Shown in pieces: positions 1-64,000 of a stretch of DNA of 64,000 bases (positions are counted from its first letter, which is position 1; each line of letters begins with the position of its first letter). The position numbers and the translations under genes are program-made. Origin of the DNA: Cupriavidus alkaliphilus (GTDB taxonomy: Bacteria > Pseudomonadota > Gammaproteobacteria > Burkholderiales > Burkholderiaceae); assembly GCF_900094595.1 (NCBI RefSeq), contig NZ_FMAD01000002.1:496001-560000 (forward strand), read 5' to 3'. The notes beneath the pieces were generated by a model that ran no database searches, was not told where the DNA came from, and worked only from the letters and a program-made list of their open reading frames with translations.

Positions 1-130
1 TGCGGCTATTCAGTGTCGGCTGAAGAATGCGCCATTATCGCCGACGCTGGCGTCGCTGCAACGCGTTGCAGCGGGCCAGCGAAGCCAGGACGGGCGAGGG
101 CTTGTCAGCAACCGGTCAGGCGCGAGCCGC

Positions 131-136
131 TATAAT
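131..136 (+). promoter_or_regulatory. -10 element of the ppa promoter
   Basis: A perfect TATAAT lies 43 bases before the ppa start and is followed by GCCC. No good -35 hexamer sits at 16-18 bases (a TTGTCA at 102-107 is too far away). The rest of the first 178 bases holds no gene that I can support. Confidence 0.5.
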
Positions 137-178
137 GCCCGCCATCCGACAACACAGCGCAGGCATCTGGAGAACCGC

Positions 179-706
179 ATGAGCTTCAACCTCGTATCCC
201 CGGGCAAGGACATCCCCAACGATTTCAACGTCATCATCGAGATCTCGGCCCAGAGCGATCCGGTGAAGTACGAGGCCGACAAGGAAACCGGCCTGCTGTT
301 CGTCGACCGCTTCATCGGCACCGGCATGCGCTACCCGGCCAACTACGGCTACATCCCGCAGACGCTGTCGGGCGATGGCGACCCGGTCGACGTGCTGGTG
401 CTGTCGCCGTTCCCGATCCTGGCCGGGGCCGTGGTGCGTTGCCGCGCACTCGGCATGCTGAAGATGACCGATGAGTCCGGCGTCGACGCCAAGCTGGTGG
501 CGGTTCCGGTCGACAAGCTGTCGCCGGCTACGGCCTACATGAAGGGCCTGTCCGACGTGCCGCAGAACCTGCTGGACCAGATCAAGCACTTCTTTGAGCA
601 CTACAAGGCACTGGAAGCCGGCAAGTGGGTCAAGGTCGAAGGCTGGGCCGGCATCGAGGAAGCCCACAAGGAAATCACCGACGGCGTGGCGAACTACAAG
701 AAGTAA
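179..706 (+). CDS. ppa: Inorganic pyrophosphatase (family I)
   Basis: This cytoplasmic enzyme hydrolyses pyrophosphate to two phosphates and so pulls nucleotide, amino-acyl-tRNA and polymer synthesis forward. The 175-residue length is that of the E. coli-type soluble family I enzymes. The metal-binding signature DGDPVDVLV is at residues 66-74 (Asp66, Asp68 and Asp71 are the expected Mg ligands), with the usual Lys30 and Tyr56 before it. The start ATG follows a TGGAGAACCGC ribosome site. It appears to be a single-gene transcript, with a promoter about 45 bases upstream and an intrinsic terminator right after the stop. Confidence 0.97.
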
Positions 707-727
707 GCTGAACCGCCGCTGAATCAG

Positions 728-749
728 CCCCGCTCCGGCGGGGTTTTTT
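728..749 (+). terminator. Intrinsic terminator of ppa
   Basis: CCCCGC pairs with GCGGGG around a 4-base loop and is followed by six T residues, 22 bases past the ppa stop. Confidence 0.85.
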
Positions 750-831
750 ATTGCCGCGCGCTTGATGCGCGTTAGCACCCGTCCGGGTGGCGCACGCTAC
801 GCTAGGCCGGTACTGACAACAGGAGTCCCCC

Positions 832-1404
832 ATGCAACCCGTGACCGAAATCCAGGTATCGCCGCAGGCCCTGCCGTCGGCGCGCCGCTATGACCGGCTG
901 GCGGTGTCCTTCCATTGGGCGGTGTTCGTGCTGGTGGCACTGGCCTATGCCGCGATCGAGCTGAAGGGCAGCTTCGCCAGGGGCACGCCGCCGCGCGCGC
1001 TGGCCATGGCGGTGCATGAATGGGCCGGCGCGCTGGTGCTGGTGCTGGCGCTGCCGCGCCTGCTGTGGCGCCTGCTGCGCGGCGCGCCCGCGCCGGAGCC
1101 GGGCGCGCGCTGGATGCAGCTGGCCGGCGCGGCCATGCACTGGGTACTGTACCTGTTCATCCTGGCCCAGCCGCTGCTGGGCCTGCTGGCGATGAATGCC
1201 GGCGGCCACCTGCTGGCGCTGCCGGCTCTGGGGATCGAAGTGCCCGCGCTGGTCGCGGCCGACCCGGCGCTGAAGAACAGCGTCAAGGACCTGCACGAAA
1301 CCCTCGGCACCGCGTTCTACATGGTCATCGGCCTGCATGCGATGGCATCGCTGTTCCATCACTACATGCTGGGCGACGACACGCTGCGGCGCATGTGGCG
1401 CTGA
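832..1404 (+). CDS. Cytochrome b561 family protein
   Basis: A 190-residue inner-membrane di-haem b-type cytochrome, expected to pass electrons between the quinone pool and a periplasmic partner. About four hydrophobic helices are visible (roughly residues 26-42, 60-78, 100-122 and 158-178). Histidines that could ligate haem are His28, His62, His103 and His169, spread over these helices as in the bacterial CybB/YceJ group. The start follows a good AGGAG site (CAACAGGAGTCCCCC). It stands alone between ppa and a convergent gene, so the electron donor or acceptor cannot be read from context. Confidence 0.9.
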   Translation: MQPVTEIQVSPQALPSARRYDRLAVSFHWAVFVLVALAYAAIELKGSFARGTPPRALAMAVHEWAGALVLVLALPRLLWRLLRGAPAPEPGARWMQLAGAAMHWVLYLFILAQPLLGLLAMNAGGHLLALPALGIEVPALVAADPALKNSVKDLHETLGTAFYMVIGLHAMASLFHHYMLGDDTLRRMWR

Positions 1405-1421
1405 GCGCCAGCACATAAGCC

Positions 1422-2663
1422 TCAGGCGCGCGCGAACGGGTTGCGCTCGCCCAGCTCGTCCAGGTAGGCGTCGATGCCCTGGCGTTCGCGCGCCAGGAAG
1501 CGCTCGACGGCATCGGCAAAGGCCGGGTGCGCCAGCCAGTGGGCCGAGCGCGTGGCCACCGGCAGGAAGCCGCGCGCCATCTTGTGCTCGCCCTGCGCGC
1601 CGCCCTCGAAGGTGCCGATGCCGTGTTCGATGCAGAACTCGAGCGGCTGGTAGTAAGCGGTCTCGAAATGCAGGCACGGGTGGTATTCGAGCGCGCCCCA
1701 GTAGCGTCCGTAGAGCGTGCTGACCTCGGGCGCCGCGTCATAGACCAGCAGCGAACTGGCGATGGGCTGGCCCGCGCGCTCGGCGATCACCAGCAGCAGG
1801 TGCTGCGGCATGGCGGCGCCGATGCGGCGGAAGAAATCCAGGTTCAGGTAAGGCGTGGAATGGTGCTCGCGGTAGGTCTGGCGATAGCAGCGGTTGAAGA
1901 ACTGCCAGGCGTCGTCGTCGATCTCCGCGCCGCGCAGGCGGCGCAAGGTGATGCCGGCCTGGGCCACCTGGCGGCGCTCGGCGCGGATGTTCTTGCGTTT
2001 CTTCTGCGACAGCGTGGCGAGAAAGTCGTCGAAGCTGCCGTAGCCGTCATTGGTCCAGTGGAACTGCACGCCGTGCCGCATCAGCATGCCGGCCTGCGCC
2101 ATCAGCGCGGCCTCGGCCTCGTCCGGAAACAGGATGTGCAGCGACGACATCTGGCTGTCGGCGGCGAGCGCCAGCGCCATCTGCAGCAACAGCCGGCGCG
2201 CCTCGGCGTCTTCGGCCAGCAGCCGCGCGCCGCGCACCGGCGTGAACGGGATCGCCGCCAGCCACTTGGGGTAGTACTCGATGCCGTTGCGCGCGTAGGC
2301 GTCGGCCCAGGCCCAGTCGAAGACATACTCGCCATAGGAATGCGCCTTGGCATACAGCGGCATGGCGGCGGCCAGCCGTTGCGGGCGGCCGGCCGCGGGC
2401 GGCGCCCATAACGTCAGGTAGCGCGGATGCCATCCGGTGTCCGGGCAGGCGCTGCCGCTGGCGTGCAGCGCGTGCAGGAAGGCATGCTTGAGGAAGGGCG
2501 TGGCGTCGGCGTGGCGGGCCACCAGGGCGTCCCAGGCCGCGGCATCGACCTGGCCCAGGTCGGAGACGATCTCGGTACGGTATTGCGGGGCGGCATCGCC
2601 CGCTTCGCTGCGCGTTTGCCGTGCCGGCTGGCCCTGTCCGGGCACGCATGATTCAGACTGCAT
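1422..2663 (-). CDS. GNAT-family protein, peptidoglycan-type acyltransferase-like (DUF482)
   Basis: A 413-residue soluble protein of the family annotated as GNAT N-acetyltransferase or 'peptidogalycan biosynthesis' protein (FemAB-like fold). Family hallmarks I recognise are the [13 protein letters not shown] stretch, the [16 protein letters not shown] stretch and the C-terminal [13 protein letters not shown] block. The catalytic role and substrate are not established for the family, so no pathway is assigned. The first 30 or so residues look non-conserved and the true start may be somewhat downstream. It is convergent with the cytochrome b561 gene and divergent from nadE. Confidence 0.85.
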
Positions 2664-2726
2664 TGCACCAGTTCCCTCTGTGGACCGGTCGAGTCTACCG
2701 GAAACCCCGCTCCGGGGCCGGCGTCG

Positions 2727-2732
2727 TAAAAT
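2727..2732 (+). promoter_or_regulatory. Probable -10 element of nadE
   Basis: TAAAAT followed by GG, 114 bases before the nadE start, in the same sequence context as other promoters of the window. The -35 region is not recognisable; a CCCCG-CTC-CGGGG hairpin lies just upstream. Confidence 0.4.
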
Positions 2733-2845
2733 GGAGCATCCTGGTCAATAGTGCTTTCGCAGGCATCCACGGATGCACCGGGCGACCCGCACGCTTGCGG
2801 CTGGTCCAACGGGCCGCCGCACCACTCCCAACACCAAGGCCCGAT

Positions 2846-4894
<2,049 letters not shown>

Positions 4895-4931
4895 GCGCCG
4901 GGCCCGGTTGGCGTGGCGCTGGAGTGCCGGT

Positions 4932-4940
4932 TTATGCACA
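4932..4940 (+). promoter_or_regulatory. DnaA box 1 (TTATGCACA)
   Basis: A perfect match to the consensus TTATNCACA in the nadE-glnB gap, on the same strand as the second box at 4966. A 6/9 relative (CTGCCCACA) lies between them at 4954-4962. Binding is inferred only from sequence. Confidence 0.55.
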
Positions 4941-4965
4941 GGTTCTCCAGCGGCTGCCCACAGGG

Positions 4966-4974
4966 TTATCCACA
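4966..4974 (+). promoter_or_regulatory. DnaA box 2 (TTATCCACA)
   Basis: The strongest form of the DnaA consensus, 34 bases downstream of box 1 and about 90 bases before the putative glnB -10 element. Confidence 0.6.
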
Positions 4975-5061
4975 GGCGCGGACGGCTCCGGATGCGCGCC
5001 AACCCACGCAACGGCCGCGCCGGCTGTTGCCCTGGCGGAAATGCAAGCGCGCAAGGGCTGT

Positions 5062-5067
5062 TAAAAT
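5062..5067 (+). promoter_or_regulatory. Probable -10 element of glnB
   Basis: TAAAAT followed by GCCC, 79 bases before the glnB start. No convincing -35 hexamer and no sigma-54 GG-N10-GC motif was seen by eye. Confidence 0.4.
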
Positions 5068-5116
5068 GCCCTCCGGAGAGCGCCGCGTCCGCGGCGATGC
5101 GCCGCCAGGCGCGTGA

Positions 5117-5479
<363 letters not shown>

Positions 5480-5501
5480 GCCACCGGCCAGCTCAGCGAC
5501 A

Positions 5502-5525
5502 CGCCGCCCTGCAGGGCGGCGTTTT
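5502..5525 (+). terminator. Intrinsic terminator after glnB
   Basis: A perfect 20-base palindrome (CGCCGCCCTG and its complement) followed by TTTT. It lies between glnB and the convergent TRIC gene. Confidence 0.75.
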
Positions 5526-5553
5526 CATTGGTGGGTACGCGTGAGCCGCCAGC

Positions 5554-6195
5554 TCAGCTGGGCAGCTTCCAGCCGTAGCGCACCGACGCCAGGCGCATGG
5601 CGATGATCGCCAGCGCGCCGGTCAGCAGCGCCGCCTCCTGCTGTACCTCGACCCAGGTCAGGCCGATATAGATCCAGCAGCCGATGAACGAGCAGGTGGC
5701 ATAGGGCGAGCGGTCGCGCAGGATCATCGGCACTTCATTGCACAGCACGTCGCGCACCACGCCGCCGAACACGGCCGAGATGATGCCCATCATGACTGCC
5801 ACGGTGGGCGTCATCTGCGCCACCAGCGCCAGCGAGGCGCCGGTCACCGAGAACAGCCCGAGCCCGATGGCGTCGGCCACGATCATGGCCCGGTCCGAGG
5901 CCACCCGGCTGACCACGCGCAGCACGAACGACGCGCCGAACGACATCACGAAGATCAGCAGCACGTAGCCCTCGTGGTCGACCCAGTAGAACGGGCGCCG
6001 GTCGAGCAGCACGTCGCGCACGGTGCCGCCGCCGAAGGCGGTGGCAAAGGCCACCACGAAGGTGCCGACCACGTCCAGGCGCTGCTTGCGCGCGTCGACC
6101 ACGCCCGAGACCGCGAAGGCGAGCACGCCGATCACCTCCATGATGTGGAGGATCAGGGGCAGCCGCCCCATCAGCAACTCGAGCGGAAGATGCAT
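5554..6195 (-). CDS. TRIC-family (UPF0126, YicG-like) membrane protein
   Basis: A 213-residue inner-membrane protein with about seven hydrophobic helices. It shows the internal duplication of the family: the glycine-rich motif FGGGTVRDVLLDR in the first half recurs as FGGVVRDVLCNE in the second. These kinked glycine helices line the pore in the trimeric intracellular cation channel fold, so a monovalent cation channel is likely; the substrate in bacteria is unsettled. It lies 12 bases downstream of the Smr gene on the same strand, so the two are probably co-transcribed. No functional link between them is evident. Confidence 0.88.
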   Translation of the reverse strand: MHLPLELLMGRLPLILHIMEVIGVLAFAVSGVVDARKQRLDVVGTFVVAFATAFGGGTVRDVLLDRRPFYWVDHEGYVLLIFVMSFGASFVLRVVSRVASDRAMIVADAIGLGLFSVTGASLALVAQMTPTVAVMMGIISAVFGGVVRDVLCNEVPMILRDRSPYATCSFIGCWIYIGLTWVEVQQEAALLTGALAIIAMRLASVRYGWKLPS

Positions 6196-6207
6196 CCGGG
6201 CGCGGCG

Positions 6208-6882
6208 TCAGGCGCGCGGCTGGCGCAGCAGCACCATCAGCGCGCCGGCGCCGCCTTCGGCCTCGCGTGCCTGCACGAAGGCCAGCACCTCCTCCTTCTG
6301 CACCAGCCAGCTGCGCACCTTGCCCTTGAGCACCGGCAGCTTGTCCGGCGAGCCCAGGCCCTTGCCATGGATCACGCGCACGCAGCGCACGCCGTTGCGC
6401 ACCGAGCGGCGCAGGAACTCGGCCAGCGCCTCGCGCGCCTCGTCGCTGCGCAGGCCGTGCAGGTCGACCTTGTCCTGCGGCACCCATTCGCCGCGGCGCA
6501 GCTTGCGCACCACGTCCATGCCAATGCCGGGCCGGCGGAACGACAGCGTCTCGTCGGTCTCGAGCAGGCTTTCGACATCGAACTCGTCGGACAGCGACGC
6601 CTGCAGCACGGCCTGGTCGTTGCGCTGCGACTGCACCGGCACGGGCGCGGGCTTGCTGGGGGGATGGTGGGCGCGGTTGCGGTCGCGCAGCTGGCTGACC
6701 TGGCCCACGCTGGTGCGGAACACATCGGCTTCGGCGCGGGCGCGCTCGGCCGCCTGCTCGGCGGCAAGGCGCTCGGCTTCGCGGCGCTCGGTATCGGCCT
6801 TGAGGGTGTCGCGCAGCCTGGCAAGGTCGTTCAGGCCGAGTCGTTGGGGCGGTCGGTCGGGTTTGCGGGCGCCGTGCGTCAT
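6208..6882 (-). CDS. Smr/MutS2-C domain protein
   Basis: A stand-alone small MutS-related (Smr) domain protein of 224 residues. The C-terminal Smr domain (about 138-222) carries DLHG at 140-143 and HGKG at 172-175, the residues associated with nuclease activity in this family; recent family work ties some members to cleavage of mRNA at collided ribosomes. Residues 20-60 are an Arg/Glu/Ala-rich helix likely to form a coiled coil. A TATAAT on the minus strand at 6916-6911 lies about 30 bases upstream and may be its promoter. It heads the two-gene unit with the TRIC protein. Confidence 0.9.
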   Translation of the reverse strand: MTHGARKPDRPPQRLGLNDLARLRDTLKADTERREAERLAAEQAAERARAEADVFRTSVGQVSQLRDRNRAHHPPSKPAPVPVQSQRNDQAVLQASLSDEFDVESLLETDETLSFRRPGIGMDVVRKLRRGEWVPQDKVDLHGLRSDEAREALAEFLRRSVRNGVRCVRVIHGKGLGSPDKLPVLKGKVRSWLVQKEEVLAFVQAREAEGGAGALMVLLRQPRA

Positions 6883-6994
6883 TGAAAAAATCTCCGGAGG
6901 CTCGGCGCCGATTATATCGACTGGCGGGGCCGCGGGCGGGCCCGCGCCCGTGTGACGCGCCGGCGGCGGTGATGGCCGCCGGCGGAGGGGTTGC

Positions 6995-8017
<1,023 letters not shown>

Positions 8018-8083
8018 TTATAAGAGGAGCCGCATTTGCTCACTGTTGCAAATTCCAATGGGTGCGATAGTCTCGGGCCACGT

Positions 8084-8089
8084 TAAAAT
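8084..8089 (+). promoter_or_regulatory. Probable -10 element of ftsK
   Basis: TAAAAT followed by GGCC, 104 bases before the chosen ftsK start. It supports choosing the start at 8193, since an upstream start would precede transcription. Confidence 0.4.
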
Positions 8090-8192
8090 GGCCGCCACGA
8101 TGCCTGCCAGTCACCTGGCGAGCGAGCCCCGGCCGCTGGCGGTATCGGTCCGAACCCATCCGGAATCCCTAACACGCGAGTTTCAACCAGGC

Positions 8193-10529
8193 ATGGCCCG
8201 AGCTACCACGACCACCCGCACCGATCCCTCAGCCTTGCCATCCCGCATCGGCAAACTGCTGGGCGAGGTCCGCTGGTTCCTGCTGCTGGCCGTCACGCTG
8301 GGTTTCCTGTGCGTGCTGGCCAGCTACAGCAAGACCGATCCCGGCTGGTCGCATGCCAACCAGGTGGCCGATATCCACAACCTGGGCGGCCGCGTCGGCG
8401 CCTGGGTGGCGGATGTGCTGTTCTTCATCTTCGGCTTTTCGGCCTACTGGCTGGCGGTGCTGCTGGTGCGCCGCTGCTGGCGCGGCTGGCGCACGCTGAC
8501 CGCCGAGCTGCCGGAGCGCACCGACCACAGCCTGCACCGCCAGGGTGTGACCGTCAGCTGGATCGGCTTTGTGCTGACCCTGTTCTCCAGCATGGGCCTG
8601 GAGGCGATCCGCATGTACCCGCTGCGGGCCGCGCTGCCGCGCGCGCCCGGCGGGGTGCTGGGCGACCTGCTCGGCGGCTGGCTGCAGGTGGCGCTGGGCT
8701 TTACCGGCGCAACCCTGCTGCTGTTGCTGCTGCTGGCAATCGGGCTGTCGCTGTTCTTCCATTTCTCGTGGCTGACCGTGGCCGAGCAGATCGGCGGCTT
8801 TGTCGAGACCCTGTTCCTTGGCTTCAAGGCCCGCCGCGAGAGCAAGCAGGACCGCATCATCGGCGAGGCCGCCAAGACCGAGCGCAAGGAAACCGTCGAG
8901 GTCCAGCGTGTGCGCATCGAAGAGGCCGCGCCGGTGCAGATCGTGCGACCGCAGGCGGTGCCCAAGCACGAGCGCGTCGAGCGCGAGAAGCAGCAGCCGC
9001 TGTTCGCCGATATCCAGGACTCGGACCTGCCGCCGCTGTCGCTGCTGGACCCGATCCCGCCGCACCAGGAAACCGTCAGCGCCGAGACCCTCGAATTCAC
9101 CTCGCGCCTGATCGAGAAAAAGCTCAAGGACTTCGGCGTCGAGGTCAAGGTGGTGGCGGCCTACCCGGGCCCGGTCATCACCCGGTACGAGATCGAGCCC
9201 GCCACCGGGGTCAAGGGCAGCCAGGTGGTGAACCTGGCGCGCGACCTAGCGCGTTCGCTGTCGCTGGTGTCGATCCGCGTGGTCGAGACCATCCCCGGCA
9301 AGAACTACATGGGGCTGGAGCTGCCCAACCCGAAGCGCCAGACCGTGCGCCTGTCGGAAATCCTGGGCTCGCAGGTCTACAACGAGAGCGCGTCCAGCCT
9401 GACCATGGCGCTGGGCAAGGACATTGCCGGCAAGCCGATGGTGGCCGACCTGGCGCGCATGCCGCACTGCATGGTGGCCGGCACCACCGGCTCGGGCAAG
9501 TCGGTGGGCATCAACGCGATGATCCTGTCGCTGCTGTACAAGGCCAAGCCCGAAAGCGTGCGCCTGATCCTGATCGACCCGAAGATGCTCGAAATGAGCG
9601 TCTACGAGGGCATCCCGCACCTGCTGTGCCCGGTGGTGACGGACATGCGCCAGGCCGGCAACGCGCTGAACTGGGCCGTCGGCGAGATGGAGCGCCGCTA
9701 CAAGCTGATGAGCAAGCTGGGCGTGCGCAACCTGGCCGGCTACAACAAGAAGATCGACGAGGCCGCGGCGAAGGAAGAGAAGATCCCGAATCCGTTCAGC
9801 CTGACCCCGGACGCGCCGGAACCGCTGGAAAAGCTGCCCACCATCGTCATCGTCATCGACGAGCTGGCCGACCTGATGATGGTGGTCGGCAAGAAGGTGG
9901 AAGAACTGATCGCCCGCATCGCGCAGAAGGCGCGCGCCGCCGGCCTGCACCTGGTGCTGGCCACGCAGCGCCCGTCGGTGGACGTGATCACCGGCCTGAT
10001 CAAGGCCAACGTGCCGACCCGGATCGCATTCCAGGTCAGCAGCAAGATCGATTCGCGCACCATTCTCGACCAGCAGGGCGCCGAAACCCTGCTGGGCATG
10101 GGCGACATGCTCTACCTGGCGCCCGGCACCGGCTTGCCGGTGCGCGTGCACGGCGCCTTTGTCTCGGACGAAGAAGTCCACCGGGTGGTGGAGAAGCTCA
10201 AGGAATCCGGCGAGGCCAACTACATCGAGGGCATCCTGGAAGGCGGGCTGACCGATGACGGCGCCGGTGGCGACGGGTTTGGCGGCGGCGCCGGCATCGG
10301 TGGAGGCGGCGGCGAAGCCGATCCGCTGTACGACCAGGCGGTCGAGGTGGTGCTGAAGAACCGGCGCGCGTCGATCTCGCTGGTGCAGCGCCACCTGCGC
10401 ATCGGCTATAACCGCGCCGCGCGGCTGCTCGAGGACATGGAGAAGGCCGGGCTGGTCTCGGCCATGTCGGGCAACGGCAACCGCGACATCCTGGTGCAGG
10501 GTGGCGGCGCCGCGCGCGAAGATGACTGA
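8193..10529 (+). CDS. ftsK: DNA translocase FtsK
   Basis: A septum-anchored DNA pump that clears the chromosome from the closing septum and activates XerCD recombination. The 778-residue protein is the short form: four N-terminal helices (about 25-195), a short charged linker, and a RecA-like motor with Walker A GTTGSGKS at 430-437 and a Walker B in [14 protein letters not shown]. After a glycine-rich hinge it ends in the gamma winged-helix domain that reads KOPS sites. The ATG at 8193 was chosen because it lies downstream of the putative -10 element and begins the conserved part. It is followed by lolA, as in related genomes. Confidence 0.95.
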
Positions 10530-10703
10530 GCGTCGCTCGCGCGGCCTTCGGAATATCGCTCGTAATATCCAGTTACCCGCCGGCGCGTGGCGCGCGGAAT
10601 CCCCGCGCTGACGGCGGCTCTAAAAGGACAGGTCGCACGCGCCCGGCCCCGATGCGATACGGCGGGGCGCGGCACCACCCCTACCACTACCAGGATCCCA
10701 ACC

Positions 10704-11339
10704 ATGCGAAACCGCATCCTCGTGTCGGCTTGCGCCGCGCTGGCGATGTTTGCGCTGCAGGCGCCGGCCCACGCCGCCGCCACCGACCAGTTGCAGAGCT
10801 TTGTGACCGGCGTGAAGAGCGCGCGCGGCGAATTCACGCAGCGTCAGGTCAAGGGGCAGGGCGCCAACGTCAAGGTGACCGGCACGTCCAGCGGCACCTT
10901 CGTGTTCTCGCGTCCGGGCAAGTTCACATGGCGCTATACCAAGCCCTACGAGCAACTGCTGCAGGCCGACGGCCAGACCCTGTACATCTATGACAAGGAC
11001 CTGAACCAGGTCACCGAGCGCAAGCTCGACGGCGCGCTGGGTTCCAGCCCGGCGGCAATCCTGTTCGGCAGCAACGACCTCGACAAGAATTTCGTGGTCA
11101 GGAACGGGCCGACGCGCGATGGCGTGGAATGGCTGGAGCTGACGCCCAAGGCCAAGGACACGCAGTTCGAGCGCATCGGCATCGGTTTCAAGGCCGGCAA
11201 TCTCGAGGCGATGGAGCTGCGCGACGCGTTCGGCAACACCACGCTGCTGACCTTCACCGGCATGCAGAAGAACCCGCCTCTGGCAGCCGATGCGTTCCGG
11301 TTCACGGTGCCCAAGGGCGCCGACGTGATGAAGCAATGA
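10704..11339 (+). CDS. lolA: Outer-membrane lipoprotein carrier protein LolA
   Basis: A periplasmic chaperone that takes lipoproteins from LolCDE and hands them to LolB. The 211-residue precursor has a signal peptide ([24 protein letters not shown], cleaved after residue 24). Family features include the ARGEFTQRQ block, [13 protein letters not shown] and the [11 protein letters not shown] region. The start at 10704 is the methionine directly before the signal peptide; the frame is open further upstream. Its stop overlaps the start of a small lipoprotein gene by the sequence ATGA. Confidence 0.95.
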
Positions 11340-11785
11340 GGGCCGCCATGATCGATGCGCACGAAGGGTCGGCAGGATCGGGAAGAACGTATCGTCGCGG
11401 TGGCGTGGCGTTGCTGGCCGGCGCTGGCGTGCTCGCGCTGGCGGCGTGCGCCAGCAGCGGCGGTGGCGCCAGCAAGTTCGATGTCGATGCCTTCCTGCGC
11501 GCGCCGGATTCGGCGTTGCCCGAAGTGGTCGGCAATCCGGCCTTCCTCGCAGCCACCCGCGTGCCCGCCACCGAATGCGCGGTGATGCTGCAATCGACCA
11601 GCACCGGCGTGCTGGAAGACCTGCCGCCGAGCAGCAACGCGCGCGGCCCGGCCTGGCTGCTGCATCCGAAAGACAAGCCCGGCCAGGTATGGCTGGTGGT
11701 CAGCGAGGCCGGCGGCGAACGTACCTGCCACGGCCCGCTGCCGGCCGACGCGATGAAGACCCTGGCCAGCCGCGCCCGGGGCTGA
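11336..11785 (+). CDS. Small lipoprotein of unknown function
   Basis: Not a family that I recognise. The 149-residue product has an N-terminal basic segment (RTYRRG), a hydrophobic core and a lipobox LAAC with Cys38, so it should be an outer- or inner-membrane lipoprotein. The mature part has two further cysteines (in ATECAVM and ERTCHGP) that could form a disulfide. The start at 11336 overlaps the lolA stop as ATGA, implying translational coupling; the ATG at 11348 is an alternative. The coupling to the lipoprotein carrier gene is suggestive, but no function follows from it. Confidence 0.75.
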
Positions 11786-11811
11786 GTCCCCCTGCCGGCG
11801 CGCGGCGCGGC

Positions 11812-12912
11812 TCAGTGCGGCTTGATGGCGATCTTCAGCACGCCGTCGCGCTGGTTGGCGAACAGGTCGTACGCCGCGACGATATCCTCCAGCGGGTAGT
11901 GGTGGGTCACCAGCAGGCCCAGGTCGACGCGGCCCGATTCGATCACATTGACCAGCCGGCGCATGCGCTCCTTGCCGCCGGGGCACAGCGCCGTGTTGAT
12001 CTTGTGGTCGCCCAGCCCGGCGGCAAAGGCCGCCAGCGGGATGGTCAGGTCGCTCGAGTACACGCCCAGGCTGGACAGCGTGCCGCCGGGCTTGAGCACG
12101 CGCAAGGCCTGCTCGAAGGTCGCCTGCGTGCCGAGCGCCTCGATCGAGGCATCGACGCCGCGGCCGCCGGTCAGCTTCATGATTTCATCCACCACGTCGC
12201 AGTTGCGGAAATTGAGCGTGACGTCTGCGCCCATCTTGCGCGCGATCTCGAGCCGGTGGTCGTTGCCGTCGATGGCGATGATGGTGGTCGCGCCGCATAG
12301 CCGGGCACCGGCCGTCGCGCACAGGCCGATCGGGCCCTGGGCGAACACCGCGACGGTGTCGCCGATGCGGATGTTGGCATTCTCCGCGCCCTTGAAGCCG
12401 GTCGACATGATGTCGGGGCACATCAGCACCTGTTCGTCGGTGAGCCCGTCCGGAATCGGTGCGAGGTTGGCCTGCGCATCGGGCACCAGCACATATTCCG
12501 CCTGCGTGCCGTCGATCAGGTTGCCGAAGCGCCAGCCCGCGGTGGCCTTGTAGCCATGGCAGCCGCACAGCCCCTGTTGCACCAGGTAGCTGCCGTCCTG
12601 CGAGGCCGCGCCATCCTGCGCGGCGTAGGAATTGAAGTTGGGGCAGATCGCGCCGGCAATGACGCGCTGGCCTTCGCGGTAGCCGGCCACCGCGCTGCCC
12701 AGCTTCTCGATCACGCCGACCGGCTCGTGGCCCACCGTCAGGCCCCGGGCGACCGGGTATTCGCCCTTGAGGATGTGCACGTCGGTGCCACAGATCGTGG
12801 TGGTGGTGATGCGGACCAGCGCATCGTTGGGGCCGACATCGGGGATGGGCTTGTCGGCCAGTTCGATCCGGCCGGGCTCGACAAAGATGGCAGCTTTCAT
12901 CATTGCGGTCAT
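11812..12912 (-). CDS. adh: Zinc-dependent alcohol dehydrogenase (multifunctional ADH type)
   Basis: A medium-chain NAD(P)-dependent alcohol dehydrogenase of 366 residues that interconverts secondary or primary alcohols and ketones or aldehydes. It closely resembles, from memory, the fermentative ADH of R. eutropha and the clostridial/Thermoanaerobacter secondary ADHs. Catalytic zinc ligands are Cys41 (CGTDVH), His62 with Glu63 (GHEPVG) and probably Asp167 (CPDIMS). The four-cysteine structural zinc lobe is absent, as in this subgroup. The nucleotide-binding motif reads AQGPIG, with Ala at the usual first glycine. The start follows GGGAGAAACGC. A strong 9-bp hairpin lies in its leader. Confidence 0.93.
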   Translation of the reverse strand: MTAMMKAAIFVEPGRIELADKPIPDVGPNDALVRITTTTICGTDVHILKGEYPVARGLTVGHEPVGVIEKLGSAVAGYREGQRVIAGAICPNFNSYAAQDGAASQDGSYLVQQGLCGCHGYKATAGWRFGNLIDGTQAEYVLVPDAQANLAPIPDGLTDEQVLMCPDIMSTGFKGAENANIRIGDTVAVFAQGPIGLCATAGARLCGATTIIAIDGNDHRLEIARKMGADVTLNFRNCDVVDEIMKLTGGRGVDASIEALGTQATFEQALRVLKPGGTLSSLGVYSSDLTIPLAAFAAGLGDHKINTALCPGGKERMRRLVNVIESGRVDLGLLVTHHYPLEDIVAAYDLFANQRDGVLKIAIKPH

Positions 12913-12945
12913 GCGTTTCTCCCAGTGGGTACGGGTGTGGCGAAT

Positions 12946-12967
12946 GGGCCCGGCCGTTGCCGGGCCC
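12946..12967 (-). promoter_or_regulatory. Stable hairpin in the adh 5' leader
   Basis: GGGCCCGGC pairs perfectly with GCCGGGCCC around a 4-base loop, about 34 bases before the adh start codon. No T tract follows, so it is not a standard terminator. A role in mRNA stability or protein binding is inference. Confidence 0.5.
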
Positions 12968-13159
12968 GCCTGATTCCTTGATAGCACCCATGGGTTATAG
13001 GCTGGTTTATCCAGGTCAAGCGCGGATCAGACAGCGGAAAACGCCGGCGTCGCGCCGATTCGGCAAAAGTTTCAGATCTGAATGAAAAGAAACTGAACCC
13101 CATGCGGCGCCATGTGTCCCAGAATCCTCTGACTCGCCAACCCTGACAGGAACCTCCCC

Positions 13160-13513
13160 ATGATTACGATGCTTGCCATGATGCGCAGCCGGACCCATCA
13201 ACTGCTGTGGCTGGCGGCGGGCGGCGCGTTGCTGGCCGGCTGCGCCGCCGTCCCGGCGGAGCCAGGGGCGCCGGCACCGGCGCCGGGCCCGCAAGGTTCG
13301 CTCGGCACGCCGGCCGGCTGTGCGGCGGACTAGCTGGCGGACGACGCGCTGGTCGGCAAGCCCGAGGCCGAAGCCATCGGCCTGCTGCAAGGCTGCGCGT
13401 GGCGCCTGGGCGAACGGGACGGCCAGCAGTTTCCCGGCACCATGGACTACAACCCGCAACGGCGCACGCTTGGGATCAAGGCCGGCAAGGTGGTGTGGGT
13501 GCGGCGCGGCTGA
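13160..13513 (+). pseudogene. Peptidase-inhibitor I78-like lipoprotein interrupted by an in-frame TAG
   Basis: An AGGA ribosome site and ATG open a 118-codon frame. It encodes a lipoprotein signal (lipobox LAGC, Cys28), a Pro/Ala linker, and then a domain like the I78 inhibitors (LVGKPEAEAI ... FPGTMDYNPQRRTLGIKAGKVVWV). Codon 58 (13331-13333) is TAG, inside GCGGACTAGCTGGCG, exactly where the inhibitor domain begins. A single C-to-T change from CAG (Gln) would explain it. Both halves keep coherent coding character, so the break looks recent. A 57-residue lipopeptide could still be made. Readthrough or a base-calling error cannot be excluded from sequence alone. Confidence 0.75.
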
Positions 13514-13537
13514 GGCCGCCTCCGTGCCGGTGTTGAC

Positions 13538-13552
13538 GGGTCATCTTGACCC
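13538..13552. repeat. Inverted repeat GGGTCA-N3-TGACCC
   Basis: A perfect 6-bp inverted repeat with a 3-base centre, 46 bases upstream of the predicted fbpA -35 element. It could be an operator, but no family is assigned. Confidence 0.35.
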
Positions 13553-13587
13553 CGCGCAAGCGTGACCCAACATGACAGAAATGTAAT

Positions 13588-13616
13588 TTGACCGCCTGAA
13601 CAAGAATCAATATTGT
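13588..13616 (+). promoter_or_regulatory. Predicted sigma-70 promoter of fbpA
   Basis: TTGACC (13588-13593) and TATTGT (13611-13616) are separated by exactly 17 bases, 82 bases before the fbpA start. The -10 overlaps a weak Fur-box-like sequence (13602-13620, 11 of 19 consensus positions by my count). Confidence 0.5.
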
Positions 13617-13697
13617 TTTCCGCTGACCGGAATCCAAACACCGGGCGGCCTTGGGGGTGCCCGGCGGCTGCCCAAACCATGCTGGGGAGCCAACCGC

Positions 13698-14735
13698 GTG
13701 AAAACCACCATCCGAACCTTGCTGCCGCGCGCTGCGGCACTGGCCCTGCTGACGCTGCCGCTTGCCGCGGCGGCCCAGGAGAAGGTGCTCAACCTCTACA
13801 CCGCGCGGCACTACCAGACCGACGAGGCGCTGTACGCCAACTTCACCAAGCAGACCGGCATCAAGATCAACCGCATCGAAGGCCAGGAAGATCCGCTGCT
13901 GGAGCGCATCCGCAACGAAGGCGCCAACAGCCCGGCGGACGTGTTCATCACGGTGGATATCGGGCGCCTGTGGCGCGCCCAGCAGGCCGGCGTGTTCGCG
14001 CCGGTGAAGTCGAAGGTGCTGGAGTCGCGCATCCCGGCCAACTACCGCGATCCGAATGGCGAGTGGTTCGGCTTCTCGGCACGCGGCCGCGTGATCGCCT
14101 ACAACAAGGCCGCGGTCAAGTCCGGCGACATTGCCAACTATGAAGACCTGGCCGACCCCAAGTGGAAGGGCAAGGTCTGCACGCGCTCCAGCGGCCATGT
14201 CTACAACCTGTCGCTGATTTCCAGCCTGATCGCCCACGACGGCGAGGCCCGCACCGAGCAATGGGCGCGCGGCGTCGCCGCCAACCTGGCGCGCGTGCCC
14301 AAGGGCGGCGATACCGACCAGCTCAAGGCGGTTGCCGCCGGCGAGTGCGACGTGGCCATCGCCAATACCTACTACATCGCGCGCCTGCTGAAGTCGACCA
14401 AGCCCGAAGACAAGGCCGTGGCCGACAAGCTGGGCGTGGTGTGGCCCAACCAGTCGAGCCAGGGCGTGCACATGAACGTCTCCGGCGGCGGCATGCTCAA
14501 GCACGCGCCGAACAAGGAAGCGGCGGTCAAGTTTCTGGAGTACCTGGCCAGCGACGAGGCGCAGCGCTACTTTGCCGACGGCAACAACGAATGGCCGGTG
14601 GTGAAGGGCGTGAAGGTCAGCAACCCCGTGCTGGAAGCGCTGGGCGAGTTCAAGTCCGATGCCATCAATGTGGCCGAGCTGGGCAAGTACCAGCCGCAGG
14701 CGCAGAAGCTGGTGGATCGGGCGGGGTTCAAGTAA
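13698..14735 (+). CDS. fbpA: Fe(3+) ABC transporter, periplasmic iron-binding protein
   Basis: The periplasmic ferric-ion receptor of an FbpABC/FutA-type uptake system. The 345-residue precursor has a signal peptide ending near residue 26 (PLAAAA). The hallmark adjacent tyrosines that coordinate iron are Tyr225-Tyr226 in ANTYYIARLL; His38-Tyr39 (TARHYQTDEALY) are in the position of further iron ligands. It starts with GTG behind a GGGGAG site. The permease and ATPase genes are nearby (15613-18543) but not in the same operon. A putative promoter overlaps a weak Fur-like site. Confidence 0.93.
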   Translation: MKTTIRTLLPRAAALALLTLPLAAAAQEKVLNLYTARHYQTDEALYANFTKQTGIKINRIEGQEDPLLERIRNEGANSPADVFITVDIGRLWRAQQAGVFAPVKSKVLESRIPANYRDPNGEWFGFSARGRVIAYNKAAVKSGDIANYEDLADPKWKGKVCTRSSGHVYNLSLISSLIAHDGEARTEQWARGVAANLARVPKGGDTDQLKAVAAGECDVAIANTYYIARLLKSTKPEDKAVADKLGVVWPNQSSQGVHMNVSGGGMLKHAPNKEAAVKFLEYLASDEAQRYFADGNNEWPVVKGVKVSNPVLEALGEFKSDAINVAELGKYQPQAQKLVDRAGFK

Positions 14736-14760
14736 AGCCGAAGGATTGCCTGGCTCTGCT

Positions 14761-14796
14761 TTTCTCCCCTCTCCCGCGCGCGGGAGAGGGGAGAAA
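14761..14796. repeat. 36-bp perfect palindrome (REP-like, likely bidirectional terminator)
   Basis: The half-site TTTCTCCCCTCTCCCGCG is followed by its exact complement. It lies between the convergent fbpA and HEAT-like genes. The CTCCCCTCTCCC core recurs in the pair of elements at 30295 and 30404, so it belongs to a dispersed family; the T-rich end on either strand would let it terminate both genes. Confidence 0.75.
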
Positions 14797-14834
14797 CAAG
14801 CGGTTGCCAAGTTATCAACTGTCAGACGTCGCTG

Positions 14835-15527
14835 TCACAGCAAAAACCGCTTGTTCCCCGTCACCTGCGTCGGTTCAACCTTGCGGAACGTCAGCTTGAC
14901 ACTGCTGTTGAGCCGGCGCCCCGCCTGCCTGCGCACCAGCGCCCGGTGCAGCAAGCCCTTGTGGCCGACCGTGCCTTCGGCATAGGGCTGGTCCGAGGTC
15001 GAGCCCAGCGCCATCGCCGCCAGCGCCTGGTTGCGCTCCGCGGCGCTCTTCTCCAGCAGCTTGTCCAGCGCCATGCGCGCCCGCACCTGTGCCGCCAGCG
15101 CGGTATCGCTCGGGTTGGCGCGGGCGCGGTCGGCATCCCACGGCAGTTGTACCTTGCCGGCCAGGCGGCGCAGCGCGGCGCGCAGCTCGGCGCCATCCAT
15201 GCGGGTTTCCTGCACGATCCAGACGGCGTCGTGGCGCACGGCTGCTTCGGCATCGGCCATGCGGCGCACCAGCGCCGGCTGCAGCGCGGGCGTGGAAAAT
15301 TGCCGCGCGCGGCGGACCGCATTGAGGGCGATGCGGCGTACCTGCGGGTTGGCATGGTCGAACAGGTCGTCGATCACGCGTGCGGCGCTGTCGGGCGAGC
15401 CGATCATCTCGGCCAGCTGTCCGGCCAGCGAGACTTCTTCCACGCCGCTCAGCTTGTTGCGGCTGAGCCGGTTCAACTTGAACAGCAGGATGTGATATCG
15501 CAGCATAGGCTCTTGTGCGGCGGGCAT
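14835..15527 (-). CDS. HEAT-repeat-like protein of unknown function
   Basis: A 230-residue, helix-rich, Arg/Ala-rich protein. Segments such as VIDDLFDHANPQVRRIALNAV and the following AALQPALVRRMADAEAAVRHDAVWIV look like tandem HEAT helices, suggesting a protein-binding scaffold. No enzymatic motif is visible. The start could instead be the internal MLRYHIL methionine at 15506. It sits between the iron-binding protein gene and the permease gene on the permease strand, 85 bases downstream of the permease stop and reading away from it, so it could have been inserted into or acquired with the iron locus. The function is not known to me. Confidence 0.65.
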   Translation of the reverse strand: MPAAQEPMLRYHILLFKLNRLSRNKLSGVEEVSLAGQLAEMIGSPDSAARVIDDLFDHANPQVRRIALNAVRRARQFSTPALQPALVRRMADAEAAVRHDAVWIVQETRMDGAELRAALRRLAGKVQLPWDADRARANPSDTALAAQVRARMALDKLLEKSAAERNQALAAMALGSTSDQPYAEGTVGHKGLLHRALVRRQAGRRLNSSVKLTFRKVEPTQVTGNKRFLL

Positions 15528-15612
15528 GCCGCGGGTCGCGCCCGGGCGGAGGCCGGGCCATAAGAGGCTATCGGCGCGAGGCGCGCGCGACTTTAGCGCG
15601 ACTGGGGGCGGC

Positions 15613-17256
15613 TCAGCGCTGCGCCTGGCGGCGGATCGTGCGCGACAGCACGATCACCGGCAGCAACCCCACCGCCACGATCACCAGCGAGGCGGTGGCG
15701 GCCTCGGTCAGGCGTTCGTCGGCGGCCAGGTTGTAGGCCTGCACCGCCAGCGTGTCGAAATTGAACGGCCGCATCACGAAGGTGGCCGGCAATTCCTTCA
15801 TCACGTCGACAAAGACGATCAGCGCGGCGGTCAGCAGGCTGCCGCGCAGCATCGGCAAATGCACGCGCCGCAGCGTGGCCCCGGGGCCATGGCCCAGGCT
15901 GCGCGCGGCCGCGTCCATGCTGGGCGTGATCTTGCCCAGCCCGGCGTTGACGGTCTGCAGCGCCACCCCCAGGAAGCGCACCAGCAGCGCGTAGACCAGC
16001 GCGGCGATGCCGCCGGTCAGCAGCAGTCCCGCCGAGACCCCGAACTGCTGCTGCAGCCACGCCGACAGCGCATTGTCCAGCCGCGCCACCGGCACCAGCA
16101 CCCCCACCGCGATGACCGAGCCCGGCAGCGCATAGCCCATGCCGCACACCCGGGTCAGCCCGCGCATCAGCCAGCTGCGCTTGCCGTTGACCGCGCGCGC
16201 GGCATAGCCCACCGCCAGCGCGACCGCCACCGCCGCCAGAGCGGTGGCGCTGGCCAGCAGGAAGCTGTTGCGCACCAGGCCGACAAAGCGCGGGCCGAAC
16301 TGCGCGTCGCCATCGGTAAAGGCCATGCGGCACAGCATCAGCGCGGGCACCACGAAGCCCAGCAGCACCGGCACCAGGCACGCCGCCAGCGCCAGCCAGC
16401 CGCGCGCGCCGTCCAGGGTCCAGGCCGCGGCGCGGCGCTGGTTGCCGAACACCTGCGCGCGGCCGCGGCTGGCGCGCTCCATCAGCAGGATGGCGGCGAC
16501 GAACAGCAGCATGCAGGCGGACAGCTGCGCCGCGGCGTTCTTGTCGCCCAGCGAGAACCATGCGCGGTAGATGCCGGTGGAGAAGGTCGGGATGGCGAAG
16601 TAGGCCACGGTGCCGAAGTCCGCCAGCGTTTCCATCATCGCCAGCGCGGTGCCGGCGACGATGCCCGGCCGCGCCAGCGGCAGCACCACGCGCCAGAGCC
16701 GGCTCCAGGCGCCATGGCCGAGCAGGCGCGCAGCTTCGAGGGTGTTCTGGGTCTGCTGCAGGAAGGCGGCGCGCGCGGTCAGGTAGACGTACGGGTACAG
16801 CACCAGCGAGAACAGCGCGATCGCGCCGCCGAGCGAGCGGATCTCGGGAAACCAGTATTCGCGCGCGCGCCAGCCGGTCAGCTCGCGCAGCCAGCCCTGC
16901 ACCGGGCCGGCGAACTGCAGCGCGTCGGTGTAGGCGTAGGCGATCACATAGGCCGGCATCGCCATCGGCAGCACCAGCGCCCATTCCATCACGGCGTGGC
17001 CGGGGAAACGGCAGGTCGAGACCAGCCAGGCGGTGGTCACGCCCAGCAGCAGCACGCCTGCGGCGACGCCGCACAGCAGCCAGACGGTATTGAGCACGTA
17101 TTCGGCCAGCACCGTGTCGATCAGGTGGCGCCAGGTATCGCCGGCGGGCAGCAGCACGGCCGAGGCGATCACCAGCACCGGCACGGCGATCAGCAGCGCC
17201 ATCGCCACGGTGGCCAGGGTCAGGGGATGGAAGCGGCGGCGGCTGGACAGGAGCAT
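15613..17256 (-). CDS. fbpB: Fe(3+) ABC transporter permease
   Basis: Inner-membrane channel of the ferric iron importer. At 547 residues it is the fused double permease typical of FbpB/SfuB, with about twelve hydrophobic helices and two MetI-type cytoplasmic EAA loops: LEAARLLGHGAWSRLWRVVLP in the first half and DAAARSLGHGPGATLRRVHLP in the second. It is transcribed on the minus strand, divergently from the ATPase gene at 17410. The start ATG is preceded by CGTTCCCGCGC with no good Shine-Dalgarno. It pairs with the iron-binding protein at 13698 by family logic. Confidence 0.92.
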   Translation of the reverse strand: MLLSSRRRFHPLTLATVAMALLIAVPVLVIASAVLLPAGDTWRHLIDTVLAEYVLNTVWLLCGVAAGVLLLGVTTAWLVSTCRFPGHAVMEWALVLPMAMPAYVIAYAYTDALQFAGPVQGWLRELTGWRAREYWFPEIRSLGGAIALFSLVLYPYVYLTARAAFLQQTQNTLEAARLLGHGAWSRLWRVVLPLARPGIVAGTALAMMETLADFGTVAYFAIPTFSTGIYRAWFSLGDKNAAAQLSACMLLFVAAILLMERASRGRAQVFGNQRRAAAWTLDGARGWLALAACLVPVLLGFVVPALMLCRMAFTDGDAQFGPRFVGLVRNSFLLASATALAAVAVALAVGYAARAVNGKRSWLMRGLTRVCGMGYALPGSVIAVGVLVPVARLDNALSAWLQQQFGVSAGLLLTGGIAALVYALLVRFLGVALQTVNAGLGKITPSMDAAARSLGHGPGATLRRVHLPMLRGSLLTAALIVFVDVMKELPATFVMRPFNFDTLAVQAYNLAADERLTEAATASLVIVAVGLLPVIVLSRTIRRQAQR

Positions 17257-17397
17257 GCGCGGGAACGGTGAGCAAAGTGCCGCCCGCCGGACCTGCGCCT
17301 GGCGGCGCGGTGTGCGGGCTGACGCATTCTAGCAATGCCGGCGGCGTCGGGCGCGCGTAGGAAGGTCGTGCGGGGCTGCACGATCGCGGCACGTCCC

Positions 17398-17403
17398 TAT
17401 AAT
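17398..17403 (+). promoter_or_regulatory. -10 element of fbpC, implying a leaderless mRNA
   Basis: A perfect TATAAT ends 6 bases before the chosen fbpC ATG at 17410. Transcription would start at or next to the A of the start codon. The -35 region is weak (GCTGCA at 17 bases). Confidence 0.5.
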
Positions 17404-17409
17404 GCGCAC

Positions 17410-18543
17410 ATGCGAACCGATTCCTATTCACGACTGCTTGACACCCCGGCCCGCAGCCGTCCGGCTACCCGCGCGGATGCGCCGGATGCGGCAGTCCCCG
17501 CTCCGGCTGTCATCGAGGTGGAGCGTATCCGTCACGCCTTCGGCCGCCATGCCGTGGTCAAGGGCCTGTCGTTCTCGGTGGCGCGCGGCCATATCGCCTG
17601 CCTGCTGGGGCCCAGCGGCTGCGGCAAGACCACGGTGCTGCGGGCGATCGCGGGGTTCGAGCCGCTGCAGGACGGGCGCATCGTGCTGGAAGGGCAGACC
17701 GTGTCCTCGTCGGGCACGCTGCTGGCGCCGGAGCAGCGCCGCATCGGCATGGTGTTCCAGGACTATGCGCTGTTTCCGCACCTGGACGTGGCGGCCAACG
17801 TCGGCTTCGGCCTCACGCGCGCGCGCCGGGCCGAGCGCGCGGCGCGGGTCGACGAGGTGTTGCAGCTGGTCGGCCTGGCCGGCGCCGGCGGCCAGTATCC
17901 GCACGAACTGTCCGGCGGCCAGCAGCAGCGCGTCGCGCTGGCACGCGCGCTGGCGCCGCGCCCGGAACTGCTGCTGCTCGACGAGCCGTTCTCCAACCTC
18001 GATGTGGACCTGCGCGAACGCCTGAGCCTGGAAGTCCGGTCGATCCTGAAGGCGCAGGGCACCACCGCCATCCTGGTCACGCACGACCAGCACGAAGCCT
18101 TCGCCATGGCCGACGAGATCGGCGTGATGCACGACGGCGTGATCGAGCAATGGGGCAGCGCGCACGACCTGTACCACCGTCCGGCGTCGCGCTTCGTCGC
18201 GGGCTTTATCGGCCAGGGCGTGCTGATGGCCGGGCGCATGCGTGATGCCGCCCAGATCGAACTGGAACTGGGCCTGCTGCGCGCGGCCGTGCCGCTGGAC
18301 CTGCCGGCCGGCGCGGCGGTCGACGTGCTGGTGCGTCCCGACGACATCATTCACGACGACGCCAGCCCGATGCGCGCCGAGGTCGTGCACAAGGCCTTCC
18401 GCGGCGCCGAGATCCTGTACACGCTGCGCCTGGCCAGCGGCGGCCGCGTGCTGGCGCTGGTGCCCTCGCACCACAACCACGCCGTGGGCGAGCGCATCGG
18501 CATCCGCGTCGAGATCGAGGACGTGGTGGCGTTTGCCGCCTGA
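17410..18543 (+). CDS. fbpC: Fe(3+) ABC transporter ATP-binding protein
   Basis: The ATPase that drives the ferric importer. In 377 residues it shows Walker A GPSGCGKTT at 67-75, the Q-loop in GMVFQDYALFPHL, the signature LSGGQQQR near 170, Walker B LLLLDEPFSNLD and the switch His in ILVTHDQHEAFAM. A C-terminal TOBE-like regulatory domain (about 290-375) has VLVRPDDI, as in FbpC/PotA. The first 33 residues are non-conserved. The ATG at 17410 lies just after a TATAAT, so the mRNA may be leaderless. It is divergent from fbpB. Confidence 0.9.
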   Translation: MRTDSYSRLLDTPARSRPATRADAPDAAVPAPAVIEVERIRHAFGRHAVVKGLSFSVARGHIACLLGPSGCGKTTVLRAIAGFEPLQDGRIVLEGQTVSSSGTLLAPEQRRIGMVFQDYALFPHLDVAANVGFGLTRARRAERAARVDEVLQLVGLAGAGGQYPHELSGGQQQRVALARALAPRPELLLLDEPFSNLDVDLRERLSLEVRSILKAQGTTAILVTHDQHEAFAMADEIGVMHDGVIEQWGSAHDLYHRPASRFVAGFIGQGVLMAGRMRDAAQIELELGLLRAAVPLDLPAGAAVDVLVRPDDIIHDDASPMRAEVVHKAFRGAEILYTLRLASGGRVLALVPSHHNHAVGERIGIRVEIEDVVAFAA

Positions 18544-18622
18544 GCGCGCGCGCAAGCGCGCCGGCGCCGATGGTCTACACTGTGGCGTTCTGCATCTTGC
18601 GCACTGACAGGGCCTGACTACC

Positions 18623-19987
18623 GTGGCGGACACGCTGTTTTCCGAATCTCCCGACCGTTCCCGGCAACCGCTGGCGGAGCGCCTGCGCCCGCGCACCATC
18701 GACGAGGTGATCGGCCAGCAGCACCTGCTTGGCGCGGGCAAGCCGCTGCGCGTGGCATTCGAGTCGGGCGAGCCGCATTCGATGATCCTGTGGGGGCCGC
18801 CCGGCGTGGGCAAGACCACGCTGGCACGGCTGATGGCGGATGCGTTCGACGCCGAATTCATCGCGCTGTCGGCGGTGCTGTCGGGGGTCAAGGACATCCG
18901 CGAGGCGGTCGAGCGCGCCGAGCAGTTCCGCGCCCATGGCCGGCGCACGCTGGTGTTCGTCGACGAGGTGCACCGCTTCAACAAGAGCCAGCAGGACGCG
19001 TTCCTGCCGCATGTGGAAAGCGGCCTGTTCACCTTTATCGGCGCCACCACCGAGAATCCTTCGTTCGAGGTCAACGGCGCGTTGCTGTCGCGCGCGGCGG
19101 TCTACGTGCTCAAGAGCCTGGACGATGCCGAACTGACCCAGCTGGCGCTGCGCGCCTCCGAGGAACTCGGCGGCATCAGCTGGCAGGATGAAGCGCTGCA
19201 GCTGATCGTGGCGTCGGCCGACGGCGACGGCCGCAAGCTGCTGAACAACATCGAGATCGTCGCGCGCGCCGCGCGCAATGCCGGCGCCGCGCAGATCGAT
19301 ACCGCGCTGCTCGGCAGCGCGCTGTCGGAAAACCTGCGCCGCTTCGACAAGGGCGGCGATGCCTTCTACGACCAGATCAGCGCGCTGCACAAGTCGGTGC
19401 GCGGCTCGGACCCCGACGCCGCGCTGTACTGGTTCTGCCGCATGATCGATGGCGGCGCCGACCCGCGCTACCTGGCGCGCCGCATTATTCGCATGGCGTG
19501 GGAGGATATCGGCCTGGCCGATCCGCGCGCCGCGCGCATCACGCTGGACGCGGCCGAGACCTATGAACGGCTGGGCTCGCCCGAGGGCGAGCTGGCGCTG
19601 GGCCAGGCCCTGATCTATCTGGCGGTCGCGCCCAAGTCCAACGCCGGCTACAACGCCTACAACGCCGCGCGTGCCTTCGTCGCCAAGGACAAGTCGCGGG
19701 CGGTGCCGGTGCACCTGCGCAATGCGCCGACCCGGCTGATGAAGGAGCTGGGCTACGGCCACGCTTACCGCTATGCGCACGACGAGCCCGAGGCCTATGC
19801 CGCGGGCGAGCATTACTTCCCGGACGACCTGAAGGCGCAGGGCTGGTACCAGCCGGTGCCGCGCGGACTGGAAGGCAAGATCGCCGAGAAGCTGCGTCAC
19901 TTGCGCGAGCTGGACGATGCCTGGCATCGCGAGCAGCGTGCCGCGAAGCCGAAGGACCACGGCAAGGGCGGCAAGACCAGCGAATAG
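18623..19987 (+). CDS. rarA: Replication-associated recombination ATPase RarA (MgsA)
   Basis: A clamp-loader-like AAA+ ATPase that acts at stalled or gapped replication forks with SSB. The 454-residue protein shows LAERLRPRTIDEVIGQ at the start of the AAA domain, Walker A GPPGVGKTT at 58-66, Walker B LVFVDEVHRFNKSQQD, sensor 1 FIGATTENPS, and the C-terminal tetramerisation domain (SALHKSVRGSDPDAALYW, ARAFVAKD). It starts with GTG; no strong ribosome site is present. It lies directly before serS, a common arrangement. Confidence 0.95.
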   Translation: MADTLFSESPDRSRQPLAERLRPRTIDEVIGQQHLLGAGKPLRVAFESGEPHSMILWGPPGVGKTTLARLMADAFDAEFIALSAVLSGVKDIREAVERAEQFRAHGRRTLVFVDEVHRFNKSQQDAFLPHVESGLFTFIGATTENPSFEVNGALLSRAAVYVLKSLDDAELTQLALRASEELGGISWQDEALQLIVASADGDGRKLLNNIEIVARAARNAGAAQIDTALLGSALSENLRRFDKGGDAFYDQISALHKSVRGSDPDAALYWFCRMIDGGADPRYLARRIIRMAWEDIGLADPRAARITLDAAETYERLGSPEGELALGQALIYLAVAPKSNAGYNAYNAARAFVAKDKSRAVPVHLRNAPTRLMKELGYGHAYRYAHDEPEAYAAGEHYFPDDLKAQGWYQPVPRGLEGKIAEKLRHLRELDDAWHREQRAAKPKDHGKGGKTSE

Positions 19988-21373
<1,386 letters not shown>

Positions 21374-21392
21374 AAAATCTGTTGTCGGCCTC

Positions 21393-21422
21393 TTGCACTG
21401 GCCGGCGCCGTGTGGCTATAAT
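21393..21422 (+). promoter_or_regulatory. Promoter of tRNA-Ser
   Basis: TTGCAC (21393-21398) and a perfect TATAAT (21417-21422) are 18 bases apart, ending 31 bases before the mature tRNA. Confidence 0.7.
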
Positions 21423-21453
21423 CTTGGTTTCGCCACACGGCAAAGCAGTTACC

Positions 21454-21545
<92 letters not shown>

Positions 21546-21603
21546 CAAGAAGCTGCCCGGTCTCGACCACCGGACAGGCAACAACAGTGTAGTAAAACTC
21601 AGG

Positions 21604-21640
21604 CCGACGCTCACGAAAGTGCGCGTCGGTTTTGTTTTTT
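21604..21640 (+). terminator. Intrinsic terminator after tRNA-Ser
   Basis: CCGACGC pairs with GCGTCGG, followed by TTTTGTTTTTT, 61 bases past the tRNA end. Confidence 0.85.
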
Positions 21641-21722
21641 CGGCGGCCGGTTTTGTGCTGCGGCCACGGCACGCGCCGGCTGGTGCACTATCATGGCGAT
21701 CCGCCACGCAGGATGCCGCACC

Positions 21723-22622
21723 ATGACCCAGCCCCCCGACAATGCAGCCGCCGCACCGGCCTTCCACGGCGATCCGTCCGAACTGCCGGCCGATCCCGAT
21801 CTTGTCTACGGCATGCCGTACCGGCACTACAAGGGCGGCGCCTATACGGCGGTAGGCATCGGGCGCTTCGAGGCCGACCTGGCGCCGGTGGTGGTCTACC
21901 GCGCCATGCGCGATCCGTCGCTGCTGTGGGTGCGCCGCGCCGATGTGTTCAGCGAACCGGTGGCCACGCCGCAGGGCGAGGTGCCGCGCTTCGCGCCCGA
22001 CTGGCCCGCGGCCCTGGCCTGCCTGGATTTCCTGCCGCGCCAGGCGGTGCTCGATGTGCTGTCGCTGCACGACACGCCGTACCGCCGCTACCACGACCGC
22101 CGCCATATCCTGGAGATGTTCGAGGCCGCCCATGCACGCGGCGTGGCGCTGGACCGTGCCCAGGCGCTGGCGGTGCTGTGCCACGACGCAGTCTATGTGG
22201 CCGGCTGCGAGCACAACGAAGCCGCCTCGGCCGCCATGATCGATTCCGTGGCGCCAGATGAGGCGCGCGCGGTGCTGGAGCGCGCCGCGCAGATCGTGCT
22301 CGATACGCGCGGCCATCGACCCAGTTGCGCGGGCGCCGACACCGTGCTCGATCTCGACCTGCTCAGGCTGGCCGCGCCGCCGGATGTGTTCGACAGCCAC
22401 AGCCAGGACGTCTTCGCCGAGAACCGCGCCTTGCTGGCCGCGCGCACCGGCTTGCAGGGCGATGCGCTGTGGGCCGAGTTCATGCGCCGCCGCGCCGCAT
22501 TCCTGAGCCAGCTGGCGCGGCGCCCGCAACTGTTCCTGACCGCGCCCTTCGCCGACTGCGAGGCGCCGGCCCGCGCCAATATCGCGCGCAGCGTGGCCGC
22601 GGCAGAGGCGGCCGGTGACTGA
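21723..22622 (+). CDS. DUF1653-HD domain fusion protein (predicted metal-dependent phosphohydrolase)
   Basis: A two-domain protein of 299 residues. Residues about 28-80 are a DUF1653 domain (VYGMPYRHYKGGAYTAVGIG, then LLWVRRADVFSEPV). Residues about 100-230 are an HD-type domain with candidate metal ligands His124 and His128 (YHDRRH) and the His154-Asp155 pair (VLCHDAVYV), like the predicted HD phosphohydrolases related to YfbR/YpgQ. The substrate is unknown. The ATG at 21723 follows the tRNA-Ser terminator. The 3' end overlaps the PAP2 gene by 8 bases, so the two are likely translated together. Confidence 0.85.
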   Translation: MTQPPDNAAAAPAFHGDPSELPADPDLVYGMPYRHYKGGAYTAVGIGRFEADLAPVVVYRAMRDPSLLWVRRADVFSEPVATPQGEVPRFAPDWPAALACLDFLPRQAVLDVLSLHDTPYRRYHDRRHILEMFEAAHARGVALDRAQALAVLCHDAVYVAGCEHNEAASAAMIDSVAPDEARAVLERAAQIVLDTRGHRPSCAGADTVLDLDLLRLAAPPDVFDSHSQDVFAENRALLAARTGLQGDALWAEFMRRRAAFLSQLARRPQLFLTAPFADCEAPARANIARSVAAAEAAGD

Positions 22623-23745
22623 CGCGCCGGCGCGCGTGAGCGAGCTGGTCCAGGCCTGGCTCACGCCGGGCACGGCGCTGGGGCTGCTTGCGCTGTTCAC
22701 GCTGGTGACGTTGCTGCTGCTGAGCCTGGTGCCGCTGCTGGTGGCGCTGTTGCGGCCCGTGGTGCACTGGCTGGACCGCTGGCGCGTGTGGGGTGCCGGC
22801 GCGCTGTCGTCACGCGTGGCGGAGCGGCCGCGGCGGCTGGGCGCGCTTACGCTGCGCGTGCTCGAGCGCGACGTGGCCGAGCTGCTGCTGGTGCTGCTGG
22901 CCGGCGCCGTGCTGCTGGCCTGCGGCAGCGCGCTGTTCTGGCTGGCCGGCGAGGTCGCGGAGAATGCCGACGTGGTGCGCCTGGACCAGCAGGTGTACGC
23001 GGGCCTGCGCGCCTTGCGCAGCGACTGGCTCGACGTGGCGATGGTGGCCGTGACCGAGCTCGGCGGCGGTCGTATTTCCGTGGCGGTGGGCGTGGCGGTG
23101 TTCGCGTGGCTGTGCTGGCGCCGGGCCTGGATCGTGGCGCTGTACTGGGCCGCCGCGCTGCTCGGCGCGCGCGCCTGCGTGATGGCGCTCAAGCTGGGCA
23201 TGGCGCGCGTGCGTCCGGCCAGCATCTACAGCGGCCTGGAATCGTATTCCTTCCCCAGTGGCCACGCCACCAGCAGCATGGTCACGTATGGCTTCCTGGC
23301 CTTCCTGATGTGCCTGCGCCAGCCGTGGCGCGTGCGCATTCCGGTGCTGGCGCTGACCGTGGTGGCGGTGGCGGCGATCGGCGTGTCGCGGCTGTACCTG
23401 GGCATGCACTGGCTGTCCGACGTGGCCGCGGGCTATGCGCTCGGGCTGGCGTGGATCGCGCTGCTGGGCACCGCCTACCGCACGCTGCACGGGCCGGCGC
23501 CGCAGGGCTCGGTGGCGCCGTCGCGGCTCGGTGTGGTGGCGGCGGTTGCGGTGGTGGCGGCGTTCGGCTACGTGGCGTGGTTCCGGCTGCCGGATACGCT
23601 CGAGCGCTATCGCCAGGCCGGCGCTGCTACGCTGGCGTCGCAGCCGCGCCAGCCTCTGGTGCTGGCGGCAGGCGCGACACCAGCAGCTGGTCGATCTTGT
23701 GATGGTCGATGTCCAGCACTTCGAAGCGATAGCCCGCCACGGTGA
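22615..23745 (+). CDS. PAP2-family membrane phosphatase
   Basis: An integral membrane lipid or pyrophosphate phosphatase of 376 residues, such as undecaprenyl-PP or phosphatidate phosphatase types. All three active-site blocks are visible: KLGMARVRP, PSGHATSS and SRLYLGMHWLSD. Six or more hydrophobic helices flank them. The GTG start overlaps the upstream HD gene by 8 bases. The last 40 or so codons run into the convergent CorC-like gene (119-bp overlap), and that tail looks non-conserved, as if an earlier stop had been lost. The substrate cannot be told from sequence. Confidence 0.88.
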   Translation: MTDAPARVSELVQAWLTPGTALGLLALFTLVTLLLLSLVPLLVALLRPVVHWLDRWRVWGAGALSSRVAERPRRLGALTLRVLERDVAELLLVLLAGAVLLACGSALFWLAGEVAENADVVRLDQQVYAGLRALRSDWLDVAMVAVTELGGGRISVAVGVAVFAWLCWRRAWIVALYWAAALLGARACVMALKLGMARVRPASIYSGLESYSFPSGHATSSMVTYGFLAFLMCLRQPWRVRIPVLALTVVAVAAIGVSRLYLGMHWLSDVAAGYALGLAWIALLGTAYRTLHGPAPQGSVAPSRLGVVAAVAVVAAFGYVAWFRLPDTLERYRQAGAATLASQPRQPLVLAAGATPAAGRSCDGRCPALRSDSPPR

Positions 23746-24946
23746 TCGACTCGGACTTCTTCGGGATGCGCTTGAGCGCATAGATCACCAGTCCGGCCGC
23801 GGTATCGACGTAGTCCTCGCCGGGCAGGGTGTCGAGCTCCAGCGCCTTCTTCAGGTCGACCAGCGGCGTCAGGCCATCGACCAGCCACGAGCTGTCGTCG
23901 CGCCGCACGATCTGCTCGTCTTCGCTCGAATAGAGAATGTCGCCCATCAGCGCGCCGACGATGTCGTCCAGCGTGACGATGCCCACCACCAGCCCGTACT
24001 CGTTCATGACCACGGCAAAGCTCTGGTGCATCTCGCGGAAGCGCGTCAGCGACTCGGACAGGGTCAGCGTGTCGGGAATCACCAGCACGTTCTTGTCGTG
24101 GTAGCGGCCGATATTGCCCATCACCGCGGCGCTTTCATCGGCCAGCAGCAGCTGCAGGATGTCCTTGGAATCGATATAGCCCTGCACGTCGTCCAGGTCG
24201 TGCCCGCACACCGGGTATTGTGCGTGCGGCTGGTTGACCAGCTTGCGGCGCACGCTGTCGGCGGGCTCGTCCAGGCTCAGGTAGACCACCTCGTCGCGCG
24301 GCGTCATGATCGCGGTGATGCCCTTGAAGTCGAGTTCGAACACGTTCTCGATCAGGTGCAGCTCATGCTTGTGCAGCACGCCGGCCTCGGCGCCGGCATC
24401 GACCATCGCGGCGATGTCCTCGGTGGTGATCTGGTCCACCGGCTTGGTCGGCAGTCGCAGCAGCCGCAGCATGGCATCGGCGGCGGCGTTGAAGACCCAC
24501 ACCAGCGGCCTGAGCACGCGCAGCAGCGTCAGCATCGGGTCGATCACGGCCAGCGCGCAGGCCTCGGGAAAGGTCATGGCGATGCGCTTGGGGATCAGGT
24601 CGGCGAACTGGATGAACAGCAGCGTCACGATCAGGAACGAGCCGATATTCGCGGCGCGCTGCGCGTGCACCACCTGCATGTAGGGCGATAGCGCTTCGAG
24701 CAGCAGGTCGGACACATGTTTCTCGCCCAGGATACCGGCCAGGATGGCGACGCTGTTGACCCCGATCTGCACGATGGTGAAGAAATTCCCGGGCTCTTCC
24801 TTGAGCAGCAGCACGCGCGTGGCGCGGCCGTCGCCGCGTTCGGACAGCACCTGCAACTTGGTGCGGCGGGCAGCGGTCAGCGCGATCTCGGAGATCGAGA
24901 AAAAGGCGCTGACAAGGACGAGCAGGATCAGGGTCAGGACGAACAT
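23627..24946 (-). CDS. CNNM/CorC-HlyC family transporter-like protein
   Basis: A 439-residue membrane protein of the 'hemolysin C/CorC' group, linked to Mg2+/Co2+ efflux or sodium-magnesium exchange. An N-terminal DUF21/CNNM membrane domain (about 1-190) is followed by a CBS pair (about 200-330, with IMTPRDEVVYLS and VVMNEYGLVVGIVTLDDIVGAL) and a C-terminal CorC_HlyC domain that binds no known ligand (DTAAGLVIYALKRIPKKSES, FEVLDIDHHKIDQLLV). Its 3' end overlaps the tail of the PAP2 gene on the other strand. Confidence 0.93.
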   Translation of the reverse strand: MFVLTLILLVLVSAFFSISEIALTAARRTKLQVLSERGDGRATRVLLLKEEPGNFFTIVQIGVNSVAILAGILGEKHVSDLLLEALSPYMQVVHAQRAANIGSFLIVTLLFIQFADLIPKRIAMTFPEACALAVIDPMLTLLRVLRPLVWVFNAAADAMLRLLRLPTKPVDQITTEDIAAMVDAGAEAGVLHKHELHLIENVFELDFKGITAIMTPRDEVVYLSLDEPADSVRRKLVNQPHAQYPVCGHDLDDVQGYIDSKDILQLLLADESAAVMGNIGRYHDKNVLVIPDTLTLSESLTRFREMHQSFAVVMNEYGLVVGIVTLDDIVGALMGDILYSSEDEQIVRRDDSSWLVDGLTPLVDLKKALELDTLPGEDYVDTAAGLVIYALKRIPKKSESITVAGYRFEVLDIDHHKIDQLLVSRLPPAPEAGAAATPA

Positions 24947-25029
24947 AGGCAGGGTTGCGCTGGCAGGTTGTGCCTGCAGGCGGCTTGATGATGGTGCACG
25001 GCGCGCGCGGCTGTCAATCTGTGCTCCCG

Positions 25030-25995
25030 TCAGTCGCGGCGTCTGGCGGGGGCGGCGTCGAAGCTTGCCGTCGGCGCTTCCAGCCGCTGCGGCAGCGTTG
25101 CCGCCAGCGTCTCGGCGGCCTGCGCGAACTGGTCGCGCAGGTCGTCGGCCAGGCTTGAGCCGGCGCGGTGGCTGGCGCGCAGCATCTGGATCTCGAACGG
25201 CAGCACCGGCGCCACGTCATGCAGCGCGACGCGCTCCGCGCTGGCGCTGAGCGCGGTGTACTGGTCCAGCAGGGTCATGCCCAGGCCCGCGTCGACCAGC
25301 GCCAGCGCCAGCGAGTAGGTCTGCACCTCCAGCATCGAGCGCGGTTCCAGCGCGTGCCGCGCCAGGGTCTGGCGCACCAGCAGGCCGAGCGAGCTGTTGT
25401 CGTCATAGCCGATGAAGGCGCGCTCCATCAGCCGCTGCATCGGCACCATGCGGCGGCGCCCGCCGGCGGGCAGCGGTTGCGCGCGCGGCACCGCCAGCAG
25501 CATGCGGCCGCTCGCCACCGGCTCGCTCGAGATGGCCTCGTGCCGAGGCGGGGCGAAGGCAAAGCCCAGGTCGATCTGGTTGGCCAGCAGCGCGCCGACG
25601 ATCTCGTCGGTATGGTGCGTCAGCACCTGCACCTGGGTGTCGGGGTGGCGTGCGCAGAAGCTGCGCACCGCCGGCACCAGCAGCGGGTTGGCCAGGCTCG
25701 GCGTGGCGGCCACGCGCAGCCGGCCCGCACCCTTGTGGCGCAGGCTTTCCGAGACCCGGCGCACGCGTTCGATCTCGCCATATAGCCTTTCGACATCCCC
25801 ATACAGCGCGTTGGCCTCGGGCGTTGCCTGCAGCCGTCCGCGCACCCGCTCGAACAGCCGGAAGCCGAGCGAGGCCTCGGCATGCTGCAGCACGCGCGTG
25901 ACCACCGGCTGCGACACGTGCAGCAGGCGCGCGGCCTCGCTGACGGTGCCGGTCAGCATCACGGCGCGGAATACTTCGATCTGGCGCAGGCGCAT
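25030..25995 (-). CDS. LysR-family transcriptional regulator
   Basis: A 321-residue regulator with an N-terminal winged helix-turn-helix (residues about 1-60: MRLRQIEVFRAVMLTGTVSE, VSQPVVTRVLQHAE) and a LysR substrate-binding domain after residue 90. The chosen ATG gives the standard LysR length; the frame is open further upstream. It is divergent from the D-amino-acid dehydrogenase gene with 145 bases between, so it probably controls that gene in response to an amino acid, as is usual for LysR pairs (inference). The effector is unknown. Confidence 0.92.
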   Translation of the reverse strand: MRLRQIEVFRAVMLTGTVSEAARLLHVSQPVVTRVLQHAEASLGFRLFERVRGRLQATPEANALYGDVERLYGEIERVRRVSESLRHKGAGRLRVAATPSLANPLLVPAVRSFCARHPDTQVQVLTHHTDEIVGALLANQIDLGFAFAPPRHEAISSEPVASGRMLLAVPRAQPLPAGGRRRMVPMQRLMERAFIGYDDNSSLGLLVRQTLARHALEPRSMLEVQTYSLALALVDAGLGMTLLDQYTALSASAERVALHDVAPVLPFEIQMLRASHRAGSSLADDLRDQFAQAAETLAATLPQRLEAPTASFDAAPARRRD

Positions 25996-26140
25996 GGCGT
26001 CCGGGGCGTGGTGGAAAGGGCGTGGCAAGGCGGCGATTGGCGCCCATAGCCTGAAGACATATTCTGGCACGTATTCGCATTGGGCAAGCCGGCGCGCTTG
26101 CACTACGCTCTGCCTGATGGACACGAGCAAAGGAAAGGCA

Positions 26141-27424
26141 ATGCGGGTGGTGATCGTGGGCGCGGGCGTGGTGGGCATGACCACGGCATGGCGCCTGGCC
26201 GAGGATGGCCACCAGGTGACGGTGCTCGAGCGCCACGACGGCCCCGGCGAGGAAACCAGCTTTGCCAATGGCGGGCAGCTGAGCTACAGCTACGTGGCGC
26301 CGCTGGCGGGGCCGGGCGTGCTGGCCAAGGTGCCGGGCTGGCTGCTGCGGCGCGATTCGCCGATGCGCTTTCGCCCGGCGGCGGACCCGGCGCAGTGGCG
26401 CTGGCTGGCCGCCTTCATGTCCGCCTGCAACAGCGCCACCAGCGAGGCGACCACGCGCAAGCTGCTGCGGCTGGGCTTCTATTCGCGCGACCTGATGCAG
26501 GCCTTCGTGGCCCGGCACCAGCATGACGACGGCGGCGCCGGCTTCCATTTTGCGCGGCGCGGCAAGCTGGTGGTGCACCGCGACGCGGCGGCGTTTGATT
26601 CGGCCTGCCGGCTGCTGGACTACCAGGCCAGCCTGGGCTGCGAGCAGCAGGCGCTGGACCGCGATGCCTGCGTGGCGCTGGAGCCAGCGCTGGCCGGCAT
26701 CCGCGACGACATTGCCGGCGCGATCCATACCCCGAGCGAGGAGGTGGGCGACTGCCATCGCTTCTGCCTGTCGCTGGCACGGTTGCTGCAAGACGGCGCG
26801 TACGCGGGCGTGTCGATGCGCTTTGGCACCGTCGTGCAAGGGCTGGTGCAGCAGGGCGGGCGCGTCACCGGGGTGCGTACGCCGGCCGGGGTGGTGCCCG
26901 CCGACGTGGTGATCGTGTCGGGCGGCATCGGCAGCGTGCCGCTGCTGCGCCCCCTCGGGGTACGGCCGATGCTGTGGCCGCTCAAGGGCTACAGCATCAC
27001 GGTGCCGCTGGCCGGGGGCGCGCAGGCGCCGCATATCAGCGTGACGGATTTTGCCAACAAGATCGTTTATGCCCGGATCGGCAATACACTGCGGGTGGCA
27101 GGCATGGCCGACCTGGTGCGCGGCGGCACCCGCATCGATCCGGAACGGGTCGGCACGCTGGTGGCCCAGACCCGCGCGTTGTTTCCCGGCATCGTGCCGG
27201 ACCAGCCGCTGGCGCAGCTGCAGCCGTGGGCCGGGCTGCGACCGGCCACGCCGGATGGCCTGCCGCTGGTGGGACCGTCGCGGGTGTCGGGGCTGTGGCT
27301 CAACCTGGGCCACGGCGCGCTGGGGTTTACGCTTGCGATGGGCAGTGCCGGCCTGCTGGCCGACCGCCTGGCGGGGCGCCGTCCCGCCATCGACGCAGAG
27401 GATTTCGACGCCGCGCGCGCCTAG
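26141..27424 (+). CDS. FAD-dependent D-amino acid dehydrogenase (DadA family)
   Basis: Oxidatively deaminates D-amino acids to 2-oxo acids, passing electrons to the respiratory chain at the inner membrane. The 427-residue protein has the dinucleotide motif GAGVVG at residues 7-12, followed by VTVLER, and typical DadA/glycine-oxidase blocks such as FANGGQLSYSYVAPLAGPGV and the C-terminal PWAGLRPATPDGLPLVG and GHGALGFTLAMGS. The start follows AAAGGAAAGGC. It is divergent from a LysR regulator and upstream of a GltI-type binding protein. No alanine racemase (dadX) is adjacent, so the substrate is uncertain. Confidence 0.9.
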   Translation: MRVVIVGAGVVGMTTAWRLAEDGHQVTVLERHDGPGEETSFANGGQLSYSYVAPLAGPGVLAKVPGWLLRRDSPMRFRPAADPAQWRWLAAFMSACNSATSEATTRKLLRLGFYSRDLMQAFVARHQHDDGGAGFHFARRGKLVVHRDAAAFDSACRLLDYQASLGCEQQALDRDACVALEPALAGIRDDIAGAIHTPSEEVGDCHRFCLSLARLLQDGAYAGVSMRFGTVVQGLVQQGGRVTGVRTPAGVVPADVVIVSGGIGSVPLLRPLGVRPMLWPLKGYSITVPLAGGAQAPHISVTDFANKIVYARIGNTLRVAGMADLVRGGTRIDPERVGTLVAQTRALFPGIVPDQPLAQLQPWAGLRPATPDGLPLVGPSRVSGLWLNLGHGALGFTLAMGSAGLLADRLAGRRPAIDAEDFDAARA

Positions 27425-27529
27425 CGCCGCGGCCGAGCATGGGTTGTTGCCGTACCGGTAAGTCCGCAGTACCTGAAGCTGTCCATAAAACATGCCTCGA
27501 TGACCAAGCCCCACTACAAGGAGCGCCAC

Positions 27530-28441
27530 ATGCAAACGCTGCACCCCCACCGATCCGCCACCCGCCGCGCACTTGCGGCAGCCACGCTGCTGCTGGCCGC
27601 CGGCGCCGCCCATGCTGCCGACGGCGACACGCTGAAGAAGATCAAGGACAGCGGCGTGATCTCGCTCGGCTATCGCGAATCGTCGATCCCGTTCTCGTAC
27701 ACCGACGGCAAGGAGGTCATGGGCTACTCGCATGAGATCCTGCTGCAGATCGTCGACAAGGTGAAAAGCGAGCTGAAGATGCCCAACCTGCAGGTGCGCC
27801 TGACGCCGATCACCTCGCAGAACCGGATCCCGCTGGTGCAGAACGGCACCATCGACATCGAATGCGGCAGCACCACCAACAACCTCGAGCGCCAGAAGCA
27901 GGTCGCGTTCTCCAACAGCCTGTTCGTCTACGGCATCAAGATGCTGACCAAGAAGGATTCAGGCGTGAAGGAGTTTGCCGACCTGAAGGACCGCAACGTG
28001 GTCACCACGGCAGGCACCACCGGCGAGCGCCTGCTGGTGAAGATGAACGGCGAGAAGGCCATGAACATGAACCTGATCAGCACCAAGGACCACGGCCAGT
28101 CCTTCCTGATCCTGGAAACCGGCCGTGCCGCGGCGTTCGTGATGGATGAGCCGCTGCTGTACGGCGAGCGCACCAAGGCCAAGAACGCCGCCGAATGGGT
28201 GGTGGTGGGCGCGCCGCTGCAGACCGAGAACTACGCCTGCATGTTCCGCAAGGACGATCCCTCGTTCAAGAAGCTGGCCGACGGCGTGATCGCCGACCTG
28301 CAGACCAGCGGCCGTGCCGAGAAGCTGTACAACAAGTGGTTCATGACGCCGATCCCGCCGCGCGGCATCAACATGAACTACCCGCTGTCGGCCGACATGA
28401 AGGCGCTGTTCGCGGCGCCCAACGACAAGGCCTATCAGTAA
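27530..28441 (+). CDS. gltI: Glutamate/aspartate ABC transporter substrate-binding protein (GltI-like)
   Basis: The periplasmic receptor for glutamate/aspartate uptake. The 303-residue precursor has a signal peptide ending AAGAAHA. The sequence is strikingly GltI-like: ITSQNRIPLVQNGTIDIECG, STTNNLERQKQVAFSNSLF, KDHGQSFLILETGRAAAF and the tail INMNYPLSADMKALF. The start follows AAGGAGCGCC. No gltJKL permease or ATPase genes follow, so it must work with components coded elsewhere or compete for them. It lies 105 bases after the D-amino-acid dehydrogenase gene on the same strand. Confidence 0.9.
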   Translation: MQTLHPHRSATRRALAAATLLLAAGAAHAADGDTLKKIKDSGVISLGYRESSIPFSYTDGKEVMGYSHEILLQIVDKVKSELKMPNLQVRLTPITSQNRIPLVQNGTIDIECGSTTNNLERQKQVAFSNSLFVYGIKMLTKKDSGVKEFADLKDRNVVTTAGTTGERLLVKMNGEKAMNMNLISTKDHGQSFLILETGRAAAFVMDEPLLYGERTKAKNAAEWVVVGAPLQTENYACMFRKDDPSFKKLADGVIADLQTSGRAEKLYNKWFMTPIPPRGINMNYPLSADMKALFAAPNDKAYQ

Positions 28442-28634
28442 GACAGGGGGCTGGCGGGGGCGCAACCGGGCCTCGCGGTTATTTAGCCATGATGAATCGA
28501 TATTTAGCATTCGATAGTGTTTGCGGTAGTGTTGAGCCCGATATAGGCTCATAGCAGCACAACAGCCGGCGGCCCTCCAAAAGAGGCCAGCCGGCGCTGC
28601 CTCACACTGCTTATCCGCATCGACTGGAGAACAT

Positions 28635-29456
28635 ATGCGATCGCTTCGTACTGGCTGGTTCAAATCCCTGCTGGCCGCTTCCCTGGTGGCCGGCGCCGGC
28701 CTGGCGGCCACCGCGGCCCATGCCGCCGACCTGCTCGACACCGTCAAGCAGGCCGGCGTGCTGAAGATCGGGCTGGAGGGCACCTATCCTCCGTTCGGCT
28801 TCCGTGGCGCAAAGAACGAGCTGGAAGGCTTCGACGTCGACGTGGCGCGGGCGGTGGCGGCCAAGCTCGGCGTCAAGCCGGAGTTCGTCACCACCGAATG
28901 GAGCGGCATCATCGCCGGCCTGCAGGCGGGCAAGTTCGACGTCATCGTCAACCAGGTCAACGTCACGCCGCAGCGCCAGCAGGTGCTGGATTTCTCCACG
29001 CCCTACGTCTACTCGGATGCGCAGCTGATCCAGCGCAAGGATGACAAGCGCCAGTTCAAGTCGCTGGAAGACCTGAAGGGCCACAAGCTCGGCGTCAGCC
29101 TGGGCAGCAACTACAACGACCTGGCCAAGTCCGTGGCCGGCATCGAGGTCAAGACCTATCCCGGCGCACCCGAGTACCTGCGCGACCTGGCGGCGCAGCG
29201 CGTCGACGCCGCGCTGAACGACCGGCTGATGGTCGCGTATCTGGTCAAGACCGCCAACCTGCCGCTGCGGCCGGGCGCGATCGTGGCCGGTGCCACCACG
29301 CAGGTGGCGATCCCGTTCCGCAAGGACAACCCCAAGTTCGCGCAGGCGATCAACCACGCCCTGGAGGAACTGGGCAAGGACGGCACGCTCGGCAAGCTGT
29401 CGGTGAAGTGGTTCGGCACCGACGTGACCAAGCCAGCCGGCAAGCCGGTGAAGTAA
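28635..29456 (+). CDS. tcyJ: Cystine-type amino acid ABC transporter substrate-binding protein
   Basis: A periplasmic receptor of the polar amino acid family, 273 residues, most like E. coli FliY/TcyJ (cystine). It has a signal peptide ending TAAHA, then GLEGTYPPFGF, the IVNQVNVT block and the C-terminal LSVKWFGTDVTK. The start follows TGGAGAACAT. A permease of matching type follows on the same strand 105 bases later, with a terminator-like hairpin between. Cystine specificity is inference from similarity; a related polar amino acid is possible. Confidence 0.85.
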   Translation: MRSLRTGWFKSLLAASLVAGAGLAATAAHAADLLDTVKQAGVLKIGLEGTYPPFGFRGAKNELEGFDVDVARAVAAKLGVKPEFVTTEWSGIIAGLQAGKFDVIVNQVNVTPQRQQVLDFSTPYVYSDAQLIQRKDDKRQFKSLEDLKGHKLGVSLGSNYNDLAKSVAGIEVKTYPGAPEYLRDLAAQRVDAALNDRLMVAYLVKTANLPLRPGAIVAGATTQVAIPFRKDNPKFAQAINHALEELGKDGTLGKLSVKWFGTDVTKPAGKPVK

Positions 29457-29482
29457 GCCGGCCGGCAGGGCGTTATCATGTC

Positions 29483-29523
29483 GCGGCGCGGCGGCCTGCA
29501 CGGCTGCCGCGCCGCTTTGCTTT
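29483..29523 (+). terminator. Intercistronic terminator-like hairpin (attenuator)
   Basis: GCGGCGCGGC pairs perfectly with GCCGCGCCGC around a 13-base loop and is followed by TTTGCTTTGTGTCCTTT. It lies between the binding protein and its permease and could lower permease expression relative to the receptor. Confidence 0.6.
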
Positions 29524-29561
29524 GTGTCCTTTATTTCTGATTATTTTCGCGCCGCCACGCC

Positions 29562-30221
29562 ATGCCCGCTCTCCAGCTCGTCATCGACTCCCTGCCCGTG
29601 CTGCTGCAGGGCACGCTGCTGACCATCAAGTTCGCGTTGTGGTCGATGGTGTTCGGGCTGATGCTGGGCACCGTGGTGGCGCTGATGGGCATCAGCCATA
29701 GCCGTGCGCTCAAGGCAGTGGCGCGCAGCTACGTCAGCATCATGCGCGGCACGCCGCTGCTGGTGCAGATCTTCGTGGTCTACTACGGGCTGCCCGGCAT
29801 CGGCATCGCGCTGGAGCCGACGCCCGCCGGTGTGCTGACGCTGAGCCTGAACGTCGGCGCCTATTTGTCGGAGAGCATGCGCGGCGCCATCCTGGGCGTG
29901 GCGCGCGGGCAGTGGCTGGCCGCCTACAGCCTGGGCCTGACGCCGGCGCAGGCGCTGCGCTACGTGGTGGGCCCGCAGGCGCTGCGGCTGGCGGTGCCGA
30001 GCCTGTCGAACAGCCTGATCAGCCTGATCAAGGATACCTCGCTGGTATCGGTCATCACCGTCACCGAGCTGCTGCGCACCGCGCAGGAGGTGATCGCCGC
30101 CACCTACCAGCCGTTGCCGCTGTATTTGGCGGTGGCGGCGATCTACTGGGTGTTGAGCACGGGGTTGTCGGGGCTGCAGCACAGGCTGGAGCGCAGGCTG
30201 GCGCTGCCAGGGCGGCACTGA
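29562..30221 (+). CDS. tcyL: Amino acid ABC transporter permease (cystine type)
   Basis: An inner-membrane permease of 219 residues in the HisM/TcyL family. About five hydrophobic helices are visible, and the N-terminal SLPVLLQGTLLTIKFAL and MRGTPLLVQIFVVYYGLPG motifs are typical of polar amino acid permeases. The cytoplasmic EAA loop is in YSLGLTPAQALRYVVGPQAL. It pairs with the cystine-type receptor upstream. No ATPase gene follows; the next gene is on the other strand. The ATP-binding subunit must be supplied from elsewhere. The start lacks a clear Shine-Dalgarno. Confidence 0.9.
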   Translation: MPALQLVIDSLPVLLQGTLLTIKFALWSMVFGLMLGTVVALMGISHSRALKAVARSYVSIMRGTPLLVQIFVVYYGLPGIGIALEPTPAGVLTLSLNVGAYLSESMRGAILGVARGQWLAAYSLGLTPAQALRYVVGPQALRLAVPSLSNSLISLIKDTSLVSVITVTELLRTAQEVIAATYQPLPLYLAVAAIYWVLSTGLSGLQHRLERRLALPGRH

Positions 30222-30294
30222 GTCCTGCGGACAGGAAAGGGGAGAGCGGTGCCAGGCGCTCCCAAGCCGCCCGAACTGGCCTAAGCAAGGTGTT

Positions 30295-30333
30295 CTCCCT
30301 CTCCCCTCACGGGGAGAGGGTCGGGGTGAGGGG
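30295..30333 (+). repeat. REP-like GC-rich palindrome with GTGAGGGG tail, copy 1
   Basis: CTCCCTCTCCCC-TCAC-GGGGAGAGGG is followed by TCGGGGTGAGGGG. It is an inverted relative of the element at 30404, and the pair lies between the convergent permease and cyanophycin synthetase genes. The rest of the 247-base gap holds no gene that I can support. Confidence 0.75.
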
Positions 30334-30403
30334 TGGTCTAGCGAGGCACCACATCAATCGAAGCCCTCGGTTTTTTCCAGCACGCCGCCCGTTGAAGCGC
30401 CGG

Positions 30404-30443
30404 CCCTCACCCCCGCCCCTCTCCCGCAATCGGGAGAGGGGAG
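30404..30443 (-). repeat. REP-like GC-rich palindrome, copy 2 (inverted)
   Basis: Read on the minus strand it is CTCCCCTCTCCCG-ATTG-CGGGAGAGGGG followed by CGGGGGTGAGGG, matching copy 1 in inverted orientation 70 bases away. It lies 26 bases past the stop of the downstream cyanophycin synthetase. Confidence 0.75.
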
Positions 30444-30468
30444 CACCCCCTCGACATAGCGAAAGGCC

Positions 30469-33039
30469 TTACCCCTGCGCGATGCGCCCGGCGATATGCC
30501 CCAGCGCCTCTTCCACCTGGTCCACCAGGATCAGGCACAGGTCGCCCGGCTGCAGGTGCGACAGCGCGGTGTCGATGGCGAGGAACTCGCCGCGGATTTC
30601 CTCGACCTGGCTGGCGCGTTGCGCGCCCTGCAGGCCTTCGCGCAGCAGCGCCAGCACCTCGCCGTCGGCGCGGCCGCGCTGGCACTGGTCCTGGTACAGC
30701 ACGACCTCATCGAACGCGCCGCCCAGGATCTGGGTCTGGCGGCGGATGTCGTCGTCGCGGCGGTCGCCCGCGCCGCTGATCACCACCACCCGCCGCTTGG
30801 CCGGGATGGATTCGATCGCGTTGCATAGCGCCAGGATGGCATCCGGGTTGTGGCCGTAGTCGGCAATCAGCGTGGCGCCGCGGTAGTCGAACACATTGAA
30901 GCGCCCGGGCGCGGTCTGCGCATCGTTGACGAAGGTGGCCAGCCCGCGGCGGATCACCGACCAGTCGATGCCCAGCGCCCACGCGGCGGCGATCGACGAC
31001 ATCGCATTCTCGACCTGGAAGCCGATGGTGCCGTTGCGCGTCAGCGGGATCTCCGCCAGCGCGATGCGCACTTCGGCATCGCCTTCCGCGGTGACGATGT
31101 CGGCGCCGTCGACGAACACCACGCGCTTGCCCTGCGCGCGGTGCGTGGCCATGGCGGGCTGGTCGGGATCGTGCGCGAAGAAGGTGACGCTGCCGGGGCA
31201 GGCGTCGGCCATGCGCACCACCATCGGGTCGGCGGCGTTGAGCACGGCCATGCCGTGCGGCGCGACGTTCTGCACGATCACGCTCTTGAGCACCGCCAGG
31301 TCTTCCACCGAGTTGATGTAGGACAGGCCCAGGTGGTCGCCTTCGCCGACGTTGGTCACCACCGCCACATCGCAGCGGTCGAAGGCAAGGCCTTCGCGCA
31401 GCAGGCCGCCGCGCGCGGTTTCAAACACGGCGGCGTCGACGTCGGGGTGCAGCAGCACGTTGCGCGCGCTGCGCGGGCCGCTGCAGTCGCCGGTGTCGAT
31501 GCGCTCGCCCTGGATATAGACGCCGTCGGTACCGGTCATGCCCATGCGCAGGCCGCTGCTGGCCATGATATGGGTGATCAGCCGCACCGTCGTGGTCTTG
31601 CCGTTGGTGCCCGACACCGCCACCACCGGGATGCGGCCGTCATCGCCGTCGGCAAACATGGTGGAGACGATCGCTTCGCCGACCGCGCGGCCCTTGCCGT
31701 AGGACGGCTGCAGGTGCATGCGCAGGCCCGGCGCGGCGTTGACCTCGACGATGCCGCCGGCCTGTTCCTCGAACGGCTTGAGCATGGTCTCGCAGACCGC
31801 GTCGACGCCGGCGATGTCCAGGCCCACCATCTGCGCCGCCGCCACCGCGCGCGCGGCGATGTCGGGATGGACGTCGTCGGTGACGTCGGTGGCGCTGCCG
31901 CCGGTGGACAGGTTGGCGTTGTTGCGCAGTACCACGCGGGTGCCGGCGGCCGGTACGGAATCCGCGGTCAGGTTCTGCTTGGCCAGCGTCGCCAGCGCGA
32001 TATCGTCGAAGCGGATCTTGGTGAGCGAGGTGGCATGGCCTTCGCCGCGGCGCGGGTCGCGGTTCACTTCCTCGACCAGCTGGCGCACGGTATGCACGCC
32101 GTCGCCGATCACCTGCGGCGGATCGCGGCGCGCGGCCGCCACCAGCTGCTTGCCGACCACCAGCAGGCGGAAATCATGGCCCGGGATATAGCGCTCGACG
32201 ATCACGTCGGAGCTGATGTCCGAGGCGACCTCGTAGGCGGTCATCACTTCCTCGCGGGTGCGGATGCGCACCGCGACGCCCTTGCCCTGGTTGCCGTCGC
32301 GCGGCTTGACCACCACCGGCGCGTCGATCTCCTGCGCCGCGGCCCAGGCTTGCTCGGCGCTGCGCACCGAGCGGCCCAGCGGCACCGGCACGCCGGCGGC
32401 GTGCAGCAGGCTCTTGGTCAGTTCCTTGTCCTGCGCGATCGACTCGGCCACGGCGCTGGTGCGGTCAGTCTCGGCCGCCTGGATGCGGCGCTGCTTGCTG
32501 CCCCAGCCGAACTGCACCATCGAGCCCTGGGTCAGGCGCCGGTACGGGATGCCGCGCGCGACCGCGGCGTAGACGATCGAGCCGGTGCTCGGCCCGAGGC
32601 GCACGTCCTCGTCCAGCTCGCGCAGGCGGTGCAGCGCGTCGGCGAGGTCGAACGGGGTGTCGTGGCGCGCGGCCTGGCACAGCGCCTCGGCCAGTTCGAA
32701 GGCGAGCCGGCCGACTTCCTCCTCGCTGTATTGCACGATCACCTGGTAGATGCCGGGCTCGACCGTCTGCGCGGTGCGGCTGAACGTCACCGGGCAGCCG
32801 GCGGCGGCCTGCAGGCGCAGCGCGGTCACTTCCAGCACGTGGGCCAGCGACAGCTCGACCGATTCCTCGTCCGGGCGCAGCGGCCCGATCTCGGGGAAGC
32901 GGGCGCGCAGCCGGTCTTCGAAGCCGGGCAGGGCCGACAGCATGTTGGCGGTGTCCTGGCAGGCCACGATCGCCTCGATGGCGGTGTGGCGGCACCACAG
33001 GTTCGGGCCCCGCAGGGCCCGGATACGGGAGACTTCCAT
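30469..33039 (-). CDS. cphA: Cyanophycin synthetase, second copy
   Basis: Makes the storage polymer multi-L-arginyl-poly-L-aspartate from Asp and Arg with ATP. The 856-residue enzyme has a small N-terminal domain (MEVSRIRALRGPNLW), a central ATP-grasp domain (VVKPRDGNQGKGV near 240-252) and a C-terminal Mur-ligase-like domain with P-loop GTNGKTTT from residue 477. All key motifs are intact, so both ligase centres should work. It is second in an operon, 42 bases after a longer paralogue. No cyanophycinase gene is present in the window. Confidence 0.95.
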   Translation of the reverse strand: MEVSRIRALRGPNLWCRHTAIEAIVACQDTANMLSALPGFEDRLRARFPEIGPLRPDEESVELSLAHVLEVTALRLQAAAGCPVTFSRTAQTVEPGIYQVIVQYSEEEVGRLAFELAEALCQAARHDTPFDLADALHRLRELDEDVRLGPSTGSIVYAAVARGIPYRRLTQGSMVQFGWGSKQRRIQAAETDRTSAVAESIAQDKELTKSLLHAAGVPVPLGRSVRSAEQAWAAAQEIDAPVVVKPRDGNQGKGVAVRIRTREEVMTAYEVASDISSDVIVERYIPGHDFRLLVVGKQLVAAARRDPPQVIGDGVHTVRQLVEEVNRDPRRGEGHATSLTKIRFDDIALATLAKQNLTADSVPAAGTRVVLRNNANLSTGGSATDVTDDVHPDIAARAVAAAQMVGLDIAGVDAVCETMLKPFEEQAGGIVEVNAAPGLRMHLQPSYGKGRAVGEAIVSTMFADGDDGRIPVVAVSGTNGKTTTVRLITHIMASSGLRMGMTGTDGVYIQGERIDTGDCSGPRSARNVLLHPDVDAAVFETARGGLLREGLAFDRCDVAVVTNVGEGDHLGLSYINSVEDLAVLKSVIVQNVAPHGMAVLNAADPMVVRMADACPGSVTFFAHDPDQPAMATHRAQGKRVVFVDGADIVTAEGDAEVRIALAEIPLTRNGTIGFQVENAMSSIAAAWALGIDWSVIRRGLATFVNDAQTAPGRFNVFDYRGATLIADYGHNPDAILALCNAIESIPAKRRVVVISGAGDRRDDDIRRQTQILGGAFDEVVLYQDQCQRGRADGEVLALLREGLQGAQRASQVEEIRGEFLAIDTALSHLQPGDLCLILVDQVEEALGHIAGRIAQG

Positions 33040-33081
33040 AGAACGGTTTCCGTGTCTTCTATGCGCGGTTAGCTGGGGGCA

Positions 33082-35715
33082 TCAGGCGCGGCGGGCAGGC
33101 TGGCCCATCCAGTGGTGTACCAGGTCGACGGTGGCGCCGGTGGCGGCCTCGTCGCACTGCAGCACCAGCAGGTCGCCCGGCACCAGCTGGCTGAGGGCGG
33201 CTTCGATGGCGCTGGCACGCGTGCCTTCGTCGATGATCTTGGTCACGCGCCGGCCTTCGTACAGGCCCTGCTTGAGCAGCGCGCGCGCCTCGGCGTCGGG
33301 CAGGGCGCGCTTGACGCTGCGGTCCTCGCACAGGAACACGCGGTCGAAATGCTGGCCCAGGGCCTTGCCCTGGCGCACCAGGTCGTCGTCGCGGCGCTGC
33401 ACGCCGGCGCCGTAGACCACCATGCGGCGCTCGGCCGGGAAGCGGTCCAGCGCGGTCGCCAGCGCTTCGAGCGCGGGGGCGTTGTGGGCGTCGTCGACCA
33501 CCACCGTGGCGCCGTTACGCTCGAACAGCGTGAAGCGGCCCGGCACGTCGACCTGGCCGACATCGAAGGTCACCACGCCGGCGCGGATCAGGTCATTGGA
33601 GATGCCCAGCGCCCAGCCGGCGGCGACCGCGGCCAGCACGTTCTCGATCTGGAACGCGACGCGGCCGGCGTAGGTCAGCGGCACCGCCGCCACGTCGACC
33701 AGCGCGGTCTCGCTGTTGCCGGTGGCCAGCACGATCTTGCCTTCGCGCACGTACACCGCGCGCTTGCCCGCGGCGCGGTGCGACATGATCGCGGGCAGCT
33801 CCGGGGTCAGGCCGAAGAAGATCACGTCGCCGTCGCACAGCTCGGCCATCTCGACCAGGCGCTCGTCGCGCGCGTTGAGCACGGCGGCACCGTTCTGCAG
33901 CACCACGTCGACCTGCGTGCGCAGCACGTTGTACATGCGGTCTTCGTCTTCGACGTAATAGTCGCCGAGATGGTCGGGCTGGTCGAAGTTGGTGACCACG
34001 CCGACCTGGCAGCGGTCATAGGCCAGGCCCTCGGACAGGATGCTGCCGCTGTCGTTCTCGAACACGGCGGCCTCGACCGCGCGGTTCATCAGGATGCGGT
34101 GGCCGGCTTCCCAGTTGGCGCGGTCGCCGCTTTCGACCTGGCGGCGATCAAGGAACAGGCCGTCGCTGCAGGCCAGCCCGGTATGCTTGCCCGACAGCTG
34201 CAGCAGGCGCGCTACCAGCCGTGCCACCACGGTCTTGCCGTTGGTGCCGGTCACGCCCACCACCGGGATGCGGCCCTGGTCGTCTTCCGACTCCGGGAAC
34301 AGGTGGTTGACGATGGCGCGTCCCACCGGGCGCGGCGTGCCCTCGGCGGGCTTGATATGCATCAGCAGGCCGGGGCCGGCGTTGACTTCGACGATGGCGC
34401 CGCGTTGTTCGTGCAGCGGGCGCGAGATGTCCTCGGCCACCAGGTCCACGCCGGCAATATCCAGCCCCACCACGCGCGCGGCCAGCGCGGCATGCGCGGC
34501 CACGCTGGGGTGCACCCGGTCGGTGACGTCGAAGGCAACGTTGCCATTGCGCTGGATCAGCACGGTGCGGCCTTCCGGCGGCACCGAACTGCCGTCCATG
34601 CCCTGGCGCTTCAGCTCCAGCCGCGCGGCGGAGTCGAGGCGCACGCGGTTGAGCGGGTGGTCCTCGGTGCTGCCGCGGCGCGGATCGGAATTGATCTGCA
34701 GTTCGATCAGCTCGTCGATGGTGGACTTGCCGTCGCCGACCACGCTGGCGGTCTCGCCCATGGCCGCGGCCACCAGGCGGCCGCCCACCACCAGCAGGCG
34801 GTGCTCGTTGCCCGGGATGAAGCGCTCGACAATGACGCCGCTGCCCTCGTCGATGGCCACGCCATAGGCGGTTTCCACTTCCTCGCGGGTCATCAGGTTG
34901 GTGAACACACCGCGGCCATGGTTGCCGTCATAGGGCTTCACCACTACCGGCACGCCGATGTCCTCGGCGGCATCCCAGGCATCCTCCGGCGATTCGACCA
35001 GGCGGCCTTCCGGCACCGGCACGCCGCAGGATTCGAGCAGGCTCTTGGTCAGGTCCTTGTCGCGCGAGATGCTTTCGGCGATGGCGCTGGTGCGGTCGGT
35101 CTCGGCGGTCCAGATGCGGCGCTGGCGCGCGCCGTAGCCCAGCTGCACCAGGTTGCCGTCCGACAGGCGGATCGCGGGGATGTCGCGGTCGTCCGCGGCA
35201 TCGACGATGCAGGCGGTGCTGGGGCCCAGGCAATGCTTGTCGACCAGGCGGCGCAGGTGGTCCACCGTAGCGGGGACGTCGTAGGGGCGGTCCTCGATCG
35301 CGGCCATGACCAGGTCGCGCGCGGCGAACAGGGCGGCGCGGGTGACTTCTTCGTGCCAGGCGCGCACGATCACCTTGTACACGCCGCGCACCGGCGTTTC
35401 GCGCGCCTTGCCGAAGCCGCCCGGCATCCCCGCCAGGTTTTGCAGCTCAAGCGTCACGTGTTCCAGGATATGGCCCGGCCAGGTGCCTTCCTTCAGCCGC
35501 TGCAGGAAGCCGCCGCGCTCGCCGATGCTGCAGCGATGCTCGATCAGCGACGGCAGCCAGGCCGACAGGCGCTCGTAGAACCCCGGAATCGTGTTGGAGG
35601 GAAAATCCTCCAGTTCCCCGATATCGACCCATGCCTCCAAAACGGGCCGATATGTCCACATATTCGGGCCGCGCAGCGACATGACATCGAAAATCTCAAT
35701 GTCCTTCTTTTTCAT
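33082..35715 (-). CDS. cphA: Cyanophycin synthetase, first copy
   Basis: An 877-residue paralogue of the downstream enzyme with the same layout: N-terminal domain (MSLRGPNMWTYRPVLEAW), ATP-grasp (VVKPYDGNHGRGV near 256-268) and Mur-ligase-like domain with GTNGKTVV from residue 490. The N-terminal domains differ clearly, and the ATP-grasp motif has Tyr-His-Arg where the other has Arg-Gln-Lys, so the two may have different primer or substrate preference (inference). The start at 35715 lacks a Shine-Dalgarno; an in-frame ATG at codon 12 has GAAGGA upstream at long spacing. It is the first gene of the pair and divergent from an ABC exporter gene. Confidence 0.95.
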   Translation of the reverse strand: MKKKDIEIFDVMSLRGPNMWTYRPVLEAWVDIGELEDFPSNTIPGFYERLSAWLPSLIEHRCSIGERGGFLQRLKEGTWPGHILEHVTLELQNLAGMPGGFGKARETPVRGVYKVIVRAWHEEVTRAALFAARDLVMAAIEDRPYDVPATVDHLRRLVDKHCLGPSTACIVDAADDRDIPAIRLSDGNLVQLGYGARQRRIWTAETDRTSAIAESISRDKDLTKSLLESCGVPVPEGRLVESPEDAWDAAEDIGVPVVVKPYDGNHGRGVFTNLMTREEVETAYGVAIDEGSGVIVERFIPGNEHRLLVVGGRLVAAAMGETASVVGDGKSTIDELIELQINSDPRRGSTEDHPLNRVRLDSAARLELKRQGMDGSSVPPEGRTVLIQRNGNVAFDVTDRVHPSVAAHAALAARVVGLDIAGVDLVAEDISRPLHEQRGAIVEVNAGPGLLMHIKPAEGTPRPVGRAIVNHLFPESEDDQGRIPVVGVTGTNGKTVVARLVARLLQLSGKHTGLACSDGLFLDRRQVESGDRANWEAGHRILMNRAVEAAVFENDSGSILSEGLAYDRCQVGVVTNFDQPDHLGDYYVEDEDRMYNVLRTQVDVVLQNGAAVLNARDERLVEMAELCDGDVIFFGLTPELPAIMSHRAAGKRAVYVREGKIVLATGNSETALVDVAAVPLTYAGRVAFQIENVLAAVAAGWALGISNDLIRAGVVTFDVGQVDVPGRFTLFERNGATVVVDDAHNAPALEALATALDRFPAERRMVVYGAGVQRRDDDLVRQGKALGQHFDRVFLCEDRSVKRALPDAEARALLKQGLYEGRRVTKIIDEGTRASAIEAALSQLVPGDLLVLQCDEAATGATVDLVHHWMGQPARRA

Positions 35716-35771
35716 TGAATTAGCTTGAGGCAGTGGGCGGAACGCCCGAGAAATGGAAGCCTAACCTTTCA

Positions 35772-35781
35772 GTAACGTTAC
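35772..35781. promoter_or_regulatory. Palindrome GTAACGTTAC in the cphA/ABC divergent region
   Basis: A perfect 10-bp palindrome 57 bases before cphA, with TTGACT at 35795-35800 nearby. It is a candidate operator for the divergent unit; no regulator family is assigned. The 238-base gap otherwise shows a TATACT at 35860-35865 that may be a -10 for the ABC gene. Confidence 0.3.
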
Positions 35782-35953
35782 AGCACGAAGCGGGTTGACT
35801 TTCTTGGTGTAAAAGTGATTGTGCAATGCATCAGGGCTACCCGCGCGTTCGTCGTTATGTATACTGCGGGCGAATTCGCGGGCCGCCAGCGCGTGCCCGG
35901 CCTAAATTGTTTCAAGTTATGTCCGCAATCCCTGGACGCACGCCGCGCCATCC

Positions 35954-38248
35954 ATGACCCAGTCCTCCCTGCCTGTCCCTACCGCCACCGCCGCCGACGA
36001 ACCCTGGCGAGCTGAAGCCGGATCGTGGCTCCGACCCGGCGAGACTGTCCTGGCCGGACTGGCACTGGACCTCGACGCGAGGCTGCATTTTACCCAAGGG
36101 TGGCTGGTTGTGACCGACCAGCGCATCGTTGCCCATGCCCCCGGCGAAAAAAATGTGCGGGAATGGAACATCGCCCCGGCGCTGCGCCTTTCGCATACCG
36201 ACCACGCAGGGGTCGGCACGCTGGAACTGACCGGCCCGGCCGGCCGGCTCGCCACCTGGCGATATACGCTTGGTTACAATCCCGCCGCTTTGCGGCTGGC
36301 GGACCAGTTCGAGGCCCAGCGCGACGCCGCCGCCTCGCCTCCGGTCACCGGCGCCGGCGAGGTGTTGTGCCCGACCTGCAAGGCGCCGCTGCCCCCTGAC
36401 GAGGAACAGTGCCCGCAATGCAGCCGCGAACTGGAGACGCCGCCGTCGACGTGGGCGCTGCTGCGGCTATGGCGCTTTGCCCGCCCATACCGCTGGCAAC
36501 TGCTGGGCGGCTTCCTCCTCACGCTGCTGTCGACCGCCGCCACCCTGGTGCCGCCGTACCTGACCATGCCGCTCATGGACCGGGTGCTGATCCCGTTCCA
36601 GAACGGCGTGCCGATCGACTATGGGCTGGTGCGCCTGTACCTGGCAGGGTTGCTCGGGGCGGCGCTGGTGGCATGGTCGCTGGGATGGGCGCGCACCTAC
36701 CTGCTGGCGCGGGTGTCGGAGCGCATCGGCGCCGATCTTCGCACCACAACGTACGAACATTTGCTAAAGCTGTCGCTGGAGTATTTTGGCGGCAAGCGCA
36801 CCGGCGACCTGATGGCGCGCATCGGCTCGGAAAGCGACCGCATCTGCGTGTTCCTGTCACTGCACCTGCTGGACTTCGCCACCGACGTGCTGATGATCGT
36901 GATGACGGCGGTGATCCTGGTCTCGATCAACCCGTGGCTCGCGCTGGTGACGCTGGTGCCGTTGCCGTTTATCGCGTGGATGATCCACCTGGTGCGCGAC
37001 CGTCTGCGCCACGGCTTCGAGAAGATCGACCGGATCTGGTCGGAAATCACCAATGTGCTGGCCGACACCATCCCCGGCATCCGGGTGGTCAAGGCGTTTG
37101 CCCAGGAAAAGCGCGAAGTCACTCGCTTCCGCGAGGCCAACAAGCACAACCTGGCGATCAACGACCGCGTCAACGCGGTGTGGTCGCTGTTCACGCCGAC
37201 AGTGACGCTGCTGACCGAGATCGGGCTGCTGATCGTGTGGGTGTTTGGCATCTGGCAGGTGTCGCACAGCGCCATTACCGTGGGCGTGCTGATGGCATTC
37301 CTGACCTATATCAGCCGCTTCTATACCCGGCTGGATTCGATGAGCCGCATCGTCTCGGTGACGCAGAAGGCCGCCGCCGGCGCCAAGCGCATCTTCGACA
37401 TCCTCGACCATGTGTCGAGCGTGCCGGAGCCGGCGCGGCCCGCCCGGCTGGACCGGGTCGAGGGCGCCATCGACATGAGCGACCTGGGCTTCCGCTACGG
37501 CAACCGCGCGGTGATCCGGGGGCTGAACCTGTCGATCGCGCCGGGCGAGATGATCGGCCTGGTCGGCCACAGCGGCTCGGGCAAGAGCACGCTGGTCAAC
37601 CTGATCTGCCGCTTCTACGATGTGTCGGAGGGCGCGATCCGGGTCGACGGGGTGGATATCCGCTCGCTGCCGGTTTCGGAGTACCGCCGTCATATCGGCC
37701 TGGTGCTGCAGGAACCGTTCCTGTTCTTCGGCACGATTGCCGACAACATCGCCTACGGCAAGCCGGACGCCACGCGCGAGGAGATCATTGCCGCGGCGCG
37801 CGCCGCGCATGCGCACGAGTTCATCCTGCGGCTGCCGCACGGCTATGACTCGCTGGTGGGCGAGCGCGGCCAGGCGCTGTCGGGTGGCGAGCGCCAGCGC
37901 ATCTCGATCGCGCGCGCGCTGCTGATCAACCCCCGCATCCTGATCATGGACGAGGCCACCTCGTCGGTCGACACCGCCACCGAGAAGGAAATCCAGAAGG
38001 CGCTGGACAACCTGGTGCAGGGCCGCACCACCATTGCCATCGCGCACCGCCTGTCGACGCTGCGCAAGGCGGACCGGCTGGTGGTGATGGACCGCGGGCA
38101 GATCGTCGAAGTGGGCAGCCACGACGAACTGCTGCTGCGCGAAGGCGCGTACTACAAGCTGTACCAGGCGCAGGCGCGCAATGTCGATACCGAAGACGAC
38201 GACACCGAAGAGGCCATCCAGATCCCGGAGACTGCCCATGCCCAATGA
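35954..38248 (+). CDS. Cyanophycin-locus ABC transporter with N-terminal PH-like and zinc-ribbon region
   Basis: A half-size ABC exporter of 764 residues with an unusual front end. Residues about 20-125 resemble a bacterial PH-like domain ([20 protein letters not shown]). A zinc ribbon follows with Cys139, Cys142, Cys153 and Cys156. Then come six transmembrane helices (about 181-470) and an ATPase with Walker [10 protein letters not shown] at 538-546, signature LSGGERQR from 642 and Walker [12 protein letters not shown]. The front end is typical of transporters found next to cyanophycin genes; the substrate is unknown. Its stop overlaps the DUF1854 gene by 11 bases. Confidence 0.9.
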
Positions 38249-38744
38249 CATCGCCGCTGCCGCCGCCGCCGCCGCGCCGACCCCTGTGTTTACGCTGGAC
38301 CGCAATCCCTTCGGCCGCCTGGTGCTGATCGCCGAGGACGGCACCGTCCATGAAGGCGTAGTGCCGGTGCGCGCCTTCCCGATCTCGGCGCCGCGCGGCG
38401 GCATCGGCATGATGAGCGCCGACGGGCATGAGGTGGTATGGATTCCGCGGTTGGAAGACCTGCCGATCGCCGAGCGCGACATGATCGAGGCGGAGCTGGC
38501 CTCGCGCGAGTTCATGCCGGAAATCGAGCGCATCGTCAGTGTGTCGACCTACGCCACGCCGAGCGTGTGGACGGTCAAGACCGACCGTGGCCAGACCGAC
38601 CTGGTGCTGCGCGGCGAAGAAGCGATCCGGCGCCTGGCCGGCAGCACGCTGCTGATCTCGGACACGCACGGCATCCACTACCTGATCCGCGACCTGATGG
38701 CGCTGGACAAGCACAGCCGCAAGATACTTGACCGCTTCCTCTGA
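38238..38744 (+). CDS. DUF1854 family protein of the cyanophycin locus
   Basis: A 168-residue soluble protein with an Ala-rich N-terminus (AAAAAAAA) and a conserved DUF1854 body, ending GIHYLIRDLMALDKHSRKIL. The start ATG lies inside the end of the ABC transporter gene (11-base overlap), so the two proteins are probably made in fixed ratio and may form a complex. The family recurs beside cyanophycin synthetases. No catalytic motif is visible and its function is not established. Confidence 0.85.
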   Translation: MPNDIAAAAAAAAPTPVFTLDRNPFGRLVLIAEDGTVHEGVVPVRAFPISAPRGGIGMMSADGHEVVWIPRLEDLPIAERDMIEAELASREFMPEIERIVSVSTYATPSVWTVKTDRGQTDLVLRGEEAIRRLAGSTLLISDTHGIHYLIRDLMALDKHSRKILDRFL

Positions 38745-38759
38745 GGGGCGGCGGGGAGA

Positions 38760-39161
38760 TCAGTGCAGCAGCTCGGACGAATCGTCCTCGTCGTCCCAGT
38801 CGTCGTGCATCACCGGCACGTCGGGTGCCATGTCGAACACCATCGAGTGATAGCGCACGCTGAACCACTCGCGAAACATCTTCAGCGACAGTTCCTCGGG
38901 CCATGCCGAGTCGTCGAACCATTCGCCGAGCATGAATTCGAAGAAATCCTGCCAGCGCTTCTCGACCCAGCGTACGGCGTTCTCGTGCGTGTCGGCCAGC
39001 TCCTCGGGCAGCAGGAACACGCTCTGGTCTTCGCGCACCTGCTCCAGCGTGAGGCCGGCCACGGGCTGGGGATCGACCGCCTGGATCCAGTCGAGGAACG
39101 GCTGTTCCGGAACCAGGGCGATCATGGAGCGGTTGATGGTGAAGCGGGGATGGTCGGACAT
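38760..39161 (-). CDS. Conserved hypothetical acidic protein
   Basis: A 133-residue acidic protein that I do not recognise beyond its occurrence in related bacteria. It begins MSDHPRFTINRSMIALVPEQ and ends with an Asp/Glu-rich tail (DDWDDEDDSSELLH). It contains many tryptophans and phenylalanines in its middle (RWVEKRWQDFFEFMLGEWF). No signal peptide, membrane helix or catalytic motif is visible, so it is probably a cytoplasmic binding protein. The frame is open 23 codons further upstream, but the shorter start looks natural. It is convergent with the DUF1854 gene, with a 15-base gap. Confidence 0.75.
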   Translation of the reverse strand: MSDHPRFTINRSMIALVPEQPFLDWIQAVDPQPVAGLTLEQVREDQSVFLLPEELADTHENAVRWVEKRWQDFFEFMLGEWFDDSAWPEELSLKMFREWFSVRYHSMVFDMAPDVPVMHDDWDDEDDSSELLH

Positions 39162-39260
39162 CGCGAAAGCCTTGAAGGACTGCAGCGGGCTATTGTAGTC
39201 CTTCGATTCGGGGATGTAGCGATGAACCATGCATCCGGTACGTCACTGCCGCGATAGCGC

Positions 39261-40283
39261 TTACTGGTAGTCCAGCGTAAACACCATCGAACTGCTGACG
39301 TTACCCGGCGAAGGGGTGCCGCCGAGGCTGGCATAGCGGGCGCCGAAACGATAGGTGGCGGGCACGTTGGCCTGGATGCTCCCCATGGCATTGCGCACCT
39401 GCAGCGGGACCGGCGCGCTGCCGCTGGCATTCATGATCTGCACGCCCGCGCCGCTCGCCGCGCCGGGGACCCCGGCGTTGCTGAGGCCTAGGATGCCGGA
39501 GGCGGCCGACATTACCGGCGTGCCGGCGGCACCGTCCAGCGTCATGCCGACGATGGCTGCGCTGTTGCAGGTCAGCTGGATGGCGAACGGCGTGTTGCCG
39601 CCGGAGCCTTGCGTTGCGAGCGTCTTGGCGCTGATCGCAGGCAGGCTCACGGTTGGGGGGGCGAAGACATTGCAGGCGATTTCGCGCGTTGCGATGGTGC
39701 CGGAAAAGCCGATGTAGTTGTCGCGGTTGCCCGTGCCGCCCAGCGCGCCTTCCACCGACCCGTTATAGACGCCGAAGCCAAAGCGGGTCTGTGCGGGGTC
39801 GAGGTTACCGGTGGCAATCGGCCCGGTCTTGACGAATTCGATCGTCACCGACACGGAATACGTCAGGTCGGCATTGAGATGGCCCAGGTTAGCCGAGCGG
39901 GTGTCGCACCAGACGCCGGCAGCATTGGTCATCGGCTGGCCGGCGGCATTGCGCAGGCGGATGCCGACACCCGCGACGCCGGTGGAATAGACGCCTGGCT
40001 GCACTTCGGTACCGGAGCCGTAGTAGCACGAGACGATCGGGGCGCCGGGCACCACCCAGGGCAGCACGTTGGCGCAGCTGCCGCTGAACTGGTAGCTGCG
40101 CACCGTTCCGGGAATCGTGCTGCCGTCGGCAAGGTTGACCGCGATGGCCATGCTGTTGAGGGTCTGGTCATAGGGGAGCGACGGCGTGGCAGTGCACTTC
40201 GCATGGGCCAGGTGCGGCGCCGCGAAGCACGCCACCACGACCAGCCAGCGGCGCAGGAGATGGAGCAGTTGGGTTCGGTTCAT
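39261..40283 (-). CDS. Fimbrial adhesin-like protein (type 1 pilus family)
   Basis: A 340-residue secreted protein with a signal peptide (cleaved after PHLAHA) and two halves: an N-terminal lectin-like region with cysteine pairs and a C-terminal pilin domain (about 200-340) ending in the donor-strand type motif SSSMVFTLDYQ. This two-domain layout matches tip adhesins of chaperone-usher pili. No chaperone, usher or major pilin gene is nearby, so it is an orphan that would need a pilus system encoded elsewhere. It lies downstream of ssrA, a place where acquired genes often settle. Confidence 0.8.
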   Translation of the reverse strand: MNRTQLLHLLRRWLVVVACFAAPHLAHAKCTATPSLPYDQTLNSMAIAVNLADGSTIPGTVRSYQFSGSCANVLPWVVPGAPIVSCYYGSGTEVQPGVYSTGVAGVGIRLRNAAGQPMTNAAGVWCDTRSANLGHLNADLTYSVSVTIEFVKTGPIATGNLDPAQTRFGFGVYNGSVEGALGGTGNRDNYIGFSGTIATREIACNVFAPPTVSLPAISAKTLATQGSGGNTPFAIQLTCNSAAIVGMTLDGAAGTPVMSAASGILGLSNAGVPGAASGAGVQIMNASGSAPVPLQVRNAMGSIQANVPATYRFGARYASLGGTPSPGNVSSSMVFTLDYQ

Positions 40284-40463
40284 AGCAGGGTCAGGGATGC
40301 GGCTTGCCTAGTCAAACTCCCGCGGCGCGCGCGGATCCAGCCAATGACAACCAGCGGCATGCCAGTCAAAGTTCCTTGCTACGATAGGACCCGCACACTC
40401 GTGAAGCGATAAGGCTTGGCCTATTTTGGGGTCGGAAATTTTCCCGTCCCTGGCCGTCGCGCC

Positions 40464-40498
40464 AAAAGAAAAAGCCCTCGGCCGGGTGGACGAGGGCT
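40464..40498 (-). terminator. Intrinsic terminator on the minus strand
   Basis: AGCCCTCG pairs with CGAGGGCT, and on the minus strand the stem is followed by TTTTTCTTTT. It is a second terminator downstream of ssrA, before the fimbrial gene. Confidence 0.75.
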
Positions 40499-40563
40499 CG
40501 AAGTGGCAGCGGGCGAGTCGCGGATCGCCCGCATCGCATCATGAGCCTGCATGGCGCGCCCGG

Positions 40564-40592
40564 CATCCCCAAAAGTGGGGATGTTTTTTTTT
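40564..40592 (+). terminator. Orphan plus-strand terminator, possible 3' end of a small RNA
   Basis: CATCCCC pairs with GGGGATG around AAAAGT and is followed by nine T residues. No plus-strand gene precedes it for more than 1.8 kb, so it suggests an unannotated plus-strand transcript in the 408-base ssrA-fimbrial gap. I see no coding gene in that gap and no clear promoter for such an RNA. Confidence 0.6.
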
Positions 40593-40620
40593 GCAGGCGC
40601 ATGCCGGTGGCGCGGCCGGA

Positions 40621-40658
40621 CAAAGAAAAACCCGCGCAGCCTCGGCTGTCGCGGGTTT
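40621..40658 (-). terminator. Intrinsic terminator of ssrA
   Basis: AAACCCGCG pairs with CGCGGGTTT, and the minus-strand stem is followed by TTTTTCTTTG. It lies 34 bases past the tmRNA 3' end. Confidence 0.85.
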
Positions 40659-40691
40659 CTGGTCCTGCTGGTTCTGCATCGGACTGAATAC

Positions 40692-41050
40692 TGGTGGAGC
40701 CGGCGGGAATCGAACCCGCGTCCGCAAGCCCTCCACAGAGAGTTCTACATACTTAGTTCTGTCATTTGATTTAACCGGCGCATCGCGGACGAACACGCTC
40801 TACGACGGCGAGTCACTAGGTTTTCGTCCCCGGCTTCGTGACCCTTCCGGAGCTTATCTGACGTAAATGACCTCGCGTGGTCTTGCGACCCTAGCCCGTC
40901 AGCGAGCCAGTGCGAGGACGGCGGCCCTTAGGCTGCCAGTGCGTAACGTTCGTCGTTAGCAGTTATTGCATTCCCATTGATTAACGAGGTGACGGGTCCT
41001 CGGTATGCCCTCCACTGCTTTGTAACCCACGTCGAAACCAGGTCGGCCCC
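40692..41050 (-). ncRNA. ssrA: Transfer-messenger RNA (tmRNA)
   Basis: A 359-base tmRNA that rescues stalled ribosomes with SmpB. The 5' GGGGCCG pairs with the 3' CGGCTCC, followed by ACCA, and the T-arm GGTTCGATTCC precedes it. The internal reading frame at 40960 down to 40928 encodes the degradation tag ANDERYALAA and ends in TAA. The molecule is one-piece. A promoter lies just upstream (41093-41065). Confidence 0.97.
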
Positions 41051-41064
41051 AGTGAGGAAGCTGG

Positions 41065-41093
41065 ATTGTACCCGGTTGGACGCAAGCTGTCTC
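41065..41093 (-). promoter_or_regulatory. Promoter of ssrA
   Basis: On the minus strand GAGACA (41093-41088) and TACAAT (41070-41065) are exactly 17 bases apart, 14 bases before the mature tmRNA 5' end. Confidence 0.6.
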
Positions 41094-41135
41094 GGGGAGT
41101 TCCAGGCCGGGTCCCTGGATACTGCCAGCGCACTT

Positions 41136-41810
41136 TCAGGTGATCGCGGCGGACACCAGCAGCGGGATCAGCTCCGCCGGGTGGCGGATCAGGTGGTCCG
41201 CGCCCCAGGCCTCGGGCGGGTCGCCGTCGCCGCAGTAGCCATAAGCCGCGGTCACGGTGATCATGCCGGCGGCCTTGCCGGCCTGGATGTCGCGCAGGTC
41301 GTCGCCAACATAGACACACCGGCTCGGGTCGACGCCGGCACTCGCGGCGGCATGCAGCAGCGGCGCCGGGTGGGGCTTGGCATGCGGCGTGGTGTCGCCG
41401 CTGACGACGGCGCTGGCGCGGGGGGCCAGGCCAATCGCGGCGACCAGCGGCACCGTGAAGCGCGCGATCTTGTTGGTGACGATCCCCCACGGGATGCCCG
41501 CCGCCTCGAGTGCAGCCAGCACCTGCGGCATGCCGTCGAACAGGCGCGTGTGCACCGCGATGTCGGCCTCGTAGTAATCCAGGAAGATATCGCGCAGGGC
41601 CGGAAATTCGGCATCCTCCGGGCGCAAGCCGAATGCGGCGCCGAGCAGTCCGCGGGCGCCATGCGAGGCCACGGGCCGCAGCTTGTCATAGGCCACGGGC
41701 GGGCGGCCGCGTTCGACCACCAGCCGGTTTGCCGCCGCAGCCAGGTCCGGCGCGGTGTCGGCGAGGGTGCCATCGAGATCGAAAAAGACCCCTGCGATCG
41801 CCGCGCTCAT
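41136..41810 (-). CDS. gph: Phosphoglycolate phosphatase (HAD family)
   Basis: Dephosphorylates 2-phosphoglycolate, formed by Rubisco oxygenation or DNA repair. The 224-residue HAD hydrolase has the nucleophile motif [11 protein letters not shown] near the N-terminus, motif II TNK, and the acidic motif [15 protein letters not shown]. The start overlaps the ubiG stop as ATGA, so the two are co-translated, as in many beta-proteobacteria. In this setting some homologues act on other small phosphates, so the substrate is probable rather than certain. Confidence 0.9.
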
Positions 41811-42565
41811 GCCGCCACCCGGCGGAACGCCATCAGGTAATTTACGTCCGTGTCCCGCCCCAGCGCATAGACCTGCGACAGCGGGTTGTAGGTCATGCCG
41901 CGCATCTCGACCAGGTCCAGGCCGGCCTGGCGCGCGAAGCGGGCCAGTTCGGAAGGCGTGATGAACTTTACGTAGTCGTGGGTGCCGCGCGGCAGCATGT
42001 TGAGCACGTATTCGGCGCCGACGATGGCCAGCAGGTACGCCTTCAGGTTGCGGTTGATGGTCGAGAAGAACACATGGCCGCCGGGACGGACCAGCGTCGC
42101 GCACGCCTGCACGATCGAAGCCGGATCCGGCACGTGTTCCAGCATTTCCATGCAAGTGACCACATCCACGCTGGCCGGCTCGCGCGCCGCCAGCGCTTCG
42201 GCGGCGATCTCCTCGTAGGTCACGGCAACGCCGGACTCGAGGCTGTGCAGGTCGGCCACCTTCAGCGCCTTGCTGGAGAGATCGATGCCGCGCACGGTGG
42301 CGCCCAGGCGCGCCATGCTCTCGGACAGGATGCCGCCGCCGCAGCCCACGTCGACCACCCGCTTGCCCGCCAGTCCGGCAATGCCATCGATCCAGCCCAG
42401 GCGCAGCGGATTCAGTTCATGCAGCGGCTTGAACTCGCTCTGCGGATCCCACCAGCGGTGGGCCAGTTCGCTGAATTTGTCGATTTCCTTGGGGTCGGCA
42501 TTCCGGCGCGGCGGGTGCTGGCGGGCGGCGTCGGCTGCGGGGAGGGTGTGCGATTGCAACGTCAT
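41807..42565 (-). CDS. ubiG: Ubiquinone O-methyltransferase UbiG
   Basis: A SAM-dependent methyltransferase that performs both O-methylations of ubiquinone synthesis. The 252-residue protein shows [15 protein letters not shown]-type N-terminal residues (here [20 protein letters not shown]), the SAM-binding loop [20 protein letters not shown] and the acidic motif [14 protein letters not shown]. It heads a two-gene unit with gph. It sits downstream of ompA, separated by that gene's terminator. Confidence 0.96.
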
Positions 42566-42631
42566 CGTATGCGGGTCCGGCGGCGCTGGCCGCGGCGGGT
42601 GGAGGAAGGGGACAGTCCGGGCAACTGTACC

Positions 42632-42660
42632 AAAAAAAAAGCCCAGCTTGCGCTGGGCTT
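42632..42660 (-). terminator. Intrinsic terminator of the OmpA-family gene
   Basis: GCCCAGC pairs with GCTGGGC around a 4-base loop, and on the minus strand is followed by nine T residues. It lies 22 bases past the gene stop. Confidence 0.9.
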
Positions 42661-42681
42661 CTTGGATCGGAAGGGTTCCGA

Positions 42682-43335
42682 TTAACGTGCGCTGCGGGTG
42701 CCGACCACTTCGACTTCCACGCGGCGGTTAGGCTGCTGGCAGGCGATTTGCGACTTGCGGTTGCCCTTGCACGACTTCGGATCAACCTTCAGCTGGCGCT
42801 TGCCCTTGCCTTCGGTGTAGACGCGGTTGGCTTCAACGCCCTTGCTCACCAGGTAAGCCTTGACCGATTCAGCGCGGCGGATCGACAGGCGATCGTTGTA
42901 CTTGTCCGAGCCGAACGAGTCGGTGTGGCCAACGGCGATGATGACTTCCAGGGTGATGCCTTGCAGCTTCGAGACCAGGTCGTCCAGCTTGGCCTTGCCT
43001 TCGGGCTTCAGCACAGCCTTGTCGAAGTCGAACAGGGTGTCAGCAGCGAAAGTGACCTTCTCGCTCGAGACAACCGGCGGGGCCACCGGAGCCGGGGCCG
43101 GTGCCGCAACGGCCGGGGCCAGGGCGCCGTCGCACAGCGCGTTGGCCGTGGCCGGGGTCCAGGAGCTGTCGCGCCAGCAGAGCTCGTTCGTGCCATTCTT
43201 CCACACGTACTCGCTCGTACCGTTGCCCCAGTTGTCGTTCACTGCCTTCTTTTCATAAGGGACGGACTGAGCTTGAGCGGATGCAGCCATTACTGCGGTA
43301 GCTGCAACGAGCGCGAGCTTGGCAAATTTTTTCAT
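42682..43335 (-). CDS. ompA: OmpA-family outer-membrane protein
   Basis: A 217-residue envelope protein with a 22-residue signal peptide (ending AASAQA), a short N-terminal segment with one cysteine pair ([13 protein letters not shown]), a Pro/Ala linker, and a C-terminal OmpA peptidoglycan-binding domain (about 95-210; [20 protein letters not shown]). It is too short for the usual eight-stranded barrel, like other beta-proteobacterial OmpA-type proteins of this size. The start follows AGGAGAAAT. Its own terminator and a lower-GC upstream region indicate strong separate expression. Confidence 0.9.
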
Positions 43336-43768
43336 ATTTCTCCTCTCAGGATGAGATCACCGCAGGGTTACTGCGAGCAAATGGACGAAAACAAGTCATA
43401 CATTCTTCGGAGTATAACATTCTCGATGTGGCGGATGCTCCACTTCGAACAATGTCTGGCTCTTCGCTGGGGAATTGTGCCACAAGGGTCGTTTCCTAAG
43501 AAGTAAATATATTCGATTCGCCGCATGGGTTTTGGGCCTGTGGTGTTTGTGCAACATGGGTCTTGTATCGCCCGCAAAGCCTTGTGGCATCAGGGATTCC
43601 GGGTTTCAGCAGCGGCCGCCGCGGGCTCCTGCGGGGCCTGTCCGGAGAGCGCCGGGCAGGGGGTGCCGGCATGTTAGAATGGCACGTTGCCCAGCCGTCA
43701 GGCGCCCACCGGCGCCGCGTGCCAAAGGCCTGTCATTTGCTTAAACCTGCCGCATAAACCACGCCGCA
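43336..43768. other. Intergenic region between ompA and gyrA (no gene seen)
   Basis: This 433-base divergent gap is lower in GC than its surroundings in 43380-43560. On the minus strand TATACT at 43416-43411 could be the ompA -10, giving a leader of about 75 bases. On the plus strand TAGAAT at 43675-43680 could serve gyrA. I see no coding gene or RNA gene that I can support. Confidence 0.5.
43675..43680 (+). promoter_or_regulatory. Probable -10 element of gyrA
   Basis: TAGAAT followed by GGCA, 89 bases before the gyrA start. The -35 region is GC-rich and unrecognisable. Confidence 0.4.
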
Positions 43769-46456
43769 ATGGATCCATTCGCAAAAGAAACCCTTCCGGT
43801 CTCCCTAGAAGAGGAAATGCGCCGCTCCTACCTGGATTACGCCATGAGCGTAATCGTCGGGCGCGCGCTTCCCGATGTCCGGGATGGCCTGAAACCGGTG
43901 CACCGGCGCGTGCTGTATGCGATGCACGAGCTCAACAACGACTGGAACCGCGCCTACAAGAAGTCGGCCCGTATCGTCGGGGATGTGATCGGTAAATACC
44001 ATCCGCACGGCGATACCGCAGTCTACGACACCATCGTGCGCATGGCGCAGGACTTCTCGCTGCGCTACATGCTGGTCGACGGCCAGGGGAATTTCGGTTC
44101 CGTGGACGGGGATAACGCCGCGGCCATGCGTTATACCGAAATCCGCCTGTCGAAAATCGCGCACGAGATGCTGCACGACATCGACAAGGAAACGGTCGAT
44201 TTCGACAGCAACTACGACGGCTCTGAAAAAGAGCCTTCGATTCTCCCGGCCCGTATTCCCAATCTGCTAATCAATGGATCGTCGGGTATTGCGGTGGGCA
44301 TGGCCACCAATATCCCGCCGCATAACCTGAATGAAATCGTCGACGGCTGCCTGCACCTGCTGCGCAACCCGCAGGCGACCGTGGATGAGCTGATTGAATT
44401 GATTCCGGCCCCGGATTTTCCGACCGCCGGCATTATCTACGGCATTCAGGGCGTCCGCGAAGGCTACCGCACCGGCCGCGGCCGCGTGGTGATGCGCGCC
44501 AAGACGCACTTCGAGGATATCGACCGCGGCCAGCGCCAGGCCATCATCGTCGACGAGCTGCCGTACCAGGTCAACAAGCGCACCCTGCTGGAGCGCATCG
44601 CCGAGCTGGTCACCGAGAAGAAGGTCGAAGGCATCTCGGATATCCGCGACGAGTCGGACAAGTCCGGCATGCGGGTGGTGATCGAGCTCAAGCGCAACGA
44701 GGTGCCCGAGGTCGTCCTCAACAACCTATATAAGAACACCCAGCTGCAGGACACCTTCGGCATGAACATGGTGGCGCTGGTCGACCGCCAGCCGCGCCTG
44801 CTGAACCTGCGCCAGATGCTGGAGTACTTCCTCGCGCACCGCCGCGAGGTCGTCACCCGCCGCACGGTGTTCGAGCTGCGCAAGGCACGCGAGCGCGGCC
44901 ATGTGCTGGAAGGCCTGGCAGTGGCGCTGGCCAACATCGACGAGTTCATCGCCATCATCAAGGCCGCCCCGACGCCGCCGATCGCCAAGCAGGAACTGAT
45001 GAGCAAGGCGTGGGATTCCGCGCTGGTCCGCGACATGCTGGCCCGCGCCGAGGGCGAAACCCCGGGCGGGCGGGCGTCGTACCGGCCGGACGGACTGCCG
45101 GCGGTGTTCGGCATGCAGGCCGACGGTTTGTACAGGCTGTCGGACGGCCAGGCGCAGGAAATCCTGCAGATGCGCCTGCAACGCCTCACCGGGCTCGAAC
45201 AAGACAAGATCGTCCAGGAATATCGCGACATCATGGCGGAAATCGCCGACCTGCTCGATATCCTGGCGCGTCCGGAGCGCATTACTACCATCATCATCGA
45301 CGAACTGACCGCGATCCGCGCCGAATTCGGCGATGAGCGCCGTTCGCAGATCGAGCTGAACGCGACCGAGCTGGATACCGAGGACCTGATCACCCCGCAG
45401 GACATGGTGGTCACGCTGTCGCACAGCGGCTATATGAAGAGCCAGCCGATCTCCGAATACCGTGCGCAGAAGCGCGGCGGGCGGGGCAAGCTGGCGACGG
45501 CGACCAAGGAAGACGACTGGATCGATACCCTGTTCGTGGCCAATACCCACGACTACATCCTGTGCTTCTCCAACCGCGGCCGGCTGTACTGGCTGAAGGT
45601 CTATGAGGTGCCGCAGGGCTCGCGCAACTCGCGCGGGCGGCCGATCGTCAACATGTTCCCGTTGTCGGAAGGCGAGAAGATCAACGTCATCCTGCCGGTG
45701 CGGCAGTTCGACGCCGAGCACTTCATCTTCATGGCGACCGCGCGCGGCACGGTCAAGAAGACTGCGCTGACCGAGTTCTCCAACCCGCGCAAGGCCGGCA
45801 TCATCGCGGTCGACCTCGACGAAGGCGACTATCTGATCGGTGCGGCGGTGACCGACGGCCAGCACGACGTGATGCTGTTCTCGGACGCCGGCAAGGCCGT
45901 GCGTTTCGACGAGAACGACGTGCGTCCGATGGGCCGCCAGGCGCGCGGCGTACGCGGCATGAACCTGGAAGACGGCCAAGCCGTGATCGCGATGCTGGTG
46001 GCGCCGGCCGAGACCGCTGAAGAGGCAGCCGATGCGGGCGTGCGCGGCAGCGTGCTGACCGCCACCGAGAACGGCTACGGCAAGCGTACCCCCATCGCCG
46101 AGTACACTCGACATGGCCGTGGCACCAAGGGCATGATTGCGATCCAGACGAGCGAGCGCAACGGCCGTGTGGTGGCTGCTGCACTGGTTTCGCCCGAGGA
46201 CGAGATCATGCTGATCACCACCGGCGGCGTGCTGATCCGTACCCGCGTGGCGGAAATCCGCGAAATGGGTCGCGCCACCCAGGGTGTGACGCTGATCAAC
46301 GTTGACGAGGGCACCAAGCTGTCCGGGCTGCAGCGCATCGTCGAAAGCGATGCCGACAACGGTGGCAATGGCGAGGAGCCGGACGAGGCCGAGGGCGCGG
46401 AAGGCGCCGAGGGCACTGAAGGTGCCGCAGGTGCGGATGCCGACGCGAATCCTTAA
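43769..46456 (+). CDS. gyrA: DNA gyrase subunit A
   Basis: The breakage-reunion subunit of gyrase, which introduces negative supercoils with GyrB. In 895 residues the catalytic Tyr122 is in [11 protein letters not shown]. The quinolone region has Thr83 and Asp87 ([11 protein letters not shown]); Thr at 83 rather than E. coli Ser is also found in other species. The C-terminal beta-pinwheel carries the GyrA box QAKRGGRG-like sequence (here [12 protein letters not shown]). The last 30 or so residues form an acidic Glu/Gly/Ala tail. No Shine-Dalgarno is evident before the ATG. Confidence 0.97.
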
Positions 46457-46468
46457 GACAAAACGTAA

Positions 46469-46482
46469 ATTGTTGCAACAAT
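46469..46482. promoter_or_regulatory. 14-bp palindrome downstream of gyrA
   Basis: ATTGTTGCAACAAT is a perfect palindrome between gyrA and the DUF2059 gene, 69 bases before the latter's start. It has no T tract, so an operator is more likely than a terminator; the binder is unknown. Confidence 0.35.
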
Positions 46483-46550
46483 AGGACGCCAGCCGGAACT
46501 CGCCTCGCGGCTGTCCGGACTAAAACGGACGTATTTACCAGGGAGTCACA

Positions 46551-47114
46551 ATGCTCAAAACCTATCGACGTATCGCTGTTCTGGCTGCTTTTGTCCCGAC
46601 CTTCATGATGGCGCAGCACGCCCACGCACAGGACGCGGAAAAGACGGCAGCCATCAAGGAACTGCTTTCCGTCATGCAGGCAGACCAGGCTGTGAAGGGC
46701 CAGGCAGAGAACTGGCAGCAAGGCGCCAAGCAGGAAGCGCCGCTGGTCCTCGAGCAGGTGCTGGTCGAAAACAAGACCCTGAGCGACAAGCAGAAGCAGG
46801 CCGCGGTTGAAAAGCTGAAGAAGAACGGCGCGGTCCAGCGCGTCGTGGACGGCGCCGGCACGGCGTTCACCACCGACGGCTTCCGCAAGGATGCCATCCA
46901 GGCGCACTACGATGCCTTCGGCAAGTACTACACCACGCAGGAACTGAAGGACCTGACCACCTTCCTGAAGTCGCCGACCGGCCAGAAATTCATGGCCAAC
47001 CAGGGCAAGGCAACGCAGGAAATCTGGGGCTCGATGATGCAGAAGTACGGCCCGCAGGTCGGCAAGTCGATGCGCGACGCCGCCGAGAAGGAAATCACCG
47101 CCGCTTCGAAGTGA
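46551..47114 (+). CDS. DUF2059 domain exported protein
   Basis: A 187-residue protein with a signal peptide (cleaved after AQHAHA) and a DUF2059 body of helices (about 95-165: YDAFGKYYTTQELKDLTTFL, SPTGQKFMANQ). It is presumably periplasmic. The start follows GGGAGTCACA. It lies between gyrA and serC on the same strand, a conserved neighbourhood in related genomes, but no function is known to me. Confidence 0.85.
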   Translation: MLKTYRRIAVLAAFVPTFMMAQHAHAQDAEKTAAIKELLSVMQADQAVKGQAENWQQGAKQEAPLVLEQVLVENKTLSDKQKQAAVEKLKKNGAVQRVVDGAGTAFTTDGFRKDAIQAHYDAFGKYYTTQELKDLTTFLKSPTGQKFMANQGKATQEIWGSMMQKYGPQVGKSMRDAAEKEITAASK

Positions 47115-47223
47115 TGCCGGCGTGAGCCGCAACGGCTCCGTCCGCCGCCCCTCCGGCGGCGTTCGGGCGGGCGCGGCAACCCGGGGCTGACCCCGGGGCG
47201 CCCAACGGGGCGCGGGTTTGAGG

Positions 47224-47229
47224 GATAAT
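47224..47229 (+). promoter_or_regulatory. Probable -10 element of serC
   Basis: GATAAT followed by GGC, 46 bases before the chosen serC start. It argues against a start at 47228, which would lie inside the -10. Confidence 0.35.
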
Positions 47230-47275
47230 GGCTGCTTGGGTAACACCGGCAGCCATTTTTCCATCCCCCCGTCTC

Positions 47276-48433
47276 ATGAACGATCCCCAGAATCCCGCTC
47301 TTGCCGGCATGATGCAGCGTGCATTGGCCGAACGCGTCTACAACTTCTCGCCCGGCCCGGCGGCGCTGCCCGCCGAAGTGCTGCAGCAGGCTGCCGAGGA
47401 GATGCTGTCCTGGCGCGGGACCGGGGTCTCGGTGATGGAGATGAGCCACCGCAGCCGCGAGTTCGAAGGCATCCATGGCCAGGCCATCGCCGACCTGCGC
47501 GAACTGCTGCATATTCCGGCCAACTACCGCGTGCTGTTCCTGCAGGGCGGCGCCATCGGCGAAAACGGCATCGTGCCGCTGAACCTGATGCGCCTGCGCC
47601 ATGCCGACGCACCCAAGGCCGACTTCGTCGTCACCGGCACCTGGTCGGTCAAGACCGAGCAGGAAGCCCGCCGCTACGGCGCAGTCAATATCGCCGCCAG
47701 CAGCGAGGCACAGAAATACCACCGCATTCCGGACGTGGCCGACTGGAAGCTGTCGGACGACGCGGGCTACGTGCACCTGTGCACCAACGAGACCATCGTC
47801 GGCGTGGAATTCCAAGACATCCCCGATATCGGCCAGGTCAAGGGCGACCGCGTCGTGGTGGCGGATGCTTCCAGCCACATCCTGTCGCGCCCGGTCGACT
47901 GGTCGCGCGTGCAGGTGGTCTACGGCGGCGCGCAGAAGAACATCGGTCCGGCCGGCGTCACCATCGTGATCGTGCGCGAAGACCTGATCGGCCATGCCCA
48001 TCCGCTGTGCCCGTCGGCATTCAACTGGCGCCTGGTGGCCGAGCACAACTCGATGTACAACACCCCGCCGACCTATGCGATCTATATCGCCGGCCTGGTG
48101 TTCCAGTGGCTCAAGCGCCAGGGCGGCGTGCCCGCGATCGAACAGCGCAATATCGCCAAGGCGTCGGCGCTGTACGACTACCTCGACCAGAGCGATTTCT
48201 ATCGCAACGAGATCCATCCCAGCTGCCGCTCGCGCATGAACGTACCGTTCTTCCTGGGCGACGAATCGCGCAACGAGGCCTTCCTGCAGCAGGCCCGGGC
48301 CAATGGCCTGGTGCAGCTGAAGGGGCACAAGACCGTGGGCGGCATGCGCGCCAGCATCTACAACGCCATGCCGCTGGAAGGCGTGATGGCGCTGATCGAA
48401 TTCATGCGCGAGTTCGAGCGGACCTCCGCCTGA
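47276..48433 (+). CDS. serC: Phosphoserine aminotransferase
   Basis: A PLP enzyme that makes 3-phosphoserine (serine synthesis) and 4-phosphohydroxythreonine (pyridoxal phosphate synthesis). The 385-residue product has [16 protein letters not shown] near its start, the class V block [20 protein letters not shown] with the PLP lysine in AQKN, and the C-terminal [16 protein letters not shown]. The ATG at 47276 was chosen because the frame upstream overlaps the putative -10; MMQRALAE at 47357 is possible too. It opens the serC-pheA-hisC-tyrA-aroA series. Confidence 0.95.
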
Positions 48434-48537
48434 CGCGCATTCCCGCTGGCGGGTCCGCGCATGCCAGGCACGGCATGCCGGCCCGCGCGGGCAGTTTTCC
48501 GGCCGCCGCGCCCGGTGGCCCATCGGATTGATACAAC

Positions 48538-49701
48538 ATGACAAGCCAAGACCGAACCCCCGCGCGCGAGGAGACGCCGCCCAATGCGCCGCAGAACGGC
48601 GACAGCCACCTGAGTGACGCCGAGCGCCAGCTTTCGGTCGAGCTGGGGCCGCTGCGCGAGCAGATCGATACCGTGGACCGCGAGTTGCTGGCGATGCTGA
48701 ACCGCCGCGCCAGGCTCGCGCTCGAGGTGGGCGAGGTCAAGAAGAAGTACGGCGCGCCGGTGTTCCGTCCGGAGCGCGAGCTGCAAGTCATCCGCAAGGT
48801 GCAAGGGGCCAACCCGGGCCCGCTGCTGGGCGAAAGCGTGGCGGCAATCTGGCGCGAGGTGATGTCCGCCTGCCGCGGGCTGGAGAAGCCTTTGGAAGTG
48901 GCATTCCTGGGGCCGGCCGGCACGTTCTCGGAGCAGGCGCTGTACGCGCATTTCGGCCACGAGGTGTCGGGCGTGCCTTGCCCGAGCATCGACGAGGTGT
49001 TCCGCGCGGTCGAGGCGGGCACGGTCGAATACGGTGTGGTGCCGGTCGAGAATTCCACTGAGGGCGCGGTGTCGCGCACGCTCGACCTGTTCCTGCAGAC
49101 CTCGCTGAAGATCAGCGGCGAGATCGCGCTCAAGGTGCACCACAACCTGATGGCGTCGACGCCCGACATGAATGGCGTCACGGTGGTGCGCGCGCATGCG
49201 CAGGCGCTGGCGCAGTGCCAGCACTGGCTGACCGCCAACTATCCGCACCTCGAGCGCCAGGCGGTGTCGAGCAATGCCGAAGCGGCGCGCATGGCCAGCG
49301 AAGACCCGACCGTGGCCGCGATCGCCGGCGAGTCCGCCGCCAACCGCTACCACCTGCACCTGGTGCGCACGCATATCCAGGACGATCCGCACAACCGCAC
49401 GCGCTTTGCCGTGATCGGCCGCTATGAGACCGAGCCCTCCGGCAGCGACCAGACCTCGCTGATCCTGTCTGTGCCGAACAAGGCCGGCGCGGTGTACCAG
49501 CTGCTGGCGCCACTGGCCGCGAACGGCGTGTCGATGTGCCGCTTCGAGTCGCGCCCGGCGCGCAGCGGCGCGTGGGAGTACTACTTCTACGTCGACGTCG
49601 AAGGGCACCAGCATGAGCCGGCGGTGGCGCGCGCGATCGAAGAGCTGCGCCGCAACGCGGCCTACCTGAAGGTGCTGGGCTCGTATCCGTCGAGCAAGTA
49701 A
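48538..49701 (+). CDS. pheA: P-protein: chorismate mutase / prephenate dehydratase
   Basis: Converts chorismate to prephenate and on to phenylpyruvate. The 387-residue protein has an AroQ chorismate mutase domain (about 35-115: LREQIDTVDRELLAMLNRRA), a prephenate dehydratase domain (about 120-300: VAFLGPAGTFSEQALYAHFG, VPVENSTEGAVSRTLDLF) and a C-terminal ACT domain for phenylalanine feedback (SLILSVPNKAGAVYQLLAPL; FESRPARSGAWEYYFYVD). The first 30 residues are non-conserved and the true start may be a little downstream. It is followed by hisC 27 bases later. Confidence 0.96.
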   Translation: MTSQDRTPAREETPPNAPQNGDSHLSDAERQLSVELGPLREQIDTVDRELLAMLNRRARLALEVGEVKKKYGAPVFRPERELQVIRKVQGANPGPLLGESVAAIWREVMSACRGLEKPLEVAFLGPAGTFSEQALYAHFGHEVSGVPCPSIDEVFRAVEAGTVEYGVVPVENSTEGAVSRTLDLFLQTSLKISGEIALKVHHNLMASTPDMNGVTVVRAHAQALAQCQHWLTANYPHLERQAVSSNAEAARMASEDPTVAAIAGESAANRYHLHLVRTHIQDDPHNRTRFAVIGRYETEPSGSDQTSLILSVPNKAGAVYQLLAPLAANGVSMCRFESRPARSGAWEYYFYVDVEGHQHEPAVARAIEELRRNAAYLKVLGSYPSSK

Positions 49702-49728
49702 GGCAGCCGGAACGCACAAGGAGACGAA

Positions 49729-50859
49729 ATGGCAGAGCAGGGCAAGCAGGGCGGCGCAACGGGTTTCGGGCCGGATTATGTGCGGGCGATTTCGCCATAC
49801 GTGGCCGGCAAGCCGATTGCCGAAGTCGCGCGCGAGTTCGGCCTGGACGAGGCCGGCATCGTCAAGCTCGCCTCCAACGAGAATCCGCTGGGCATGCCGG
49901 AATCGGCCCGTCTCGCGGTGGCCGAGGCCGTGGCCGAACTGGGGCGCTATCCCGATGCCAACGGCTTTGCGCTGAAGGGCGCGCTGTCGGCGCGCTTCGG
50001 CGTGCCCGCCGACTGGCTGACGCTGGGCAACGGCAGCAACGACATCCTGGAACTGGCCGCGCATGCGCTGGTGGAGCCGGGCCAGTCGATCGTCTATGCC
50101 GAGTACTCGTTCGCGGTGTACGCGCTGGCCACGCAGGAGATCGGCGCCCGCGCCATCGAGGTGCCCGCGCGCGACTACGGCCACGACCTCGACGCGATGG
50201 CCGCTGCGATTGCCCCGGATACGCGCCTGGTCTTCATTGCCAACCCCAACAACCCGACCGGCACTTTTCTGCCGGCCGCGCAGATCGAGGCCTTCCTGCA
50301 GCGCGTGCCGCGTCATGTCGTGGTGGTGCTGGACGAGGCCTACAACGAGTACCTCGATGCGGACCAGCAATACGACGCGATTGCCTGGGTGCGCCGCTAC
50401 CCCAACCTGATGGTGTCGCGCACGTTCTCCAAGGCCTATGGCCTGGCGGGCCTGCGTATCGGCTATGCGGTGGCGCAGCCCGAACTGACCGACCTGCTGA
50501 ACCGCATCCGCCAGCCGTTCAACGTCAACAGCGTGGCGCAGGCCGCGGCCATCGCTGCGCTGGCCGATGCTGATTTCCTGCGCCGCAGCGCGCAGCTGAA
50601 CCGCAGCGGCAAGCGGCAGCTGACCGAGGCGTTCGAGCGGCTCGGCCTGGAATACGTGCAGTCGTCCGGCAACTTCGTGCTGGTGCGCGTGGGCGACGAT
50701 GACGGCGCCGGCGCGCGCGTCAACCTGGCGTTGCTGAAACAGGGCGTGATCGTGCGGCCGGTGGGCAACTACAACCTGCCGCGCTGGCTGCGCGTGACCA
50801 TCGGCTTGCCAGAAGAGAACGCGGCGTTTATCGCGGCGCTGGAGCGGGCGCTGGCCTGA
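49729..50859 (+). CDS. hisC: Histidinol-phosphate/aromatic aminotransferase
   Basis: A class I/II PLP aminotransferase of 376 residues. It has NENPLGMPESAR near the N-terminus, FIANPNNPTGTF, and the PLP lysine Lys235 in SRTFSKAYGLAGLRIG. The start follows AAGGAGACGAA. It sits in the aromatic cluster between pheA and tyrA rather than with other his genes, so it probably serves phenylalanine and tyrosine transamination, and possibly histidine as a second copy (inference). Confidence 0.93.
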   Translation: MAEQGKQGGATGFGPDYVRAISPYVAGKPIAEVAREFGLDEAGIVKLASNENPLGMPESARLAVAEAVAELGRYPDANGFALKGALSARFGVPADWLTLGNGSNDILELAAHALVEPGQSIVYAEYSFAVYALATQEIGARAIEVPARDYGHDLDAMAAAIAPDTRLVFIANPNNPTGTFLPAAQIEAFLQRVPRHVVVVLDEAYNEYLDADQQYDAIAWVRRYPNLMVSRTFSKAYGLAGLRIGYAVAQPELTDLLNRIRQPFNVNSVAQAAAIAALADADFLRRSAQLNRSGKRQLTEAFERLGLEYVQSSGNFVLVRVGDDDGAGARVNLALLKQGVIVRPVGNYNLPRWLRVTIGLPEENAAFIAALERALA

Positions 50860-50931
50860 GGCCGGCCGCTGCAAACGCCGGTGCTCGTGCCGCGCATTGA
50901 TTGACCTCGGTCTGAACCGAACTACCGCCGC

Positions 50932-51846
50932 TTGCGGCCTGTGATTGTGAGTGCATTGCATTTTTCCCGTGTTGTCATTGTCGGCGTAGGCCTGATCGGC
51001 GGCTCGCTCGCGCTGGCGCTCAAGCGCGCCGGCGTGGTGGGCACGGTGGTTGGGGTCGGGCGCTCGGCCGCGTCGATGCAGAAAGCGCTGGACCTGGGCG
51101 TGATCGACGAGGCCGCGACGCTGGCCGATGCCGCGCGCGGAGCCAGCGTGATCGTGCTGTGCGCGCCGGTGGCGCAGAATTTTGCGTTGCTGCATGCGCT
51201 CGAGCCGCACCTGCAGCCGGGCACCATCGTCACCGATGCCGGCAGCACCAAGTCCGACGTGATCATCGCCGCCAAGACCGCGCTGGGCGACAAGGCCGCG
51301 CAGTTCGTGCCGGCCCACCCGATCGCCGGGCGCGAGCTCAACGGCGTCGAGGCCGCGCTGCCGGACCTGTACGACGGCAAGAGGACCGTGCTGTGTCCGC
51401 TGCAAGAGAACGCGCGCGCCGATGTTGCCGCCGTGCGCGCCATGTGGGAAAGCGCCGGCGCGCATTGCCACGTGATGTCGGCGGTGCAGCACGACGCGGT
51501 GTTCGCAGCAGTCAGCCATCTGCCGCACGTGCTGTCGTACGCGCTGGTGGCGCAGGTGGCCAACGCCGAAGATGCGGCGCTGAAGCTGGACTTTGCCGGC
51601 GGCGGCTTCCGCGACTTCACGCGCATCGCCGCCTCGTCGCCGGAGATGTGGCGCGACATCTGCGTCGCCAACCGCGACGCGCTGCTGCGCGAACTGAATA
51701 CTTACCAGTCGGTGCTGGCGCACCTGAAGACGCTGATCGAGAAGGGCGACGGCGACGCGCTCGAGCGCATCTTCACGCGCGCCAGCAAGACCCGCCTGGC
51801 CTGGGGCGCCGAGCGCGCCGCGGGCAACAACCATATCGAACCCTGA
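50932..51846 (+). CDS. tyrA: Prephenate dehydrogenase
   Basis: Oxidises prephenate (or arogenate) to 4-hydroxyphenylpyruvate with NAD(P). The 304-residue protein has the N-terminal Rossmann motif [14 protein letters not shown] and prephenate-binding blocks including [15 protein letters not shown] and [11 protein letters not shown]. The start is uncertain: TTG at 50932, GTG at 50941 and GTG at 50947 are all in frame, and none has a Shine-Dalgarno. It lies between hisC and aroA in the aromatic series. Confidence 0.93.
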
Positions 51847-51895
51847 TGGCCCTGGCCAATCGCCTGACCGCGGCGCCCCGGCGCCCACGACATCC

Positions 51896-53200
51896 ATGGA
51901 ACACCTGACGCTAGGCCCCCTGACCCGCGCACACGGCACCGTCCGGCTGCCGGGCTCGAAGAGCATCTCCAACCGTGTGCTGCTGCTGGCCGCGCTGGCC
52001 AACGGCGAGACCCGCGTGCGCGACCTGCTCGATTCCGACGACACCCGTGTGATGCTGCAGGCGCTGCGCACGCTGGGCGTGGCCTGGCGGCAGGAAGGCG
52101 CGGACTATATCGTCACCGGCGCCGGTGGCAACTTCCCCAACAAATCGGCCGAGCTGTTCATGGGCAACGCCGGCACCGCGATCCGTCCGCTGACTGCCGC
52201 GCTGGCGCTGCAAGGCGGCAGCTACAAGCTGTCCGGGGTGCCGCGCATGCACGAGCGGCCGATCGGCGACCTCGTCGATGGCCTGCGCCAGGTCGGCGCG
52301 GTGATCGACTACCTTGGCAACGAAGGTTTCCCGCCGCTGCATATCCAGCCGGCCAGCCTGCGCATCGACGCGCCGATCCGCGTGCGCGGCGATGTCTCCA
52401 GCCAGTTCCTGACCGCGCTGCTGATGAGCCTGCCGCTGGCGCAGTCCGCCAGCGGCCGCATCGAGATCGAAGTGGTGGGCGAACTGATCTCGAAGCCGTA
52501 TATCGAGATCACGCTGAACCTGCTGGCGCGCTTTGGCATCGAGGTGGAGCGGCAGGGCTGGGAGCGCTTCATCCTGCCCGCAGGGGCGGCTTACCGCTCG
52601 CCGGGCGAGATCTTTGTCGAGGGCGACGCGTCGTCGGCTTCGTATTTCCTGGCCGCCGGCGCCATCGGCGGCGGTCCCGTGCGCGTGGAAGGCGTCGGCA
52701 TGGCCAGCATCCAGGGCGATGTGCGCTTTGCCGATGCGCTCAACCGCATGGGCGCCAACGTGATGGCGGGCGACAACTGGATCGAGGTGCGCGGCACCGA
52801 GCGCGACGACGGACGCCTGCACGGCATCGAACTGGACTGCAACCATATCCCCGATGCCGCCATGACGCTGGCGGTGGCGGCGCTGTTTGCCGAAGGCACG
52901 ACCACGCTGACCAATATCGCCAGCTGGCGCGTCAAGGAAACCGACCGCATCGCGGCGATGGCAACGGAACTGCGCAAGCTGGGAGCCGTGGTCGAGGAAG
53001 GCGCCGACTACCTGCGCGTGACGCCGCCGCAGCCGTGGCAGACCCCGGCCGACGGCATTGGCACCTATGATGACCATCGCATGGCGATGTGTTTCTCGCT
53101 GGCGGCGTTCGGCCCGTTGCCGGTGCGGATCAATGATCCGGGCTGCGTCGCGAAGACGTTCCCGGACTACTTCAGCGTGTTCGCCGGCGTCACGCGCTGA
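51896..53200 (+). CDS. aroA: 3-phosphoshikimate 1-carboxyvinyltransferase (EPSP synthase)
   Basis: Joins shikimate 3-phosphate and phosphoenolpyruvate, the sixth shikimate-pathway step. The 434-residue enzyme has [18 protein letters not shown] near the N-terminus, the class I type [10 protein letters not shown] motif, the [16 protein letters not shown] block and the C-terminal signature [14 protein letters not shown]. The residue pattern is that of the glyphosate-sensitive class I enzymes. Its stop lies 11 bases into the convergent DUF2061 gene. Confidence 0.96.
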
Positions 53201-53435
53201 CGAGGGCGGCGCCGGAGCCGGGGGTGGCGGCCGCTGCGGCGCTGCCGCCGGCCGCCGATTCCTGGCGGCGTTCGCGCTTGGCCCAATACCGGTCGAAGAA
53301 GTAGTGGGCCACGGTATTGATGGCCGGTTCGATAAAGGTGACGGCACCGCTCACGGCCAGGCTGCCGGTCAGCGCATAGGTCACGCTGAACGCGATGCCG
53401 AGGTGCATGATGCCGAACGTCAGGGTTTTTGCCAT
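53190..53435 (-). CDS. Small DUF2061 membrane protein
   Basis: An 81-residue protein of the DUF2061 family. It begins [20 protein letters not shown], has two hydrophobic helices (about 8-26 and 29-45) and the family block [18 protein letters not shown], then an Ala/Gly-rich tail. Function is unknown. It lies on the minus strand, overlaps the aroA end by 11 bases, and has a Fur box 68 bases upstream of its start, so iron control is likely (inference). Confidence 0.85.
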
Positions 53436-53502
53436 GGTAGATTGCCTCGCGACCAATACTGAGGGATGCGCTGCTGTTTGCGGCGCGGTGCCATGGATCA
53501 AA

Positions 53503-53517
53503 TGATAATGATTCTCA
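53503..53517. promoter_or_regulatory. Fur box (7-1-7 type)
   Basis: TGATAATGATTCTCA matches the 7-1-7 Fur motif TGATAATNATTATCA at all but one base. It lies 68 bases before the minus-strand DUF2061 start and 42 bases before the plus-strand cmk start, so either or both could be iron-controlled. Confidence 0.7.
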
Positions 53518-53558
53518 ATAGAATTAACAATCAATCGTTTTACTGGGTGCCATAAGTA

Positions 53559-54227
53559 ATGACTATCGTCAACGTCATCACCATTGACGGACCGACCGCC
53601 TCCGGCAAGGGCACGGTTGCGCACAAGGTTGCCGACGCGGTGGGCTTCCACCTGCTCGACAGCGGCGCGCTGTACCGGCTGGTAGCGCTGGCCAGCGACC
53701 GCGCCGGTGTTGACCTGGCCGACATGGACACCCTGGCGCGGATCGCTACGCGCCTCGATGTGAAGTTCGGCCCCGACCGCGTCTGGCTGCAAGGCGAGGA
53801 AGTGAGCCTGGCGATCCGCGCCGAGGCGATCGGCAACCGCGCCTCGGCCATCGCCGTGCACCAGCCGGTGCGCGACGCGCTGACCCAGCTGCAGCGCAGC
53901 TTCCGCAAGCTGCCCGGCCTGGTGGCGGACGGCCGCGACATGGGCACCGTGATCTTCCCGGACGCCCAGCTCAAGGTGTTCCTGACCGCGAGTGTCGAAG
54001 CGCGCGCGCGCAGGCGCTATAAACAATTGATTGATAAGGGAATTTCTGCTAATATCGAAGACCTTTTGCGTGACCTCGAGGCGCGCGACGCGCGGGATCG
54101 CACCCGTGCCGCCGCGCCCCTGCGTCCCGCCGAGGATGCAAAGCTGCTCGATACCTCCGACATGACGGTGGATCAGGCAGTGGCGCAGGTGCTGGAGTGG
54201 TTTGCCGCTGTGCGGCCCGATGCATGA
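53559..54227 (+). CDS. cmk: Cytidylate kinase
   Basis: Phosphorylates CMP and dCMP with ATP. The 222-residue NMP kinase has the P-loop GPTASGKGT near residues 10-18 and the long cytidylate kinase insert, with the C-terminal [13 protein letters not shown] block that binds the nucleotide. It lies directly before rpsA, the standard proteobacterial order. A Fur box lies 42 bases upstream but may serve the divergent gene. No clear Shine-Dalgarno precedes the ATG. Confidence 0.96.
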
Positions 54228-54392
54228 CATGCAGCGGGCGCATCCGTAGAAGCGGCGCGCCTCTTCCGTACCCGATGGCGTCAGTCCGGGCCTGTGCCTG
54301 GGCTGGCTTTTGTCAAACCTGACCCCGCTGCCCTGGCAGACTGAGCGCGATCGTCGCGCCGGCCAGCGTATTGCGGATTTCACCTTACGTTT

Positions 54393-56087
54393 ATGTCCGA
54401 CCTGCAAACTAACGAATCCTTTGCCGCACTGTTCGAGGAATCGATCGCTCGCTCCAATATGAAGGCTGGCGAAGTGATCTCCGCTGAAGTCGTGCGCATC
54501 GACCACAACTTCGTGGTCGTCAACGCCGGCCTCAAGTCCGAGGCATTTGTGCCGGTGGAGGAGTTCCTGAACGACCAGGGCGAACTCGAAGTGCAGGCCG
54601 GCGACTACGTCTCCGTGGCCATCGACGCACTCGAGAACGGCTATGGCGACACCATCCTCTCGCGCGACAAGGCCAAGCGCCTGGCCTCGTGGCTGAACCT
54701 CGAGAAGGCCCTGGAAGACGGCGAAATCATCTCGGGTACCGTGACCGGCAAGGTCAAGGGCGGCCTGACGGTGATGGTCAACGGCATCCGCGCGTTCCTG
54801 CCGGGTTCGCTGGTTGACGTGCGTCCGATCAAGGACACCACCCCGTACGAAGGCAAGACCCTGGAATTCAAGGTGATCAAGCTGGACCGCAAGCGCAACA
54901 ACGTTGTGCTGTCGCGCCGCGCCGTGGTCGAAGCCACGCTGGGCGAAGAGCGCCAGAAGCTGATGGAAACCCTGAAGGAAGGCGCCATCGTCAACGGTAT
55001 CGTCAAGAACATCACCGACTACGGTGCGTTCGTTGACCTGGGCGGCATCGACGGCCTGCTGCACATCACCGACCTGGCCTGGCGTCGTGTCCGCCACCCG
55101 AGCGAAGTGCTGTCGGTTGGCCAGGAAATCACCGCCAAGATCCTCAAGTTCGACCAGGAAAAGAACCGCGTCTCGCTGGGCGTGAAGCAGCTGGGCGAAG
55201 ATCCGTGGGTCGGCATCTCGCGCCGCTACCCGCAAGGCACCCGCCTGTTCGGCAAGGTCACCAACCTGACCGACTACGGCGCGTTCGTCGAGATCGAAGC
55301 CGGCATCGAAGGCCTGGTGCACGTGTCGGAAATGGACTGGACCAACAAGAACGTGGCCCCGTCCAAGGTTGTCCAGCTGGGCGACGAAGTCGAAGTCATG
55401 GTGCTGGATATCGACGAAGACAAGCGTCGTATCAGCCTGGGCATGAAGCAGTGCAAGGCCAACCCGTGGGACGATTTCTCGCGCAACCACAAGAAGGGCG
55501 ACAAGCTGAGCGGCCAGATCAAGTCGATCACCGACTTCGGCGTGTTCATCGGCCTGCCGGGTGGCATCGACGGCCTGGTGCACCTGTCCGACCTGTCCTG
55601 GCAAGAGTCCGGCGAAGAGGCCGTGCGCAAGTACAAGAAGGGCGACGAAGTCGAAGCCGTGGTGCTGGGCATCGACGTCGACAAGGAACGCATCTCGCTG
55701 GGCATCAAGCAGCTGTCGGGCGATCCGTTCAACAACTTCATCTCGGCCAACGACAAGGGTTCGCTGGTTCAGGGCACCATCAAGGCCGTTGACGCCAAGG
55801 GTGCCGTGGTTCAGCTGGCCGACGACGTGGAAGGCTACCTGCGTGCTTCGGAAATCTCCGCTGATCGCGTGGAAGACGCCCGCAACGTGCTGAAGGAAGG
55901 CGAGCAGATCACCGCCCTGGTGGTGAACGTCGACCGCAAGTCGCGCAACATCAACCTGTCGATCAAGGCCAAGGACAGCGCAGAGCAGCAGGAAGCGATG
56001 CAGAAGTTCCAGGCCGACACCGGCACGGCTGGCACGACCAACCTCGGCGCCCTGCTGAAGGCCAAGCTCGGCCAGGACAACCAGTAA
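54393..56087 (+). CDS. rpsA: 30S ribosomal protein S1
   Basis: Delivers mRNA to the 30S subunit and is needed for translation of weak-SD messages. The 564-residue protein has six S1/OB-fold repeats, visible from repeated blocks such as [20 protein letters not shown] and [20 protein letters not shown]. No strong Shine-Dalgarno precedes its ATG (CACCTTACGTTT), as is known for E. coli rpsA, which is autoregulated through its leader. The codon use is among the most adapted in the window, as expected for high expression. It is followed by ihfB. Confidence 0.97.
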
Positions 56088-56111
56088 TCGCAGGCCCCCG
56101 CGCTTGCGCGT

Positions 56112-56537
56112 ATGCCCATGACCAAGTCGGAGCTTGTCGAAAAACTGGCTGCCCGCTTCCCCCAGCTGCTGCTGCGGGATGCGGACATCTCGGTGAAAAC
56201 GATACTCGACGCGATGTCCGAAGCGTTGGCCGACGGCCACCGCATCGAGATCCGCGGATTCGGCAGTTTTGGTCTGAACAAGCGTCCGCCTCGCGTGGGG
56301 CGCAATCCCAAGTCCGGCGAGCGGGTGCTGGTGCCTGAAAAACGGGTGCCGCACTTCAAGGCGGGCAAGGAATTGCGCGAACGGGTTGACCGCAGCCAGC
56401 CGGCGCCTGCGGGTGCCAATGGCAACGGCCATTCCGGCGGCACGGCGCAAGCCCTGCCGGGCAAGGCAGGCCAGGGCGCGGCACCCGCCGCGCCGACCGG
56501 TTTGCATGAGAGCGGATTGGATTTCATTCGTTCCTGA
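56112..56537 (+). CDS. ihfB: Integration host factor beta subunit, C-terminally extended
   Basis: DNA-bending partner of IhfA. The first 95 or so residues are a normal IHF-beta ([40 protein letters not shown]), including the Pro-containing arm. The protein runs to 141 residues, with a Gly/Ala/Pro-rich tail of about 45 beyond the usual 94. The ATG at 56118 is an alternative start two codons in. It lies 24 bases after rpsA. Confidence 0.93.
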
Positions 56538-56577
56538 CTTACCTTGCCTCACTGCCTGTTGCTGTATTGTCAAAAAA

Positions 56578-56602
56578 AGCGCCCTTTGGGGCGCTTTTTT
56601 TT
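56578..56602 (+). terminator. Intrinsic terminator after ihfB
   Basis: AGCGCCC pairs with GGGCGCT around TTTG, with A tracts before and eight T residues after, 41 bases past the ihfB stop. It could work on both strands. Confidence 0.9.
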
Positions 56603-56719
56603 ATCCGTGCGAATCGCGGCGGCACGCCGCATCGCCTGCAAGGCCAGCCTGCGATGCTTGCGAGGCGTGAGCCGGGACGCCGTTACCGCCACGTTACCGA
56701 ATCCGTGAAGTGATTCCGT

Positions 56720-56725
56720 TACAAT
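56720..56725 (+). promoter_or_regulatory. Probable -10 element of lapA
   Basis: TACAAT followed by GCC, 97 bases before lapA and after the ihfB terminator, consistent with a new transcript. Confidence 0.4.
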
Positions 56726-56821
56726 GCCGGGGTCTTTGCCGGGCCTCGCACAGGCCGTCCGCTTAGCCGCTGCCTCTGTGCTTGCCTGCCACAACGCCAC
56801 GCTGCCTCGCCGCCTACCCGC

Positions 56822-57175
56822 ATGAAACTGTTTGCCTGGATCGTCCGCATCGTCGTATTCGTGCTGCTGTTCGTGCTGGCGCTGCGCAATACCGCAGAAG
56901 CCTCGCTTCAGCTGTTCTTCAACGCCGTCTGGCATGCGCCGCTGATCCTGATCCTGTTTGCCGCGTTTGCACTGGGCGCGGTGGCCGCGCTGGCCTCGGT
57001 GGCGCCCGGACTGATGCGCCAGCGCATGGAACTGGCCAGGCTGCGCCGGGCGGTCGCGAATGCCGGGGCCTCAACGACGGCGCCGTCGGCGGCGTCATCG
57101 ACATCACCGGCAAGCGCCGCCCCGGTGGCGCGCGATGCCAAGTCTCCCTATAACGTAGTCGGCCCGAAAGTCTGA
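56822..57175 (+). CDS. lapA: Lipopolysaccharide assembly protein A
   Basis: A small inner-membrane protein of 117 residues with two N-terminal helices (about 5-22 and 40-60) and a basic cytoplasmic region, in the LapA (DUF1049) family. With LapB it helps regulate LPS synthesis through LpxC stability in enterobacteria. It lies directly upstream of lapB (3-base gap), which supports the call more than its sequence alone. Confidence 0.85.
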   Translation: MKLFAWIVRIVVFVLLFVLALRNTAEASLQLFFNAVWHAPLILILFAAFALGAVAALASVAPGLMRQRMELARLRRAVANAGASTTAPSAASSTSPASAAPVARDAKSPYNVVGPKV

Positions 57176-57178
57176 TCC

Positions 57179-58408
57179 ATGATGTTCGAAACCTGGTGGC
57201 TGTTGGTGCTGCCACTTGTCTTTGGCCTTGGCTGGATGGCGGCGCGCTTCGACGTGCGCCAGATGATCAGCGAGCAGGGCGCCTTGCCGCGCTCCTACTT
57301 CAAGGGACTCAATTTCCTGCTCAACGAGCAGCCCGACAAGGCCATCGATGCCTTTGTCGAAGTCGCGCGGCTGGACCCCGAAACCACCGAACTGCACTTT
57401 GCGCTGGGCGCGCTGTTCCGGCGCCGCGGCGAAACCGAGCGCGCCATCCGCGTGCACCAGAACCTGGCCACGCGCCCCGACCTGCCCGAGCCCGAGCGCG
57501 AGCATGCGCTGTTCGAGCTGGGCGAGGACTACCTGCGCGCGGGCCTGCTGGACCGTGCCGAGGAGTCGCTGCGCCGGCTGATGTCGGGACCCTACGCGGC
57601 CTCGGCCAAGCGCGTGCTGCTCGAGCTCTATGAAGTGGAGAAGGAGTGGCAGAAGGCGATCGATGCCGCGCGTGAGCTGCAGACGCTGGAGCAGAAGAGC
57701 TACAGCCTGCAGATCGCGCAGTTCTGCTGCGAGCTGGCGCAGGACGCGCTGCAGCGCAAGCGCCCCGAAGACGCGGTGAAATGGCTGAACCAGGCCGTGG
57801 CCGAGAATCCCGCCAACGTGCGCGCGCCGATCCTGCTGGGCGACGTCGCCGCGGCGGCGGGCGATGCGCGCGGCGCGCTGGGCCACTGGCTCGGGATCGA
57901 GCGGCAGGACGCCTCCTTCCTGCCGCTGGTGGCCGAGCGTGTGGTCAAGGCTTATGCCGCGCTTGACGAGCAAGGCGTGGCGCTTGAATGGCTGCGCGGC
58001 CTGCTCAAGGGCAAGCTCGCGCCCGAGGTGCTCGATACCGCGTACAAGGCCGAGCTGGAAGTAAACGGCCCCGAAGCCGCGGCGCGCCTGATGCGCGAAC
58101 AGCTGCGCCGCCAGCCCACGCTGCTGGCGCTGACCAAGTATTTCGAGGCGCAGGCGGCAGTGGCCGTCGCCGCGCCCGCCGCGCAAACCGCTGAGGTCGA
58201 TGCCGCGGCTGGCCAGGACGAAGGCGCCGAGGACGACGAGGCCAAGGAAACCACCGCCATCCGCGACCTGCTGCAACTGCGCACTCGCAACCTGGCGCGC
58301 TATACCTGTCGCGAATGCGGTTTCCGTGCGCGGCTGTTCTATTGGCAGTGCCCTGGTTGCAACCGCTGGGAGACCTATGCCCCGCGGCGTTCCGAAACGC
58401 TCGGCTGA
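57179..58408 (+). CDS. lapB: Lipopolysaccharide assembly protein B (TPR and rubredoxin domains)
   Basis: A membrane-anchored scaffold that controls LpxC degradation by FtsH and LPS assembly. The 409-residue protein has one N-terminal helix, a run of TPR repeats (about 45-320) and a C-terminal rubredoxin-type zinc site with Cys377, Cys380, Cys391 and Cys394 (CRECGFRARLFYWQCPGC). Residues 325-350 are an Ala/Glu-rich linker. Start at 57179 or the next ATG at 57182. The 3-base spacing from lapA indicates one operon. Confidence 0.93.
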   Translation: MMFETWWLLVLPLVFGLGWMAARFDVRQMISEQGALPRSYFKGLNFLLNEQPDKAIDAFVEVARLDPETTELHFALGALFRRRGETERAIRVHQNLATRPDLPEPEREHALFELGEDYLRAGLLDRAEESLRRLMSGPYAASAKRVLLELYEVEKEWQKAIDAARELQTLEQKSYSLQIAQFCCELAQDALQRKRPEDAVKWLNQAVAENPANVRAPILLGDVAAAAGDARGALGHWLGIERQDASFLPLVAERVVKAYAALDEQGVALEWLRGLLKGKLAPEVLDTAYKAELEVNGPEAAARLMREQLRRQPTLLALTKYFEAQAAVAVAAPAAQTAEVDAAAGQDEGAEDDEAKETTAIRDLLQLRTRNLARYTCRECGFRARLFYWQCPGCNRWETYAPRRSETLG

Positions 58409-58443
58409 TTCCGATGGCCGTGCAACGGATGTGAATTGAAGCT

Positions 58444-59832
58444 ATGAAAGTCACCATTATCGGCAGTGGCTACGTCGGTCTCGTCACCGGCGCCTGCCTG
58501 GCGGAGCAGGGCAACGATGTCTTCTGCCTGGACCTGGACGAGCAGAAGATTGCGCTGCTCAACGCTGGCGGCGTGCCGATCTACGAGCCGGGCCTGCAGG
58601 AGCTGATCCAGCGCAACCGCGAGGCCGGCCGCCTGACCTTTTCCACCGACGTGGCAGCCAGCGTCGAGCATGCCGACGTGCAGTTCATCGCGGTGGGCAC
58701 GCCGCCGGACGAGGACGGCTCGGCCGACCTCAAGTACGTGCTGGCGGCAGCCCGCAATATCGGCCGCCACATGACCGGCTTCAAGGTGGTGGTCGACAAG
58801 TCGACCGTGCCGGTGGGCACCGGCGACCGCGTCACCGCCGCGATCCGCGAGGAACTGGCCGCGCGCGGGCTGGAAGACCTGCAGTTCTCGGTGGTGTCGA
58901 ACCCCGAATTCCTGAAGGAGGGCGCCGCGGTCGAAGACTTCATGCGCCCCGACCGCATCGTGCTGGGCTGCAACGCCGACGCCGCCGGCCGCCACGCGCA
59001 GGCCACCATGCGGCAGCTGTACGCGCCGTTCAACCGCCATCACGAGCGCACCTTCTACATGGACGTGCGCTCGGCCGAGTTCACCAAGTACGCCGCCAAT
59101 TCGATGCTGGCCACGCGCATCTCGTTCATGAACGAGCTGGCCAACCTGGCCGACGAAGTCGGCGCCGATATCGAGCTGGTGCGCATGGGTATCGGCTCGG
59201 ACCCGCGCATCGGCTACAGTTTCCTCTATGCCGGCGCCGGCTATGGCGGATCGTGCTTCCCCAAGGACGTGCAGGCGCTGATGCGCACCGCCGCCGACCA
59301 CGGCAAGCCGATGCGCGTGCTGGAGGCGGTGGAAGCCGTCAACGGCGCGCAGAAGCGCGTGCTTGGCCAGAAGATCGTGCGCCGTTTTGGCGACGACCTG
59401 AGCGGCCGCGTGTTCGCGGTCTGGGGCCTGGCCTTCAAGCCCAATACCGACGACATGCGCGAGGCGCCGTCGCGGGTGCTGGCGCGCGAACTGGTGTCGC
59501 GCGGCGCGTCGCTGCGCGTGCATGACCCCGTGTCGATGGCCGAGGCCCGTCGGGCGCTCGAGGCCGACCTGGCCGACGTGCCGGGCGGCGCGGCGCGCGT
59601 GAGCTTCCACCAGCACCAGATGGACGCGCTCGACGGCGCCGACGCGCTGGCGATCGTGACCGAATGGAAGGTGTTCCGCAGCCCCGATTTCGCGCAGATC
59701 AAGCGGCGGCTGAAGTCGCCGGTGATTTTCGATGGACGCAATCTGTATGAGCCCGAGGCGATGCGCGAGACCGGCGTGGAATACCACGCCATCGGCCGCC
59801 CGACCCGCAAGGCAGCGCCGGCGAACGAATGA
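58444..59832 (+). CDS. ugd: UDP-glucose 6-dehydrogenase
   Basis: Makes UDP-glucuronate, a precursor of polysaccharides and of Ara4N lipid A modification. The 462-residue enzyme has the NAD motif [12 protein letters not shown], the [13 protein letters not shown] block, and the catalytic Cys271 in [14 protein letters not shown]. It precedes rfaE1 and hldD on the same strand, an LPS precursor grouping shared with related bacteria. The start is preceded by a weak GAAG site. Confidence 0.96.
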
Positions 59833-59912
59833 GGCGCAGGCGGGTCAACGGACTCATCAACCGATAAGCTAACGCGGCGGCCGCTGCCGCCGCGATATTG
59901 CCAAGGATCTTC

Positions 59913-60860
59913 ATGAACAAGACCGTCATTCCGCAGGAGCAGATCCGGCAGTCCCATATCCTGGTGGTCGGCGACATGATGCTGGACCGCTATTGGTTCG
60001 GCGACGTCGAGCGCATTTCGCCCGAAGCACCGGTGCCGGTGGTGCAGGTCAAACGCAGCGACGAGCGCCTGGGCGGTGCCGCCAACGTGGCCCGCAACGC
60101 CGCGGCGCTGGGCGCGCGCGTGGGCATGCTGGGCGTGGTCGGCGACGACGAGCCGGCGCGCACGCTCGAGGCCCTGCTGGCCGAGAGCCACGTGCAGCCC
60201 TACCTGCACCGCGATGCCAAGATCAACACCACCATCAAGCTGCGCGTGGTGGCGCACCAGCAGCAGCTGCTGCGTGTGGACTTCGAAAACGCGCCGGCGC
60301 ACGAAGTGCTGCTCGCGGTACAGGACCGCTTCCAGGGCCTGGTCAACGATTACCAGGTGCTGGTGTTGTCCGACTACGGCAAGGGCGGGCTGACCCATGT
60401 CACGCGCATGATCGATGCCGGCCGCGCCGCCGGCCGCAAGGTGCTGGTCGACCCCAAGGGTGACGACTACTCGCGCTACCGCGGCGCCACGCTGATCACC
60501 CCCAACCGCGCCGAGATGCGCGCCGTGGTCGGCGCCTGGAAGACCGAGGCCGACCTGACCATCCGCGCGCAGAACCTGCGCCGCGCGCTGCAGCTCGAGG
60601 CGCTGCTGCTGACGCGCTCGGAAGAGGGCATGACGCTCTATACCGAAGCCGAAGTGCTGCACGTCTCGGCCCAGGCGCGCGAGGTCTATGATGTATCCGG
60701 TGCGGGCGACACCGTGATCGCCACGCTCGCCACCATGATGGGTGCCGGCGTGCCGCTCAAGGAAGCCGTGCAGCATGCCAATCGCGCCGGCGGCATCGTG
60801 GTCGGCAAGCTGGGCACCGCCGTCGTCACTTATCCCGAATTGTTCGGCGCCGCAGCCTGA
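59913..60860 (+). CDS. rfaE1: D-glycero-beta-D-manno-heptose-7-phosphate kinase
   Basis: A ribokinase-type (PfkB) sugar kinase of 315 residues that phosphorylates heptose 7-phosphate for LPS core synthesis. It has ILVVGDMMLDRYWFG near the N-terminus, GGAANVARNAAALGA, and the PfkB signature DVSGAGDTVIATLATMM at the C-terminus. It is the kinase domain only, with no cytidylyl/adenylyltransferase half, so the nucleotidyl transfer must be done by a separate RfaE2. The start follows AAGGAT. It precedes hldD. Confidence 0.94.
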   Translation: MNKTVIPQEQIRQSHILVVGDMMLDRYWFGDVERISPEAPVPVVQVKRSDERLGGAANVARNAAALGARVGMLGVVGDDEPARTLEALLAESHVQPYLHRDAKINTTIKLRVVAHQQQLLRVDFENAPAHEVLLAVQDRFQGLVNDYQVLVLSDYGKGGLTHVTRMIDAGRAAGRKVLVDPKGDDYSRYRGATLITPNRAEMRAVVGAWKTEADLTIRAQNLRRALQLEALLLTRSEEGMTLYTEAEVLHVSAQAREVYDVSGAGDTVIATLATMMGAGVPLKEAVQHANRAGGIVVGKLGTAVVTYPELFGAAA

Positions 60861-60887
60861 GGCGCGGCGCCCCATCCTGATCCGACC

Positions 60888-61883
60888 ATGACCATCATCG
60901 TCACCGGTGCCGCGGGTTTTATCGGCAGCAATCTCGTCAAGGGCCTGAACGAACGCGGCGAGACCCATGTCATCGCCGTCGACAACCTGACCCGCGCCGA
61001 CAAGTTCCACAACCTGGTCGACTGCGAGATCTCCGATTACCTGGACAAGCAGGACTTCCTCGCGCGCTTTGCCCGCGGCGAGTTCGGCAAGGTCCGCGCG
61101 GTGTTCCATGAAGGCGCCTGCTCCGACACCATGGAGACGGACGGCCGCTACATGATGGAGAACAACTACCGCTACACGCTGTCGCTGATGGAGAGCTGCC
61201 TGGAGCAGGGCACGCAGTTCCTCTACGCATCGTCGGCGGCGACCTACGGCGCCTCGCAGGTGTTCCGCGAAGACCGCGAGTTCGAGCGTCCGCTCAACGT
61301 GTACGGCTACTCCAAGTTCCTGTTCGACCAGATCGTGCGGCGCCGGCTGCCGTCGGCGCTGTCGCAGATCGTCGGCTTCCGCTACTTCAACGTGTACGGG
61401 CCGCGCGAAACGCACAAGGGCCGCATGGCCTCGGTGGCGTTCCACAACTTCAACCAGTTCCGCGCCGACGGCACGGTGAAGCTGTTCGGCGAATACGGTG
61501 GCTATGGCCCAGGCATGCAGAGCCGCGACTTCATCTCGGTCGAGGACGTGGTCAAGGTCAACCTGTTCTTCTTCGACCATCCGGAGAAGTCCGGCATCTT
61601 CAACCTGGGCACCGGTCGCGCCCAGCCGTTCAACGACATCGCCGCCACCGTGGTCAACACGCTGCGCGAAGCCGAAGGCAAGCCGCCGCTGTCGCTGGAC
61701 GACCTGGTGCAGGAAGGGCTGATCGAGTACGTCAAGTTTCCGGACGCACTGCGCGGCAAGTACCAGTGCTTCACGCAGTCGGATGTGTCCAAGCTGCGCG
61801 GCGCCGGCTACGGCGAGCGCTTCCTGACCGTCGAGGAAGGCGTGGCGCGCTACTGCCGCTGGCTGCTCGAGCGCAACGGCTGA
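60888..61883 (+). CDS. hldD: ADP-L-glycero-D-manno-heptose 6-epimerase
   Basis: The last heptose precursor step, epimerising ADP-heptose for LPS inner core. The 331-residue short-chain dehydrogenase-like enzyme has [18 protein letters not shown], the active-site SSAATYG and YGYSK, and the characteristic ending region. It follows rfaE1 by 27 bases and is likely in the same operon. No strong Shine-Dalgarno. Confidence 0.96.
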
Positions 61884-62048
61884 ACCCCGCATCGCCCCTG
61901 CCTTGCGCCGGCTGACACGCTTTCGTGCGGCCGGTGTCAACTTTTGTTGCCGCATGCGCCGCCCTCGCGGTGCGCCCCTATCCTGACCTGACCTCGCCGC
62001 CCCGGCGGGGGTGGTACCTCAGACCATCCACAGGAAAGGAGAGCCTTC

Positions 62049-62441
62049 ATGGCCATGCACTGGATCCGGCAACTTGCCCGGCGTTTTTCCCTGATCTCCC
62101 TCGCGGCAACCTTGTGCCTGCTTGCCGGCGGCACCGCCCGTGCCGCGGTCGACGTCAACACCGCCGACGAGGCCGCGCTGACCGCGGTCAAGGGCGTAGG
62201 ACCGGCCACGGCCCGCCACATCGTCGAAGAGCGCAACAAGCGCGGGCCGTACAAGGACGCCGCCGACCTGGCCGAGCGCGTCAGCGGCATCGGGCCGAAG
62301 TCCGTGGCCAGGCTGCAGGATGCCGGCCTGACCATCGCCGGCAAGGGCGCGTCCACCGCCGCGCCATCCGCTGCGCCGGCCACGCCGGCGCCCGCCAAGG
62401 GGGCCAAGGCGACGCCTGCACCGGCAAAGCCGGCCCGCTAG
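62049..62441 (+). CDS. ComEA-family helix-hairpin-helix DNA-binding protein
   Basis: A 130-residue exported protein with a signal peptide (ending GGTARA), a helix-hairpin-helix pair (about 34-98: VDVNTADEAALTAVKGVGPA, RVSGIGPKSVARLQDAGL), and an Ala/Pro/Lys-rich tail. It resembles the periplasmic DNA receptor ComEA, which pulls transforming DNA across the outer membrane. No other competence genes are nearby, so DNA uptake is inference. A start at 62049 is used; 62055 is possible. Confidence 0.88.
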   Translation: MAMHWIRQLARRFSLISLAATLCLLAGGTARAAVDVNTADEAALTAVKGVGPATARHIVEERNKRGPYKDAADLAERVSGIGPKSVARLQDAGLTIAGKGASTAAPSAAPATPAPAKGAKATPAPAKPAR

Positions 62442-62678
62442 CGCTGTCCGCGCTGCCCTGTGCCCGGTCGTGCTGCGGCCGGGTGCGCTGTTGCTGGTAT
62501 GCGTTGTGCTAAAGCTTGCCGGCTTCGCAGCCCCCGTGGCGGCGGAGTATCATGCGGACGCCGCGCAGGCAGGACCTGCCGCGCGGCTGCCGAGCGGCAT
62601 TCCACAACCCAACAACCAGGCACAAGCGCGGCGGCCGCCGATCCGGAGGCCAGCCCGGACCACAGGGAGCAAGACAAT

Positions 62679-63980
62679 ATGGCGAATGGCGAGGACGCGG
62701 GATTCCTGCCGCAATGGCGGCTCAAGACCGAGGGCGTAATCGGCCCCGATGAGCGGCTGCCCGCGGGGCAGACACTGCTGGCCGGGATCCAGCACGTGGT
62801 GGCGATGTTCGGCTCGACCGCCATCGCGCCGATTCTGATGGGCTTCAACCCGAATATCGCCATCCTGTTTTCCGGCATCGGCACGCTGATCTTCTTTCTG
62901 TGCGTGCGCGGCCGGGTGCCCAGCTACCTGGGCTCCAGCTTTGCCTTCATTGCGGTGGTGATCGCCGCCACCGGCTATGCCGGCAGCGGCCCCAACCTCA
63001 ATATCCCGGTGGCGCTGGGCGGCATCATTGCCGCCGGCGCGCTGTACACCGTGATCGGCCTGGTGGTGCAGGCGGCGGGCTACGCCTGGGTGGAAAAGCT
63101 GATGCCGCCGGTGGTGACCGGCGCGATCGTCGCGGCGATCGGGCTGAACCTGGCCCCGGTGGCGGTCAAGGCGGTCAGCGGCGCGGCGCTCGATACCTGG
63201 GTGGGGTTGCTGACCGTGGTCGCGGTGGGGCTGGTCGCGGTGCGCGCGCCCGGCATGATCGGCCGCCTGCCGGTGCTGATCGGCGGCCTGGCCGGCTATG
63301 TTGCCTACTACCTGGGCACCAATGTGATGGGGTTGGGCAAGCCGATCGATTTCTCCGGCGTGGCCGCCGCCAGCTGGTTCGGCCTGCCGGCGTTCACCGC
63401 GCCGACGTTCGAGCTGGGCGCCATGCTGCTGATCGCGCCGGTGGCGATCGTGCTGGTGGCCGAGAACCTCGGCCATATCAAGGCCATCGGCGTAATGACC
63501 GGCCGCAATCTGGATCCGTACATCGGCCGCGCCTTTATCGGCGACGGCATCGCCACCATGCTGTCGGCCAGCGGCGGCGGCACCGGCGTGACCACCTATG
63601 CCGAGAACATGGGGGTGATGGCGGTCACCAAGATCTATTCGACGCTGATCTTCGTGGTGGCGGCCGCCGTGGCCATCCTGCTGGGCTTCTCGCCCAAGTT
63701 CGGCGCCCTGATCCTGACCATCCCGGGGCCGGTGATCGGCGGCCTGACCATCGTCGTGTTCGGCCTCATCGCCGCCACCGCGGGCCGCATCTGGGTGCAG
63801 AACCATGTGGATTTCTCCAGCTCGCGCAACCTGATCACGGTGGGCGCCACGCTGACGGTGGCGGCCGGCGACCTGACGCTGAAGCTGGGCGGCATGACGC
63901 TGGGCGGCATCGGCACCGCCACCTTCGGCTGCATCCTGCTGTATCACCTGCTGGGCGAAGGCAACCGCGAGGAAGGCTGA
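62679..63980 (+). CDS. Uracil/xanthine permease (NCS2 family)
   Basis: A proton-coupled nucleobase importer of 433 residues with about 14 helices. Family motifs include VVAMFGSTAIAPILMGFNPN at the N-terminus, the central AENLGHIKAIGVMTGRNLDP and SGGGTGVTTYAENMGVMAVT. UraA (uracil) is the closest type known to me, but substrate specificity is inferred. The start ATG follows CAGGGAG. The frame is open further upstream and overlaps an unsupported short frame. It ends 20 bases before the window edge; the following gene is outside the window. Confidence 0.9.
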   Translation: MANGEDAGFLPQWRLKTEGVIGPDERLPAGQTLLAGIQHVVAMFGSTAIAPILMGFNPNIAILFSGIGTLIFFLCVRGRVPSYLGSSFAFIAVVIAATGYAGSGPNLNIPVALGGIIAAGALYTVIGLVVQAAGYAWVEKLMPPVVTGAIVAAIGLNLAPVAVKAVSGAALDTWVGLLTVVAVGLVAVRAPGMIGRLPVLIGGLAGYVAYYLGTNVMGLGKPIDFSGVAAASWFGLPAFTAPTFELGAMLLIAPVAIVLVAENLGHIKAIGVMTGRNLDPYIGRAFIGDGIATMLSASGGGTGVTTYAENMGVMAVTKIYSTLIFVVAAAVAILLGFSPKFGALILTIPGPVIGGLTIVVFGLIAATAGRIWVQNHVDFSSSRNLITVGATLTVAAGDLTLKLGGMTLGGIGTATFGCILLYHLLGEGNREEG

Positions 63981-64000
63981 GCCACGGCGGTGCCGGCGGG

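What the first reader, a model, noticed from the sequence alone, without database searches (positions are those of the whole stretch)
13160..13513. Inhibitor lipoprotein gene split by a single TAG at codon 58
The frame is coherent on both sides of the TAG, and one base change (CAG to TAG) would restore a full I78-type inhibitor lipoprotein. The break falls exactly at the linker-domain border. Recent inactivation, strain-specific loss, or programmed readthrough are all possible.
Basis: partly seen in the sequence, partly recalled or inferred. Interest (0 to 1): 0.55.

Follow-up and report, generated by a model that had tools for sequence, protein, structure and literature searches.

The report
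Recently broken inhibitor-like lipoprotein gene
A small gene for a surface-anchored, protease-inhibitor-like protein has been cut short by one stop codon in this Cupriavidus genome while intact copies persist in its relatives: an ordinary, recent gene loss.

Summary
In detail: one in-frame TAG (window 13331-13333, codon 58) splits a 117-codon lipoprotein frame. The genome is a Cupriavidus. Of the 59 other genomes of the genus searched, 46 hold an ortholog, none with a stop inside; 13 have none. The half after the TAG is not old decay: its 59 codons equal one relative's residue for residue, with 0 own-lineage amino-acid changes where about 6.0 are expected had it been neutral along the whole own branch (P about 0.0025). 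Best reading: a recent, lineage-specific nonsense mutation. Programmed readthrough finds no support: no relative shares the stop, 0 of 55 tRNAs read UAG, no PylS above cut-off, no unusual downstream RNA fold. An assembly error cannot be excluded without reads. In one relative the same locus was replaced by mobile-element DNA, so the gene is expendable. Low interest.

The parts
13160..13510 (+). Interrupted gene: small lipoprotein with a CI-2/I78-like domain (117 codons, one of them TAG)
13160..13240 (+). Signal peptide of the lipoprotein type (residues 1-27)
   Evidence: sequence; the aligned cysteine C28 is invariant in 44 of 44 aligned orthologs; lipobox rule recalled
13241..13243 (+). Lipobox cysteine C28 (L-A-G-C); +2 residue is alanine, so outer-membrane sorting is expected (Lol rule recalled)
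13244..13318 (+). Ala/Pro-rich linker, variable among relatives
13319..13321 (+). First invariant domain cysteine (C54), still translated
13331..13333 (+). In-frame TAG, codon 58; a sense codon in all 49 orthologs read
13334..13510 (+). Untranslated remainder of the inhibitor-like domain (59 codons), amino-acid sequence still intact
13394..13396 (+). Second invariant domain cysteine (C79), lost from the product
13439..13447 (+). T-M-D, matching the T-M-E reactive-site loop of I78/CI-2 inhibitors (inferred P2-P1-P1')
   Evidence: P1 assignment recalled from CI-2

Best explanation
The locus held, until recently, a working gene for an outer-membrane lipoprotein that carries a CI-2/I78-like serine-protease-inhibitor domain on a short Ala/Pro linker. 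In this lineage a single nonsense mutation just inside the domain ends translation: the product is at most a 30-residue mature lipopeptide (signal peptide removed) with one of the two domain cysteines and none of the inhibitory loop. There is no in-frame ATG, GTG or TTG between the stop and codon 95, so no restart can rescue the domain, and such a product would lack the export signal. The gene is a very young pseudogene or null allele. Shown: the stop, the intact remainder, the absence of the stop from relatives, the constraint. Inferred: inhibition of a serine protease, outer-membrane location, loss of function, recency.
For: One TAG in frame. 46 of 59 other genomes of the genus have the gene without a stop; all 49 orthologs read have a sense codon there. 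The window is collinear with two near relatives over the 64 kb at about 95-96%. Downstream of the TAG: 0 amino-acid and 9 silent codon differences to L002; own-unique changes 2 silent, 0 replacement among 10 close sequences. The own-branch rate at fourfold sites, 453 of 9881 = 0.046, gives 6.0 expected replacements if neutral for the whole branch, P(0) = 0.0025, so the region was unconstrained for at most about half of that branch. No in-frame ATG/GTG/TTG between the stop and codon 95. No paralog with the domain in the genome. The gene is expendable: 13 of 60 genomes lack it, and in G019 the stretch between window 11766 and 13567 is replaced by 2.7 kb holding a MerR/resolvase-type recombinase gene.
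Against: No second strain of the same species was available, so fixed, polymorphic and single-isolate states cannot be told apart. No reads: a wrong base call would look the same. The constraint test uses two relatives and parsimony, on one stretch of 59 codons; constraint on the untranslated half is also what an assembly error or readthrough would give.
Confidence: 0.86

Rival explanations
1. The TAG is a base-calling or assembly error in a 34-contig draft and the gene is intact.
For: Constraint downstream is complete; a single codon is all that is wrong; reads are not available.
Against: Of 52 conserved frames compared in the 64-kb window this is the only clear interruption; the three others flagged have other explanations, so the sequence is not error-rich.
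Confidence: 0.1
2. The TAG is read through (programmed or leaky) and makes both a short lipopeptide and the full inhibitor.
For: Both halves are in frame and undamaged. TAG is a rare stop in this window (3 of 46 gene ends examined).
Against: 0 of 49 orthologs share the stop; 0 of 55 tRNAs have a CUA anticodon; PylS matches only below cut-off, and such matches also ring in 13 of 14 control genomes, only one of which is over the cut-off; the 100 nt after the TAG fold no better than shuffles, z = -0.59.
Confidence: 0.03
3. Old decay: the downstream half has been dead for long.
For: Only the stop itself.
Against: No replacement change downstream where about 6.0 are expected over the own branch; no relative shares the stop.
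Confidence: 0.01

Closest known systems
Peptidase inhibitor family I78 (Pfam PF11720; AFUEI, PDB 3w0d)
   Same: Small lipoprotein domain; shared end section around T-M-[DE]-Y-N-x-x-R (hhalign 95%); the model matches 3w0d, Z 5.1 over 63 residues; the profile of this family finds two I78 proteins at E 1.4e-5 and 2.6e-4 (their places overlap two I78 hits)
   Different: Single members stay under Pfam's cut-off (9 of 44 match, best E 0.024). The C-terminal cysteine invariant in the I78 set (9 of 9) is absent; a second invariant cysteine sits mid-domain instead (44 of 44)
Potato inhibitor I family (CI-2, eglin c; MEROPS I13, recalled)
   Same: Best structural matches: CI-2 and eglin c, Z about 6.2 over 56-59 residues; Foldseek probability up to 0.98
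   Different: No convincing sequence match in the PDB search; lipoprotein with a cysteine pair, which CI-2 and eglin c lack (recalled)
Nonsense pseudogenes in bacterial genomes
   Same: One in-frame stop, intact remainder, intact orthologs in relatives
   Different: Nothing

Membership tests
Recent nonsense pseudogene | In-frame stop absent from orthologs | tested here: met
   0 of 46 orthologs in other genomes of the genus with a stop inside; 0 of 49 with a stop at that codon
Recent nonsense pseudogene | Remainder still shows past purifying selection | tested here: met
   0 replacement changes downstream against 6.0 expected if neutral
Recent nonsense pseudogene | No functional product | not testable with these tools
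   needs proteomics or a reporter
Recent nonsense pseudogene | Stop confirmed in reads | not testable with these tools
   no reads held
Peptidase inhibitor I78 (PF11720) | Score above Pfam gathering cut-off | tested here: not met
   no hit for the window protein; 9 of 44 orthologs match at E up to 1, best E 0.024; no own-genome hit
Peptidase inhibitor I78 (PF11720) | Remote profile similarity | tested here: met
   hhalign 95.1%, over 26 end columns only; profile A1 hits two I78 proteins
Peptidase inhibitor I78 (PF11720) | Cysteines at domain start and in the C-terminal CG | tested here: not met
   the start cysteine is present, the C-terminal one is replaced (RRG)
CI-2/eglin-like fold | Fold match covering the domain | tested here: inconclusive
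   Z up to 6.2 over 56-59 residues, no row at Z 8 or more, though nearly all rows are CI-2, eglin c, plant trypsin inhibitors or AFUEI; Foldseek best E 0.046
Bacterial lipoprotein | Lipobox with invariant cysteine after a signal peptide | tested here: met
   L-A-G-C28; cysteine invariant in 44 of 44; acylation not testable
Programmed stop readthrough | Stop conserved among relatives | tested here: not met
   0 of 49
Programmed stop readthrough | Decoding tRNA for UAG | tested here: not met
   0 of 55 tRNAs found by Rfam; PylS below cut-off

The most novel reading that the evidence does not exclude
The intact relatives form a separate branch of I78/CI-2-fold inhibitors: outer-membrane lipoproteins, mostly of Cupriavidus, that keep the T-M-D loop and supporting arginines but have moved the second cysteine from the C-terminus into the middle of the domain, and that current family models miss. 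Their target would be a periplasmic or external serine protease, and lineages such as this one drop the gene when that protease is absent.
Probability: 0.4. Interest if true: 0.3.

Novelty: new member of a known kind. Interest (0 to 1): 0.14.

Why it matters
Little for the TAG itself: it is one more young null allele. The useful by-product is a family of small lipoproteins with a likely CI-2/I78 fold that Pfam does not catch, present in 47 of 60 genomes of the genus (counting this broken one) and absent from the others, which makes its role testable by gene removal.

Tried and rejected
Programmed or suppressor readthrough: rejected for want of conservation, of a UAG-reading tRNA, of a PylS above cut-off and of a special RNA fold. 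Old decay: rejected. Restart inside the gene: no ATG/GTG/TTG in frame between the stop and codon 95; CTG follows the TAG directly, but a product from it would have no signal peptide. A second copy in the genome: none; other hits of the family profile cover the signal-peptide/linker part or a 21-residue end only. Pfam and NCBIfam hits of orthologs other than I78 are weak and mostly of the lipoprotein/signal-peptide kind. The PDB sequence search with the family profile found nothing convincing. Literature: five searches listed no paper on this Cupriavidus gene by title; I saw listings with the starts of abstracts, and passages only of PMC12106433 and PMC8954713. The former calls an I78 protein of another genus uncharacterized; the latter describes AFUEI as an elastase inhibitor.

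Rows dropped: five of 49 orthologs (L023, L029, L045, L061, L063) were left out of alignment A1 because my start rule found no start. L045 (Variovorax J22P240) lies at a contig end and has an in-frame stop upstream, in a stretch unlike its sister L046; I do not count it as intact. Thirteen Cupriavidus loci were left out of the 49 as the same contigs as genomes, judged by equal contig lengths; two of these copies, L032 and L031, stand in A1 for L003 and L002. In the broken-gene baseline 57 frames were chosen, 52 had a match in the window and 4 were flagged: this gene; a 5' extension upstream of a D-amino-acid dehydrogenase start; a minus-strand frame opposite an ABC ATPase gene; and a methyltransferase frame whose first 47 residues do not align. 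These and the gene itself were left out of the rate.

Full report
What is there. Window 13160-13513 on the + strand reads as 57 codons, a TAG at 13331-13333, 59 codons and a TGA. Open frames are common in this GC-rich stretch, so the frame alone shows little. Homology decides: a read-through with X at the stop matches 46 of 59 other genomes of the genus along one frame, and none of the 46 has a stop inside. Named hits are Cupriavidus (C. neocaledonicus 96%, Cupriavidus sp. WGlv3 96%), with more distant ones in Pandoraea and Variovorax.

Anatomy. The product has a lipoprotein signal peptide ending in L-A-G-C28, a variable Ala/Pro linker, and a domain starting about C54. In 44 aligned orthologs the lipobox cysteine, both domain cysteines, T-M-D and two arginines after it are invariant, among other columns. 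The stop comes three residues after the first domain cysteine. There is no in-frame ATG, GTG or TTG before codon 95, so the domain cannot be restarted, and a restart product would lack the export signal.

What the intact protein is. The window protein gives no Pfam match; 9 of 44 orthologs match the I78 model weakly, best E 0.024. A model of an intact relative (L032; domain blocks of pLDDT 83-95, whole-chain mean 71) matches CI-2, eglin c and the I78 inhibitor AFUEI, with Z up to 6.2 (AFUEI 5.1), and nearly all rows listed are CI-2, eglin c, plant trypsin inhibitors or AFUEI. The scores are middling (Z under 8, Foldseek E 0.046 at best), but the list is uniform. Profile comparison with nine I78 proteins gives 95% over the end section only, and the profile of this family reaches two I78 proteins in another genus. 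The I78 profile in turn aligns its T-M-E loop to AFUEI and CI-2. So the fold and loop are inhibitor-like; inhibition itself is inferred. It differs from the I78 set in its cysteines: I78 has one at the domain start and one at the C-terminal end; this family has the first and one mid-domain.

The position of the stop among relatives. All 49 orthologs read have a sense codon there: lysine in 44, glutamine in 2, and N, R, G once each. Intact copies exist; that is as far as I take it.

Age. The 59 downstream codons differ from L002 (the C. neocaledonicus contig) by 9 silent and no replacement changes; among ten close sequences the own-unique changes there are 2 silent and 0 replacement. Over 17,162 codons of the window compared with G031 and G022, own-unique changes are 683 silent and 140 replacement, and fourfold sites changed at 453 of 9881. 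At that rate 6.0 replacements are expected in the 131 replacement sites downstream if neutral throughout; none was seen, P about 0.0025, which allows neutrality for at most about half of the branch. The loss is recent relative to the split from the nearest sampled species (about 4-6% away).

Sequence quality. Of 52 conserved frames compared in the window, only this one is clearly interrupted (the three others flagged are explained through). This makes a generally poor assembly unlikely, but a single wrong base cannot be ruled out.

Readthrough. 55 tRNA matches were found in the genome and scanned for their anticodons (using loci and 18 stretches): no CUA anticodon. tRNA-Leu with anticodon UAG reads CUA and is no suppressor. 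No tRNA-Ile with GAU anticodon appears in the list, so the set found is not complete. The PylS model gives only sub-threshold matches of the kind seen in 13 of 14 control genomes. The RNA after the TAG folds like shuffles (z = -0.59; two relatives -0.41 and -1.01).

The gene is expendable. 13 of 60 genomes show no match to the whole domain; 3 of the 13 fall outside the completeness and contamination limits of the tally, and in one of these, G045, the locus fetched ends inside the neighbouring gene. In G034, G006, G026 and G029 homology at the locus runs from the lolA side to the solute-binding-protein gene, with neither the dehydrogenase nor this gene matched between them. In G019 collinearity stops at window 11766 and resumes at 13567, with 2.7 kb in between carrying a MerR/resolvase-type recombinase, as in IS607-like elements (recalled). 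Neighbours in the window are lolA, a zinc alcohol dehydrogenase and ABC transporter genes for a solute-binding protein, a permease and an ATPase.

Verdict. A young nonsense null of an inhibitor-like lipoprotein gene, most likely real, with an assembly error as the main rival. Ordinary.

Noticed in passing
L159 about 9024-11707 (G019), matching the gap between window 11766 and 13567: In a relative the dehydrogenase gene and this lipoprotein gene are both replaced by 2.7 kb with a MerR/resolvase-type recombinase and a second frame that may be a TnpB-like protein (no Pfam hit for the part read).
   Followed up: partly
L045:1-150: The Variovorax J22P240 ortholog lies at a contig end; its 5' part is unlike its sister L046 and holds an in-frame stop, so it may be a second broken or rearranged copy.
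   Followed up: partly
window 13160-13510 and orthologs (alignment A1): A family of lipoproteins with a likely CI-2/I78 fold and a displaced second cysteine, missed by the Pfam and NCBIfam models.
   Followed up: partly
window 25882-26039: One-base length difference against G031 upstream of the D-amino-acid dehydrogenase start at 26141; probably outside the gene.
   Followed up: partly
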